This document shows, piece after piece, positions 1 to 64,000 of a DNA stretch of 64,000 nt. A program made the position numbers and the translations under genes. How positions within the stretch are numbered: the first letter of the stretch is position 1; each line of letters opens with the position of its first letter. Source of the DNA: Ariolimax columbianus (taxonomy: Eukaryota > Mollusca > Gastropoda > Stylommatophora > Arionidae); assembly GCA_036924085.1 (NCBI GenBank), contig JAVGWX010000005.1, forward strand, positions 101,429,172 through 101,493,171, given 5' to 3'. Under the pieces are notes generated by a model. The model did not search any database, was not told the DNA's origin, and was given only the letters and a program-made list of their open reading frames with translations.

Positions 1-94
1 TAGAAGACTGAAGTACAGTGGTATCTTCTGGTGGGCAACGTTAGAGCTAGATATGAGAATAGTAAAATCACTATGAGAGAACCATGAGAGCACC

Positions 95-480
95 ATGAGT
101 GAACCATGCAGAGTTTCACACTGGTTTGAGATTTCCACCGGTGTGCAACAGGAAAGTGTACTATCTGCTCTGCTGTATGGGAGAGTGGGGACGGTATGCA
201 GACTGGATAACGAAGTAGTTAGGGACCACGGAGCTAGTTCGCTCCCCTGGGATGTAATCCCCCCAAAATGGGGACTGAATTGAGATGCATTGGAACGTAT
301 GGCGAAAAGCACCCAGGTGACAACTTGGCCTCAAGAGCGTCGTGGGTGGGGACTTTGGAAATGGATAAGGGTGACATCTAGAAGACGATCAACGACAACC
401 TGTTGGAGGATGCCATACAGTGACGAAACGAACATTTCTCGTATTGCTAATTTTTGAAAGCACATGTAGGTCCAACAGAG
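95..480 (+). pseudogene. Possible non-LTR reverse transcriptase scrap
   Basis: A 62-codon frame from 95 contains GVQQESVLSALLY, which resembles the conserved GVRQG-x-LSPLLF block of non-LTR reverse transcriptases just upstream of the catalytic ADD motif. Nothing after about position 180 in any frame continues the RT domain convincingly, so this would be a short, heavily mutated piece. I infer a retrotransposon scrap. The match rests on about a dozen residues, so chance resemblance is possible. Confidence 0.35.
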
Positions 481-689
481 AGGATCATCTGTGAAGACGA
501 AGACGCTAGAGAGCTACTGAAACCATTTCTATCTACGCCCTTCACCATTTGCTGATAGCGGTTTAGCACCTAAGGTACTGCCAGTTTTGTTTTGACAGCG
601 GCCGTTAAGTCTACTAAATTCGATTTCTGTTAAGATATTCTTAACGTGCTCGACACTGGACACGGGTGTCCGATCTCACTTACTACAGA

Positions 690-800
690 TCAATGGCATT
701 TTTACCAAAAGAACCACGTGAAAAAATCGTGGTCTCGACTGTGATTCGAACCTGCGACCTCCGGCACCCAAGGCGAACACCTTACCTCGAGACCACTGAG
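690..800 (-). repeat. tRNA-like SINE head
   Basis: On the minus strand, 794 to 731 reads as a tRNA-like unit of 64 nt. A perfect 7-bp acceptor-type stem (GGTCTCG / CGAGACC, at 788-794 and 731-737) encloses a B-box-like GGTTCGAATC. It is shorter than a true tRNA (about 72 nt) and lacks a clean T-stem, so I read it as the Pol III promoter head of a SINE rather than a functional tRNA. Confidence 0.55.
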
Positions 801-1105
801 CCTTCTGTCAGCTGAATTCATCAAAAAGAAAATCATGTTTTCGTTGTATTCGCTTACGATCTTTCTCAAGAACAATAGCTGGTCAGTGTGTGGAAAGGAA
901 CTTACCACTTTATACGGATTCATGAAATATAAAAACGTATTTAACAGCTTGGACAAAGAATATCTCTGGAAGTTGCTTAAGCTCTGTGGAGTAGCCTTAA
1001 AGATCTCTAATATACGAGTAATAAAGAAAGTGTATGAAGTTATAACAGATAGACGTCTACAGGTCGAGGAGCTTTCTGAGTAATTTGAGATAACTACTGT
1101 TGTCT

Positions 1106-2022
1106 TCTTCTTCTTCTTCTTCGTACGCAGTCAGACAGTAACCATTATTTTTTTAGAAAAAAAGCGGCGGTCATCCTGAGGCTGTCGACACTGCCATAGA
1201 GCTTGTCTTGCAGTTCCACTGGTGATGGCCACATCTGCTCTCTCTGATCCTCGTATGTCGGGCGGTTCTGCAGCAGATGTTCAGCGGTCATTTTACCGGT
1301 ACCGCACGGGCATTCGTCGGTGCCACCTATCTTCAATTTGTTGAATAGGTGGTACCTCAGTCTATTGTGGCCAGTGCGAAGTCTGAAGACAACGACCTGC
1401 TCTCTTCTGTTCAACTGGTAATAGGCATCGTTTTTGGTGTAACCAGTATGTTCGGTTTCCCATTTGGTCATGTATCTGGCTTTGATAAGCCGTTTTGACT
1501 CTTCGTACGTCATACTGGTATCTGTTTGTGGTAGTCTTGCACCTTCTTTTGCCAGTCTGTCTGCCTCCTCGTTGCCTTGGATGTTGCAGTGTGATGGGAC
1601 CCACTGTACTAGTACCCTTTTTGGTGCGGACTGCTGGCACAGTTGGCAGAGTGCTGCTCTTAAGTCATTAAGCTCAGTGTTTTTCTGGCTTTTTAGCGCT
1701 GTGACTACGGCCAGAGCATCTGTAAGCAGGACTATATGGCTTACATGTTCCTTAAGGGTCACCATTTCTTCCACTGCCGCCCTCAGTGCCTCTGCCTCCG
1801 CTCTGAAATTGCTTGTGTACTTACCAGTAGCGAATGACAGTGTTATGTTTCTGCCATTTGGTAGGTTCAGGAATGCTCCTGCCCCTCCGTTCTGTGTAGT
1901 GTTTGTTACAGAACCGTCGGTGTATGCATGGGTCCAGTCCATGCTTGTGTAGTTTTTCGATATAAAGCTTAGGGTAGTATCTCTCCTTTCTTTTTCAGTC
2001 TGGCAGTTTTTGTTTCCAATAC
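1106..2022 (-). mobile_element. 5'-truncated RNase H LINE, copy 1, with TSD
   Basis: An insertion in minus orientation flanked by a 12-bp direct repeat ctactgttgtct at 1094-1105 and 2023-2034. The 3' end on the minus strand is a (GAA)n tail, seen as ttc repeats at about 1104-1121. The reading frame is open through the whole insert. Truncation at the 5' end plus a microsatellite tail plus a short TSD is the signature of target-primed reverse transcription. Shorter copies of the same family lie at 13980-14135 and 23739-24006. Confidence 0.88.
1145..1942 (-). CDS. RNase H domain and C-terminal zinc region of LINE ORF2 (partial)
   Basis: A 265-residue open frame; the first Met is only an internal codon, since the frame stays open back to the insert edge near 2021. 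It carries a ribonuclease H type 1 domain with the acidic set D9 (YTDGS), E49 (FRAEAEAL), D75 (LLTDA) and D128 (NEEADRLA), plus H118 in VPSHCNIQGNEEAD. RNase H in these elements degrades the RNA of the RNA:DNA hybrid during retrotransposition. After it comes a cysteine-rich C-terminus: C211-x-C213, H222, and R227 where the related copy at 23.8 kb has Cys, so this copy has probably lost a zinc ligand. No RT or endonuclease is present, so it cannot act alone. The stop falls just before the 3' UTR and GAA tail. RNase H-bearing non-LTR clades include I, and I assign it loosely as I-like. Confidence 0.85.
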   Translation of the reverse strand: MDWTHAYTDGSVTNTTQNGGAGAFLNLPNGRNITLSFATGKYTSNFRAEAEALRAAVEEMVTLKEHVSHIVLLTDALAVVTALKSQKNTELNDLRAALCQLCQQSAPKRVLVQWVPSHCNIQGNEEADRLAKEGARLPQTDTSMTYEESKRLIKARYMTKWETEHTGYTKNDAYYQLNRREQVVVFRLRTGHNRLRYHLFNKLKIGGTDECPCGTGKMTAEHLLQNRPTYEDQREQMWPSPVELQDKLYGSVDSLRMTAAFFLKK

Positions 2023-2034
2023 CTACTGTTGTCT

Positions 2035-2400
2035 GATATCATCATTTCTATTTTTCGCTTGTTACTGACTGGATTATAAAGACAACAATATAGAACAACA
2101 GAAATACAATTATATGGTCAGCATAAAAACTTGCTAATCTGAACTTTGCGATGACTTTTTTGTCCCATATCACATGCAAATGCAAGACAAAATAAGTTAA
2201 CGTGATGATATCACACAGACATTGGAAAATGGAACTTGAAATGCACTGAGAAAAAAACAACCTAGAAATTATGAGAATAAATACATGCCAGAAAGTGTTG
2301 AGCGACAGTCTTGCAATAGATGAAATCATTCATGAATTTTGGTAGCAATTTGAACAGAGTAGAAAGTACAGATAAAGATATTCAAATAAGATGACAAAAG
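2035..2400. other. Unannotated AT-rich stretch
   Basis: I see no coding similarity, repeat or RNA in this interval. The 93-codon minus-strand frame here has an AT-biased, hydrophobic composition and no recognisable family. Confidence 0.5.
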
Positions 2401-2690
2401 ATGTGATTAGATTATAGTGAATTAAGACACTTATGTACATTAACAAAACTTAATCCACCACAAAAGCACACACGAAGAAGAGAGCTGCAGGTAAATACAC
2501 AGGAAATAAGAGACGTGCACAGACCTGGAGATAAACGTAAAGGAAATGAAAGACATGTACAGAACAGGCGTAAAATATCCCAGAAATAGTGACAACATGG
2601 ACACAGCTGGAGCGGATGGCTCAAGACACGAGAACCTGGCGTACATTTGTTGAAGACCTTTAGTTAATACGATGCTGATCATGTTTTTAT
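2400..2690 (+). pseudogene. LINE ORF2 3'-end fragment
   Basis: Across 2590-2670 the + strand reads, with small frame changes, WTQLERMAQDTRTWRTFVEDL. This resembles the terminal segment of endonuclease-reverse transcriptase LINE proteins, where a W-x-x-x-E-x-x-A-x-D-R-x-x-W-R motif precedes the stop. The same terminal motif recurs at 8.6 kb and 58.2 kb. The upstream 190 bases are too decayed to align. No TSD was found. The fragment is non-functional. Confidence 0.5.
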
Positions 2691-3125
2691 TGGTAGATTA
2701 GCGATTTCTCTAGGTAGACTTGGGTATCAGAGTGTCTGAATTTTTAGTTACCTCCAGTCATGCAACTGGTCTAAGTTATCTCGAGACCAGAGAGTGAGTT
2801 TGGCGACCAGCGCCGTTTCTGCCTCATTATAATCCAAATACAGCACAAACCACGTCATCAAGATATAAAGTAAGCGTCTGATGATGTCGCCGTCGTTGTC
2901 GTGGACAACTAACCAATTATATAATCTTATGTGGTATGTAAGCATATACATATACACATACACACGAGGCGTGTTCAAATGATACCGGACCAAACTGCAA
3001 CAAGTGAACATACGTACGATGCGCATGATGAATCACTTATGATGTAAACAGCACATACCTACCGTCAAGTTTGCAAAATTGTATTATCCTCTGACTCATA
3101 GTTTCTTCAGCAGAGCGTTGAAAAC

Positions 3126-4530
3126 ATGGCGGGTGGGATACGGAATCCGTCCAGAGTTGATCAGGAAGCGGTGATTAAGTTTTTAACAGCTGAAGGATGT
3201 CGACTAGTTGACATTCATCGCAGTATGCAGGCAGTGTATGGCGATAAAAGTGTGTCCAAAACAACAGTGAAGAACTGGACAACGATATCTAAAAAAGGAC
3301 CTGAGACCAGGTCAGGCGCATATTGTTGCGTCATAAGATGCCATCGCCAACATTGATGCAGCAATTCGGATGGACCGTCGCCGAAGCTTACGTTTGCTAG
3401 CAGAGGAATTCGCTGTGCCGCTAGGGACAGTTCAAATGGTGGTTAGGAAGAAACTGAAGTATCGGATGGTGTGTTCACAATGGGTACCTCGGTTGCTGAC
3501 CAACCGCCATTAGGAAGAACGCATGGGATGGAGTTTGAACCACTTGCTGCGAAACGAAGAGGAGGGTGACTCGTTTCTATTGCTCATAGTCGCATGTGAT
3601 GATTCGTGGTGCCACGATTTTGAGTCGAGCAGTAACACTGCTAACATACAATGGAAACATCCCGGATCACCGGAACCACAAAAATTCAAGTCACACATTT
3701 CCGCTGGTAAGGTTATTCTGACTGTTTTTTTTTTACCAAGAGAGACTTTTGTTGGTAGACTTTAAAGAGCCTGACGTGAACATCAGTGCCATCCGCTACA
3801 ATGAAACACTAGACAAACTGCATACAGCAATCAAGAATAAAGGACCCGGCACACTTTTGCGTTGTCTGATTCTGTGGCATGACAATGCACGTCCACATGT
3901 CGCGAAAATTGTTGAAAAAGCGTTAGCCCTGAAAAGGTGGGACGCAATGCTACACCCATCCTATAGCCCCCATATATCCCATTGTGACTTCCGAGGTCTT
4001 TGTGTATGACAAGGACACGAATAGCACCACTGCCCACAGATAGCATGCCGCAAGAGGAAACTAACTGTGTGACATGGCATACCACCGGCCATGGTTAAGT
4101 GGTTTGTTTATAGAGCAGCATAGATGGCGATTAACAGGCTGCGGGTTTACTTTGCTCTAGTGTCTGAGTCTATTAAAATGGAATAGTACATCGGGTAACC
4201 ACCCTCTCCGCCCTCCGTAAGCGCTTGTCCCAACACTGCAGAGTATTAAGCTGCTCGAGCCTAGCCCGCTAAGCAGGAAATCTTTCTCCCGGTTACATCC
4301 AGCTCATACCAGCTAGGACCCGCATAGGGAAATTTCTGTCCTTGTAGAAGTACAGGTCGACTAAGAACTAAGAACTTAAAAATATTTTTGAAGGGACAAA
4401 GATTCGTCTCCGATGCAGACGTCATTGCCTCGGTGACCAAGTGGTTCAAAGAGCAGCCAATGTCATTTATTCGCCATCTACCCAAGCAGTGGAATGCGTG
4501 TCTGAATGTCTTTGGCGACTTTTTCTAACT
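3126..4530 (+). pseudogene. Mariner transposase pseudogene
   Basis: This would encode the cut-and-paste transposase of the mariner family. The frame opens at 3126 with an N-terminal helix-turn-helix region (DQEAVIKFLTAEGCRLVDIH). It shifts near 3290 to a frame containing PGQAHIVAS, a stop, then DAIANIDAAIR, and continues as ACDDSWCHDFE (first catalytic Asp), HISAGKVILTVFF, and LWHDNARPHV (second Asp) near 3880. Then follows SYSPHISHCDF, whose Asp lies 34 residues after the second, the mariner D,D34D spacing. After the nested insertion the C-terminus resumes at about 4385 (FLKGQRFVSDADVIASVTKWFKEQP in two blocks, to FGDFF and a stop near 4528). The Asp triad is recognisable, but stops, at least two frameshifts and the insertion make it dead. 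Confidence 0.85.
4010..4385 (+). repeat. SINE-like element nested in the mariner
   Basis: It interrupts transposase coding between HCDF and LKGQRF. The same element lies in the opposite orientation at about 32090-32350; shared landmarks include gtctgagtctattaaaatg, cttgtcccaac and gctcgagcctagc, and both end in an actaag-type short tail. The 5' part here holds a possible A-box (ggttaagtggtt) and a gcgggttt block. The exact left edge and TSD were not resolved. Confidence 0.65.
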
Positions 4531-4651
4531 AACACCGTGTCATGCTTGCTTCAAAACAATTGCTATAATTAATTATGTCACACCAGATGATGCAGCTTTC
4601 ATAAAGTTTGTAATAAAGCTACTGGGTCCGGTTTCAGTTGAACATGCCCCG

Positions 4652-4655
4652 TATA

Positions 4656-4735
<80 letters not shown>
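4652..4735. repeat. (TA)n microsatellite
   Basis: An almost pure TA dinucleotide run of about 80 bases at the right edge of the mariner element, which inserts at TA dinucleotides. The short open frame through it is an artefact of the repeat. Confidence 0.95.
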
Positions 4736-4737
<2 letters not shown>

Positions 4738-5035
4738 GTATTTACTATGTTTGCGATCTGTATGCATGTGTATGCTATGTCTTGGACATGAATGTGGTCT
4801 ATTTGAATGTATATGCTATGTCTTGGACATATATGCATGCACGTGATCTGTTTGAATGTATGTGCAATGTATGCATGTATGTATTATGTATGTGATCTGT
4901 TTGAATGTGCGTGTAATGTATGTATGCATGTGCTATGTATGCATGTGTGTGCTATGCGTGTGCTATGTACATGATCTGTGTGCATGTGTTTGCTACGTAT
5001 GGGATCTAGATGAATGTGTGTGCTATATGATATAA
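4736..5035. repeat. Degenerate tgtatg/gatctg-rich repeat
   Basis: Irregular repeats built on gtatgcatgtg, gctatg and gatctgtttgaatg, with a loose 30-50 base spacing. It looks like an old, decayed minisatellite or microsatellite flank. Confidence 0.6.
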
Positions 5036-6760
5036 CTTCCTAACTAGCTGCACGTGATTTTATACAGGCTTCCTGTAAAGGAGCAAGTTAAAGTCGACTT
5101 ACCCTGGATGTGGAACGAAAGGGAGACAAGAAGGAAAAGTAGCGATTACAAATTTGCGAGCTCTCTAATTGAAAGGGTAACTTGAACGGTACCTTACAAC
5201 ATGTCTGCTTCCTGACAGAGGCAAATAAAATCCCACGCCAACGAGACATCACGAGACTAATGAAGATATCATGTGACGTGAAGCATCTGAGAGTCAGCCG
5301 ATGACCCTCTGGCGTTATTTTGATAATTGTGCACCCGACCCAATTTTTGGCTTTTCCCAGTTCTCAACAGTTCTTTTTGAGTAGCTTCTGCCAGAATTCA
5401 TTGCCCGCTGTTCCGTGTTTTCTGGTGTATGCCTGAGGCGATCCGAGCAATGACTTGAGATTTTATATTTTGTAACTAAGGTTACTAGTGTTTTCTCTGG
5501 AACAGTAGTCGCCCACTCAAATGTATCTGCTTGTCTTTTACAGAGTCAATAGCCACGAGGCCTCAATCTCTCTTAGCAAACGGCTGCTAATAGTTTTTTC
5601 AGCTGCCTGGTTATGGCATGTTATGTTGTACAGAATCGAAATAACTGCAATCCGGCCAGACTTAAAGGTGCGTAGTGTCTCACAATTGGCAAAGGATCTG
5701 AATACTGTTGCTTCCTAAATCTCGTTGGCTGTTCTGCGCTCTCAGCCGTCTCTCCCTATTTTGTCCTTTCAGATGTCTCTCTTTGTTCGAGTCATATTTG
5801 GAATCAAACCTATGTAACCTGCCAATTGTTAGTTCATCAAATAGACTGTCATTGCGTGACAAACTGTCATTAGATTTCTGAATGTCTTCGACCTCCCCCC
5901 CCCCCTCTCTCCCCCCCCCCCCCCCCCCCCAAACCCGCTATGTCTCCCACGATTTGGTGTGCATTACAGGAAGTTGATTGAAGTGGAAAACAGCCTATTT
6001 TCAGGGAACGCTACAGGGAAGAGAGATTGTGGTCTCGGTCAGTGTATTGTGCCTGACCCTGACGCGACGTCCTGGTCAGTGCCTGACTGGACTAGCGTCC
6101 CAGTTCCCCACTTCTATCGGAGGTAAAATAACAACGTATCTCGTACAATGCTTGGCAACTTCAGTGACAACCGACCTTTATTCCTCAACTATATAACTCT
6201 TTCAGAAATGGACGTAAATGCCGTTGGGATATTTTGTTGTGATATTATAAGAGTTGCGTGGAGAGATGTTGATGCTGTATATACGTTGTAAATAGTCTAG
6301 TGTTTTATTGGCGCTGAGAGTTGAGAGTTAGATTGGTTTGATCAGCCATCTACAAACTCTCTCTAGGATTGACAGATGACATTGTTGTCCTATTCGGAAA
6401 CGATGGGCAAACAACATGGATGTCTCCTATTTGTGATGGCTTATGTGCTCTGACATAACCGAAGATTTTTATTTGTTGATGAAAAGGTTCTACTTTCGTC
6501 GAGAGAATTGGAACCCCCGTAACGAAGAACAACATGATGGGACGCATAACGACAAATTAGATAACTCAGGGGATGCACTACACCAGAGCTCTTCAGCCTG
6601 GACACTACCGCCCACTAGCGGGCAATTTTAACTTTCACGTGAGCGGTTGCAGAATAATTACATTCTGTATAAAAACATTTGATTATTATGGCAATGCAGA
6701 GGCTACAAAACCTTGGGAAATTATAGCAAAATTCTCGCAGACCAACAAAAGTGAGAATTA
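5036..6760. other. Unannotated region with a poly-C tract
   Basis: No gene or known repeat is recognised. A C-rich tract lies at about 5896-5930. At 6040-6100 there is one isolated unit resembling the gcctgaccctgac motif of the 37-bp dispersed minisatellite (see 29.0 kb). All open frames are 75 codons or shorter and without family resemblance. Confidence 0.5.
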
Positions 6761-7090
6761 TGAGAACCTCTGTTTTTCCCGTGGCAGCATACGGCTGTAA
6801 AACATGGACAGTTATCCAAACTTCAAGAAAGAGAATCGAGTCTTAGATTACCATGGACAGAAAAAAAAGAATGCCGACATTCGACAAGAGTTTGGCATAA
6901 AGGAGAACTGGTTCATAAATACCATCAAGAACCAAAAAAATGAAATATTTTAGCCACATCAAAAGACCCAACAGTCTTGAGATAACATTACTGGAAGTTA
7001 TGGTGCCAGGTAAAAGTGGCAGAGACAGAAAATTTACCTCCAAGAAAGTTATAAAAGAGGGCGCCAAGAATAAAAGGATTGACGAGCCCG
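6760..7090 (+). pseudogene. LINE ORF2 C-terminal fragment
   Basis: The + strand reads AAYGCKTWTV near 6787, matching the YGCETWT block after the RT thumb in endonuclease-RT LINEs. Then come WTEKKRMPTF, INTIKNQKMKYFSHIKR and LLEVMVPGKSGRDR, the usual order of this C-terminal region, where the family has MKYFGHIxR and GxRGRGRxR. Frameshifts occur around 6880 and 6935. It is a decayed fragment without RT catalytic residues. Confidence 0.7.
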
Positions 7091-8075
7091 GCACTACACT
7101 AGAACGTGCTTACCCTCCTGATAAAGACGGTTTTATCGAAACGTGCTGATCTGTCGCTTTATTTACATAAAATTGTTGTATACGATATTTGGTTCTAAAT
7201 GCTGTTTTAGCCAGGGTTGGGGTTGAGGATGAACTCTCAACACCAACTAAATGCTCCCATGCGCAAGTCTCATATAATCTTTGACAACAGTGTCCATCTC
7301 CTGGCCTTCGCACGGCAGAACTGTTTTGACTAATAGGAGAAGGGGCGGAAGGCGAGCCACTGGTGCCTTAAATCCAGTAGTTTCGGGCAGATGGAGCTCG
7401 AAAGCCTAGGAAGGCAGGTCTAAGAGAAGGAAAACTCTGATTTCAAACCATCTGAAGTCTTGCAGATAGGACTCTGGCGTATCTTGTCGGGTTTTGTCAG
7501 ATATGGATGTTGAACCTGTTTTCTGAAAACTCTGAAAGTTTGTCAGCGTCTACGAAACCGACAACCGACGATGTGCGAATGAGCACATGCAGAAGGATAT
7601 AATGCCTAATCCTAGAACTAAGAAAGGTATCCTCAGCTGAGCGTCGTGGCAGGGCAGACCAGGCCCTTAGATTAGCGGCTGGTCTAGGAGTGAAGGCCCG
7701 ACAGGTGAACAGATAGAACATTGCTCTGTTCATCCGGCAGTTTCTGCAGCTTGCCTTGTTCCAAATGTATTGGTATCACCTTTCCCTTGGAGCAAACAAG
7801 GCAGACCGATAGAGGGACTGCATGGACACCACATGACTTTATATTTCTGCCCGGGCTTTGTGCTAAAAGCACAATTACTATCTCCAGACAAGAAGAAAAG
7901 AGCCAATGATAAGGTATTTAAAATTTGATAAAACAACTTAATGGTCAACACTTTCACAAACACGTGGTTCATCTGTCCAATTACTACAATCATGTGGACA
8001 ATAAATTCGCGCACTTGGAGAGAGGCCCAAAACAATTTTTACGGAGAACGCTTAGAACAAAAATATAGATTATAA
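7091..8075. other. Unannotated region
   Basis: Several frames of 60-100 codons occur on both strands, but none resembles a family I recognise and none shows splice or start context that would support a gene. Confidence 0.4.
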
Positions 8076-8077
8076 GA

Positions 8078-8735
8078 ATAAATGCAACTAAAGGCAAATC
8101 ATATTGTGTTGGAAGACAGGCAGCTACAAGATGTGATATCGCACTTAAATTTTGCTAGCAATATAGACAAAGTTGCAAGTATAGATACAGATATCAAAAT
8201 AAGAATACACAAGCAGAAGAGCTTACAATGCATTGTGGTAATTATTAAAATTAAAAGAAGTTAGGCCCAACGCAACAATAGAAGACTTTAACTCCAATGT
8301 AAAACGTTCATTATATTGTATGGCTCTGAAACATGGACAGCAACAAAAACAACAACGATAAAGTTTCAGACTTTCTTAAACGAAGGTCTAGCAAAATAAA
8401 GATAATGAAATGGTATGATAAGATGACTAATGAGAAATGTTGGAAAGAAGCAGACGGATATCAGCGGAACATGACGTCAGGAGAAAAGGCGGATGTTAAA
8501 AAGAGCAGATTTTATCATGAAACCAGCCGATGGCATTACAAGAGGATCTCTAAGGACAACAGAAGTAGAAGCAGACCAAATCACACGTGGATAAGAGAGC
8601 TCGAGACAGGAAACGGGGAAGACGTGCACAGAGCTGGAACGTATGGTTCAGGTCATAATAACTTTGGTATGCATTTGTTGAAGACCTGTGCTTCACAGAG
8701 AGCTGAAATGTTTTGATTGATTGATAATTTATTGA
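8078..8735 (+). pseudogene. LINE ORF2 RT thumb to C-terminus fragment
   Basis: The frame opens with VLEDRQLQDV and reaches IDTDIKIRIHK, which matches the thumb block GGTDTDIKIRIGKARAAF of endonuclease-RT LINEs. Next comes LQCKTFIILYGSETWTATK near 8300, then KTTTIKFQTFL and, at about 8620-8680 in another frame, a terminal TELERM-x(n)-FVED-like block. Several stops and frameshifts make it non-functional. The same family appears at 27.0-27.5, 51.0-51.4 and 2.4 kb. The order of motifs is conserved, so family assignment is firm although clade (RTE- or L1-like) is not. Confidence 0.75.
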
Positions 8736-8879
8736 TCGATATTTCCCCCTCTAAAATTGTTCACTTGTGTCGATCATTGTCCCTTTACCTTTATATTACG
8801 TTGAATCTGTTTTGTCAATGCTGATACTACAACTGTTTCTAAATTAAAACGAGAAACGCTTGTTCCACAACCTTGTTGA

Positions 8880-9283
8880 CCGTTATTCCCCAGCATAGGT
8901 AAATTGATGTGGGTTATCAGGAACCGCTATTCCCCCACACTGGTAAAGTGATGTGGGTTATCAGGAACCGCTATTCCCCCACACTGGTAAATTGATGTGG
9001 GTTATCAGGAATCGTTATTCCCCCACACTGCTAAAGTGATGTGGGTTATCAGGAACCGTTATTCCCCCACACTGGTAAAGTGATGTGGGTTATCAGGAAC
9101 CGCTATTCCCCCACACTGGTAAATTGATGTGGGTTATCAGGAACCGTTATTCCCCCACACTGGTAAAGTGATGTGGGTTATCAGGAACCGTTATTCCCCC
9201 ACACTGGTAAAGTGAAATGGGTTATCAGGAACCGCTATTCCCACACTCTGATAAAGTGATGTGGGTTATCAGGAACCGTTATT
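8880..9283. repeat. 44-bp minisatellite, about 9 copies
   Basis: Units begin with gaaccgttattcccccacac and continue to gatgtgggttatcag. Each unit contains a short inverted repeat, cccaca ... tgtggg, around a loop of about 12 bases. Copies differ at a few positions (g/t in tggtaaagtg/attg; cgcta/cgtta). Confidence 0.95.
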
Positions 9284-9319
9284 AACAGAACGTCACGTTG
9301 TAAGTTATCAAGAAAATGA

Positions 9320-9730
9320 TGATGAAATTGTAAATTAATGAATTAAGGGATGAATGAATGAATTAATGAATGAAGAAAAGAATAAATTAATGAGGAAATT
9401 TATGAAATAAGGATCAATGGAAAAAGAGATTTCGTGAGGGAGTGAGTGAATGAATGAGGAAGTGAATGAAGGAAGGGGTGACAGAATTAGTGCAGGAACG
9501 ACAAAACTAATGGATGATGGAATAAATGAAAGAATAAATGTGTTAAGGAGTGAATGAATGAAATGAAGAAAGAATAAAAAAAGCGAATGGATAAATTAGG
9601 TAATAAATTGAAGGAATGAATGAATGAATACAAAAATGAATGAAAAAGTTAATCAATGAAGAAATGTTTGAATGGTTGAATGAATGAGTGAATACATGAA
9701 TAGAGTTAAAATGAACAAATAAAGTAATGA
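9320..9730. repeat. Degenerate (GAAT/TGAA)n tetranucleotide tract
   Basis: About 400 bases of imperfect gaat/tgaa tetranucleotides interrupted by aaag and ggaa. The overlapping minus-strand frame rich in His, Ser, Phe and Ile is an artefact of this repeat. Confidence 0.85.
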
Positions 9731-10240
9731 GACAATCATAACACATGTAGTTGTGGAAGGCGTTGTCCATCAAGATGACGACTAGTTGTGACACTTGATG
9801 ATGATTTTCATTCTCAACATCAATTGGCCTAGTAATAGTTTGTCCCAATGGTTCATACGAGTTAACAGTGATCTCATAATATTGCGTCTTTGTAATATGC
9901 TTTAATTTGATTTCTTAGATATCCGACTTGTAGGTCGCACACGTCTCTGTGATCACATTTCTGTTGCTAAGATACGGGAACGTTAGAGTGAATGACCCGT
10001 TTTTCTATGGATTGGAAGAAGAGGAAGACCTAGAATAAAAATAGGTAGTGTTTATCTCCAGCAAACCCCAGACACCCACCTCGACCGTAACCCATTCAAA
10101 CCCTCGACCCTACTTCTCAGCAAGACTATATTCTTTATTGAGACTCAGATAAACCCCTTGTATCGACAACATCTTAATACTATTGACGTACTTTTGCTTG
10201 GTAAATCTTTCCTAATTTAAATATAGCAGGAGCTGTATTC
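9731..10240. other. Unannotated region
   Basis: Nothing recognisable on either strand. Confidence 0.4.
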
Positions 10241-10289
10241 GAAATGTGAGTTATATTTTGAGATGTCTTATTCCGACTTGGTTAGTCTA

Positions 10290-10750
10290 TTCTTATCTCC
10301 TCTGGAGTGTAGAGGTTTATCCTAGAGAATACTAGACGTTTTTGCCAATTGTCTACTACCGCGGAGTGTAGAGGTTTGTCTGAGATAACACTAGACTATT
10401 CTGTGAATTGTCTACTGTCCTGGAGTGTAGATGTTAGTCTGAGATAACAATAGACTATTCTGTCAATTGTCTACTACCTCGGCGAGTAGAGGTTTGTCTG
10501 AGATAACACTGGACTATTCTGTCAATTGTCTACTATCCTGGAGTGTAAAGGTTTATCCTAGAGAATACTAGACGTTTTTGTCAATTGTCTACTACCGCGG
10601 AGTGTAGAGGTTTGTCTGAGATAACACTGGACTATTCTGTCAATTGTCTACTACCCTGAAGTGTAGAGGTTATTCTGAGATAACACTTGTCCACTTCATC
10701 TGATGTCTTTTATCATGGAATGCAGTGGTTTGTCAGAGAGAACACCAGAC
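10290..10750. repeat. 59-bp minisatellite, about 7 copies
   Basis: Successive starts of gtctactacc lie 59 bases apart, e.g. about 10351 and 10410. Unit landmarks are gagtgtagaggtttgtctga and gataacactagactattctg. Units at both edges are degenerate. Confidence 0.9.
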
Positions 10751-10879
10751 TGTTCAATCAGCTGTCTTCACCCTGGCCTGGCTCCAGTCTAGACTTCTGT
10801 AACCTGAAGACTGCCTTATGTTGACATCCCGCTCTTACCGGTGGTGTTCAACATTCACACAGTAAAAGTGACAATATTC

Positions 10880-12770
10880 AACCCACAGGGACAGGGCGAA
10901 CGTTGACATTTGCCGATGACATCCTAACGTACAGGACTGGCTCAGACAGGCAAGAGAGAGTAGGTCAAAGGCATCCAGGAAACCTTGCAAGGAATCTCAC
11001 AGTGGTGCAGCGACTCAAGCTCCTAGATCAATCTGAGCAAGGCCTTCATGTTGTGGTGCTCCTTGAATAATTCCATAGTAAAGGCTGAACTCCCGGGCAT
11101 CACTTTGGATGGTTGCACCATTGACAGGTGCTACATGTTGAAATACCTCGGAGTGACTTTTGATCGCAGTCTTTCCTATAACTGCCATGTTGACCACATC
11201 GTACAACGATGCAAGATAGGGTTAGGAGTACTCAAGACCATGGCTGCTGCCGACTTGGAACAACACCTCCTGTTCATACTATTTCGTCAGGTCGTGTTGT
11301 CTGTCATCAATTACGGACTAGGCACCCTCACACTATCAAGAACACAGTGTGAAAGGTTAAACCGCAACCAGAATGAAGGTATGCGACTGGTTCTGGGCTG
11401 CACTAGAGATACCCCGATTGTGATGATGCGGTACATGTTGGGATTGTTATCAGTGACATCCAGACACAAACTGGCACAAGCCAAAGCCTATATGAATGTC
11501 ACCACCCACTGCACAGTAGTATCTCAGACATCAAGGGATCAAGAATCAAGATAGGGTCGCCATGAATGGCACAGGTTGAGACAACAATTGGACACGTCAC
11601 TCCAGCTGTGACGATAGCCAAAGGAGAAGAATGGGTCCACACTGGTGATAGAATGATAGAGTGCCAGAGAGTCATCATAACCTTAGGCAAGGAATGCAGA
11701 GAACGGAACAACGAGAGAGCAGAGCACGAGGTAAATCAGTTGATAACTGAGAACACCCAGGAGAGTGACGCTGTCATATACACCGACGGATCAGTCGTGC
11801 GCAGTGGGACATCAGGTTGTGGTTTCTCAGCTAGAGTGAGAGGAAAGGTCGTTGCTGAGCGCAGTAGGGCATACATGTCAACAATCTCCAGTATGAAAAT
11901 GGAGATGGGTATCTGAGAAAATGGGTATCTGAGAATTCTATAACAAAGACAGTTATCATGACAGACGCGCAAGCTGTACTTCAGAAAGAACAGAAGGGAT
12001 GGCTAAGGTACGAGTGGATAGCTGCTGTTGAGGCCTCAAACCTCCAGGCGCTGACCTATATCTACTGTCCTGCTCATGTCCGGGTTCAGGGCAATTAAAG
12101 AGCTGACATCTTGGCTTCTCAAGCTTCCATCATGGGCACATTGGTGATGGATATAAGTGACATTTTGAAATCAATTAATGACCGCCTGCTGGATGAGGAC
12201 ACCCCAATAGTAAAGTAAAGTAAAGTATCCCATAGCATTACTGCCGTAGGGGTGTGAGGTGTTAGCGATCTCACATTTCAAAGGCTCGGCTATATGAGGG
12301 CGGTAGCCATCTCCTCTCCCTCGCCGCTTTTACTTCCCGGTCTGAACCGGTACTCATTTAAGGCTGGGTCGACCCGGGAGCCATTGCGGTCTGAAAAAAA
12401 CATTACCGCCTCAACTGGGGAATGAACCCAGGACCACTCAGATGCGAAACCAGCGCGATAACCACTGCGCTACGCGGCTCCACCGCAATAGAAGAAGCAG
12501 CAATCCACAGGCTGCAAAGTTTCGACATTAAACGAAGTTCAAGCGGATGCATGAGAGGACGGCGCAGGAGAGTGTACAATTAGCGAGCTACAGGGACCAT
12601 CAACATCCATACCTTATGCCATTTGACGAGAGAGACTGAGCACCTATGGGTATGCCCGGAGTGCAGTGACGTCGATTCTTAGAAACAGAAACAGAAAATC
12701 CCAGCGGACTTTGGGTTGTCCTGGTAGGACGGGTCGCTGCCACTAGATTTTCCGTGATTGTCATGATGTT
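10880..12770 (+). pseudogene. I-like LINE ORF2: RT C-terminus, RNase H, zinc tail
   Basis: Domains in order on the + strand. At about 10900 TLTFADDILTYRTGSDR holds the catalytic ADD of the RT palm. Then ISQWCSDSS, INLSKAFMLWCSL, and from 11100 the thumb segment MLKYLGVTFDRSLSYNCHVD. An RNase H domain begins at about 11765 (AVIYTDGSV), continues with a later IMTDAQAVL, and reaches YCPAHVRVQGN, a stop, then RADILASQA near 12100. After a SINE insertion the reading resumes with AIEEAAIHRLQSFDI and HTLCHLTRETEHLWVCPEC, a His/Cys motif typical of the end of such ORFs. There are at least three frameshifts or stops. RT copies the RNA and RNase H removes it; neither can work here. The family differs from the GAA-tailed RNase H LINE at 1.1 kb. 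Confidence 0.85.
12209..12486 (-). repeat. tRNA-derived SINE nested in the LINE
   Basis: On the minus strand the head at 12482-12410 reads GAGCCGCGTAGCGCAGTGG then TTATCGCGCTGGTTTCGCAT. It has a good A-box (TAGCGCAGTGGTTA) and, about 35 bases on, the B-box-like GGGTTCATTCCC. The body runs about 200 bases and the 3' end is a (TTTAC)n tail (taaag repeats at 12211-12226). The host LINE reads on both sides. A possible short TSD around caatag was not firm. Confidence 0.85.
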
Positions 12771-13425
12771 CGGCCTTCTTTCATACTGTTACGGATTTGA
12801 TGAATGGCTGAGTCGAAGACTGAATGTAGTGATGATGTCATTCTCATTACCCAGATAGGTGTTATGTGGGCTGACGCAGGGGCAGGACCGTGGTGGAGAG
12901 GTCGTTTTCTTTTCTAGTTGTCCATGACCTGGTGCTAGAGCTGATGGCAGAGGATGTTCTTGACAAGACGGACCATATGTCCAGATAGAGACATATGATG
13001 ACGGTTTAGCATGGTAAAGATGCTTTCGTGACCTGTTCGCCGGATGGCATCGCCGCTTGTAACCTAGCAAAACCAGAAGAATAAGGCTCTTGCTGGACAT
13101 GAAGATAGCAATGTACCGCAACATTTCACGAGTTTTGGCAACATCCGCGTCGTCAGATAATTTCTTGAGTTACCCCGAACGCGTGTCGTCTACCTGTTGA
13201 ATCCCGACCATCCTTAAATCACTTAAATTATCCATAACACGTAAGGTTCCTGCACTCACACCCTCAAACCTGGTAAACAGTTAATGAGTCTGCTTGAGCG
13301 TTTTCCTAGCTTGAACCAAAACGTGATCTGCTGTTTATGAAATTCATTCATTTCAAAAGAAACAGAACACACTTGTTACGGTCGTAAACAATCAACACAG
13401 CATAAAGGGGAGGGATACTAGCGTC
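12771..13425. other. Unannotated region
   Basis: A 111-codon minus-strand frame lies at 12789-13124 but shows no recognisable domain, and no splice sites support it. Nothing else is seen. Confidence 0.4.
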
Positions 13426-13560
13426 TTGTCAGGCACAACATACTGACCAGACATGTTAGTCAGGGTCAGGCACAACATACTGATCAAACATGTTAGTCAG
13501 AATCAGGCACAACATACTGATCAGACAAATTAGTCAAGGTCAGGCAAAATACACTGGCCA
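13426..13560 (-). repeat. 37-bp minisatellite, about 3.5 copies (reverse orientation)
   Basis: Units contain gtcaggcacaacatactga and catgttagtcag. The complement (CTGACTAACATG ... TCAGTATGTT) matches the units of the 29.0 kb array, so this is the same dispersed minisatellite in inverted orientation. It lies directly before a copy of the dispersed unique segment at 13565-13850. Confidence 0.8.
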
Positions 13561-13564
13561 AAAC

Positions 13565-13850
13565 TTTTACCTCGGCTTCCCTGCAGCTCTCCCTGGAAAC
13601 GGGTTGTTTTCTTGGCAGCCTGACTAATGAGGTGAGGGATCGACGTGATCCCCGCAGTAGTGAGCGACATGCAGATATAGTCAAGCATAGTGCAACCGCC
13701 TGGAGGACCCAAGTCCACCTTCATCAGCACACTCAGGATGTGAGGAAAGCTACTACAACCAGCCACTTACCGTCCTTTTCAGGGTGCACAAAAGAGTCAA
13801 CCTTCTCATTGTGTGGATTCGAAACAACAGCACAGGATGATAAACAGTCA
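13565..13850 (+). repeat. Dispersed repeat D, copy 1
   Basis: About 285 bases shared with 28690-28985 (inverted), 36890-37130 and, in part, 26695-26830. Shared landmarks in order: ggcagcctgactaa, gatccccgcagtag, gagcgaca, tcaagcatag, gtccaccttcatcagc, ggatgtgaggaaagctac, gcacaaaagag, ctcattgtg. No open frame is conserved between the copies, so it behaves as a noncoding mobile repeat. No terminal features were resolved. Confidence 0.75.
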
Positions 13851-13979
13851 TAACATACAAACCTGGGAAACGGTAGATTATTTCAGTCATCACTAGTCAG
13901 CCACATTGACTAGAAGTTGCTATGACATCGTACTGGTGGGGAATTTCAAAAGATCTGAGACATTTCGAACAAACATCGA

Positions 13980-14135
13980 GGATAACGAGGATCAGAGAGA
14001 GCAGATGTGGCCATTACCAGTGGAACTGCAAGACAAGCTCTATGGCAGTGGCGAGAGCCTCAGGATGACCGCCGCTTTTTTCGAAAAAATAATGGTTACT
14101 GTCTGACTGCGTACGCAGAAGAAGAAGAAGAAGAA
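13980..14135 (+). mobile_element. 5'-truncated RNase H LINE, copy 2, with TSD
   Basis: The last 156 bases of the family at 1.1 kb, in + orientation, ending in a (GAA)n tail. It is flanked by the 13-bp direct repeat gaacaaacatcga at 13967-13979 and 14136-14148. It encodes only the final residues (EDQREQMWPLPVELQDKLYG and on to a stop). The near-identity with the other copies suggests recent insertion. Confidence 0.9.
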
Positions 14136-14249
14136 GAACAAACATCGAATTCAATTCAAACATCCAAGACAGAAGAACGTCCTCTGTCACCGGGGATAAT
14201 CCTGCGATGCAGAGAAAACCACAAGAAATCAGGTGACAAATCAATTTAA

Positions 14250-15065
14250 ATTCAGGAAAACTGCCATATTTGGCAGCTCAAATGTTCGTGGAATACACAA
14301 GCATGAAAAGGCTGCACATGTGATAACGGAGATCAGAAACTATAGAATTGATACTTTGGTGGCAAGGAAAATATGCGACAAGACCTAAGCAATCTTTGTT
14401 TACCTCTCCCCCCCCCCCCCCCCACACTGAGGAAGAAGCACACCACAGTATCAACAGAGATTCCAAAGGCACAAAGAAGTAGGACCCATAATTATTCTAC
14501 CTACTTAAAAAAGACTAAAAAGTAGATAAAGATAGACATTATCCAATTGTACACAAGATACATAGACAAAGAAGACTCAGCGAAGGAAACAATTATCACC
14601 TGATATCAAAATATTGTGCATGAAAGACGGATGAAGTACATTGCGAATTTACAAAATCTGAATACTATTGTAGGGAATGATATTGTAGGGAATGATATTG
14701 TAGGGAATGATATTTTCGATTCTGAAAAAAATTATTGGCAAATAAGGAATCGGGACTAAAAATGGAAATGGAGTGCTGCTTAATTACTTAAGTACTTTAA
14801 ATAAATTGTTGATATGTGGCAACATTAGAGACAGCAAGACCACTAACCGAGATGGTGTCTCAGCAGACGCAATCAAAGCTTACATCTAGATGTCAGTAGA
14901 GATATTATACAAATTATTTGGTCAAGTTTGGAAAAGCTAGGAAAAAAGCTAGCAGACCTGAACGATAGCCGTGAAGTCGAGTTGCCTCCCATCACAAAAA
15001 ACAAGATCGACAGCCTGTATAAATTATAGACAAATGATGCCATTCTCAGTGTCTGTGAACATGTT
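14250..15065 (+). pseudogene. Decayed LINE ORF2: endonuclease start to RT start
   Basis: From about 14262 the + strand reads FGSSNVRGIHKHEKAAHVI and TEIRNYRIDTL, matching the N-terminus of APE-type endonucleases in LINEs (NVRTMYxxGKAAQVIxEMxxYxIDIL). Later, KIKIDIIQLYTRYIDKED near 14530 matches the internal IIQCYAPTN block. At 14830-15060 the RT start appears as NRDGVSADAIKAYI and SVEILYKLFGQVWK, then a degenerate LPxxxxxD segment. A C-rich run (about 14407-14424) and a 15-bp triplicate (attgtagggaatgat, 14668-14715) lie inside. Much of the endonuclease is missing and stops are frequent. It nicks target DNA in live elements; this copy cannot. Confidence 0.65.
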
Positions 15066-15232
15066 GTTTATGTCTGACACTGATACCAGAGAATTGGTAT
15101 GATTGTACTGTTGGTCGCTTGTCTTGGTCAGGGCCCATGTCTGACACTGATACCAGAGAATTGGTATGACTGTAATGTTGGTCGTTTATCTTGGTCAAGG
15201 TCCATGTCTGACACTGATAACTGAGAGTCGTT
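15066..15232. repeat. 67-bp tandem repeat, about 2.4 copies
   Basis: Units start tgtctgacactgatacca. Each contains a 5-bp inverted repeat, atacc ... ggtat, that could form a small hairpin. Confidence 0.8.
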
Positions 15233-15890
15233 CACTGTTGATATTGTTGAGATTGCCCTTTTAACACTACTCTCTCAGTTTATAAGGAAGCTTATAATCT
15301 CACGATCGATAGTCTCGACCTATCCCCAGCATGTATCGCTGTGATGTGATTCGTCAGTCAGCGAACTCACGACACAATTTGGGTCCAATTTTCTGACGAT
15401 CTAAGGCGTATCCTAGCCATGTCTCACCACGCGTGTCTGTCTATGTCAGGATGCCCATATCAACACCGACAACATTCGTAGACATAGGTTATTGTGTGCT
15501 TTCAGAAAATGGTTTAGAAATTAATTTTGAAGATTGAATGTAACAACAGAAAGGAACCCATTAATAGTTGTACAGAACTAGGAAGAACGTATGGTCTTCG
15601 TTTATAATAACTACCAGATATGTTGTGATATTATCGTTCAGATTTATATTTATCACAAAGATATTACTCCTCTAATTGCCCGTGATTATTGTACTAATTT
15701 GTATAAATTCACGTGCAGTGGATGCGCTCCTGATTCTCTGCGTTCAAATTGTCGCAAGTGACACTGAAGGTAGGTTTTCGAAAAGGTTCTAGTTCGTAAC
15801 TACTATTCGCTTCAAGGGAATCACAGAGTGACCACTGCAGCGGCTGATCCTTGACAACAAGCATGTATCAAACATATTGACATGTGTTCT
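15233..15890. other. Unannotated region
   Basis: No coding resemblance, RNA gene or clear repeat is seen. Confidence 0.4.
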
Positions 15891-15894
15891 TGCA

Positions 15895-16112
15895 GGGATA
15901 GTTTCTATATTAATTAATTTTACATGTTAAGATACTACTACAAATTTGTTTTACATGTTTTGGTATTATTACACATTACTTCTACATACTAGATACTATT
16001 ACACATTAGTTCTGCATGTTAAGGTACTGTTACACATTAGTTCTCCATGTTAAGGTACTATTACACATTAGTTCTCCATGTTAAGGTACTATTAAACATT
16101 AGTTCTGCAGTT
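15895..16112. repeat. 31-bp minisatellite, left part
   Basis: Units of 31 bases with landmarks catgttaaggtactattac and acattagttct. About 6 units lie here before a CR1-like LINE. The same array resumes at 18885. Confidence 0.9.
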
Positions 16113-18880
16113 ATACTTAACTTAACTTAACGCCATTATACTGGTTTAGAAAACCCTGCAGAGTCTGAATGCAACCAGTTTCATTTACTTCACCTTGCTC
16201 TAAAAGCTATGCGCATCCAGTTTATTCTTAAATGCATTTACTGTCCCTGCCTCCACTACCTCCTCTGGCAATGTATTCCAAGCATTCACCACTCTCTGAC
16301 TAAAAATATTTCCTAATAACTAATCTGGACCTCTCTTTAGTCAACTTGTAGCTCTGCCCTCTTGTTATTGTGGGTGGCTGTATTTTAAAAAAATTGTTAT
16401 AGTCTAATTTATCCATTCCTCTGATCATCTTATAAACCTGTATTAAGTCACCGCGAATTCTTCTCTCTTCTAGACACTGTAGGTCGGTTTTTCTGAGTCT
16501 TTCCTCATAACTGTGATTCTGGAATCCCACTATAAGCTTTGTCGCTTTATTTTGTATTCTTTCCAGCATGATTATATCCCCTCTATGATAATGACTCCAC
16601 ACCTGTACACAGTACTACAATCTAGGTGTAACTAATGCTTCATACAGTGTGACTATCACTTCTTTGCTCCTATGTTTAATATTTCTTTTTATCATACCTA
16701 AAATTGCATTTGCCTTTTTCATTGCTACCTGAACTTGCTCACTCACCTTACCTGTATGATTTATTATAACCCCTAGGTCCCTTTCCTTATCTATCTTTCT
16801 AATATTGTTCATTCCCATTTGCCAGCTTACAGACCATTCTCGAATTTTATCTAAATCCGACCTCAATATATCCACTTCTGCTTTAGATGAGACACTACTG
16901 CATAGTTTTGTGTCATCAGCAAATTTCGCAATCATGGATCCCATATCAATGTCCAAATCATTTATATATATCAAGAACAAAATTGGTCCCAAAACCGAGC
17001 CTTGTGGCACTTTACTTTTCACTTCACACCACTCAGAGTACTCCTTATTTATGCCCACCCTCTGCCTTTTTCCCGTTAACCAATTTTCAATCCATTTGGC
17101 AACTTCCCCACCTATTCCATGTTATTTTAACTTTCGAAATAATCTTTGATGAGGTACTCTTTGAAAGACCTTTGCAAAATCTAGATAAATAACGTCCACT
17201 GGCTCCCCTTATCTATCATTTTGGTAACCTTCTCCATGAGTTCTAATAGATTTTTTAAGCATGATCTCCCTCTAGTAAACCCATGCTGACTATTTCTAAT
17301 TAGATTAAATTTGTCTAAATGCATTACAATATTTTCTTTGATTATTGACTGAATCAATTTACAGACTATGCTAGTTAAAACTCACCGGTCTATAATTCGC
17401 TGGATATGATTTTTTATCCCTTTTGAATAAGGGGATCACTCCTGCATCTTTCCAATCCAGTGGAGCAATCCCTTTTGCAAGTGATTGAGAACATAATATA
17501 GCCAATGGTGTTGCTAGTTGGTCTCTAATTTCAAATACCAATTTTGGATGAATACCATCTTGACCTGGACATTTATCCACTTTCAACCCCTCCAATTTAA
17601 AAAAAATACAATTTCCTCTGTAATACAGATTGATTTTAATCTCGCTGTATCCATGTCTCGTTGAAAAATATCTATAGGCTGTGGGATCTTGGAGCAGACC
17701 TCTTTTGTGTAGACTGTGTCTATTTTTGCTGTTTTATTCGCTTTCTGAGATCTGTTTGTCCAAATATTTTAAATATGTTTCTTTTGATTTACCTGCCTCT
17801 ATATATTTTTCCCATGCTTTATTTTTACCTCTTCTACATTTCACTACAAATTTAGTTATCCACTTTCTACGCTTGGGGTTTACCTGCCTACATGGATCAC
17901 ATTCCTCTTTTAGCGTTTCTAGAACTGTTTTAAAACTCTCCCACTCCTGTTCAACATCTGTTTCGCCAACAATATCTTTCCAGATTATGTGGTTCACTGC
18001 ATCTTTAATCTTCCTAACATCTGCCTTAGAGTAGTCGTATGTTCGCGTGTTTATGTTTATTTCTTTCCCTGCAATAAGATCCCAACGGATGATTTGATGG
18101 TCACTTGAGCCAAACAGTTCCCCAACGGTAACGTTTTCAATCATATTTTCCTCTGTAGTAAAAACTAGGTCGAGTGTGTTTTTGCCTCTGGTAGCTGCTT
18201 CTACATGTTGAATTAAAAAATTGTCAGTTATGCACTTAACAAAAGGTTTTGACTCTACGAGTGCTTCTGCCATATCCCATTTTATTTCTGGAAAGTTGAA
18301 ATCCCCAATTAATAATAATCTCCTTTCACTTGCCTTTGCTATGCTACTAATCAGCTCCTCATCTTCCTCTTTTTGACTTGATGGACTTCTATAGCATACT
18401 CCAATCATTGTTCTTTCACCCCCACTTTCTATTTCTCCCCATACACTTTCATTTTTTTTACCACATGAAAAATCATATTTGATGGTTATATTAACAGAAT
18501 TTATACAGTATAATAAAACGCCACCTCCCTTAGTCTTGTCTCCAACTACCCTATCTTTCCTTAACATTGTATATCCTTCTATTTCAAGTTCACTATCTGC
18601 AATGTCCTCATATGTTCATGATTCTGTTAACCCTATTATATCTGGTTTTTCTTCTTTTACATACAGTTCCAATTCTTACTCTTATTTACTATGCTTCTCA
18701 CATTTGCATAAAAACATTTTAGTTTGTAATTTTGTTGTTTTTCCACTTTTTACTTTTGTTTTATCATTTTAGTGTTTGCTTTTCCACTACTTATTTCACA
18801 CTTCCCTGAACCCAACTCTCCCCTTTGACTACATTCACTGTAGGACCCTATTGTAGGCCTATCTTTAGTCTCATACTTCA
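16113..18880 (-). mobile_element. CR1-like LINE, nearly complete ORF2, minus strand
   Basis: About 2.77 kb inserted inside a 31-bp minisatellite. The minus-strand 3' end carries a (TTAAG)n tail (ttaac repeats at about 16117-16131), as CR1-type elements carry short 3' microsatellites. The 5' limit near 18880 is a transition back to minisatellite. No TSD was resolved, which is common for CR1. Related copies lie at 59565-60607 and 62705-63072. Confidence 0.88.
16170..18790 (-). pseudogene. CR1-like ORF2: APE endonuclease plus reverse transcriptase
   Basis: Read from high to low coordinates. The endonuclease begins near 18700 (CFYANVRSIVNK), with GLTES followed by a stop where Trp is expected. 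A 277-residue open segment (18567-17734) holds MIGVCYRSPSS, LLLIGDFNFPEIKWD and GSSDHQIIRWDL, the conserved APE catalytic blocks. The RT begins at 17595 (DKCPGQDGIHPKLV, DAGVIPLFK, ANYRPVS). It continues through a broken stretch with DVIYLDFAKVFQRVPH, then VPQGSVLGPILFLIYINDL and IAKFADDTKLCS at about 17005-16900, the catalytic ADD. It ends with the thumb region (LGMIKRNIKHRSKEVIVTLY; ERIQNKATKLIVGFQNHSY). Stops and frameshifts at about 17060-17370, 16610 and 16300 inactivate it. The enzyme would nick DNA and prime reverse transcription on it. Confidence 0.88.
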
Positions 18881-18884
18881 TAGT

Positions 18885-19225
18885 GGTACTTCATTATGGT
18901 ACTATTACACATTAGTTCTCCATCTTAAGGTACTATTACACATTAATTCTGCATGTTAAGGTACTATTACACATTAGTTCTGCATGTTAATGTACCATTA
19001 CATATTAGTTCTACATGTTAAGGTACTATTACACATTAGTTCGGCATGTTAAGGTACTATTACACATTGGGTCTGCATGTTATGGTACTATTACACTTTA
19101 GTTCTGCATGTTAAGGTACTGTTACACATTAGTTCTCCATGTTAAGGTACTGTTACACATCAGTTCTATATGTTATAGTACTGTTACACATTAGTTCTCC
19201 ATATTAAAGTACTATCACACTATTT
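18885..19225. repeat. 31-bp minisatellite, right part
   Basis: Continuation of the array at 15895-16112, with about 10 units sharing taaggtactattacacatta. The phase break across the CR1-like insertion shows that the LINE landed in a pre-existing array. Confidence 0.9.
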
Positions 19226-19730
19226 ACACACTAGCGTCAACAAATTCAAGAGAAAACGGACAGACTGAGTGTAGCCAACAAGTGGAACTGATTGTTACTA
19301 TCATAACGACAGAAGTCATGAGAGTATCATATGATAACCCACAACAATTATAATAGAAAATGAAGGACTAGTAAATGTGGACACGTTTACAGATAGAGAC
19401 AGAACAGTTAAACCAGGCTGTGTGAGCAGACAAAGACATAAAGAACAAAATAAACAAAACCAGAACATAATTTCCTAACTAAAACAAGAATAAGAAGTCC
19501 CCGGAGCACAGCAAAAATACTAACCTAAGAATATAGAAGAGTTGCGTACTTTCTGTGCGTCTGTGGAGTCCTGAGTGTTGGAGAGAAACAGATATTGAGA
19601 CATCAAAATTCTCATTTCACACACAGCAGCTCTAAAGAAGGCAATATAAATGTCTGCCGAACGCCATCACTAACCAATAATTGCTTGCCTGGTGCAAACA
19701 AAAAGATATGCGCACAGCAGTATAACCGGT
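19226..19730. other. Unannotated region
   Basis: No coding resemblance or repeat is recognised. Confidence 0.4.
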
Positions 19731-19734
19731 TGAC

Positions 19735-19990
19735 GCTGGAATAGGGTAGGTCATGTCTTGAGAAGATGGCATGACATGTATCACCAGAATCGCCATGACA
19801 TGGACACCGGAGGGATGGCCTACCTAAGACAACTCAGAGAAGAACACTGGAAGGTAAAATGGAAATCATAAATCAGAGCTAGGAAACCGTATGGAAGATC
19901 GGGTGAAATAGATGGAGTTTGTTGCTGCCCTTAGCAACGCAATGAAGTGTGATGGTCACTGGCCGCGTTGCCAGTCACTGACTTTGGATC
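19735..19990 (+). pseudogene. LINE ORF2 3'-end fragment
   Basis: The + strand reads WNRVGHVLRRWHDMYHQNRH at about 19737, matching the WxxLGHVLRM block of endonuclease-RT LINEs. Alternating frames then give an RPKTT-like segment, TLEGEMEI and a decayed WSLLLPLATQ-like terminal block. The order matches the usual C-terminal region. It is non-functional. Confidence 0.6.
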
Positions 19991-20149
19991 TAAAACATTT
20001 GAGAGTTGCTGACGTTAGATGAAACTCTTTTTAGTACACGTGTACAGCTTGTTGCGTCGTCTAGTGACGTAAGAGAGTGCATGCGATGACGCAGACAACG
20101 AACAAAAACAGATTTGACCTCCCCACAACAACTAATTACATGAGTGAAC

Positions 20150-21600
20150 AAATGAGAGGGGACATGACATAAGATATCATCTTCTCACTACTAGCAGCAT
20201 GAGTGAACAAATGAGAGAGGACATGAAAGAAGAGACCATCTTCTCACTACTAGCGACATGAGTGAACAAACGAGAGTGCACATGAAAGCAGAGAAGAACT
20301 TCTCTGATCTCTAGCGACATTAGAGAATAAACTAGAGAGCACATGAAAAAAGAGCTCATCTTCTCAGATCTCTTGCGATATAAGCGAACAAACGAGAGGG
20401 CACATGAATGGAGAGCACATCTTCTCACATCTCTAGTGACATTAGCTATAAATGAGAGTGCACATGAAAGAAAGTCGCATCTACTCACATCTCTAGTGAC
20501 ATTAGCTATAAATGAGAGTGCACATGAAAGAAAGTCGCATCTACTCACATCTCTAGTGACATTAGCTATAAATGAGAGTGCACATGAAAGAAAGTCGCAT
20601 CTACTCACATCTCTAGTGACATTAGCTATAAATGAGAGTGCACATGAAAGAAAGTCGCATCTACTCACATCTCTAGTGACATTAGCTATAAATGAGAGTG
20701 CACATGAAAGAAAGTCGCATCTACTCACATCTCTAGTGACATTAGCTATAAATGAGAGTGCACATGAAAGAAAGTCGCATCTACTCACATCTCTAGTGAC
20801 ATTAGCTATAAATGAGAGTGCACATGAAAGAAAGTCGCATCTACTCACATCTCTAGTGACATTAGCTATAAATGAGAGTGCACATGAAAGAAAGTCGCAT
20901 CTACTCACATCTCTAGTGACATTAGCTATAAATGAGAGTGCACATGAAAGAAAGTCGCATCTACTCACATCTCTAGTGACATTAGCTATAAATGAGAGTG
21001 CACATGAAAGAAAGTCGCATCTACTCACATCTCTAGTGACATTAGCTATAAATGAGAGTGCACATGAAAGAAAGTCGCATCTACTCACATCTCTAGTGAC
21101 ATTAGCTATAAATGAGAGTGCACATGAAAGAAAGTCGCATCTACTCACATATCTAGTGACATTAGCTATAAATGAGAGTGCACATGAAAGAAAGTCGCAT
21201 CTACTCACATATCTAGTGACATTAGCTATAAATGAGAGTGCACATGAAAGAAAGTCGCATCTACTCACATCTCTAGTGACATTAGCTATAAATGAGAGTG
21301 CACATGAAAGAAAGTCGCATCTACTCACATCTCTAGTGACATTAGCTATAAATGAGAGTGCACATGAAAGAAAGTCGCATCTACTCACATCTCTAGTGAC
21401 ATTAGCTATAAATGAGAGTGCACATGAAAGAAAGTCGCATCTACTCACATCTCTAGTGACATTAGCTATAAATGAGAGTGCACATGAAAGAAAGTCGCAT
21501 CTACTCACATCTCTAGCGATATTAGCGAACGAATGAATGAGAGCCAACATGAAAAAGTCGCACCTACTCATATCTTTAGCGGCATAGGTGGATAGTTATA
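20150..21600. repeat. 60-bp minisatellite, 18 near-identical central units
   Basis: From 20461 to about 21510 there are 18 consecutive 60-base units starting cacatgaaagaaagtcgcat. They are essentially identical except for one c-to-a change shared by two adjacent units (atatctag near 21151 and 21211). Flanking units (20150-20460 and 21520-21600) are diverged and vary in length. Because 60 is divisible by three and no stop occurs, frames of 464 codons (minus) and 397 codons (plus) stay open. I judge these non-coding: both strands are open, no start context or splice signals are seen, and protein identity follows base identity. Confidence 0.96.
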
Positions 21601-21814
21601 TGAAATAAGCTTGACGCCTATCGGTATATTGGAATTATTCCAGGTAATGCTTGATTATAGAGACACAAATAGAAGAACAAACATTCGATAAAATAGTGTA
21701 AAGAAATAATGAAACCTTAAAAAGATACTCAATGGAAACTCCTAAATAAAAAATAGCTAAATAGAATATTGTTTCAATAGTCTAACCAAGTAGCAAATGT
21801 ATGAATGGTTTGGT

Positions 21815-22000
21815 TATACGAGGTGGTTGAATAAGTTGAAGAACTTTTTGTATTTAACTTTTGTGTTCTTACTTTGTCTCCTTTGAAATACACCCCTCCA
21901 TTGTTAATACATCGATCTCAGCTCAATTTCCATTTCCTGGAACAGTTGTAACAGAGTTACAGGGGTACAACGAGCCAAAGCTAGGGAAGCCCTGAAAATA
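21815..22000 (-). pseudogene. Mariner-family transposon 3' remnant
   Basis: On the minus strand the text near 21930-21850 reads CINNGGVYFKGDKVRTQKLN, matching the end of mariner-family transposases (KCIxxxGxYFEGD) followed by a terminal repeat-like segment (ATACGAGGTGGTTGAATAAG on the + strand). Only the last 30 or so codons are seen. The catalytic domain is absent. It is a different family from the 2.96 kb mariner. Confidence 0.6.
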
Positions 22001-22720
22001 CCGTTCGTGGTACCCAAACATAACTTGAGAACCCGACCCGAGAGTTTCAGTTTCATTGAACGAGACATGGTCCTCAACTATCAAACAATGCAAGTTTGGG
22101 GCTGGCCGACAAATTTAGGTCGAATTCTCACGGTTTGGACTGTGAATCCCCGTCAACAAGCAGTCAGTCAGTGTCTGGAAGATAATGCAGCCTTTCTTTG
22201 GGACACGCGAGTTCAAATAAAGTTGGTGGGAAATGAACTCAAGAAAGCGAAGTCATTATCTAAAGCGGGGGGAAACTTAGCATATAAGCTGGAGTGAAAC
22301 ATAATATTGGGGAGATCAGAAGCAGCAGAGACAGGGTGTCCTACCTGACAGCATAGTGAGTAGCACTTAGTCTAGAACAAGTAGATAGTTAAATACCACA
22401 GAAACTTAGCCAGTGAGTGAAAATAGTAGAGTTAGAAGCCACCGAAGCAGACCAACACTGAAAGGCAACGAGTGACCACACACATGTAAGAATCTGTCTT
22501 TGTGTGATGTTTTGTTCGAGACGTCGTCGCTAACATCTTGCTCGAGTGACCTGACTTCATTCTCGTCAGACGGAGACGTGTTGCTACAACACGAAGTTGT
22601 CGTCCTAAGACGACCGTTGTGATTTGTGAGTTTTCCTCGTCCTGACAACTACAGTAAGACAACCACTGTCGTCTGTTATAGACACGAGCACAGCTGCAGA
22701 CAGAGCACAGATGCAGTCAC
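22001..22720. other. Unannotated region with a 96-codon frame
   Basis: A + strand frame at 22007-22297 encodes 96 residues with no family resemblance. Minus-strand frames at 22406-22662 also lack support. No gene is called. Confidence 0.35.
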
Positions 22721-22724
22721 CGAC

Positions 22725-22965
22725 TGCCTTAAGTGAGACGATACAAGAGGTCCAGTAGACATCTGCCTTATGTGAGACGAAACAAGAGGTCCAGTAGACA
22801 TCTGCCTTACGTGAGATAATACAAGAGGTCCAGTAGACATCTGCCTTACGTGAGATAATACAAGAGGTCCAGTAGACAGCTGCCTTACGTGAGACAATAC
22901 AAGAGGTCCAGATGACAGCTGCCTTACGTGAGACGAGACAAGAGGTCCAGTAGACATCCATTTTT
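22725..22965. repeat. 39-bp minisatellite, about 6 copies
   Basis: Units contain tgccttacgtgagac and acaagaggtccagtagacat. Since 39 is divisible by three, minus-strand frames stay open across it by chance. Confidence 0.93.
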
Positions 22966-23725
22966 GTGTAAGCTGAGAGGACAGATAGATGAGGACGGAG
23001 AAATTGTAGATAGACATCCTTTATATCAACGCACAGAGATAGACAGTGAATAGAACAATTGCTAGATTCCGACCACGTGATGAGAGCTCTGGGTAAAGTT
23101 TAGTACTAGAGTAAGATCTGTGCTACTTGCACGAACCTTTAGAAGTAATCTTAGTCAGTTAGAGAAGTGATCATAACAAACCTTTTGAGAGACATTAGAA
23201 TTAATTAAATAATTGATGAACAGTATAATGTGACCAATGAGTATAGTGATTTGATTGATGTGCATATTGTTTTACTGGTGGGAAAAATACATGCTGTGTT
23301 TTACCTGTGTTAAAAGTATTGTTGGTATTTAATTTAGAGAGTTAAGGTGTGATAGTGGTAATGAAGATTAGGATAGAACATTAACGTTAACCCTGCTACA
23401 TGTAGTATATTAAATGATACCGTGACTTAGGATATACAATTATCGTTAGAACTGTTGTATTAACAATATCGTTTTATGTTAAAATGTCATACTTTCCGCG
23501 GTGAAAATGTCATCTCTGACAACAATTATTGTTACTGATACATTTTACAATTTGCCTACGCGTTTGTTCACGCCTTCAAAGTGCTACACATATAATGTCA
23601 ATTGGGCCTCGTAATTAACAATGACACCCCGTCACTTCAAACTCACAGTTTCATTATTAAATTAGGTGATGGGAATATGATTTTGCGTATTTGACAGTTG
23701 GATAACTATGTGCCCAGCTGCTACC
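22966..23725. other. Unannotated AT-rich region
   Basis: Nothing recognised on either strand. Confidence 0.45.
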
Positions 23726-23738
23726 ATATTTACAGTCC

Positions 23739-24006
23739 TTCTTCTTCTTCTTCTTCTGCGTACGCAGTCAGACAGTAACCATTATTTTTTCGAAAAAAGC
23801 GGCGGTCATCCTGAGGCTCTCGCCACTGCCATAGAGCTTGTCTTGCAGTTCCACTGGTAATGGCCACATCTGCTCTCTCTGATCCTCGTATGTCGGGCAG
23901 TTCTGCAGCAGATGTTCAGCGGTCATTTTACCAGTACCGCACGGGCATTCGTCGGTACACCCTATCTTCAATTTGTTGAATAGGTGGTACCTCAGTCTGT
24001 TGTGGA
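23739..24006 (-). mobile_element. 5'-truncated RNase H LINE, copy 3, with TSD
   Basis: A 268-base insertion in minus orientation with the 13-bp direct repeat atatttacagtcc at 23726-23738 and 24007-24019, and a (GAA)n tail on the minus strand. It encodes the C-terminal part of the ORF (NRLRYHLFNKLKIG, then CPCGTGKMTAEHLLQNCPTY with C-x-C, H and C all present) to the stop (FFEKIMVTV). The four putative zinc ligands are intact here, unlike in copy 1. Confidence 0.92.
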
Positions 24007-24019
24007 TATTTACAGTCCA

Positions 24020-24500
24020 ACTTCTATAAATACATTTTAGGCAACGGTGACCCAACACCCATATTTATTTTGCTGACGTTTCAAATTAATACACGTAGTT
24101 TTATTATCTTACCATTGACCTTGACAATTTTAAATCCAAAAACAATAAGCAAAAATTTGCAACATTGTTGTGCATTAACTTTGTACAACTTAATTTACGT
24201 TTACAATTGTTCCTCTTTAGATTTCCGATAAAATATGCTTCATATTATATTAAATGGTACCGTGACCTAGAATAATGAAAAGTAACGTATATACTCTGCT
24301 ATACAGTCCTGGTGAACATTTGCTTTTGGAAAATGAGTAGAAGTGTCGAGGAATTGTCTTAAGTTATATCAGTTTTCTGGAAATCATGATCTTTCATGCT
24401 GGATTCTAGTTTTGAATGTTTTTTTAAAGTCTGCTGGACCAATGTCAGGTGAATGGTGCAGTTGGTGAAGCAAACTCGTTTTCGTCTTAGCCTAAAAATC
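24020..24500. other. Unannotated AT-rich region
   Basis: No feature recognised. Confidence 0.45.
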
Positions 24501-24503
24501 CCG

Positions 24504-25980
24504 AACAAGCAGGGATGTGTGGGATGTTTCGTTGTCAAGGTGAAGGAACAAAGAGTTATTCACAAACCATCAGGGATGTGTGGGATGGTTCGTTGTCAAG
24601 GTGAAGGATCAAAGAGTTATTCACGAACCATCAGGGATGTGTGGGATGGTTCGTTGTCAAGGTGAAGGATCAAAGAGTTATTCACGAACCATCAGGGATG
24701 TGTGGGATGTTTCGTTGTCAAGGTGAAGGAACAAAGAGTTATTCACAAACCATCAGGGATGTGTGGGATGGTTCGTTGTCAAGGTGAAGGATCAAAGAGT
24801 TATTCACGAACCATCAGGGATGTGTGGGATGGTTCGTTGTCAAGGTGAAGGATCAAAGAGTTATTCACGAACCATCAGGGATGTGTGGGATGTTTCGTTG
24901 TCAAGGTGAAGGAACAAAGAGTTATTCACAAACCATCAGGGATGTGTGGGATGGTTCGTTGTCAAGGTGAAGGATCAAAGAGTTATTCACGAACCATCAG
25001 GGATGTGTGGGATGGTTCGTTGTCAAGGTGAAGGATCAAAGAGTTATTCACGAACCATCAGGGATGTGTGGGATGGTTCGTTGTCAAGGTGAAGGAACAA
25101 AGAGTTATTCACGAACCATCAGGGATGTGTGGGATGGTTCGTTGTCAAGGTGAAGGATCAAAGAGTTATTCACGAACCATCAGGGATGTGTGGGATGGTT
25201 CGTTGTCAAGGTGAAGGAACAAAGAGTTATTCACGAACCATCAGGGATGTATGGGATGGTTCGTTGTCAAGGTGAAGGATCAAAGAGTTATTCACGAACC
25301 ATCAGGGATGTGTGGGATGGTTCGTTGTCAAGGTGAAGGATCAAAGAGTTATTCACGAACCATCAGGGATGTGTGGGATGGTTCGTTGTCAAGGTGAAGG
25401 AACAAAGAGTTATTCACAAACCATCAGGGATGTGTGGGATGGTTCGTTGTCAAGGTGAAGGAACAAAGAGTTATTCACGAACCATCAGGGATGTGTGGGA
25501 TGGTTCGTTGTCAAGGTGAAGGAACAAAGAGTTATTCACAAACCATCAGGGATGTGTGGGATGGTTCGTTGTCAAGGTGAAGGAACAAAGAGTTATTCAC
25601 GAACCATCAGGGATGTGTGGGATGGTTCGTTGTCAAGGTGAAGGATCAAAGAGTTATTCACGAACCATCAGGGATGTGTGGGATGGTTCGTTGTCAAGGT
25701 GAAGGAATAAAGAGTTATTCACGAACCATCAGGGATGTGTGGGATGGTTCGTTGTCAAGGTGAAGGAACAAAGAGTTATTCACAAACCATCAGGGATGTG
25801 TGGGATGGTTCGTTGTCAAGGTGAAGGAACAAAGAGTTATTCACGAACCATCAGGGATGTGTGGGATGGTTCGTTGTCAAGGTGAAGGAACAAAGAGTTA
25901 TTCACGAACCATCAGGGATGTGTGGGATGGTTCGTTGTCAAGGTGAAGGAACAAAGAGTTATTCACGAACGAGCAGGGCT
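24504..25980. repeat. 61-bp minisatellite, about 24 copies, partly in higher-order triplets
   Basis: Units run cagggatgtgtgggatggtt ... gagttattcacgaaccat. Each typical unit carries an 8-bp inverted repeat, atggttcg ... cgaaccat, spaced by about 38 bases. The first nine units alternate one type-A unit (gatgtttcg, gaacaaag, cacaaacc) with two type-B units (gatggttcg, gatcaaag, cacgaacc), giving a 183-bp higher-order period. Later units mix these variants. Confidence 0.95.
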
Positions 25981-26690
25981 GTATGTGGTGGGACATTGTT
26001 ATGGTGGATGGAAAAGGAGCTATTCAGGAACTAGCAGTGATGTGTGGGGTGGTGCATTGCCATGGGGAATGAACATTGAGTTGTTTCTCATGATTGTTTC
26101 TCCAGACGTTCCTCTATTCGAATGTCATGACACGATCGCGTCAAGATATTGCATTCGTCTGCTATGTCCCGAAGTATCAGACGACGATTTGAACGTACCA
26201 TTTAACATGCTCACGGACTAATACAGAATCCAGCGGCAGAGTGCAGAACAACGCTATGTGCTTTTTATTAGAGCAATGAAGTTAACACCCACTTATGTAT
26301 GTGACACTCACGTGAATGTGGAACCGCTTGAGATGCAAATAGACTAGACCCCTATGGAAGCTTGTCAGAGAAGCAAAAGGATGACCAAAGATCACTCTAA
26401 TATACATCTTTTAGAAAAATGGCAAAAAAAAGCAGAATGTAACAAAAGTCAGTCATTTACCATGTCAGTGAAATTAAAGACATATCATCTCTCAAAAGAC
26501 AAGAGATATGTAAAGCAACAAGGAATTTATTACAACACACTTGTCTAAAATTGACAGAAATTCAAACAAAACTAGCAGATAATACAACATGAAGTTCTGA
26601 TCCAGTAAGTCTTATGAAAGCATCACAGAGAAGGACTGACACCTACTAAGAAGAATGGACAACATTGCTTTACAGATGGGTCTGATTTCA
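25981..26690. other. Unannotated region; array flank
   Basis: About 100 bases of diverged 61-bp-like sequence, then no recognised feature. A 64-codon + frame at 26354-26548 is rich in Lys and unremarkable. Confidence 0.4.
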
Positions 26691-26694
26691 ACTC

Positions 26695-26830
26695 CACCAT
26701 TAAAGCCGGTCCAGCTTCACCTGCACACTTTGGATGTGAGGGAAGCTATAGTACCCCGCCACTTAACCACCTTTTAGTGCGCACAAAAAAGTAATCTTAC
26801 TTATTGTGGGCATTCAACAGCTACAGCGGT
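26695..26830 (+). repeat. Dispersed repeat D, partial copy
   Basis: Matches the right half of the 13565-13850 element: ggatgtgagggaagctatag, ccaccttttagtgcgcacaa, then ttattgtgggcattcaac. The left half is missing. Confidence 0.65.
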
Positions 26831-26989
26831 GATCATAATATGTTTGTGATTCGCATTTTCGTTTCAAGCAAAGTACAGGGCCACCACTACAGCTGGTCCC
26901 GTTATCTGCAGATTTGAGGTGGTGGTTTGAATGGTAATGGTTGTACAAAACAAGTTTGATAGCCCAAAGAACAACCCTCTTTCAATTAG

Positions 26990-27480
26990 CCACAACTTCT
27001 CAGCTCCCCGTGGGGCACATGCCTTCAATAAATGCTTGCCAAGTCATCCTGTGCTGTGCCATGATCTCCGTGCCGGCCATTCTTATGACGGATGTCAGAC
27101 GTTATCCTCTCCACGTCTGTCGCTACTTCTCTTCCCTTCAGGATTTCAAAACAGAGATTGTCTTGTACTACAATATGCCTTCTCCTCACATCATATCCCA
27201 CTGCTATGTGTCTGATCCTTTCCAAGAATTTCACATTAGTGATCGTCCCAAACCATTTCAATCTTTCCATTTTGCGTAGACACTTATTTATGAAAGTCTG
27301 AACCTTTTCAGTTGTTATTTTAGTTGTTCTTCGTGTTGCAGTCATACCACAGAACGGACTTTACATTGCAGCTGAACATTTTTACTTATGTGTTAAACTT
27401 AATTTCTTTTCCATAAATTCCTCAATGCAATAAAAGCTTGCCTTACCTTCCGTATTCTTATTCTGACATCTCTATGTGTG
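26990..27480 (-). pseudogene. LINE ORF2 thumb to C-terminus fragment
   Basis: Read on the minus strand from 27480: DVRIRIRKVRQAFIALRNLW matches the thumb block DIKIRIGKARAAF. It is followed by VQLQCKVRSV, a degenerate YGxETW site, RTTKITTEKVQTFINKCLRK, LKWFGTITNVKFLERI, and GYDVRRRHIVV. The order matches the 8.08-8.73 kb copy. Frameshifts at about 27345 and 27410 inactivate it. It adjoins a 59-bp array that appears to be built from its own sequence. Confidence 0.72.
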
Positions 27481-28110
27481 CCTGCCATATTGTCGGTATT
27501 ATATCTTAACACAATCTTATTCTGACATCTATATCTGTGCCTGCCATATTGTCGGTATTATATCTTAACACAATCTTATTCTGACATCTCTATCTGTTCC
27601 TGCCACGTTGTCGGTATTATATCCTAACACAATCTTATTCTGACATCTCTATCTGTACCTGCCATATTGTCGGTATTATATCCTAACACAATCTTATTCT
27701 GACATCTCTATCTGTACCTGCCATATTGTCGGTATTATATCCTAACACAATCTTATTCTGACATCTCTATCTGTGCCTGCCATATTGTCGGTATTATATC
27801 CTAACACAATCTTATTCTAACATCTCTATCTGTACCTGCCATATTGTCGGCATTATATCCTAACACAATCTTATTCTGACATCGCTATCTGTACCTGCCA
27901 CGTTGTCGGCATTATCTCCTAACACAATCTTATTCTGACATCTCTATCTGTGCCTGCCATATTGTCGGTATTATCTTCTAACACAATCTTATTCTGACAT
28001 CTCTATCTGTACCTGCCACGTTGTCGGCATTATCTCCTAACACAATCTTATTATGACATCTCTATCTGTACCTGCCACGTTGTCGGCATTATCTCCTAAC
28101 ACAATCTTAT
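27480..28110. repeat. 59-bp minisatellite derived from LINE coding sequence, about 10 copies
   Basis: Units contain tctgacatctctatctgtac, ctgccatattgtcggtatta and taacacaatcttat. On the minus strand a unit reads DNMAGTDRDVRIRI, which is the same thumb block as the adjoining LINE fragment. The array therefore most likely arose by amplification of the LINE's own edge. Confidence 0.88.
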
Positions 28111-28685
28111 TATCGTTGGTTGTATTTGTTCTCAACATCTGTATTTTTCTTCTGTGTTATTATAATTAATCTCCTGTTACTACACTGGGAGTTTACGATG
28201 GGCCATTTCTGTACTATAGATTGGAGAAGAGATAAATGGTGATCGAGAACATGTGCTCGTGCGTATGTGTACGTGTATGCGTGTGACCAAGTGTGACCAA
28301 GTCTGTCACTCACACGCTAATTCTAATACTGAACCGAGGTCAAATCTAAGATGGCTGATAGCTGTAGCTCTGCTATTTTATACAAATTATAAAATAAAAC
28401 AGCAATAGTTGAATCTAATACATTTCAGTAATACCGGCTTAAGAAGTCACACAAATCTAGAAAATTTTAAGTTTTAAAAGTAGAACATTAACAAAATGTA
28501 GCATTATTGTCATATTGCGTTGTTGTTGTGGAAACCACTCGTACCAAGTTAATTTAACTCTTGGCGAGATTTCTTTGGTGGCAGGTTACAGTGACTCTTC
28601 TTACATCACGAAACATACTTAAGAACGTAGACTCCTGGATGGAGAGAAATACGAGACTTCTCAGTAAGCTCACCCCTATTGGGGA
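28111..28685. other. Unannotated region
   Basis: No recognised feature. Confidence 0.4.
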
Positions 28686-28689
28686 AGGT

Positions 28690-28985
28690 TGGGAGGGGAG
28701 GGGGGGGGGGGGAGATTGTAGATGTTGTTGTTGAATGTCCACAATGAGTAAGTTTGCTCCTTTGTACGCCCTCGAAAAGGGAGTATGGTGGTGGGTTGTA
28801 ATAGCTTTCCTCACATCCCGAGCGGGCTGACGAAGGTGGACCGAGTTGAACCGAGGATGTGCTATGCTTGCCTTCGTCTGTGTGTCGCTCTCTACTACGG
28901 GGATCACTAGTCACCTCGTTAGCCAGGCTGCCATGAAAACACCCGGTTCAAGGGAGACCGACGTGGAAGTGAGGTGGGAGTCTTG
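28690..28985 (-). repeat. Dispersed repeat D, copy on minus strand
   Basis: The complement carries the landmarks of the 13.6 kb copy in order: GGCAGCCTGGCTAA, GATCCCCGTAGTAG, GAGCGACA, CAAGCATAGCAC, GTCCACCTTCGTCAGC, GGATGTGAGGAAAGCTA, CTCATTGTGGACATTCAAC. A C-rich run (g-rich on +, 28694-28713) follows its end. It is followed directly by the 37-bp array, with the same relative order and orientation as at 13.4-13.85 kb. Confidence 0.8.
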
Positions 28986-28989
28986 GCCC

Positions 28990-29400
28990 GTAATTTTGAC
29001 CTAACCCTGACTAACATATTCCGTCAGTTCGTTTGACCTAACCATGACTAACATATCCCGTCAGTTCGTTTGATCTAACCCTGACTAACATATTCCGTCA
29101 GTTCGTTTGACCTAACCCTGACTAACATATCCCGTCATTTCGTTTGACCTAATCCTGACTAACATATCCCGTCAGTTCGTTTGACCTAACCCTGACTAAC
29201 ATTTCCCGTCAGTTCGTTTGACCTAACCCTGACTAACATATCCCGTCAGTTCGTTTGACCTAACCCTGACTAACATATCATATAAGTATGTTTGACCTAA
29301 CCCTGACTAACATATCCTATCAATATGTTTTACCTAACCCTGACTAACACATCCGATCAGTATGTTTGACCTGACTAATATATCTGACCAACGTGTTTTG
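28990..29400 (+). repeat. 37-bp minisatellite, about 11 copies
   Basis: Units contain ctgactaacatatcccgtca and gttcgtttgacctaac. Related units occur inverted at 13426-13560 and singly near 6050 and 36850. Confidence 0.93.
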
Positions 29401-29499
29401 CGAGACCAGACAGTCTCATCTCCTTTGGCGATTACAGTAATCTTTGATCAGACTGCGTAACATACTGGTTTCAATGAACACGAACGAGAGAATGAGGTT

Positions 29500-30000
29500 G
29501 CGGTCTTGTTCAGCGGGTTTCATCTGACCCTGACTACTCTTCTCTCCCTGTATTTTGCGTGCTTCACCTGACCCTGACTACTCTTCTCTCCCTTTATTTA
29601 GCGTGCTTCACCTGGCCCTGAATACTCTTCTTTCCCCTTGTTTAGCATGTTTCACCTAACCCTAACTACTATTCCGCTCCTTTTGATGTAAATTTTCCGT
29701 CCCTGAGTGCACTACTCTCTCATTGATTAGTCTGTTTCAGCTGACCCTGATTCCTCTTTATTTCTACCTAGATCAAAATGTTTCACATGACCCTGGTTAT
29801 TCTTCTCGATTATTGTTCAGCATGTTTCACTTGACCCTGACTACTTTTCGCTCCCATTGTACGGTATGTTTCCCTTGACCCTGATTCCTCATCTCGCCGA
29901 TTGATCAACATGTCTCACCTGACCCTTGTTACTCTTATCTCCCCACGATCAGTATGTCTCACCTGACCCTTGTTACTCTTATCTCCTCATGATCAGCACT
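29500..30000. repeat. Degenerate ~45-bp repeats with ctgaccctga core
   Basis: Diverged units with tgtttcacctgaccctgac and cttctctccc at a spacing of about 42-60 bases. They look like old relatives of the 37-bp array to the left. Confidence 0.75.
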
Positions 30001-30012
30001 TGTCAGACTAAG

Positions 30013-30159
<147 letters not shown>

Positions 30160-31090
30160 TGATTGGTTTTCACGGTTGAGTTCAATCCCCGGTGACGATA
30201 TATCATAATCTACGAGCTGCAACTATGTAGCTGACAATGTTAGAAATAGCAAAGCAGCGGGAATGGGGACTGGACTTACCATCTCACAAAAGTTGAGACA
30301 TCGAACAACGCTGTCCCTAACACTTCATCCCCGATAGCACCATCTGTTAATTGCCTACCTTAATGTATTTTTTCAAGAGTTTCAAAATAGACTTTGTCGT
30401 TATTCAAAATGGTTCAAGAATGACAATTTCAACGATCAGCTTTTGTCAGCACACGGAGAACATGCACCCAATAACTGGACAGAATATGAAATCAAACATC
30501 CACGAATTGAAACCCAGTCCATTATGTGATGAATGCACGTCGCTAAGAGAAAGAAACGAGTTAAAAATGGTTTTCCACCTGTGCACCCATAAAGGTCCCA
30601 ATGCTGTTCCAGTCTATCTTCACGCTCAACTTGCAATTATCGAACGTAGACCAAGTAGGGCCCAGATATTGTGTACAGATTATGTAGTGGCATGAAGTTC
30701 CTATCGTCTTACACAGACCATACTTGACGTCTTCCACCCTCCGGTACCCTTATGCGCCATGGGGAGCTGAAGTCACCTTACTAAAGTCAAGAGTTTTGCG
30801 GCGGCGTTTGAAAGCACGTGTTACATGATTTCTGTAATGTCATCGATCATCTGCCTCGTTCTTTGTAGTCAGGTCTTATCGTAGTGTAGGCCCGCAGTGG
30901 CAGTTGATAAGGTTGAATTGTCAGTAGATGGCCAAATCAAGTTTTTTTCCGCCTTACTGTTTATTCAGCACAAGAGTTCTAACAAAATGTCTGTTTCCAT
31001 TTCACATTATATCTCTCCTGGTGATATTGATGGCTTTTCTCAGACATTTCATATTACATGTAGTAATTTTCCTCAAACACCACATTTCAT
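30160..31090. other. Unannotated region with a 114-codon frame
   Basis: The + frame at 30351-30695 encodes 114 residues including CDECTSLRERNELKMV and HLCTHKGPNAVP. I recognise no family and see no gene signals. It may be decayed element sequence. Confidence 0.35.
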
Positions 31091-31099
31091 ACTTCGAAA

Positions 31100-31560
31100 T
31101 GATGCTCTCAAGTGCCTTGGACCCTGCCTGGTAGTGGTATCACAGAGTCGACATAAATACACCAGTCATCATTTATTGCTTTGTTGCTCAGCTAATTTTC
31201 GAGTGCCTAAGCGGTGTTGACAGCTGGTAGGTCCTAGTCTCGATGTTACTATCGCGACTCTAGTCTGTCGAATACATACTGCCCAGATGTTTGAATCCAT
31301 GGACCTGTTGAAGAGCAATATTATTTATATATATGTTTAGTGGACTAGATGTTCCGCTAATGCTCACAGTTTCTGTCTTCGTCTCGCTAATTCGCATATT
31401 GGATTTGGTACATCCTGTTTAGTAGCGTGTATGTGAATTTGTAGTTTATTTTCACTATTGCACAACAGGCACTGATCATCAACAAAGAGTAGTTCGTGTA
31501 TCGAATTTGGTTTTGATTAAAATGTCTCAATCCGGATTTTCTTTGTTTCCTTTGTGTCAA
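31100..31560 (-). pseudogene. LINE reverse transcriptase palm/thumb fragment
   Basis: Read on the minus strand from about 31500: IHELLFVDDQCLLCNSENKL contains VDD in place of the palm (Y/F)ADD. Then, in another frame, KTETVSISGTSSPLNIYINN and IALQQVHGFKHLGSMYSTD, which is the K-F-x-Y-L-G-S thumb approach of LINE RTs. The altered catalytic block and frameshifts show decay. Confidence 0.65.
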
Positions 31561-31625
31561 TGTAGATGCCTAACAGCAACGGCGATGGCACTCACCTCTA
31601 TCTTACACCTGTGGGATTCTGGTAC

Positions 31626-31992
31626 TTCTTCTTCTTCTTCTTCTTCGTTCGTTCGTTCTCAATCTCCCACTACCAAACCCTGAAAGGGTAAGTAACAGAA
31701 TGTAGTCCAGAGAACGGAATGCGTTGTGTTGTAGTTTACAGCTTGGCTGCGATATTTGCACCTTTCGGTCCAACACATCCGACTTCAGCAACCATTTTTT
31801 GAGTACCGGGTTAGCAGTCCCTCTTCGATCCCTTCTCCTTAGCCAGTCTGCCCTGCTGCAGTCTGTTATCCAGGATCACCGCGTGGAGGTGTAGAAGGGT
31901 CTTGGCAGCTATGGTTCGCTGGCCCTGACACTAGCAGTCAGATATGGGTCGCTGACCACTGTAGTTCATGCGCTGCTCAGCATCTTGATCCC
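31626..31992 (-). mobile_element. GAA-tailed element B, copy 1, with TSD
   Basis: A 367-base insertion flanked by the 11-bp direct repeat gattctggtac at 31615-31625 and 31993-32003. The minus-strand 3' end is (GAA)n preceded by GAACGAACGAAC. A second copy lies at 59855-60213. No long conserved frame is evident. It is either a SINE or the 3' end of a LINE that uses the same tail type as the RNase H LINE. Confidence 0.85.
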
Positions 31993-32089
31993 GATTCTGG
32001 TACAATACAGTGCCTGTCCTCACACCTATCAAAGTAACGGCATTGTTACACAATAATAAACCAATACCGTTCAAAGTTAAATCATGTCT

Positions 32090-32350
32090 TAGTCTTAGTC
32101 ACCTGTACTTCTACAGGGGCGGATCCAGGTCCCAGCTCTTTCGTGAGCATTATGTCGCCGGCACGAGGGTTTATGGCCTAGCAGGCTAGGCTCGAGCACC
32201 TTATTAATTCGCTGCGTTGGGACAAGTGCTGCAGCAGGTGGTTAACCGATGTACCATTTCATTTTAATAGACTCAAACACTAGACCAAAGTAGACCCACA
32301 GCCTGCTAGGCACTATCTATGCTTTTATGTCATGTCACACATTTAAATTG
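32090..32350 (-). repeat. SINE-like element, second copy
   Basis: Complement of the element nested in the mariner at 4.0-4.4 kb: shared cttgtcccaac, gctcgagcctagc, tagaagtacaggt and an actaag tail (cttagtcttagtcacc on +). This copy lacks about 35 bases that contain the A-box-like part of the other copy. Confidence 0.7.
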
Positions 32351-33105
32351 TGGCTGCCTCATTAAATACATTTGCCTCATTAATTAAAGCATATATAAAT
32401 GTCCGTTATATTATATTGCCCTTTCGTTTAATTATCTATAGGTGAAAAAACTATCTCTGCAACTCATATTTCTCCGGGATTCAAATTGAGTCTTGCGTAA
32501 TTTAAGTTCAACAGTAGTTCGTAATCTCTGTTCAAGGATCTTTGCATCCATTTTTCCCGAGTAGCGATATGTATATATACGTGTAACAGTTTCTTTTGTT
32601 TTTACCATTTTCTTTCAAATTGGAACAATCATAGTTTGTTACTAGTAACATTATACACTCTTTCCGTTCCTGCAGTTGCAAGGAGTCGCTTTAACCCCAT
32701 TTACCCTGCTTACCCACAAGCACCAATCGCTTCTTTTGTTATGTCGCCCATACCAGGTGACTTATTCTTAGACTGCGTAGTATATATCTTTTTCGAATTC
32801 TGGAACCATTATATAAAGTTATTTGGTTCTATATTATCAAGCTACCTGGTTAAAATTACTAAATCCCCCGTGGAGCATCAGGTCTGAAATATTCATGAAA
32901 GTATTCCTTCCAGCTACTTATTCTACTGTGCTCACTAAATATACAAGGTATAATAATCTTGATTCTTGGACTCTAACTAAGGTTTGCAACCTTTCTATTT
33001 ATACCGTATAGATTCCTTTTCCACATCCCTCCTCCAATCTGTTCGTTTCTGATCCTTTACCGTACGTTCATCGTTCGACAGTGAGTACGAAGTGCATGTC
33101 GTCAG
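32351..33105. other. Unannotated region
   Basis: A + frame of 83 codons at 32636-32887 has no recognised family. Nothing else is seen. Confidence 0.35.
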
Positions 33106-33109
33106 AATT

Positions 33110-33350
33110 GTGTTATTAAAGATCCATTTCTTGCATGTCCTTAGATTTATGCAACCGGAATAAGTCTGCCGCTTCACGACACACAGTATTACTGACAGCT
33201 ACCTTATCTAACTTTTGAAGATGTATAACCAAAACTGGTTTTCTTTTCTTCAAACTCGTCCTGTGTGAAAACATATGTGTCAACACGACTAGCCGATAGT
33301 CAGTTTCCAAAGAGATATTAGTAATGATCTTAGAGTCTGTTATATTTCTT
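33110..33350 (-). pseudogene. LINE endonuclease C-terminal fragment
   Basis: The minus strand reads TNISLETDYRLVVLTHMF near 33310, which matches the final catalytic block of APE-type endonucleases (V-x-x-G-T-D-H-R-L-V). Here the catalytic His is Tyr. Next come KKRKPVLVIHLQKLDKVAVS, equivalent to the D-x-x-K-L-K-D linker of these ORFs. Loss of the His and a short span show it is inactive. Confidence 0.6.
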
Positions 33351-33399
33351 CTTTGTCTGTGTCTTTTTTATTGTATACACCGGGATTATGTTTTTTAAT

Positions 33400-34700
33400 G
33401 ATTGAATATTCAGTTCAGTTACCATCTCGACATCAAAGATCAGCTAATGAGTTCTGTTCTGCTACCATTTCTACATCGAAGGACGGTTACAATGGTTCTC
33501 CAAAGACCCTTGTCTATTGACTTGAAGGAGTAATCTGACAGGCTTTTCTATGTCTATCTATTGATGTCATCCTCCCACTAATATGGACATCTTCCGCTGG
33601 CATGTTTGCCTTGTACTTTCTTTACACTAAGGTATTCAGCACAATGTCCCGTATTTTGATATGACCAAATTATTATAACTGCCGGACTCTGATTACGTGT
33701 ATTAATTCTCTTTGTATTTCTAATTTCTCTAAGATTTCTTTGTTTGTAAACTTTTCTTTCCAGGAGATAGGACCCATTCTTCTATATACTCCCATTTCAC
33801 AGACCTCAATTCTTCTCTCCATTGTTTGCTCATAAGCGACGTTTCTATACCACATCAGAACGACGAATGCTAACAGCAATTAATCACCCTGAAATGTAAT
33901 TTGTGAGTTTGTTTCTTTCCTTGTCAGTATTTGTGGAAACATATATGGGTATCCTTGTTTTTGTCCTGGTTTCTGTCTCACATCTTCCTTCCTCTGTTTT
34001 TATATTTCCAAGATAGGACAGATTTAGATTCTACATTGCTAATTATAACAATTTCAGTGTTATTGTCCGATCCACGTACCAGACTTTTGTTCTTTATTTG
34101 AATCATCACATCCTGCAATACTCTCAACTAGCATGAATGTGTCTCTCGCACATCTCAGATTATTTATTGATACTCCGTTCTTAATCAGTTCCGACATTTG
34201 CTGAATTCATAAAAAAGTGTTCTGTGCAAATAGTAAACAGACAAAGGGACAGTACGCATATATGTCTTACACTTCGTTTTGCATCTATGTACTCGCATTG
34301 TGAGTAAATCCTGCCAGATTTAACAACCGTAGTTTGCTGTAGTACATGTTAATTAGTATTCGTGTGTCTTTTCGATCTCTATTTGTGTTTTCCAGATATG
34401 AAATTATTTTCTAATGTTTGACTCCACCAAAGGCCTTTCAGTAGTCTCTAAAGCACATATAATTGTATTCTGTTGTACTTCTTATTGCTAGAGTCATTGT
34501 AGAGAATAATTGTTTCGTTTGTCCCGCTAATCTGGTGAAATGAAAAGAATTCATATGTAATTCCATTGTCTACTCTACACCTAATTCTCTTCAGTATATC
34601 TGTGACCAGTATCTGTATCGTGTGGTTCATATATCCTACTAGTCTCAAATCTTTACATTCGGTTGCACAAAGTTTCTTATATAGTGTTACACAGACAGGT
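33400..34700 (-). pseudogene. LINE ORF2 reverse transcriptase, decayed
   Basis: Read from 34700 downward. A DYxKAFGGVKH segment near 34440 (family DYEKAFDRVNH) is followed by DRKDTRILINMYY near 34370. Next is KNGVSINNLRCARDTFMLVES near 34130-34190 as two blocks (family GVxINNLRYADDTVLLA, with the catalytic ADD changed). RNVAYEQTMERRIEVCEMGV then appears near 33840, with YRRMGPISWKEKFTNKEILE, GHIKIRDIV, and a terminal DRQGSLENHC-like block near 33480. The order of palm, thumb and C-terminus is conserved. Many stops and a changed active site make it dead. Confidence 0.72.
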
Positions 34701-34799
34701 GCAATCTGGTCGCTCAGAATAGTTTAATCAAGTACTGTGGATGTCATTACATATATCAATGATTTTACCGATGCGCAAATCTTGTGGGACAGCTATCAG

Positions 34800-34965
34800 T
34801 TCTATGTTAACGCATCCATGCATATTTTCTCTTTGCTTGCATTCTTTATTATTTTCTCCAATTCTGATCTGAGAATGCGGGGGTCCTTATGATTAAATCC
34901 TGTTAGTGTGTTCATTCTATGTCGTTGAACAACTTTTAATTTGTGAGTACGTCCTTTTGTCATTG
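34800..34965 (-). pseudogene. LINE C-terminal fragment (second family)
   Basis: The minus strand reads HKLKVVQRHRMNTLTGFNHK, resembling KLxVxQRxMERxMLGxSLRD of endonuclease-RT LINEs downstream of the thumb. The rest is too decayed to place. It abuts the 41-bp array. Confidence 0.5.
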
Positions 34966-34974
34966 TGACTTCTG

Positions 34975-35460
34975 GCTTCATTTGTTCACATGTGTCCAAC
35001 CTTACTTATCTCATGTCTTCATTTGTTCACATGTGTCCAACCTTACTTATCTCATGTCTTCATTTGTTCACATTTGTCCAACCTTACATACCTCATGGCT
35101 TCATTTGTTCACATTTGTCCAACCTTATTGACTCGTGACTTCATTTGTTCACATGTATCTAACCTTGCTTATCTCATGTCTTAATTTGTTCACATGTCTA
35201 ACCATACTTATCTCGTGGCTACATTTCCTCATATTTGTCTAACCATACTTATCTCGTGGCTACATTTCCTCACATTTGTCTAGCCATACTTATCTCGTGG
35301 CTACATTTCCTCACATTTGTCTAGCCATACTTATCTCGTGGCTACATTTCCTCATATTTGTCTAGCCATACTTATCTCGTGGCTACATTTGTTCACATGT
35401 CCAAGTATACTTATCTCGTGGCTACATTTGTTCACATTTGTCTAACCTTAATCATGTAGT
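34975..35460. repeat. 41-bp minisatellite, about 11-12 copies
   Basis: Units contain tcatttgttcacatgtgtcc and ttacttatctcatgtct on the left. They grade to ggctacatttcctcacattt and gtctagccatacttatctcg on the right, so two variant classes occupy separate halves. Confidence 0.93.
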
Positions 35461-36265
35461 GGATTCTTTTAAAAAGAGCACTTTTCATTGTTACACTGAA
35501 GATGTAGCTAGTTTGGAGAATAAGACAACTGTAACCTTCTATGCTACCCGAGTGTTGCTAGTACCTGAAGAGGTGAGCAAAGAATACTAATCTGCCAAGC
35601 ATGTTGTAATAGACGACTAAGAATGTTTGGCCATGAGGCCAGCTATCTCAGCCTACACAATCTGTAAACCACACACAAAAATGCAACTAGCATGGACACT
35701 TCAAGTAAGAAGAACAAATGAGCTTCAAGTTCAGAACCAGAAGCAGGGCTTATGTCAAGAGGCAACTGACGCAGCGAAGAAAATTCGCAAGTAATTTTTT
35801 TCCATGACTTCCGCCTAGGACAAACATAGAAGAAACAGAATAAGACGTGAAGAAATCGCCAACGGATGGCCCAGGGCTGGAGGACTTGGTGTGTAGTTAG
35901 TTGGTAAAGGTATGTACTGCATACGGAGTTGAAATGTTTTGATTTGATTGTTCTTTCCAAATATGTCGTTGAAGGTGGCTAGAGAGGGGGTGCATGGGGC
36001 TAGCAATGTCATTATTTAACATCACAGCTATGGAAACCGGCACTTAAAATGTCAAGTCAAGAACACAAACTTTGCTGGGCTGTGTATCGTCGACAGAATT
36101 CCTTGACACCAACTGTGTGTGGTCTATGTTAGATGACTGGACAGTTAGGGGAAGTAATTAAGTCTATCTTGGTTTCGGATTGATTCCACCTGAGTTCTCC
36201 ACTCTTGACGAATTTTCTCTGCTAGCTGGTTTGAAGTGGTTCTTCTTACAATTTCCAGCGGGTAC
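35461..36265. other. Unannotated region
   Basis: No recognised gene. A short segment (RRLRMFGHEA at about 35618) faintly resembles the LINE RRLxMFGHVxR block but is too short to call. Confidence 0.35.
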
Positions 36266-36269
36266 TGGA

Positions 36270-36625
36270 AAAGATGAGTCTGGGATATCATGGTGGTATG
36301 CAAGACTTTTCAGAGATGGGTCTGGGATATCATGGTGGTATGCAAGACTTTTCAGAGATGGGTCTGGGATATCATGGTGGTATGCAAGACTTTTCAGAAA
36401 TGGGTCTGGGATATCATGGTGGTATGCAAGACTTTTCAGAGATGGGTCTGGGATATCATGGTGGTATGCAAGACTTTTCAGAGATGTGTCTGGGATATCA
36501 TGGTGGTATGCAAGACTTTACAGAGATGGGTCTGGGATATCATGGTGGTATGCAAGACTTTTCAGAGATGGGTCTGGGATATCATGGTGGTATGCAAGAC
36601 TTTACAGAGATATCTGGGTCTGCAA
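36270..36625. repeat. 42-bp minisatellite, 8 copies
   Basis: Units contain gggatatcatggtggtatgc and aagacttttcagagatgggt. All three + frames remain open across the array because 42 is divisible by three and the unit lacks stops. The Trp/Tyr/Gly-rich frames (131-213 codons) have no independent support. Confidence 0.95.
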
Positions 36626-36885
36626 TACATTTCAGCAGGACAAATACTATGGGGATTCCCACTGTGGTGCTCTCCACCTAGTTAGACTGGCTGGTGTAAC
36701 ACAGCCTATCTCCAGAAGATGGTCATGGCCTAGTCCAGGACGTTGCTTTATCTGTTGTTGTTTGTTTATTCCTTATGCAGGTATAATTCTACACCACATC
36801 ACCAATCTGAACCCCCTTTGACATAGTTACCTTTTACGGCCAAATATACTGACCAAGACCCCAAACTCGTCTTTCTGGTAGTTAT
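36626..36885. other. Unannotated region
   Basis: Nothing recognised except a single unit-like motif (atactgaccaagacc, 36848) related to the 37-bp repeat. Confidence 0.4.
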
Positions 36886-36889
36886 ACCT

Positions 36890-37130
36890 GGAATTGGCGG
36901 TTGTTTTTGGCAGATTAGCAAACATGGTGTGCGATCGATGTGATCACCGTAATAGTGAACCCACACGCAGATGAAGCCAAGTATAGCACAATCGCCTCAG
37001 GTCTCCAGTACACTTTAATCAGCACACTCTGGATGTGAAAAAAGCTACTGCAATACGCCCATTAAAGACCTTTTCGTGATGCACAAAAGAGTAAACCTCC
37101 TCATTGAGGAAATTCACAAAATGTTTTCGA
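36890..37130 (+). repeat. Dispersed repeat D, copy 3
   Basis: Landmarks in order: ggcagattagcaaacatgg, gatcaccgtaatagtga, agccaagtatagcacaatcg, cagtacactttaatcagc, ggatgtgaaaaaagctac, gcacaaaagagtaaacctcc, ctcattgagg. It is more diverged than the 13.6 and 28.8 kb copies. One related 37-bp unit precedes it, keeping the same arrangement. Confidence 0.7.
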
Positions 37131-37525
37131 AACATTTAGAAGGGCAGCATTGAGAAATATGGATGAAAATTGACCCAATTTACTTGCCTGGATTCATAAT
37201 ACGCATGCGAAATGTGTAAATGGAACGTTCACATTTTCTTAGACATCTTTGTGCTTGCGTCTTAATTCACCTCAAATAAAATAAATATATTTTTTAGTAC
37301 CAAATTTGATGTAATGACGTTACAGAATAGTCCATTTTTTTAAAATTAGGGGTGTCAAAAATTTTGTGAGAATAGACGAAAATGTCTTCTTCTGTTGGCG
37401 TTTATTCATGTCGTCTTAATAAATTTCATGAGTCTGTCAATTTTAGTTCACGATAAGGAGAGCATCATCCAGTTTCTACAGCATTATCCATTCTGTCAGA
37501 CGTTGAAATAGCAATTATGTTATCC
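37131..37525. other. Unannotated AT-rich region
   Basis: No recognised feature. Confidence 0.45.
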
Positions 37526-37680
37526 AAACCTAAACCTAACCATAATCCTAAACCTAACCCTAACCATAAACTTAAATCAACCCTAAACCTAACCCTAAGC
37601 CCAAACCTAGCCCTAACCATAAACTTAACTCAACCCTAAACCTAACCCTAACCGTAATCCTAAACTTAACCCAAATCCTT
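37525..37680. repeat. Interstitial telomere-like repeats
   Basis: About 150 bases of degenerate cctaaccctaa, cctaaac and ccataaactt units, resembling the metazoan telomere hexamer TTAGGG on the complement. Pure hexamers are few, so this is an old interstitial block rather than a chromosome end. Confidence 0.8.
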
Positions 37681-38085
37681 TGGGAAACTGAATATAACCA
37701 TCGTTTCTACACTTCTGTCGTTATCTAAGTCGTTACTTATGTACTTAAAATAAAATTGTATCGACCTGTCCTCCACTTAACCCGAAATAGAATAGTCCGA
37801 GACGTACGGGAACTGTTTGGGGTGAATTAGGACACACGTACCGACGTCTTTACTGAATTGTGTGTTTGACTTAGTTATTAGCTTAATTTTTTTTTTAAAC
37901 CAACATACAAGAATTGCATAATAAAATAACGTTCAAATACATTCATTATAGATATGAATTGTGACTTCATGACTTAAAGGTGCTGACGGGTGAAGAGAAA
38001 TGTCGAGAAGTGACGGACAACGGAAAGGCGTGTTTGACGTTCAGGGGAAAAGAGATTTGCGAGTTTACGGGAGGAAAGAGTTGGG
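37681..38085. other. Unannotated region
   Basis: No recognised feature. Confidence 0.4.
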
Positions 38086-38119
38086 ATTATTGGCAATTTG
38101 AGAGGGCTGAAAAGAGATG

Positions 38120-39535
38120 TACACGGGATGCATGTGTTGATGTTGGGATAGATGGATGAGGGATGGGTTGATGTTGGGAGATATGGATGAGGGATGGGTT
38201 GAGGTTGGGAGATATGGATGAGGGATGGGTTGAGGTTGGGAGATATGGATGATGGATGGGTTGAGGTTGGGAGATATGGATGATGGATGGGTTGAGGTTG
38301 GGAGAGATAGATGAGGGATGGGTTGAGGTTGGGAGAGATGGATGAGGGAAGGGTTGAGGTTGGGAGAGATAGATGAGGGATGGGATGAGGTTGGGAGAGA
38401 TGGACGAGGGATGGGTTGAGGTTGGGAGAGATAGATGAGGGATGGGTTGAGGTTGGGAGAGATAGATGAGGGATGGGTTGAGGTTGGGAGAGATGGATTG
38501 AGGCTGGGAGAGATGGATGAGGGATGGGTTGAGGTTGGGAGAGATGGATGAGGGATGGGTTGAGGTTGGGAGAGATGGATGAGGGATAAGTTGAGGTTGA
38601 GAGAGATGTTGAGGGATGGGTTGAGGTTGGGAGATATGGATGATGGATGGGTTGAGGTTGGGAGATATGGATGATGGATGGGTTGAGGTTGGGAGAGATA
38701 GATGAGGGATGGGTTGAGGTTGGGAGAGATGGATGAGGGAAGGGTTGAGGTTGGGAGAGATAGATGAGGGATGGGATGAGGTTGGGAGAGATGGACGAGG
38801 GATGGGTTGAGGTTGGGAGAGATAGATGAGGGATGGGTTGAGGTTGGGAGAGATGGATTGAGGCTGGGAGAGATGGATGAGGGATAGGTTTAGGTTGGGA
38901 GAGATGGATGAGGGATGGGTTGAGGTTGGGAGAGATGTTGAGGGATGGGTTGAGGTTTGGAGAGATGGATGAGGGATAGGTTTAGGTTGGGAGAGATGGA
39001 TGAGGGATGGGTTGAGGTTTGGAGAGATGGATGAGGGATGGGTTGAGGTTGGGAGAGATGGATGAGGGATGGGTTGAGGTTGGGAGAGATGGATGAGGGA
39101 TGGGTTGAGGTTGGGAGAGATGGATGAGGGATGGGTTGAGGTTGGGAGAGATGGATGAGGGATGGGTTGAGGTTGGGAGAGATGGATTAGGGATGGGTTG
39201 AGGTTGAGAGAGATGGATGAGGGATGGGTTGAGGTTGGGAGAGATGGATGAGGGATGGGTTGAGGTTGGGAGAGATGGATGAGGGATGGGTTGAGGTTGG
39301 GAGAGATGGATGAGGGATGGGTTGAGCTTGGGAGATATGGATGAGGGATGGGTTGAGGTTGGGAGAGATGGATGAGGGATGGGTTGAGGTTGGGAGAGAT
39401 GGATGAGGGATGGGTTGAGGTTGGGAGAGATGGATGAGGGATGGGTTGAGGTTGGGAGAGATGGATGAGGGATGGATGGGTTGAGGTTGGGAGAGATGGA
39501 TGAGGGATGGGTTGAGGTTGGGAGAGATGGATGAG
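38120..39535. repeat. 31-bp G-rich minisatellite, about 45 copies
   Basis: Units read ggatgagggatgggttgagg then ttgggagagat. Each contains three GGG runs, so the + strand has potential to form G-quadruplexes throughout. A larger block with shared variants (gggaagggttg, gacgaggg, ggattgaggctggg) occurs twice, near 38341-38515 and 38724-38880, a duplication of about 380 bases. Minus-strand Pro/Ser/His/Leu frames, up to 738 codons, reflect the absence of stops in all three phases. Confidence 0.95.
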
Positions 39536-39735
39536 AGATAGTGTTTTTGACGTTTGGAAAAGATGAACGCGATGAGTAAGAAAAGTTGGTAGTTCGGGAG
39601 AGCAGGTTGAGGAGGAAGAGAAGGGCTTGCTGAAGGGAAGACTAAATTGTTGGGAGAGAGGGCAAATGTTGTGTTGAATAGAAAGAAATAGAAAGTGAAG
39701 GGGAAGGTTTGAGAAAGATTGGAGGTGGAAATATT
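39536..39735. other. Spacer between two G-rich arrays
   Basis: About 200 non-repetitive but purine-rich bases. It keeps the minus-strand frame open and is not otherwise distinctive. Confidence 0.5.
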
Positions 39736-40520
39736 TAAAGAATTGAAAGGTGGGAAGGTTGAAAGAGATGGGAGGTGGGAAGGTTGAAAGAGATGGGAGG
39801 TGGAAAGGTTGAAAGAGATGAGAGGTGGGAAGGTTGAAAGAGATGGGAGGTGGGAAGGTTGAAAGAGATGGGAGGTGACAAGGTTGAAAGAGATGGGAGA
39901 TGACAAGGTTGAAAGAGATGGGAGGTGACAAGGTTGAAAGAGATGGGAGTTGGGAGTTGGGAAGGTTGAAAGAGATGGGAGGTGGAAAGGTTGAAAGAAA
40001 TGGGAGGTGACAAGGTTGAAAGAGATGGGAGGTGGGAAGGTTGAAAGAGATGGGAGGTGGGAAGGTTGAAAGAGATGGGAGGTGGGAAGGTTGAAAGAGA
40101 ATGGAGGTGACAAGGTTGAAAGAGATGGGAGTTGGGAGGTTGTAAGAGATGGGAGTTGGGAAGGTTGAAAGAGATGGGAGGTGACAAGGTTGAAAGAGAT
40201 GGGAGTTGGGAGGTTGAAAGAGATGGGAGGTGGAAAGGTTGAAAGAGATGGGAGGTGACAAGGTTGAAAGAGATGGGAGGTTGTAAGAGATGGGAGGTGA
40301 CAAGGTTGAATGAGATTTTATGTGGGCAGGTTGAAAGAGATAGGAAATGGAGAGGTTTAAAGAGAAGGGAGGTGGGCAGGTTGAAAGAGGTGGGAGGTGA
40401 GCAGAATGAAAGAGATGGGAGGGGGAAGATTGAAAGAAAGGAGAGGTGGGCAGGTTAAAAGAGATGGGAGGTTTGCAGATTGAATGACATGGCTTTTTTG
40501 ATATTTCAAAGAGATGGGAC
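39735..40520. repeat. 26-bp G-rich minisatellite, about 25-28 copies
   Basis: Units contain tgggaaggttgaaagagatg followed by ggaggt. Variants replace tggga with tgaca or tgtaa. The right end is diverged. Minus-strand Phe/Pro/Ser-rich frames are artefacts. Confidence 0.93.
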
Positions 40521-40609
40521 GTGGGCAGCTAATGACAGTGTAGTGACTTAAGAAGCCAAGCGGTAGATACAGTTTGAAGGTCTTAGCTTTCGTGAAGATG
40601 AGTGACCAG

Positions 40610-41475
40610 TGTCTGTGAGGTGGGCTGACCTTTTCCTGGGACGTAAGTTGGCCAGTACCAGTGAGGTTGAGTGACGAGTTCCTGTGATCGAAGGTGACCA
40701 TTTCCTGTGAGGTGAGGTGACCAGTTCCTGTTAGGTCGTGGGATCAGTTCCATTGAGGTGAGGTGACCAGTTCCTGTGATGTGACCAGTTCCTGTTAGGT
40801 CGTGGGATCAGTTCCTGTGAGGTGAGGTGACCAGTTCATGGCAGATGTGGTGACCAGTTCCTGTGCGGTAAGGTGACCAGTTCCTGTTAGGTCGTGAATC
40901 AGTTCCTGTTAGGTCGTGGGATCAGTTCCTGTTAGGTCGTGGGATCAGTTCCTGTTAGGTCGTGGGATCAGTTCCTGTGAGGTGAGGTGACCAGTTCATG
41001 GGAGATGTGGTGACCAGTTCCTGTGAGGTGAGGTGACCAGTTCATGGCAGATGTGGTGACCAGTTCCTGTAAGGTGAGGTGACCAGTTCCTGTGAGGTGA
41101 GGTGACCAGTTTATGGCAGATGTGGTGACCAGTTCCTGTGAGGTGAGGTGACCAGTTCATGGCAGATGTGGTGACCAGTTCCTGTGAGGTGAGGTGACCA
41201 GTTCATGGCAGATGTGGTGACCAGTTCCTGTGCGATAAGGTGATCAGTTCCTGTGAGGTGAGGTGACCAGTTCATAGTAGGTGAGGTGACTAGTTCCTGT
41301 GAGGTGATGTAACCAGTTCATGGTAGGTGAGGTGACTAGTTCCTGTGAGGTGATGTAACCAGTTCATGGTAGGTGAGGTGACTAGTTCCTGTGAGGTGAT
41401 GGAACCAGTTCATGGTAGGTGAGGTGACAGGTTCCTGTGAGGTGAGATGACCAGTTCCTGTGAGGTTGGTGGTAC
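40610..41475. repeat. ~23-bp minisatellite (gaccagttcctgtgaggtg)
   Basis: Units are based on ttcctgtgaggtgaggtgac, with interspersed variants ttcatggcagatgtggtga and ttcctgttaggtcgtgggat. The variants occur in short blocks, giving local higher-order patterns of about 45-70 bases. Confidence 0.92.
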
Positions 41476-41574
41476 AAGAAGAAGGCAGTCTTATTGCTCC
41501 CTTCATACAAACATTTTTAGTCGTACTTTCCGACAAGATGTTAAGGTCATATTGGATATGTTCATTTCATCTTG

Positions 41575-42825
41575 GACACCACTCTGTACTAACTGTTCAT
41601 TTAAACTCTGACACCCCTCTGTACTGTTAATTTAAACTCTGACACCACTCTGTACTAACTGTTCATTTAAACTCTGATACCACTCTGTACTGTTAATTTA
41701 AACTCTGATACCACTCTGTACTAACTGTTCATTTAAACTCTGATACCACTCTGTACTGTTAATTTAAACTCTGACACCACTCTGCACGAACTGTTCATTT
41801 AAACTCTGATACCACTCTGTACTAACTGTTCATTTAAACTCTGATACCACTCTGTACTAACTGTTCATTTAAACTCTGATACCACTCTGTACTAACTGTT
41901 CATTTAAACTCTGATACCACTCTGTACTGTTAATTTAAACTCTGACACCACTCTGTACTAACTGTTCATTTAAACTCTGATACCACTCTGTACTAACTGT
42001 TCATTTAAACTCTGATACCACTCTGTACTGTTAATTTAAACTCTGACACCACTCTGTACTAACTGTTCATTTAAACTCTGATACCACTCTGTACTAACTG
42101 TTCATTTAAACTCTGATACCACTCTGTACTAACTGTTCAATTAAACTCTGATATCACTCTGTACTAACTGTTCATTTAAACTCTGATACCACTCTGTACT
42201 AACTGTTCATTTAAACTCTGATACCACTCTGTACTAACTGTTCATTTAAACTCTGATACCACTCTGTACTGTTAATTTAAACTCTGACACCACTCTGTAC
42301 TAACTGTTCATTTAAACTCTGATACCACTCTGTACTAACTGTTTATTTAAACTCTGATACCACTCTGTACTGTTAATTTAAACTCTGACACCACTCTGTA
42401 CTAACTGTTCATTTAAACTCTGATACCACTCTGTACTAACTGTTCATTTAAACTCTGATACCACTCTGTACTAACTGTTCATTTAAACTCTGATACCACT
42501 CTGTACTGTTAATTTAAACTCTGACACCACTCTGTACTAACTGTTCATTTAAACTCTGATACCACTCTGTACTAACTGTTCATTTAAACTCTGATACCAC
42601 TCTGTACTGTTAATTTAAACTCTGACACCACTCTGCACTAACTGTTCATTTAAACTCTGATACCACTCTGTACTAACTGTTCATTTAAACTCTGACACCA
42701 CTCTGCACTAACTGTTCATTTAAACTCTGATACCACTCTGTACTGTTAATTTAAACTCTGACACCACTCTGTACTAACTGTTCATTTAAACTCTAATACC
42801 ACTCTGTACTAACTGTCTTTACTTC
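41575..42825. repeat. 35/31-bp two-class minisatellite, about 37 copies
   Basis: A 35-base class (aactgttcatttaaactctg, then ataccactctgtact) is interspersed with a 31-base class (gttaatttaaactctgacac, then cactctgtact). The 4-base length change and the t/c difference (gatacc vs gacacc) travel together. Each short unit is followed by one to several long units. Confidence 0.95.
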
Positions 42826-43035
42826 ATACTAATACTCGACAGCAAGGAAGTGAACTGGTTACCCAACATCACAATAACTGAGACTCCAGTAAGGAGTCTC
42901 TAGCATGCGATTACTGTTGGCGATGTCTGCTATGAGATTAACTTTACGGCCCAAGAATGCCGTCAGATTGGTCATGTTTTTCTTGTTGCTGTTCGAATTT
43001 GTTCTTCACTCATGACTTTCCCCTTGGTAGCTGGT
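42826..43035. other. Unannotated region
   Basis: No recognised feature; probably intronic or intergenic relative to the ELH-like gene. Confidence 0.4.
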
Positions 43036-43039
43036 TGCA

Positions 43040-43435
43040 TGTTCTACATGATCCAAACGTGGCATGGATCTTGCTCAGTACGTTTTACCTGACCCTGGCG
43101 TGTCGTGGAGTCTTGGTCAGTACGTGTTAACTGATTGTGACGTGACGTGGGGTCTTGCTCAGTATGTTCTACATGACCCAAACGTGACGTGGGCTATGGT
43201 CAGTATGTTCTACATGACCCAAACATGACTTGGTTCTTCGTCAGTATTTTCTGCACGACCAAAACGTGACGTGGGTCTTGGTCAGGATGTTATACATGAC
43301 CCAAACGTGGCGTGGGTCTTGCTCAGTATGTTTTACCAGACCATGAAGAGACATATGGTCTTGGTTTAGCCAGTACGTTTCGCAAGACACTGACCAGTGG
43401 TGGGGTCTTAATCAGTATGTTTCACCTGTCCCTGC
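43040..43435. repeat. Degenerate ~41-46-bp repeat upstream of the ELH-like exon
   Basis: About 8 diverged units with ctacatgacccaaacgtgac and gtgggtcttggtcagtatgt. The cores (cctgacc, gtcagtatgtt) recall the 37-bp dispersed family. It ends about 85 bases before the splice acceptor, so it probably lies in the 5' intron. Confidence 0.8.
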
Positions 43436-43507
43436 GTTAGTTTTGTCTTCCAATGTTGTGTTGCTGTTGATTTTGTAAATTTAGAGACACATAAGTCACG
43501 AATACAT

Positions 43508-43521
43508 TTTGTTTATTACAG
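43508..43521 (+). promoter_or_regulatory. Predicted splice acceptor before the ELH-like coding exon
   Basis: The text ttttgtttattacag, with its AG at 43520-43521, forms a good pyrimidine-rich 3' splice site only 22 bases before the start codon. This implies at least one upstream 5' UTR exon joined here, with the whole coding sequence in the exon that follows. Confidence 0.65.
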
Positions 43522-43543
43522 AAGACAAGATCAAGGTTTCAGA

Positions 43544-44413
43544 ATGAGCTGCCAAAGATGCACCGTTCTCATCATACTAGCATGTTTCATTCTACCTGCT
43601 CGTGCTGCAAGCGTGGCACAAAACCGTCTAGGCAAAACTCCCTTTGTATCCTTCAGGAACTGTCTCAGAGAGGAACTATTGAAGCTGGACAGAAATTCCT
43701 TTTCCGCTTCAACAATACCTACAAGAAATGGATGTACCGACATTATGCACAGTTTATTTGTTAACATGCGAGCTCGTCCACAACATGGCTTGCTTCCAAA
43801 CCTGGCACTACCAACAAAGTTTACTCTGCAGAGTTCAATAGATGACCACTTTTCAGTTTCTGAAAGAGACATTGGCAGCACGGATGAGTCTCATCAGTAT
43901 ATCAGGAACAACCTTGTAGATGTTCAACGCAAGCTTCCTTCGAAAATATTTCTAAAAAGTTTGCGAACTCGTGGATCGACAAATCCTATTTTACGATCTA
44001 CAGTAGAGAATTATCTCATTAATCCCAAGTATAGAGCTAAGTCTTCCCCATCAAACCTCAACAAACGTTTGGCAAATGGTCGTCGTAAATTGACAGAATC
44101 AAAGTCTTGGTTTAAAGATTGGCACAATGATTACCACTCTTCCCTACTGGCGAGTGATACAAGAGGCATAGAGGGGGTACCAACGTACCATAGACTTATG
44201 GAAGTTCCTCAAACTCAGGATTTCCATGACGGAAAAACAAAACAGGGATCAGAGTCCCCGGCTGCTTTCACAGAGGTTGCTAAGAGACACCATCAGAGCT
44301 TGTCAATCAACAACGCGCTAATGACCTTGACCGACATGGTGCTAGAACATGAAAGAAAGAAGCTATTGAAAAATCGGAACAATTTAAGATATCATTTGTA
44401 TGTTCAAGGATAG
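43544..44413 (+). CDS. Egg-laying hormone (ELH/CDCH)-family prohormone
   Basis: A 289-residue secretory precursor. Residues 1-21 form a signal peptide (hydrophobic TVLIILACFIL, then PARA). The start is the first Met and directly precedes it. Likely convertase sites are RK 129-130, KR 174-175, RRK 180-182 and KR 247-248. Cys 40 and Cys 64 are the only cysteines after the signal. After KR 247-248 come HHQS and a 36-residue core (253-288) beginning LSINNALMTLTDMVLE. It aligns without gaps with gastropod ELH as I recall it, sharing SIN near the start, L7, TDM at 11-13, L15, LR at 29-30 and L33. Gly 289 precedes the stop directly, so amidation needs no further cleavage; known ELH precursors usually have GKR and a trailing acidic peptide. 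No RLRF-type bag cell peptide is seen. The known family hormone is released by neurosecretory cells and triggers egg laying. It belongs with the CRF/DH44-like peptides, an alternative label. The intact frame, unlike all its neighbours, supports a live gene. Confidence 0.87.
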   Translation: MSCQRCTVLIILACFILPARAASVAQNRLGKTPFVSFRNCLREELLKLDRNSFSASTIPTRNGCTDIMHSLFVNMRARPQHGLLPNLALPTKFTLQSSIDDHFSVSERDIGSTDESHQYIRNNLVDVQRKLPSKIFLKSLRTRGSTNPILRSTVENYLINPKYRAKSSPSNLNKRLANGRRKLTESKSWFKDWHNDYHSSLLASDTRGIEGVPTYHRLMEVPQTQDFHDGKTKQGSESPAAFTEVAKRHHQSLSINNALMTLTDMVLEHERKKLLKNRNNLRYHLYVQG

Positions 44414-44543
44414 AATCAGGAGAAGAGTTTACCGCTCCTACAATGTATTTATATATATCCAATTACGGAATCTTTGATATAGGAAGGAGTTTCTTCTCAA
44501 ACAAATCATTTATACATTCGAAGATAGAATCAGAGATCTGGAG

Positions 44544-44706
44544 AATAAAAAATTATGGAACATTACTAAACGTATAGAGGCATGACACATAACCCAAACT
44601 TGTTTGTTGTCGTATTTATGGATCGACACGTTTGTGCCTCTGAGAGAGGTGTATCAATTTTAGAAATTCGTCTTGAAGTCAGATTCACTGAACCCTAATG
44701 AATAAA
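44544..44706 (+). terminator. Candidate polyadenylation signals for the ELH-like gene
   Basis: AATAAA occurs at 44544-44549 and again at 44701-44706, respectively 131 and 288 bases after the stop codon. Either could define the 3' end. Which is used cannot be told from sequence alone. Confidence 0.5.
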
Positions 44707-44879
44707 ACACAGAACAACTTACTATGCTTTATGGATCAAGGCTGCAAGAAAAAACGTTAAAAAATCTTTAATTGCACCGCTATTTCCCTTTCTTGGATTG
44801 GCTAGGATCATTTATAGTACTCGCAAAAACGGATCCACATTATAGCTGACGCCATGAAGTGTACAGACTAGGTTTTCAT

Positions 44880-44990
44880 TTCAACCTGGATTGAAAAAAA
44901 AACATAGATCCATGCCGGAGTTTGAACACGTGTCTTCCTGATTAGTTGATAGGCATTATAATTACTCGGCCACCCATCCGGTGACGCTGT
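44880..44990 (-). repeat. tRNA-derived SINE head (Leu/Ser-type)
   Basis: The complement reads GGATGGGTGGCCGAGTAATT at its start, a strong A-box region of the type found in Leu/Ser tRNAs. About 45 bases later the B-box-like GTGTTCAAACTCC appears. The T-rich body follows. Acceptor ends do not pair, so it is not a functional tRNA. Confidence 0.6.
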
Positions 44991-45740
44991 GAACAAACGA
45001 CAATAAAGGAAACATCCACAAGAGTGGTACCTCAATTGAAAAGAAGAGGATATCTTTCCTAGCTTGTCACAGAAGGCGACTAAAGAGGGTTGTAAGTGAG
45101 ACTTGCAGTTTCATCGCGTACAAAAAACTGTATGCAAATCTGAGTATTATGTCCTTTGCAGAGTGTCGCTTCTTGCATCTCCCAACATTTTTGGTTGATA
45201 TAAGTTTCTTGGCAGATATGCGGTACTGTAGGTTGCCATTACTTTCCGTACACGGAAAAGCGAAGGCACCGCCATTACTAATATTGGATTTCACCACATT
45301 GTCGTTGAGATGAAAAAAAAGTAAATCTTTATGAATTTATTGGACTCTAACACGAAAATGAAAATAAGATTTATCGCTTGCCTCTTGTTTCGAATAAAAA
45401 TACATTTTGATGTGTAAACGTTTTGCATAATCAGACGAACAGAAACTCCAAAATCACATTGCTGTTCTGGATGCAACCTGCGATAAATATAGCGTGGGTA
45501 TCAACACGGCTTAGACGACAGGTCTGAAGGTCGACAGAACTCAGGGGCTGCCTAGAGCATTCATAACGTGGCTCTCTAGCAAGCTAAGGAGGTAATGTAA
45601 CTGAGGAGTATTGTCTTAGAAGACTACAGGTGCAACAGAAAGGTTGAGAACACATGCCAGAAAGCAGTGGATGTGACTTATCAACTGGCGCCACTGCTCA
45701 AATATCTTCACTTTAGTCTGGTAACAAAGCAGCAACTGAT
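44991..45740. other. Unannotated region
   Basis: Several short minus-strand frames (60-76 codons) without family resemblance. No gene is supported. Confidence 0.4.
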
Positions 45741-45744
45741 CCAC

Positions 45745-46850
45745 ATCATCTTCCTACTAACCTTGTGCTACCAGATCATCTTCCTACCAACTCTGTGCTA
45801 CTACATCATCTATGTCAACCCTGTGATACCAGATCATCTTCCTACCAACCCTGTGCTACCACATCATCTTCCTACCAACCCTGTACTACCACATCATCTT
45901 CCTACCAACCCTGTGCTACCACATCATCTATGCCAACCCTGTGCTACCACATCATCTTCCTACCAACTCTGTACTACCACATCATCTATACCAACCCTGT
46001 GATACCAGATCATCTTCCTACCAACCCTGTGCTACCACATCATCTTCCTACCAACCCTGTACTACCACATCATCTTCCTATCAACCCTGTGCTACCACAT
46101 CATCTATGCCAACCCTGTGCTACCACATCATCTTCCTACCAACTCTGTACTACCACATCATCTATACCAACCCTGTGATACCAGATCATCTTCCTACCAA
46201 CCCTGTGCTACCACATCATCTTCCTACCAACCCTGTGCTACCACATCATCTATGCCAACCCTGTAATACCACATCATCTTCCTACCAACCCTGTACTACC
46301 ACATCATCTTCGCCAACCCTGTGCTACCACATCATCTTCCTACCAACCCTGTGCTACCACATCATTTTCCTACCAACCCTGTGATACCACATCATCTTCC
46401 TACCAACCCTGTGCTATCACATCATCTTCATACCAACCCTGTGATACCACATCATCTTCCTACCAACCCTGTGCTATCACATCATCTTCCTACCAACCCT
46501 GTGATACCACATCATCTTCCTACCAACACTGTGCTACCACATCATCTTCCCACCAACCCTGTGCTACCACATCATCTTCATACCAACCCTGTGCTATCAC
46601 ATCATCTTCCTACCAACCCTGTGATACCACATCATCTTCCTACCAACACTGTGCTACCACATCATCTTCCCACCAACCCTGTGCTACCACATCATCTTCC
46701 CACCAACCCTGTGCTACCACATCATCTTCCTACCAACCCTGTGCTACCACATCATCTTCCTACCAACCCTGTGCTACCACAGCATCATTTATGCCAACCC
46801 TGTGCTACTACAGCATCTTCATACCAACCATGTGCCACCAGAGCCAAAAT
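45745..46850. repeat. 30-bp minisatellite, about 37 copies
   Basis: Units contain accaaccctgtgctaccaca then tcatcttcct. Variants (atgcca, gataccaga, tatcac) come in larger repeated blocks; for example a roughly 176-base block starting near 45830 recurs near 46006. Thr/Pro/His-rich frames of 111-192 codons are phase artefacts. Confidence 0.95.
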
Positions 46851-46879
46851 TGGGTCATGGCCAAGGCCCGAAAGAGCAA

Positions 46880-47225
46880 AATCTCCCCCTGCTAAATGAG
46901 ATGTTTGTGAATGCCGCCGGCGTTACCAGGAAAGACAAGTTGAGGAACCAGGATATTAGCAAAAGGGTCAGTGGCATCCCATGTGCAGAATACATGTCCA
47001 GTCAGAAGGTACGCTGGATAGTTCATCTCATGAGAATGTACTTTGATCAGCTTCTCCTGCGAGTTTACAATTTCAGACGCCATGTTTCCTAGCAAGAGGA
47101 CGACCGAGAGTAAGGTGGAAAGATGGCGTAAAGACGATTCTCCAGTAATACGGGTTGACGATGTAGCCGCATTACATCTTGTCTAGTAGAGGCGATTGAA
47201 CCTCCCAATGACGCCAATCAGGGTA
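46880..47225 (+). pseudogene. LINE ORF2 C-terminal fragment
   Basis: The + frame from 46888 reads AAGVTRKDKLRNQDISKRVS and then CAEYMSSQKVRWIVHLMRMY, matching the conserved RKDKLRNxxIRxxL and KVRWFGHLMRM region after the RT thumb. Then comes LRVYNFRRHVS with a stop and, in another frame, RPRVRWKDGVKT-like sequence. This is among the better preserved C-terminal fragments in the window. RT catalytic residues are absent. Confidence 0.78.
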
Positions 47226-47930
47226 CAAATAGACCGATAACTAACTACAACTAACTATTGGCTCTGTCCGCATTGAGTACCCAGGCAACCATTTCGCGAA
47301 GCTGTATTTCTGTCCCCATAGCGCAGTACTGCATCCGCCCGCAATGACAGACAACATCCCTGACGGTATTGCGTCGTTGTCTGATTTGTATAATTGAGTC
47401 ATGATGTCGCGGCTTACTATCTCTGACGGCAACGATGCAGTCATTAGTTGTGATCGAAGTCTTGTAAGGTCAGTAAGTCATTTGATCGGCTCCCATTTAT
47501 CCCATTGTCCTAACTACAGTACAATATATCCAGGCAGTCTAGACCAGCAGTATTCATGCCTCGTAACTGTGTTAATATTGCAGAGATCTTTTTCACATCT
47601 GCGAAGAAGTTACGTTTACAAGACAAAAGTGGTTATCACTCCAAAAGCAGAAAACGATTGTAACATTTTTCGGAAGCAAGATTATGGACCAAGAAAAGGG
47701 GTGAGCCTCACACATATGTAGCAGCACATGTGCAATAAATCTTTCAAAGAGATTGGAAATGCAAAAGAAGTGGTGATGCCATTTGCTGTTCCCATCATGT
47801 GGACAGCGTCAAGTGATCACTCGCTTGACTGTTACTTCTACTTGGTTCCACCTGTCTCTGCCGGCATAGCTAGAAAAAATAGAAGGACAATAGCGTACCC
47901 GAATATACAATATGATATCCTACCAGCTTC
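47226..47930. other. Unannotated region with 88-106-codon frames
   Basis: Two + frames (47401-47721 and 47728-47994, the latter running into the next array) have no recognised family. No gene is called. Confidence 0.35.
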
Positions 47931-47934
47931 ATAT

Positions 47935-49290
47935 CGTATGTGTCGGGTAGAAAGGTGCAGATGTCGCATGTGTCGGGAAGAAAGGCGCAGATAGTGTATG
48001 TGTTGGGCAGAAAGGCGCAGATATCATATATGTCAAGCAGAAAGGCGCAGCTATTGTATGTGTTGGGCAGAAAGGCGCAGATATCATATATGTCAAGCAG
48101 AAAGGCGCAGCTATTGTATGTGTTGGGCAGAAAGGCGCAGATATCGTATGTGTTGGGCAGAAAGGCGCAGATATCGTATGTGTTGGGCAGAAAGGCGCAG
48201 ATATCGTATGTGTCAAGCAGAAAAGCGCAGATATCGTATGTGTCGGGCAGAAAGGCGCAGATATCGTATGTATTTGGCAGAAAGGCGCAGATATCGTATG
48301 TATTGGGCAGAAAGGCGCAGATATCGTATGTGTCGGGCAGAAAGGCGCAGATATCGTATGTGTTGGGCAGAAAGGCGCAGATATCGTATGTGTCGGGTAG
48401 AAAGGCGCAGATATCGTATGTGTCGGGTAGAAAGACGCAGATATCGTATGTGTCGGGTAGAAAGGCGCAGATATCGCATGTGTCGGGTAGAAAGACGCAG
48501 ATATCGCATGTGTCGGGCAGAAAGGCGCAGATATCGTATGTGTCTGGTAGAAAGGCGCAGATATAGTATGTGTCGGGTAGAAAGGCGCAGATATCGTATG
48601 TGTCGGGTAGAAAGGCGCAGATATCGCATGTGTCGGGTAGAAAGGCGCAGATATCGCATGTGTCGGGTAGAAAGGCACAGATATCGTATGTGTCGGGTAG
48701 AAAGGCGCAGGTATCGTATGTGTCAAGTAGAAAGGCGCAGATATCGTATGTGTCGGGTAGAAAGGCGCAGGTATCGTATGTGTCAAGTAGAAAGGCGCAG
48801 ATATCGTATGTGTCGGGTAAAAGGAGTAGATATCGTATGTGTCGGGTAGAAAGGCGCAGATATCGTATGTGTCGGGTAGAAAGGCGCAGATATCGTATCT
48901 GTCGGGTAGAAAGGCGCAGATATCGCATGTGTCGGGCAGAAAGACGCAGATATCGTATCTGTCAGGTAGAAAGGCACAGATATCGTATGTGTCGGGTAGA
49001 AAGGCGCAGGTATCGTATGTGTCAAGCAGAAAGGCGCAGATATCGTATGTGTCGGGTAGAAAGGCGCAGGTATCGTATGTGTCAAGTAGAAAGGCGCAGA
49101 TATCGTATGTGTCGGGTAAAAGGCGTAGATATCGTATGTGTCGGGTAGAAAGGCGCAGATATCGTATGTGTCGGGTAGAAAGGCGCAGATATCGTATCTG
49201 TCGGGTAGAAAGGCGCAGATATCGCATGTGTCGGGCAGAAAGACGCAGATATCGTATGTGTCAGGTAAAAAGGCGCAGATATCGCATATG
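47935..49290. repeat. 30-bp minisatellite, about 45 copies
   Basis: Units read atatcgtatgtgtcgggtag then aaaggcgcag. Single 1-base deletions (for example near 48820 and 49120) shift phase. The region 48540-48850 is duplicated near 48840-49150, each copy ending in a taaaag-type shortened unit. Frames stay open on both strands (up to 432 codons). They are repeat artefacts. Confidence 0.95.
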
Positions 49291-50335
49291 TAATATATTC
49301 GTCAATGTTATTGGAATGTACTGGTTGTGACAACCAATTTATCTTTATGTAACGGACCTATCATTTCTGACTGTATGAGAAACATGAAAATATTTAATAC
49401 CTGACATTATAACTCAACGTAGAAGACTCTAAGACTTGATTCGATTTAACGCAACGAGCAATTCATTTATTACAAATCTTTAGCTTACAACATGGTTAAA
49501 ACTAAGAAACTAATTATAACTAACTCATGAGATTTTAGAATGCGCTTGAATGGAATCGCTGGGACTAAACCCAGTCCGTAGTCTAACCTATTATACATGA
49601 CAACCTATACAAATCTTGTTCTATCCTGATTAATTAACTATCTACGTTGTATTCACGTGTGCCTTCTGGCAGTTGGCGATAAATATATCTTTTGAGATCG
49701 TCGGTCCTGCACTGGGCAATAATTGCTTGTTGTTAACCTTGTGGGATTGCTCCCTGAGGATTCAGGTCACAACTCTCGCTCTGTCTGAGCTGATTTCAAC
49801 CTTGCTGATCTGAATCGTGAGTATGATCAATTTGTTCTGGACCTCATCAGTCCATCAAGAACTAATGTGTGTCATATTCACCTACTGAGTTTATCACTTC
49901 AGTTTGTTCTAAACCTCAGTTCAGTCACTCGAAGTTAACAGATTTCACGCATCGTATCGCTTATTACAAGGAGTCCACGATTCACACCAATGGGCAGTAG
50001 TTCAATCGCCTCTGATGTATCGTGAGATAACCTTCATGTCAAGCCCTGTATTTTCTGTCTTTCGTTTCCTACTTTTAGTTTCACGTGGGAACCTATGTCC
50101 CCTCCTGCTGACCAGTCAACGAATCACTGCTGTGCCTACAACCCGTGCCATTCTGACAAGTTCCACCCACTAAACCAATTTTCCCTAGCTGACTTTTCCC
50201 AGCCAATCTGCCAATGTCAGTTAATACCGGATCACAACGGCTGTCCTATACCCCACCCATCTCAGAGAACAATTCTCCAGCCCCAATCTATTCTGCTCTA
50301 TATATATCTATTACACATTCCCCTACTTCTCTTGT
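49291..50335. other. Unannotated region
   Basis: Non-repetitive, AT-rich on the left and pyrimidine-rich on the right. A stretch near 49420-49500 (gtagaagactctaagacttg, caattcatttatta) loosely resembles 52268-52325. No coding resemblance. Confidence 0.4.
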
Positions 50336-50339
50336 CTGG

Positions 50340-50835
50340 AGTCCTGTTCTCCGTGTGTGTTTTGACCTGTCACTAGTTCTCTTGTCTGGAGATCGCCTCT
50401 CCATCTGTGTTTAGGTCTGTGCCTCACCATCTGTGTTTAGGTCTGTCTCTGCTTCTCTTGTTTCCAGCTCACTTCTTCATGTGTGTTTAGATCTGTCTGC
50501 TTCTCTTGTCTCGAGATCACTTCTTCATGCGTGTTTAGATCTGTCTGCTTCTCTTGTCTCGAGATCACTTCTTCATGCGTGTTTAGATCTGTCTCTACTT
50601 CTCTTGTCTCGAGATCACTTCTTCATGCGTGTTTAGATCTGTCTCTACTTCTCTTGTCTCGAGCTCACTTCTCCGTGCGTGTTTAGGTCTTCCTGCACTG
50701 CTCTTGCCTTTAGCTCTCCTGTTCGTGTAGGTTTTGATCTCCCTCTACTTCTCTTATTTCGAGCAGATCTGCCTATCAGTGTTTACGTCTGTTTCTACCT
50801 CTATCGCCTCGAGCTCTCTTCTCTGTCTATGTTAT
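50340..50835. repeat. 48-bp minisatellite, about 9 copies
   Basis: Units contain gtttagatctgtctgcttct, cttgtctcgagatcacttct and tcatgcgt. The centre (50470-50690) is regular and the edges are diverged. Confidence 0.9.
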
Positions 50836-50938
50836 AGCCTGCCTCTAATTCTCGTGTCTTGCAGATTCCAGAGTAAAGTCTGCCTTATAATATTATCCTT
50901 AATGTGAATCATATCCAACCCCAGCGCATTCTCCTCAC

Positions 50939-50960
50939 GACCCCCCCCCCCCCCCCCCCC
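50939..50960. repeat. Poly-C tract
   Basis: A run of about 21 cytosines; similar tracts lie near 5900, 14407, 28694 (as G), 55110 and 56510. Confidence 0.9.
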
Positions 50961-50984
50961 CGGGTATTTGTGTGATCCTTTACA

Positions 50985-51400
50985 ACAGTTCCTCGACAAT
51001 AACCTTACCATACCATTAAATCTTTCTATTCCGCGCAGATTCTCATTAATAAAAATCTGCACCACTTAAGTTTTTGTTTTTGTTACTATCCATGTTTCGA
51101 TGCATTACAAATGCATAAACTGTACATTGGAGTTGAAGATTATTCTATGTGAGTTGAACTTAATTTCTTTTAATTTTCCTACGATGCCCCCAGTGCAATA
51201 AAATCTCATCTCGCCATAGTATTCTTATTTTGCTATCTGTGTCTGTAACTCCTACAGTATCTGTAGTGCAATCAGGATGTATGAATGATCCACGCTTTGT
51301 AAGTGTGTCTCTCAAACTAATCTGATTGTTGCATTTGCTCTCATAGCCATAGTTTTTTGTCTGTGTATCTTTAGTCTCACATAACCTTAGTCCCACATAA
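50985..51400 (-). pseudogene. LINE ORF2 thumb fragment
   Basis: The minus strand from about 51300 reads PDCTTDTVGVTDTDSKIRIL, equal to the family's YLGSxVTxDGGTDxDIKIRI block. It continues to LQLQCTVYAFVMHR and a degenerate ETW site, then NRKI-like and WYGKV-like remnants near 51000. It is the same family as 8.1 and 27.3 kb. Frameshifts and missing Gly residues show decay. Confidence 0.65.
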
Positions 51401-51865
51401 CAGCAGTATCCTCAGTCCCACATTATGTGACCTCTCATCAAATGTGCTTGTTTAATTTTGTCCCGTACAACGGTTGTAAGACAGAAGAGCCCACTCATCG
51501 GCAAAGTACAGGCGTCAAGCTGTTTCGTCAAATCTCAATGAATTGCATTTTTTGTTTAGGACTGCTAGAACAACTAGATTGTGGCTTGCATTTGGGCATG
51601 ATGCAAATGCTGGAGGTTACAAGAGTTCTCTAGCCTAATGGTAGTCTGGAAGAAAAGATTGTGCCATCTTCCACCAACACAACGTGTCGTCAAAGGTGGC
51701 TAGTTAAAAAAGCGGCTGTTTCAATAGCATTGGTATTATATTTTGAGGTTGCTAGCTCCATGTACACCCCTATTTTGTCAGCTGTTAGGATATGCTTAGA
51801 AATGTATGTGATCATATTGTGATCTGCCGTCATTGTCGCAGTGCTGCATTAAGACTAATCCTTGG
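51401..51865. other. Unannotated region
   Basis: No recognised feature. Confidence 0.4.
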
Positions 51866-52185
51866 TCACGTGAGCCAAATTACCCTATTTATTGGACAGT
51901 GCTAACCGTGGTAACGAGAACCCAATTACCCTATCATGGGACAGTTGTAACCTTGGTCACGTCAGCCAAATTAGCCTATAATGTGACAGCGCTAACCTTG
52001 ATCACGTCAGCCAAATTAGCCTATAATGTGACAGCGCTAACCTTGATCACGTCAGCCACATTAGCCTATAATGTGACAGCGCTAACCTTGATCATGTCAG
52101 CCAAATTAGCTTATAATGTGACAGCGCTAACCTTGATCACGGGAACCAAATTAGCCTATCATTTGACAGGTTTTCAGATGCCTAT
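51865..52185. repeat. 45-bp minisatellite, about 7 copies
   Basis: Units contain agccaaattagcctataatg and tgacagcgctaaccttgatc. The left units are diverged. The 121-codon + frame is a phase artefact. Confidence 0.93.
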
Positions 52186-52850
52186 AGTACCTTTCTAACT
52201 CATCCTTTCTCTATGACGATTACAGGCTTATCTCACTTCTTTCAGTTATTCTTTCGAGATAATTTCAACATAGAAAACACCAAGACTTATGAATAATAAA
52301 ACACAAGATTACTCATTTATTTTAACTCTTGTCATTTATAACTCATTCTACTAAAACTAACTGTGACGAGTCTAATTTCTAATTCCAAGGTTGTCAGCAT
52401 GTGTTGGGTGGAACCCCTGGATTATCAAGTTCTATTGTCTCTCCTATACTTCTTATATCATCTAACAACTTTACTTAGATTTAAACTATCTAAACTCATG
52501 ATCTCGTTGTGCTCTTCGTTCACTGACGTCTGGCTTGACTGGCTGGTTTCTGACAATCTGCAAACTTCTATCGGGGGCTCTGTGCTGTGGTACACCCGTT
52601 CTGAGAATAGGTGGTCCCTGATCATTCATGTTGCAATTACCTATCTGGTGGGAGCTGAACCAAGTCAGTTTGTTTACATCTCAGCAGGCTCAAGAACTGA
52701 ACGTGTGGGCGCAACAACCTCTCTTACCCGTTCCTCGACAAACCGAATCAGTTTTCTTTCTTTTCGTTACAAATGTTTGACTATCCGTTGACCTTGTTCT
52801 AACATTTGTTTGGACAATATGTACAGTTAGTTCTTTATATTATATGACTT
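52186..52850. other. Unannotated region with a 142-codon frame
   Basis: A + frame at 52363-52791 encodes 142 residues without recognised domains. A hydrophobic start is followed by mixed sequence. I see no splice or start context to support a gene. Confidence 0.35.
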
Positions 52851-52854
52851 GACT

Positions 52855-54230
52855 CTTTTTAACTGTTGAACCTCTTTGACCGTGATGCTTCTCTTTGATA
52901 GTGTTGCTCTCTTTGACAGTGATACTTCTCTTTGACGGTGATACTGCTTTGTGACAGTGATGCTTCTCTCTGACTGTGGTGCTTCTTTTTTATTGAAATG
53001 CTTCTCTTTGACCGTGATACTTCTCATTTACCGTAATGCGTCTCTCTGATCTTCTTGGACATCTTTGATCTTGTTGGTCATCTGTGACAGTATTCCTTCT
53101 CTCTGACCGTGATGGTTTTCTTTGACCTTGTTGTGTCTCTTTGACCTTGTAGCCCCTCTTTGACCTTGTGGCGTCTCTTTGACCTTGTAGCTCCTCTTTG
53201 ACCTTGTTGCGTCTCTTTGACCGTGTAGCTCCTCCTTGACCGTGTTGCACTTCTTTGACGTTGTTGCTTCTCTTTGACCGTGTTGCTTCTCTTTGATCTT
53301 GTTTCTGTTCTTTGACCTTGCTGCTCTTCTTTGACCTTGTTGATTTTCTTTGACCTTGTTGCTCCTCTTTGACCGTGTTGCTTCTCTTTGACGTTGTTGC
53401 TTCTCTTTGACCTTGTTGCTCTTCTTTGACCTTGTTGCTCTTCTTTGACCGTGTTGCTTCTCTTTGGCCTTGTAGCTCCTCTTTGGCAGTTTTGCTTCTC
53501 TTTGACCGTGTTGCTTCTCTTTGACCTTGTTGCTGTTCTTTGACCTTGTTGCTCTTCTTTGACCGTGTTGCTCTTCTTTGACCTTGTTGCTTCTCTTTGA
53601 GCTTGTAGCTCCTCTTTGACCGTGTTGCTTCTCTTTGGCCTTGTAGCTCCTCTTTGACAGTTTTGCTTCTCTTTGACCATGTTGCTTCTCTTTGACCTTG
53701 TTGCTGTTCTTTGACCTTGTTGCTTTTCTTTGACCTTGTTGCTCTTCTTTGACCTTGTTGCTCTTCTTTGACCGTGTTGTTTCTCTTTGACCTTGTTACT
53801 GTTCTTTGACCTTGTTGCTGTTCTTTGACCTTGTTGCTCTTCTTTGACCTTGTTGCTCTTCTTTGACCTTGTTGCTCTTCTCTACCTTGTTGCTCTTCTT
53901 TGACCTTGTTACTGTTCTTTGACCTTGTTGCTGTTCTTTGACCTTGTTGCTCTTCTTTGACCTTGTTGCTCTTCTTTGACCTTGTTGCTCTTCTTTGACT
54001 TTGTTGCTCTTCTTTGACCTTGTTGCTCTTCTTTGACCTTGTTGCTCTTCTTTGACCGTGTTGTTTCTCTTTGACCTTGTTACTGTTCTTTGACCTTGTT
54101 GCTGTTCTTTGACCTTGTTGCTCTTCTTTGACCTTGTTGCTCTTCTTTGACCTTGTTGCTCTTCTTTGACTTTGTTGCTCTTCTTTGACCTTGTTGCTCT
54201 TCTTTGACCTTGTTGCTTCTCTCCGACTTT
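52855..54230. repeat. 19-bp minisatellite, about 70 copies
   Basis: Units read gaccttgttgctcttcttt with variants ttctcttt, gttcttt and gaccgtgttg. Larger blocks repeat: the segment starting near 53766 recurs near 54056, offset by about 290 bases, and another pair lies near 53440 and 53620. On the minus strand the lack of stops gives a 480-codon Lys/Gln/Arg/Ser frame. Confidence 0.95.
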
Positions 54231-54485
54231 CCTGTTCTGCTTTAAATTTTAATGGAACAAATAATCCAGACTTGCTCTTGTGACTTATAGTTTCTACAGG
54301 ATAGAGTAGTATACCCCGAGCACAGCCCTCATTTGCTGCCTGTCCTAGCATGCTATCTGGGAAACCTCTACAACCCAGGATAGAAGTGGAGCGACTATGT
54401 AAGACAACCCAGTATCTGATCTTACATTGCAATAGTCATAATAATAATAACAACATAAATAATAATAATCATAATAATGCAATAT
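54231..54485. other. Unannotated region ending in an ATA-rich tract
   Basis: No gene seen; aataataat-type trinucleotide repeats at 54437-54480. Confidence 0.45.
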
Positions 54486-54494
54486 TTATATCTT

Positions 54495-54800
54495 TGTTTG
54501 CTTCAATTCTCTCTATTGTCTATGTGTGATTGTAAGAGAGATATATTGTCTGTGTGTGATTGTAAGAGAGATAAGTTGTCTATGTGTGATTGTAAGAGAG
54601 ATATATTGTCTGTGTTTGATTGTACGGGAGATCTATTGTCTATGTGTGATTGTACATGAGATCTATTGTCTATGTGGGATTGTAAGAGAGATCTATTGTC
54701 TATGTGTGATTGCAAGAGAGATCTACTGTCTATGTGTGATTGTAAGAGATATATTTTGTCTCTGCATGATTGTAAGTAAAATCTATTGTCCATTATGATT
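54495..54800. repeat. 30-bp minisatellite, about 10 copies
   Basis: Units read gattgtaagagagatatatt then gtctatgtgt. Short frames on both strands are artefacts. Confidence 0.93.
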
Positions 54801-54837
54801 GGACAAGTTTGTATATGAGAGTGATAAATACACACTT

Positions 54838-54874
54838 ACACATACACACACAAACACACACACAAACACACACA

Positions 54875-54907
<33 letters not shown>
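54838..54907. repeat. (CA)n microsatellite
   Basis: A CA-dinucleotide tract of about 70 bases with a few aaac interruptions. Confidence 0.95.
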
Positions 54908-54910
<3 letters not shown>

Positions 54911-55039
54911 GCAACAGATTTGACACCTACTGGTTTGCCCGATGTGACGTGATGCCAACTATGCTTCACGGAAGTTAAAATCTCATAGCATACGCACCTG
55001 TTTAAAAAACAAACAACCTTACATTTCTTTAGAACGTAT

Positions 55040-55600
55040 TAATAAAAAAGTGGCACACAGTTAAACCATTGTTCGACGTAGTCTCTATTACACTCGACAC
55101 AGCCCCCGACCCTCTCCCCCCCCCCCTTTTTTACACACCGCCTGCTGAGGGCTTGAACTTCCCCAGAAGAAAGTATTTTAGGAACGTGTGTAGCCACAAA
55201 TGGACACATGCTATCCCTCTTCATCGAACCTGAAAGTCTTTCCTCCAATCGCCTCTTTGAGTGGACCAATTATCACTTGGGGCGAGTACGGAGAAAGTGG
55301 AAGACACTCAAAGTGCAGGCCCTTGATGGTTGCAACTGTTGCGCGTAGTACAAGGCTGAGCATTGTCATGTTTCAACAAGATACCTGTACTCAGAAATCC
55401 TCGTCCTTGGGATTTGATTGCCGGTCGAAGATGATTGATGAGACAACATATGTGCGTGAGGCTGGTGACAGTGTTCATCCTGGCATGAAGTGCTCTAGAC
55501 AAACGTCACCTCCATCCCAAAATAGATTCAGCATAATCGGTCTATTTGTTCTTGTTTCTCCTCCCATCGTCTGCCTTGTTATTCTAAAGTACGCCACAAT
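55040..55600 (-). pseudogene. Mariner transposase fragment
   Basis: Read on the minus strand: a decayed ILxEFMP-like segment near 55500, INHLRPAIKSQGRGFLSTGI near 55420, then LLKHDNAQPC at about 55370, which holds the second catalytic Asp of mariner transposases. Next are LECLPLSPYSP, a deletion that removes the third Asp (normally in S-D-Y), GPLKEAIGGKTFRFDEEG, and after frameshifts CVECNRDYVEQWF, the usual end of the protein. It is truncated at the N-terminus and inactive. It differs from the 2.96 kb mariner in sequence. Confidence 0.75.
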
Positions 55601-55624
55601 GGAATGGTACCTACTGAAGTATGG

Positions 55625-56090
55625 CTCGTTTACTGGCGACTGCCTTAATTAGTTCAGCTCTCAGATCTTGAAGTTTACTGGCAGCTAACCTATTTAATTC
55701 AGACTTCAGATGTGGAAGTTTACTGGCAGCTACCTTAATTAATTCAGTCCACAGATGTGGGAGATTACTGGTAGCTACCCTAATTGATTCAGTCCACAGA
55801 TGTGGAAGTTTACTGGCAGCTACCTTAATTAATTCAGTCCACAGATGTGGAAGTTTCCTGGCAGCTACCTTAATTAATTCAGTCCACAGATGTGGAAGTT
55901 TACTGGCAGCTACCTTAATTAATTCTGTCCACAGATGTGGAAGTTTACTGGCAGCTACTCTAATTAATTCACTCTTCAGATGTGGGAGATTACTGGTAGC
56001 TACCCTAATTGATTCATTTATCATATCTGAGTTTACTTATAGCTACCCTAATCAATTCAGTCCTTAGATGTGGGAGTTTACCGAGCTTGG
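55625..56090. repeat. 45-bp minisatellite, about 10 copies
   Basis: Units contain gcagctaccttaattaattc, agtccacagatgtggaagtt and tactg. The 15-residue periodicity in the 137-codon minus frame follows from the unit length. It ends directly at the LINE fragment that follows. Confidence 0.94.
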
Positions 56091-57320
56091 GGGCTTGTAG
56101 TGCATATAATCAGTCCGTGAATATGACTCTAACTGATGCCTGTTTACCAGGTTGAATGCCTTGGTGAGGTCAATGAAGACAAGAATTAGTGGTCTATGAT
56201 GTTCTCTGCATTTATCTTGCAATTGTCTCAGTGAAAAGACCATATCAACGGTGGAACTTTCTGTGCGAAAACCACACTGAGACTCCGGGTACACCCTGTC
56301 GGCCAGCTTTCGCAACCTGCTCAGGATGATGCGAGCATACACTTTCCCTACGGTGTTGAGAAGCGATATTCCCCTGTAATTTTTGCAGTCTCCTCCGTCT
56401 CCCTTGTTCTTGTAAAGGGTGATTATGTTGGCGTCTCTCATGTCCTGTAATACCGCCCCCTCATCTCAACACTGGCAGATATGTTCGTACACGTATTGAA
56501 GAAGTACGCCCCCCCCCCCGCCCCCGCATTTGATAATTTCAGCTGGAATCCCACCTCTACGGGTTGCCTTTCCCACTGGCATTTCCTCAATAGCTTTTCC
56601 CAAATCTTGTATGCTAGGTTATCGTTCCTGCATTACCTGTAGAATCTCGATTTCATTGAGAGCAGAGTCCGCCACTTCGTTGTTACAGGTGTACAAGACT
56701 GAACAATGTTCGGCCCATCTCTTCATTTGCATATCCCTGTCCAGATTAATCTCACGTGTCGCAAATTTCAGAGTCGCTGTATACTTTGTTGTTGGTCCAA
56801 ATGCTTTCTTTATGTCCTCGTACATTGCCCTGATTTTACAAGTGTCCGCAGCCGACTGTATGGACTTACAGAGTTGACGCCAATAGTTATTTGCACATTT
56901 CTTTGCCAGTATTTGTACCGTACTCTTTGCGGATTTCTCCAAGTTCGTGCTGCTTATGGAAATCTTAAACTCCAGGTGAGTAAATTGGCGCTTTTTAATG
57001 GCTGGTGCAAGGATGGCAGACCAGTCATTTCTGACTGTTGTTTTCTTTCCAAAGACTGACAAGACTGTGGTGTGTATTGACCCTCTGACGTGTTCCCATC
57101 TTTCTGTAGCACTTCCAGTAGTGTGCTGTTTTGTTATTTATTCAGAGAGGGATTTTGTGAATTCTTCCACCTTTTCAGGAATATCAGTTCCTGCTGTGTC
57201 TATGCAGCATTTACCCACATGTTTTGCCGGTGGATCTTCTTTGGCTGGAGTCTCATTTTGCAGCAGACTAGTGAGTGGTCAGTATCACAGTCAGCACTAT
57301 AAAACATGCGGGTTTGCAAA
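56064..57320 (-). pseudogene. LINE ORF2: endonuclease end, linker and RT start
   Basis: Read from 57320 down. FYSADCDTDHSLVCCKMRLQ near 57300-57240 is the final endonuclease block with catalytic D and H present. A linker of about 147 open residues (57062-56619) contains MYEDIKKAFGPTTKYTATLK and MQMKRWAEHCSVLYTC. Then PSIQDLGKAIEEMPVGKA, GGIPAEIIKC near 56530, and a 125-codon RT segment: DMRDANIITLYKNKGDGGDC, KNYRGISLLNTVGKVYARII, YPESQCGFRTESSTVDMVFS and VFIDLTKAFNLVNR with the first palm Asp. The element stops at about 56070 at the minisatellite, so the ADD box and thumb are absent. At least three frameshifts or stops, and a C/G tract near 56510, break it. Confidence 0.85.
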
Positions 57321-58125
57321 ACTTTGTTTCAGTTCAGACCGTCTAGTGATGATCAGACACACATATATACAGACACACTCACACAGGCACACACAAACAC
57401 TCACACATACCCCTCCCGGTAACCACTGACAACAACATCCACGTCAGTTGATCAGCGTCTTGATAATGAGATGTTATTTCGTTTGTAAACTGCTTTCCAA
57501 TTTTATAGATTCGCTGGGAAAATAAAATGTTGAACACTGCAGGTTTGTAAATATGCACACAGTCATAACGGGCAACTGGTCTTCTCAATTGCTTCATCTT
57601 TTTCAATCTAATCTCTTTTTCCCACATTTTCAAAGTGAATGGATTGGGCCAGTTACTGTTGCGGATATCTGATACATTTTAAGTAGGCCAGTTGTTGTTT
57701 TTATAGTTGATGTGTCTGTGTACTCAGTCAGTCAGTGCAGCACTGCCTTGGTAGCGATTTAAACAACAGAGAAATATATGGAAGTAAAAATAGAGTTCAG
57801 TATAAGCATCACAAAACTACAAATCGTCAACTCTAATATAATGTACGTCCAATTCTTACGTTATGTGAAGAACAACGAAAGCTGCAACGACAACGGTTCA
57901 ATTTATATCAATGGGTGCCTGTGCTGAATAGTGGGATTGAAATTAGATGATACTGTCACTGTCAGTACGTATTGTTGTGGAACTATGATGGGTAAGAACA
58001 AGACAAATATTAGTAGCAAGGTAAAGGTACTTTAATTGAATAAGACACACATGGCGGATACCAGCTGGTAACATTACGAAATAAGCTTCCTAATACACGC
58101 TAATTAGAGACATACCTACACACTC
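57321..58125. other. Unannotated region with a short CA-rich tract
   Basis: A CA-rich tract lies at 57355-57412. Otherwise no gene or repeat is recognised. Confidence 0.4.
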
Positions 58126-58129
58126 ACGG

Positions 58130-58290
58130 AAAAGAGAGCTTATGACAAACATAGAAGCCTAAGAAGCAATAGAAAAGATGTGGACAAAGCTGGAAATTGA
58201 TGGCACAGGACATACAAACTTGGCGAATTTTTGTCGAGAGCACATACCCCTCTTGGAGCCGAAGTGTTTGACGGATTGAGTTGTGTCTGA
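58130..58290 (+). pseudogene. LINE ORF2 terminal fragment
   Basis: The + strand reads DVDKAGN / MWTKLEI near 58185 and, one frame over, AQDIQTWRIFVESTYPSWSR. This is the same terminal block as at 2.6 kb (AQDTRTWRTFVEDL) and 8.65 kb. Only about 50 codons remain. Confidence 0.55.
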
Positions 58291-58329
58291 CTTTCAATCT
58301 GTGGTATATTTTCTTAAGAATCAACGCCA

Positions 58330-58660
58330 CTTTACATGTGGCAGGACATGGTGAGGAATAAGGACATGTCGGAGAAGAGTGAACAACAGTCACTGGAACA
58401 ACAAATTAAGCGAAGAAGATGGAGCTGCACAGGACATATGCTACGGAAGACCTTTATCAAAATAGCTAGCCAGGCTGTAACATGGAATCCTCAAGGGAAG
58501 AGAAAGCGAGAGAGACACACAAATAAGTAGAGAAGAGAATGTGAGAAGGAACTAAGATTAAATGGTTACACCTGGAGAGATGCAGAAAGTGCGGCTTAAG
58601 ACCGTGTCTGCTGGCGAGATGTTATCAGTGGCTTATGCTTATGCGAGCAGCTTTGATTGA
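58330..58660 (+). pseudogene. LINE ORF2 C-terminal fragment, second family
   Basis: The + frame reads QIKRRRWSCTGHMLRKTFIK at 58405, then SQAVTWNPQGKRKRERHTNK and a stop. A continuing segment, RRECEKELRLNGYTWRDAES, is followed by another stop and a DRVCWRDVISGLC block. This follows the known order of endonuclease-RT LINE C-termini (RKWxWIGHxLRK; LTWNPQGKRKRGRP; GxTWxxxExxAxDRxxWR). Only two or three stops interrupt it, so it is relatively young. Confidence 0.8.
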
Positions 58661-58669
58661 TTGATGTCT

Positions 58670-59300
58670 GGTAGCAGCTCTTTCATTGCCTTAAACCCAA
58701 CATGATGAGGACAGTAGATTCATACCTGAACCCTAATGTATGAGACCTCTTTGTTCACTATCAGCTCTTTCATTGCCTTACTAGGACAGTAGATCTACCA
58801 CCTGAACCCTAATGTGTGAGACCTCTTTGTTCACTATCAGCTCTTTCATTGCCTTACTAGGACAGTAGATCTACCACCTGAACCCTAATGTGTGAGACCT
58901 CTTTGTTCACTATCAGCTCTTTCATTGCCTTACTAGGACAGTAGATCCACACCTGAATCCTAATGTGTGAGACCTCTTTGTTCACTATCAGCTCTTTCAT
59001 TGCCTTACTAGGACAGTAGATCTACCACCTGAACCCTAATGTGTGAGACCTCTTTGTTCACTATCAGCTCTTTCATTGCCTTACTAGGACAGTAGATCCA
59101 CACCTGAATCCTAATGTGTGAGACCTCTTTGTTCACTATCAGCTCTTTCATTGCCTTACTAGGACAGTAGATCCACACCTGAATCCTAATGTGTGAGATC
59201 TCTTTGTTCACTATCAGCTCTTTCATTGCCTTAATAGGACAGTAGATCCACACCTGAATCCTAATGTATGAGACCTCTTTTTGCACTATCAGCTCAGTGG
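58670..59300. repeat. 75/76-bp minisatellite, about 8 copies
   Basis: Units contain cctgaaccctaatgtgtgag, acctctttgttcactatcag and ctctttcattgccttactag. Two variants, ctaccacctgaaccc and ccacacctgaatcc, differ by one base in length. Confidence 0.94.
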
Positions 59301-59560
59301 GAGGGCAATACTTTTAGGGAACCTGAATACACTCAAAGAAAAATTATTTATGTATGATTTTTGTTTCACATAATGAGATTGGCAGTTTTTTCCTCATCTG
59401 CTTCTTATTCGTTCGTCTTTATGCTTCAACGCAAAATGACTATAGTCAGTGAATCATAAATATCTATTTTCATCAGGATCAGCGAACCAGAGCTGTATAG
59501 GAGCGTATTCCGCTTTTAAGCAGTGGCTATGTAAACAGGCGGCATCAGTACATCTGGCTG
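59301..59560. other. Unannotated region
   Basis: No recognised feature. Confidence 0.4.
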
Positions 59561-59564
59561 AGAG

Positions 59565-60607
59565 AATAAGGATTGTAGGAGGAAGACCTAGGTGTTAATA
59601 TAGATCACACAGGTAAAATGTGTGAGCAAGTCCAGGGGGCATTAAAAAGACCAAATGCAATGCTTGGTGTGATAAAAAGAAACATTACACATAGGAGAAG
59701 GAAAGTGATTGTCCAACTGTATTAAGCATTAGTGAGACCTAATTTGTAGGACTGTGTACAGGTATTGAGTCGTTATGGAGGGGATATAAACATGCTGGAA
59801 AGGATAAAAAGAAGAGCTACTAAATTGATAGTGGGGTTTCAGAATTATAGTTATCTTCTTCTTCTTTGTTCGCTCTCAATCTCCCGCTACCAAACCCTGA
59901 AAAAAGCTTTGCAAGTAGCGGAATGTAGTCCAGAGAATGGAATGCATTGTGTCATGGTTTTCAGCTTGACTGCGATATTTGCACCTTTCGGTCCAACACA
60001 TCCGACTTCAGCAAGCATTTTTGAGTACCGAGTTGCCCTCCCTCTTCGATCCCTTTTACTTAGCCAGTCTGATCTGTTGCAGCTTGTTATCCAAGATCAC
60101 CACGTGGAGGCGTAGAATGGTCTTGGCAGCTCTGGTTCGCTGACCCTGACGCTAGCAGTTAGCTATGGATTGCTGACCACTGCAGTTCATACGCTGATCA
60201 GCGTCTTGATCCCGAATTATAGTTATGAGGAAAGACTCTGAAAAAGTGGTCTATAGTGACTAGAACAGAGAAGAATTTGAAGTGACAATATCAGTATATA
60301 AGATAATCAATGGAAAGGATAAATTAGACTATGGCAAGTTTTTAGAGGTACAACCACCTACAAGAGCAAGAGGGCACAGCTTAAAATTGCTTAAAGACAG
60401 GTCAAGATTAGATGTTAGAAAATATTTTTTTTAGTCAGACAGTGATTAGTGCTTGGAATACATTGCCACATGATAAGGTAGAGGCGGGGTCAGTTAATGC
60501 ATTCAAAAATAGATTGGATGCTCTTATTTATAGTTTAGGTGGAGTGGAATCAACTGGTTGTATACAGACTCTGCAGAGCCTTCTAAACTAGTATAATGCA
60601 GTTAAAT
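59565..60607 (+). pseudogene. CR1-like LINE 3' part, split by element B
   Basis: The + strand reads EEDLGVNIDHTGKMCEQVQG, AMLGVIKRNITHRRRKVIVQ, then SRYGGDINMLERIKRRATKL and IVGFQNYSY at 59843. This is the same segment found in the CR1-like element at 16.6 kb (IVGFQNHSYEERL). A 359-base GAA-tailed element interrupts it here. The frame then resumes at 60215 with NYSYEERL, and continues in degraded form to a C-terminal WNTLPHDKVEAGSVNAFKNR block near 60490 and a stop near 60540. Several stops show it was dead. The RT catalytic region is absent. Confidence 0.85.
59855..60213 (-). mobile_element. GAA-tailed element B, copy 2, with TSD, nested in CR1-like LINE
   Basis: Flanked by the 13-bp repeat gaattatagttat at 59842-59854 and 60214-60226. 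The minus-strand 3' end is a (GAA)n tail. Shared landmarks with 31626-31992: ctcaatctcccgctaccaaa, gcgatatttgcacctttcgg, ccaacacatccgacttcagc, gatcaccacgtggaggcgta. The host frame is restored on removing insert plus one TSD, which fixes the order of events. Confidence 0.92.
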
Positions 60608-60747
60608 GAAGCCAAACCGTGTCCCAAAAATTGTGTGTAGCAAAAGCGGGCGAATCAGGCCGAAAGCCGCAGAAAACAACGACACAGCTCAGCAGAACAT
60701 GCTTTCACTTAGGACGAACAAGAAGAAAAAGAAGAAAAAGAAGTATT
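60608..60747 (+). repeat. Possible third GAA-tailed element 3' end
   Basis: About 140 bases beginning near the CR1-like tail and ending aagaagaaaaagaagaaaaa, with cactaggacgaac-like sequence (cacttaggacgaacaagaag) before the tail. It resembles the GAA-tailed 3' ends of families A and B in style but not in body sequence. No TSD was resolved. Confidence 0.45.
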
Positions 60748-61088
60748 AGTTTATGACTTTAATAAACACAAAAAATCAGCACAAGGTACCTGATATCACA
60801 ATACAGTTTCTTGTGTTAATTGTATGCTTGCAAGTGTAACTTCTTTCACCAATGAATTCTGAGCTGGCCTGTAGATAACTCCTTTCACCAATGTATTCTT
60901 GGCTGTCCTGTAGCAAATGATAAACTGTCATGGGACCAGTGCCACAGGTACACAGATCAGAAGTGTCAAGTCTGAACTAGTTATCTCCATCTGTACCGTA
61001 TGATTTGTCAATATTGATACCAAGTTTTACGAATGATCTCACCTCTTGTAGTTTTGTGTCTCTCAACACAATATGATTCTCATAGAAT
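60748..61088. other. Unannotated region
   Basis: A short direct repeat (aactcctttcaccaatgtat near 60880; related text near 60840) is the only structure noticed. Confidence 0.4.
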
Positions 61089-61089
61089 G

Positions 61090-61250
61090 TTGTTTTCTCT
61101 GTATATCCTCAATCCCGTTGTCTCTGTATATCCTCAATCCCGTTGTCTCTGTATATCCTCAATCCCGTTGTCTCTGTATATCCTCAATCCCGTTGTCTCT
61201 GTATATCCTCAATCCCGTTATCTCTGTATATCCTCAATCCCGGTGTTGTG
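61090..61250. repeat. 25-bp minisatellite, 6-7 copies
   Basis: Nearly identical units ctctgtatatcctcaatccc plus gttgt. One copy has gttat. Confidence 0.96.
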
Positions 61251-61605
61251 ATCATTCCTTAAATATACGTATTTTATTCTGCATCTGATTACGGTTGTGA
61301 GACGTCATCAAAGAAGTACTGATCATCAATTTATTTTGTCAATTTCAATTGAATTCAAGTTTCATTAGTTGAATTGTGTTTCCCATAAATCAGTCAATAG
61401 CCAGCAGAAAAAGAAATGACGACAAGAGACATACATGCAGAACACAAATTCTTATCCAAATGATTTGAAAAAGCTGCCCTCGTAAAAAAAACTCTGCGTT
61501 TCATAATTTCATTAGTTTCCTTAATTATGTTAATGAACTTCAGAGGCACTCCATAGTGTCTGCGCAATTTTCAGAGTGATACCCTCTCTAAACTGTTATT
61601 CAAAT
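61251..61605. other. Unannotated AT-rich region
   Basis: No recognised feature. Confidence 0.4.
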
Positions 61606-61609
61606 ATCT

Positions 61610-61915
61610 TGATGACCCGTTCCTCAGCGTAGCTGTGGGTCTCAACTTCGTCTCCAGCGGACCCTGTCTTCAGCCACCTAAATCCAATCTGTGGTAAGTA
61701 CTCCTCTAGAGGCATCTCAGATGTTGCAGCGTGCAGCAAAGGAGTCTGACCAACGCATAGGAGGTTTTCCCCGCAGTCTCCTATTGCCTCAGGAGCACCA
61801 GATTGCTATCACTGTGCTCCATCAACCTTGTAACATGTGACCTGCCCATCTATGTTTTGCCTTGTCTGCATGGATTACCGCATCATTTACCAGGGACATT
61901 TGTCTTATGTCACAA
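61610..61915 (-). pseudogene. LINE ORF2 C-terminal fragment
   Basis: The minus strand reads MSLVNDAVIHADKAKHRWAG then HM (family KLRWAGHVARM) near 61890. Next is RRLRGKPPMRWSDSFAARCN (family GRPKTRWSD) near 61770, and AEDRVRWRRS near 61680, the terminal A-x-D-R-x-x-W-R block. It is a short and frameshifted remnant. Confidence 0.6.
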
Positions 61916-62450
61916 TTGTGGAGATCTGTATATTCATATATATATATAATATATAATATACTGAAGATATCAAACTGTTTATTATTGAACTTTCTTTTCA
62001 ACTGCCTAGCGTGTATGTTCTCAGAGTGCTTAAAATATACAATTTTTTGCGGTTGTTATCGCTAATTCATCCATCCTTTTCTGAGCACAGACACAAAGTA
62101 ACAGGTAGGGGTCTAGAGATCAAGGACATTGTGAGGTAAAGAAGTGAGAAGAGTTGTAGACAAACCGGCATGTACAAATATGATGGGACGTATGACACCA
62201 ATAGAGGATGTCTCGGCTCCATGTGTGGCAGTAAGAGGTAACATATTTGTAACCATTGGAAATGGGCTGTATTTAAATGGGGCTTGTTGGTACACATGAG
62301 AGGACTGTGAGTGAGAGAGACAGGAATAGAGACACTGTCATACTAAGAGCATGCCATCAGAACCAACTACCAGTGAAGTATAAACTAGCGAGGCACCGAA
62401 AATAGCTTTTTAAAATTTCACATTTTTGGCGAATAAGAAAATCAAAACAT
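61916..62450. other. Unannotated region
   Basis: A short TA tract lies at 61936-61960. The 76-codon minus frame at 62067-62297 is not recognised. Confidence 0.4.
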
Positions 62451-62451
62451 C

Positions 62452-62575
62452 TATCAACATCTGACATAGAAAGTTGTGTTCAGTATGTCTATCAACATCT
62501 GACATAGAGAGTTGTGTTCATTACATCTACCAATATCTGACATAGAAAGTTGTGTTCAGTATGTCTACCAACATT
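62452..62575. repeat. 38-bp repeat, about 3 copies
   Basis: Units contain atctgacatagaaagttgtg, ttcagtatgtctatcaac. Confidence 0.85.
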
Positions 62576-62704
62576 TCATATACTTAAAACGTATTTAGCT
62601 CTTTGCTTTTCTAACATGTCTACAAATGTGTGTGCTTTAGTTAAGAAGTTACATTTTAACTGTGGATTTAATTCTTCAGAAACAACAATCAATTCACCAT
62701 CAAA

Positions 62705-63072
62705 CAGACCAAAATGGATGTGTACATGTTTAATTCAACATGTAAAATGTTACCATTGGGCAACGGTTTGGCTCAAGTGACCATCAAATCATGCGTTGGG
62801 ATCTAATAGCAGGGAAAGAAGTAAACATAAACACGCAAAAATACGACTACTCTAAGACAGATGTTCAGAAGATGAAAGAGGCAGCGAGCCACATAATCTG
62901 GAAAGATATTGTCAGACGAACAGATGTTGAACAAGAGTGGGAGAGTTTTAAAACAGTTTTAGAAACGCTAAAAGAGGAATGTGTTTCGTGTAGGGAGGTA
63001 AACCCAAAGCGTAAAAAGGGGATAAATAGATTTGTAGTTAAATGTAGAAGAGCTAAAAATAAAGCATGGAAA
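62705..63072 (+). pseudogene. CR1-like LINE endonuclease-to-linker fragment
   Basis: From about 62750 the + strand reads NVTIGQRFGSSDHQIMRWDL, IAGKEVNINTQKYDYSKTDV and WKDIVRRTDVEQEWESFKTV, ending KCRRAKNKAWKK at 63072. It is collinear with residues found at 18.1-17.8 kb in the CR1-like element. It carries the S-D-H catalytic block. Upstream, LIQHV is joined directly to NVT, so about 25 codons are deleted with a frame change. It breaks off abruptly where another LINE fragment begins, in inverted orientation. Confidence 0.85.
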
Positions 63073-63290
63073 AAAGATCAGGTCAGGTCAGGTCATCCCA
63101 TAACCAGTGAGGTCATTGGGGCGCATATGAAGATATCATCACAACCGCACGCCACTCTTCTCTGTCAGCAGCCACTGTCTGTGCCTCTTCTGGTCGGAGA
63201 TTGATCCATTCTTTTATGTTGTCCTCCCACCTCTTTTTGGGACGTCCTCTTTGTCTTCTGTCTTGTACTTTTCCATGCAGGATTGTATTT
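63073..63290 (-). pseudogene. Endonuclease-RT LINE 3' end with (TGACC)n tail
   Basis: The minus strand reads RPKKRWEDNIKEWINLRPEE and AQTVAADREEWRAVVMISSY then APQ. This is the characteristic end of endonuclease-RT LINE proteins (GRPRKRWEDNIxEW; A-x-D-R-x-x-W-R). The 3' end carries TGACC repeats (aggtc at 63078-63097). It is intact for about 45 codons and was inserted against the CR1-like fragment, probably truncating it visually rather than deleting it. Confidence 0.8.
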
Positions 63291-63329
63291 GCAAGACCAT
63301 TTAGTGTTAGTGCTCTGAACGGAAATCAC

Positions 63330-63790
63330 CTTCATCTCTCCAGACAAAGAATTTTGTGTGGACAAGAGCAAAGAAAATGTTATGCTGGAAGTCTTTTTCT
63401 TTTATTACCAGGGTATTGTCCACTGCGAATTCATTCCTGAAGGCCAAAGAATAAACAAAGACATGTACGTTGATATTCCTCGTCATCTAAAACATGCAAC
63501 AGAAAGAAACGCCCAGAAACATGAAGAACCAGCTGTCAGATTCTGCTGTATGGCACTGCGCCAGCACATTGATCCTATCTGGTGGATCAGTGACTTGATA
63601 TGCATATTCTGACTGTCCTGGAACACCTTTCATATTCTCCCAACCTGTCACTGATTTATTTTTTTCTTGTTTTCTTCCCTAAAATCGCGGCACTCAAAAT
63701 GCAGCGGCTCAAGATTTCTGACAACGTTTTCACCAATGCGACAAAGCAGCTGACAGAGGTGTCAAAGAATGGGCTCTGGGAATGCTAACA
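63330..63790 (+). pseudogene. Mariner-family transposase fragment
   Basis: The + strand reads KENVMLEVFFFYYQGIVHCE then FIPEGQRINKDMYVDIPRHL near 63420-63500, a block conserved in mariner-type transposases just before the second catalytic Asp. The H-D-N segment is destroyed. At 63610 VLEHLSYSPNLSLIYFFLVF has Tyr where the third Asp is expected. It ends with SDNVFTNATKQLTEVSKNGL and a stop at 63788. Neither catalytic Asp survives in this span. It is a different subfamily from the 2.96 and 55.0 kb mariners. Confidence 0.78.
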
Positions 63791-64000
63791 ACAGAAGGAC
63801 GTTAGAAAACGTGTATAATATACAAATGTACAAATAAATTATGGGAAGTTGAAGCTACTTTGTATATTTTCTATAAACATTTTTGTTTTCCATCATCACA
63901 TATGTCTTTCTGCAGACACAACAAGCTGACTTAAATTTATGGCAACGCCATTGATAAATTTCCATCTGCACTGCCATTCTGCACTGCTCTACGAAGTGAA
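63791..64000. other. Unannotated window edge
   Basis: AT-rich, nothing recognised. Confidence 0.4.

Follow-up and report, generated by a model that had tools for sequence, protein, structure and literature searches.

A divergent ELH-like prohormone gene of Ariolimax columbianus, probably a copy kept from the stylommatophoran genome duplication

ELH/CDCH is a classic example of an entire behaviour driven by the peptides of a single gene. The Aplysia ELH and Lymnaea CDCH polyproteins are secreted precursors that release one ELH-type hormone, and the same single precursors also give rise to bag-cell or CDCP peptides and to others from the C-terminal part (PMC9396074, PMC8172996). In Theba pisana, ELH1 injection induced egg laying, and two further ELH forms were found in the dart sac and mucous gland (PMC5051934).

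The locus analyzed here lies in a 64,000-nucleotide stretch of the Ariolimax columbianus genome (hereinafter referred to as the window; C5:101429172-101493171, in a genome of 2.29 Gb and 401 contigs). As in Aplysia and Lymnaea, its product would be a secreted precursor from which one ELH-type hormone is released. A close likeness was seen to Theba ELH1 (PMC5051934): the core NAL..LTDMV.EHE was common to both, a C-terminal amide is expected in both, and Theba ELH1 likewise has no counterpart to the alpha and beta peptides known from Aplysia. The two differed in precursor length (289 residues in the window, 212 in Theba) and in the peptide end (RYHLYVQ-amide and KQRLLEL-amide, respectively), and the stop codon followed directly after the glycine in the window gene, whereas the Theba precursor continues with a further acidic C-terminal peptide. 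Repeats resembling bag-cell/CDCP peptides were encoded in this genome by a second gene on contig C5 (L017) and partly by a gene on contig C4 (L003), not by the window gene. Taken jointly, the results make it probable that the window gene is a duplication copy of an ELH-like secreted prohormone gene, yielding a 40-residue amidated peptide that would serve as a reproductive hormone.

Open frame and precursor organization

The earlier note on this DNA had described an intact 289-codon frame with a signal peptide and dibasic sites, and this description held. The frame was intact from ATG to TAG (Table 1), had a 4-mer complexity of 1.0, and was longer than the longest ATG frame in each of 100 sequences of 64 kb generated with a first-order Markov model (237 codons or fewer). 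Five longer ATG frames were present in the window, each of them a low-complexity tandem array (4-mer complexity 0.14–0.48). The N-terminus showed a hydrophobic peak at residues 6–17 (mean KD 3.17), and dibasic pairs started at residues 129, 174, 180, 181, 247, 271, and 272. The C-terminus read KR-HHQSLSINNALMTLTDMVLEHERKKLLKNRNNLRYHLYVQ-G-stop, so that a signal-like start, a dibasic site before the hormone, and a glycine after it were all present by sequence. A motif scan of the precursor found no RLRF-type (bag-cell/CDCP) motif and nothing beyond the glycine. The genome contained one full-length copy of the gene (C5:101472715-101473581).

Table 1. Features of the window gene, its surroundings, and the related frame on contig C5. 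Positions are those of the window unless a contig or locus is named.
Feature	Position	Strand	Basis or remark
LINE-like fragments (RNase H, reverse transcriptase, endonuclease)	1145-1942, 16615-17058, 17734-18567, 56064-56441	-	Pfam
Putative splice acceptor AG, 22 nt 5' of ATG; presumed 5'-UTR intron upstream	43520..43521	+	Read by eye
Complete ELH-like prohormone coding sequence, 289 aa + stop	43544..44413	+	Translation, frame statistics, genome match
Predicted signal peptide, about residues 1-22	43544..43609	+	Hydrophobic stretch 6-17; cleavage point read by eye
KR cleavage site preceding hormone, residues 247-248	44282..44287	+	K247 and R248 invariant across five aligned precursors
Predicted mature hormone, residues 249-288 (40 aa); 36-residue ELH-homologous core 253-288	44288..44407	+	Homology, alignments, structure model
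Gly289, predicted amidation donor; stop codon directly after, no C-terminal acidic peptide	44408..44410	+	Gly kept in P0002-P0005 and L002
AATAAA, candidate polyadenylation signal	44544..44549	+	Sequence; another at 44701
142-residue ELH-family precursor frame (L017)	L017:1276-1704 = C5:103855853-103856281		2.4 Mb from window gene

Relationship of the hormone block to ELH peptides

The hormone block (residues 253–288) was aligned without gaps to published sequences of Theba ELH1 (PMC5051934) and Charonia ELH (PMC8270824), and to Aplysia ELH and Lymnaea CDCH-I. Identities were 17/36 to Theba and 11/36 to each of the other three; none of 100,000 shuffles reached the score for Theba, Charonia, or Aplysia, and five did so for Lymnaea. 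The roughly 11 ungapped identities with gastropod ELH that had been reported earlier were thus recovered with Aplysia ELH. Among 23,973 distinct six-frame 36-mers of the window, the block ranked first against each of the four references. Hidden Markov model comparison (hhalign) of the paralogue block with five ELH peptides gave a probability of 97.7% (E 2.2e-12), and the earlier claim of kinship with ELH is upheld by these results.

Gapped local alignment gave z-scores of 18.2 against the canonical ELH of the same genome, 16.5 against Theba ELH1, 7.7 against Haliotis (PMC6778792), 7.2 against Charonia, 6.1 against Aplysia, 5.2 against Lymnaea, and 4.0 against Biomphalaria ELH2 (PMC5455113). 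The ELH and DH44 families are homologous to each other (PMC6425005), and the block could on that account be read as a diuretic or stress hormone of DH44/CRF type instead of an ELH. This reading is very improbable, as the block was closer to the ELH peptides (4.0–18.2) than to the two sequences compared from the other family, a fly DH44 (2.7) and a human CRH (0.5), and the gastropod sequences of PMC6425005 fall into an ELH clade of their own.

A Pfam profile search, which the earlier note had named as a check, gave a divided answer. The full-length window protein matched no family, and the 42-residue tail given alone matched ELH as the sole family, at 15.1 bits (E 0.016) and below the PF02323 cut-off of 20. 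The match was in register, with tail residues 5–39 on profile positions 198–232 and L253 on position 199, which we take to be the start of Aplysia ELH. Published Charonia ELH (with KR added) scored 13.1 bits, also below the cut-off, and Biomphalaria ELH2 given alone had no ELH match in Pfam. PF02323 thus under-scores or misses accepted ELH peptides when they are given alone; since the accepted Charonia peptide falls below it, the cut-off was not taken as the family border, and annotation built on this profile may overlook such genes. On these alignments, the window block is assigned to the ELH family and the gene is filed as an ELH-like paralogue. In a PDB sequence search the sole match was a multicystatin (whole-sequence E 0.021), taken as chance because no individual stretch passed.

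ELH-family genes of the genome and their proposed pairing

Each of three protein queries of the genome recovered an identical set of ELH loci, made up of the window gene on C5, L002 (C4:113.86M), and L003 (C4:130.67M). L003 encoded 231 residues and exceeded the Pfam ELH cut-off (25.8 bits). It had 26/37 block residues in common with Theba, carried GKR behind the hormone and a C-terminal peptide, acidic by count, and showed the motifs RLRLV and LRFHSL. With the window gene it had in common 20/37 block residues, a signal-like start, dibasic sites, a single frame, and a putative acceptor near the ATG; the GKR, the acidic C-terminal peptide, the two motifs, and the passing Pfam score set it apart. 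By these features, L003 on C4, and not the window gene, is the canonical ELH gene of Ariolimax columbianus. L002 encoded 305 residues from its own ATG, ended at Gly, and is classed as a sister type of the window gene, likewise a non-canonical ELH.

A genome scan with the Pfam ELH model listed two places, L003 (23.6 bits) and C5:103856078-103856281 (26.5 bits), and neither L002 nor the window gene. The match on C5 ran into a TAA and belonged to L017 (Table 1), in which a signal-like start was followed by KRRLRES-KRRLRGS-KR, RLRFV, PRLRYHNL, and then RRR-stop; we take these repeats to resemble bag-cell/CDCP peptides. The L017 protein scored 20.4 bits against the cut-off of 20, on profile positions 80–154, N-terminal to the ELH block, and its N-terminal part matched L003 (31/113, E 2e-8). 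No ELH block was seen downstream when three frames were inspected by eye to L017:2201. Three further weak matches, one per protein query, were dismissed as chance: L004 (E 3.65, part-overlap with the block, five internal stops), L012 (E 0.396, part-overlap with the block, three internal stops), and L016 (E 5.83), which was free of stops but did not overlap the block.

In all four ELH-family genes of this genome (window, L002, L003, L017), a single frame held the coding sequence, and a putative acceptor, read by eye, preceded the ATG by 22, 29, 23, and 27 nt, respectively. In a crude pyrimidine count over the 300 nt before the ATG, this acceptor ranked second in the window gene and first in L002 and L003. 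The coding sequence of Aplysia ELH presumably also lies in one exon. The earlier claim that the whole coding sequence occupies a single exon agreed with this anatomy. A coding sequence in one exon, together with LINE-like fragments and many tandem arrays in the window, might also suggest a retrocopy or a chance open frame within repeat DNA; we regard this as extremely improbable, because the same anatomy in L002, L003, and L017 argues that no intron was lost by retroposition, the frame was longer than the longest in all 100 simulations, and relatives exist in other datasets. A 41-nt tandem repeat of about seven copies (43039-43336) was located inside the presumed 5'-UTR intron; its end and the putative acceptor were about 180 nt apart.

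For Stylommatophora, an ancestral genome duplication has been reported, together with a pair of Hox clusters located on different chromosomes (PMC12328838). In the present genome, the strong ones among the homeobox matches (at least 131; 150 of 246 candidates scored) included two dispersed groups, C2 130.6–136.2M and C14 0.96–1.3M plus 16.7–17.9M. These groups are candidate Hox clusters, and they resemble the two reported for Stylommatophora. The doubled homeobox groups and the likeness of L003 to Theba ELH1 fit the assignment of the animal to the Stylommatophora. Ten ion-channel frames were compared, taken from at least 124 Ion_trans matches (150 of 325 candidates scored). Frames at C5:100.24M (161.3 bits) and C4:116.10M (160.9 bits) were mutual best matches at 89%, all others being below 42%; the former was 1.2 Mb away from the window gene, and the latter 2.2 Mb away from L002. 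Silent difference of this pair was 0.760, within the range of three other such pairs (0.559, 0.567, and 0.770). The ohnologue comparison of L002 and the window gene thus comprised one independent anchor pair and a second ELH pair, L003/L017. On C4 and on C5 alike, the ELH-like gene shared its strand with the neighbouring ELH/BCP gene; spacing was unequal (16.8 Mb for L002–L003, 2.4 Mb for the window gene–L017).

The middle of C4 (about 55–58M) was tied to C17 by one compared channel pair and by two homeobox pairs of equal score only; being tied to both C5 and C17, C4 would be composite. Over the genome, ion-channel frames paired C4/C5, C4/C17, C8/C10, and C9/C22, and equal homeobox scores hinted at C1/C3.

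The simplest scheme, for which support is thin, would make L002/window and L003/L017 both duplication pairs. The window gene is most likely the second copy of L002, retained after the genome duplication of Stylommatophora on the part of C5 that corresponds to the C4 segment bearing L002 and L003. More tentatively, and as a scenario we hold to be possible without favouring it, the egg-laying polyprotein may have been split after the duplication over genes of two sister chromosomes, with L003 as canonical ELH, L017 carrying only bag-cell peptides, L002 deeply conserved with a new C-terminus, and the fast-evolving window partner taking up a new role, e.g., as a mating signal of the accessory gland with a distinct receptor preference. 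With ELH-type peptides on separate genes and both ELH-like copies kept, the division of a behavioural polyprotein becomes directly testable, and the extra ELH-like copy gives a clue to the way in which a single gene for a reproductive hormone became divided among several.

Conservation, constraint, and proposed function

A search of 5.8 billion proteins yielded four relatives (P0002, P0003, P0004, and P0005), and among them no sure orthologue of the window copy in another species. The hormone block was at the C-terminus in all four; P0004 ended in GK and the other three at Gly, as did L002. Like the window precursor, these four and L002 had the unusual C-terminus and no RLRF-type motif. Among the five, 34–37 residues of the 37-residue block were identical, and the pro-regions were 20–56% identical. 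A near-invariant block and divergent pro-regions are typical of prohormones, whose function depends mostly on the peptide. The window precursor had 28–30 of 37 block residues in common with L002 and P0002–P0005, and its pro-region was 27–28% identical to those of P0002–P0005. In contrast to the near-invariant block of the other five, it had six private residues at positions where they were unanimous, and the others had none each; two of the six were the state of canonical ELH. A second KR, starting 15–16 residues ahead of the hormone KR, was present in L002 and P0002–P0005 and absent from the window precursor. In those five it may release another small peptide. The linker after the second KR was 13–14 residues long and contained W in four of the five. 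After the hormone KR, the window precursor read HHQ, lacking the basic run, and L002, P0003, P0004, and P0005 read RRQ. In a tree of seven precursors no branch was starred and long branches met; for this reason the tree was not used as proof. A scan of viral contigs with the window protein gave no match.

Between the window gene and L002, the 37-codon block differed at 19.0 of 21.8 silent sites (0.87, a figure resting on these 21.8 sites) and at 11.0 of 89.2 replacement sites (0.123). Outside the block the two were barely alignable (57/229 aligned residues identical), and blastn found a single 144-bp stretch over the block (74%). At 0.5 changes per site, a neutral simulation left none of 2,000 frames open and preserved no more than 22 of the 37 block residues; 2/2000 and 69/2000 frames stayed open at 0.25 and 0.1 changes per site, respectively. 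The absence of open frames at 0.5 argues that the window frame was constrained for most of its separate history, and purifying selection acting for long on the hormone block is supported by these comparisons.

The window gene is nevertheless the fastest-changing of the six copies compared, through relaxed or changed selection, and it may be losing constraint, as its six private residues and missing second KR would indicate. A decaying duplicate, whose role was lost recently and which drifts towards a pseudogene with its frame still open, would account for these traits, for the loss of the basic run before the hormone, and for the repeat-dense surroundings. We consider it unlikely: silent sites relative to L002 are near saturation with a replacement difference of only 0.123, and open frames were rare or absent in the neutral simulation, which together leave room for recent decay only. 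The earlier reading as a diverged ELH gene was borne out in its ELH kinship and divergence, with purifying selection on the block; it is refined in that the canonical ELH gene is L003 and the window gene a diverged paralogue, whose neural expression and part in egg laying would be predictions.

For the preferred reading, an ELH-like prohormone, the following course is proposed. The prohormone would be secreted and its signal peptide removed, cleavage at KR247-248 would release the 40-residue, most likely helical peptide, and this would be C-terminally amidated from Gly289. The amidated peptide would then act as a reproductive hormone, probably on a receptor of CRF/DH44 type, which we take to be class B. 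In the AlphaFold model, a helix at residues 239–288 was the sole confident part (30 residues with pLDDT ≥70; whole model 40.8, the rest unreliable). Amphipathicity of the helix was not significant, its moment being reached by 886 of 2,000 shuffles. Aplysia ELH is reported to be inactive after loss of the first residue or extension of the C-terminus by one residue (PMC4200219); given this sensitivity of the ends, the altered C-terminus found throughout the paralogue group suggests that its receptor preference differs.

A full-text literature search with pieces of the peptide, in a coverage excluding figures, supplements, and most subscription papers, returned the Theba ELH paper and otherwise eight papers that contained only 'sinnal' and whose titles were unrelated to molluscs. 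Among the best-ranked literature on ELH with land snails, gene families, and paralogues, no title concerned this hormone type.

Pfam was also applied to ten other frames of the window; four gave matches to families of reverse transcriptase, RNase H, or endonuclease, and the remaining six gave none. No other host gene was found among these frames, in agreement with the earlier remark that this is the only convincing one in the 64 kb. Rfam gave no match in the window at gathering scores. Arrays with repeat units of 35 nt (41559-42816) and 30 nt (45741-46840) flanked the gene on either side. Minisatellites at 38132-39539 and 47931-49291 created long spurious frames, and the former was strongly strand-asymmetric, with a GC skew of 0.938 for 38001-40000.
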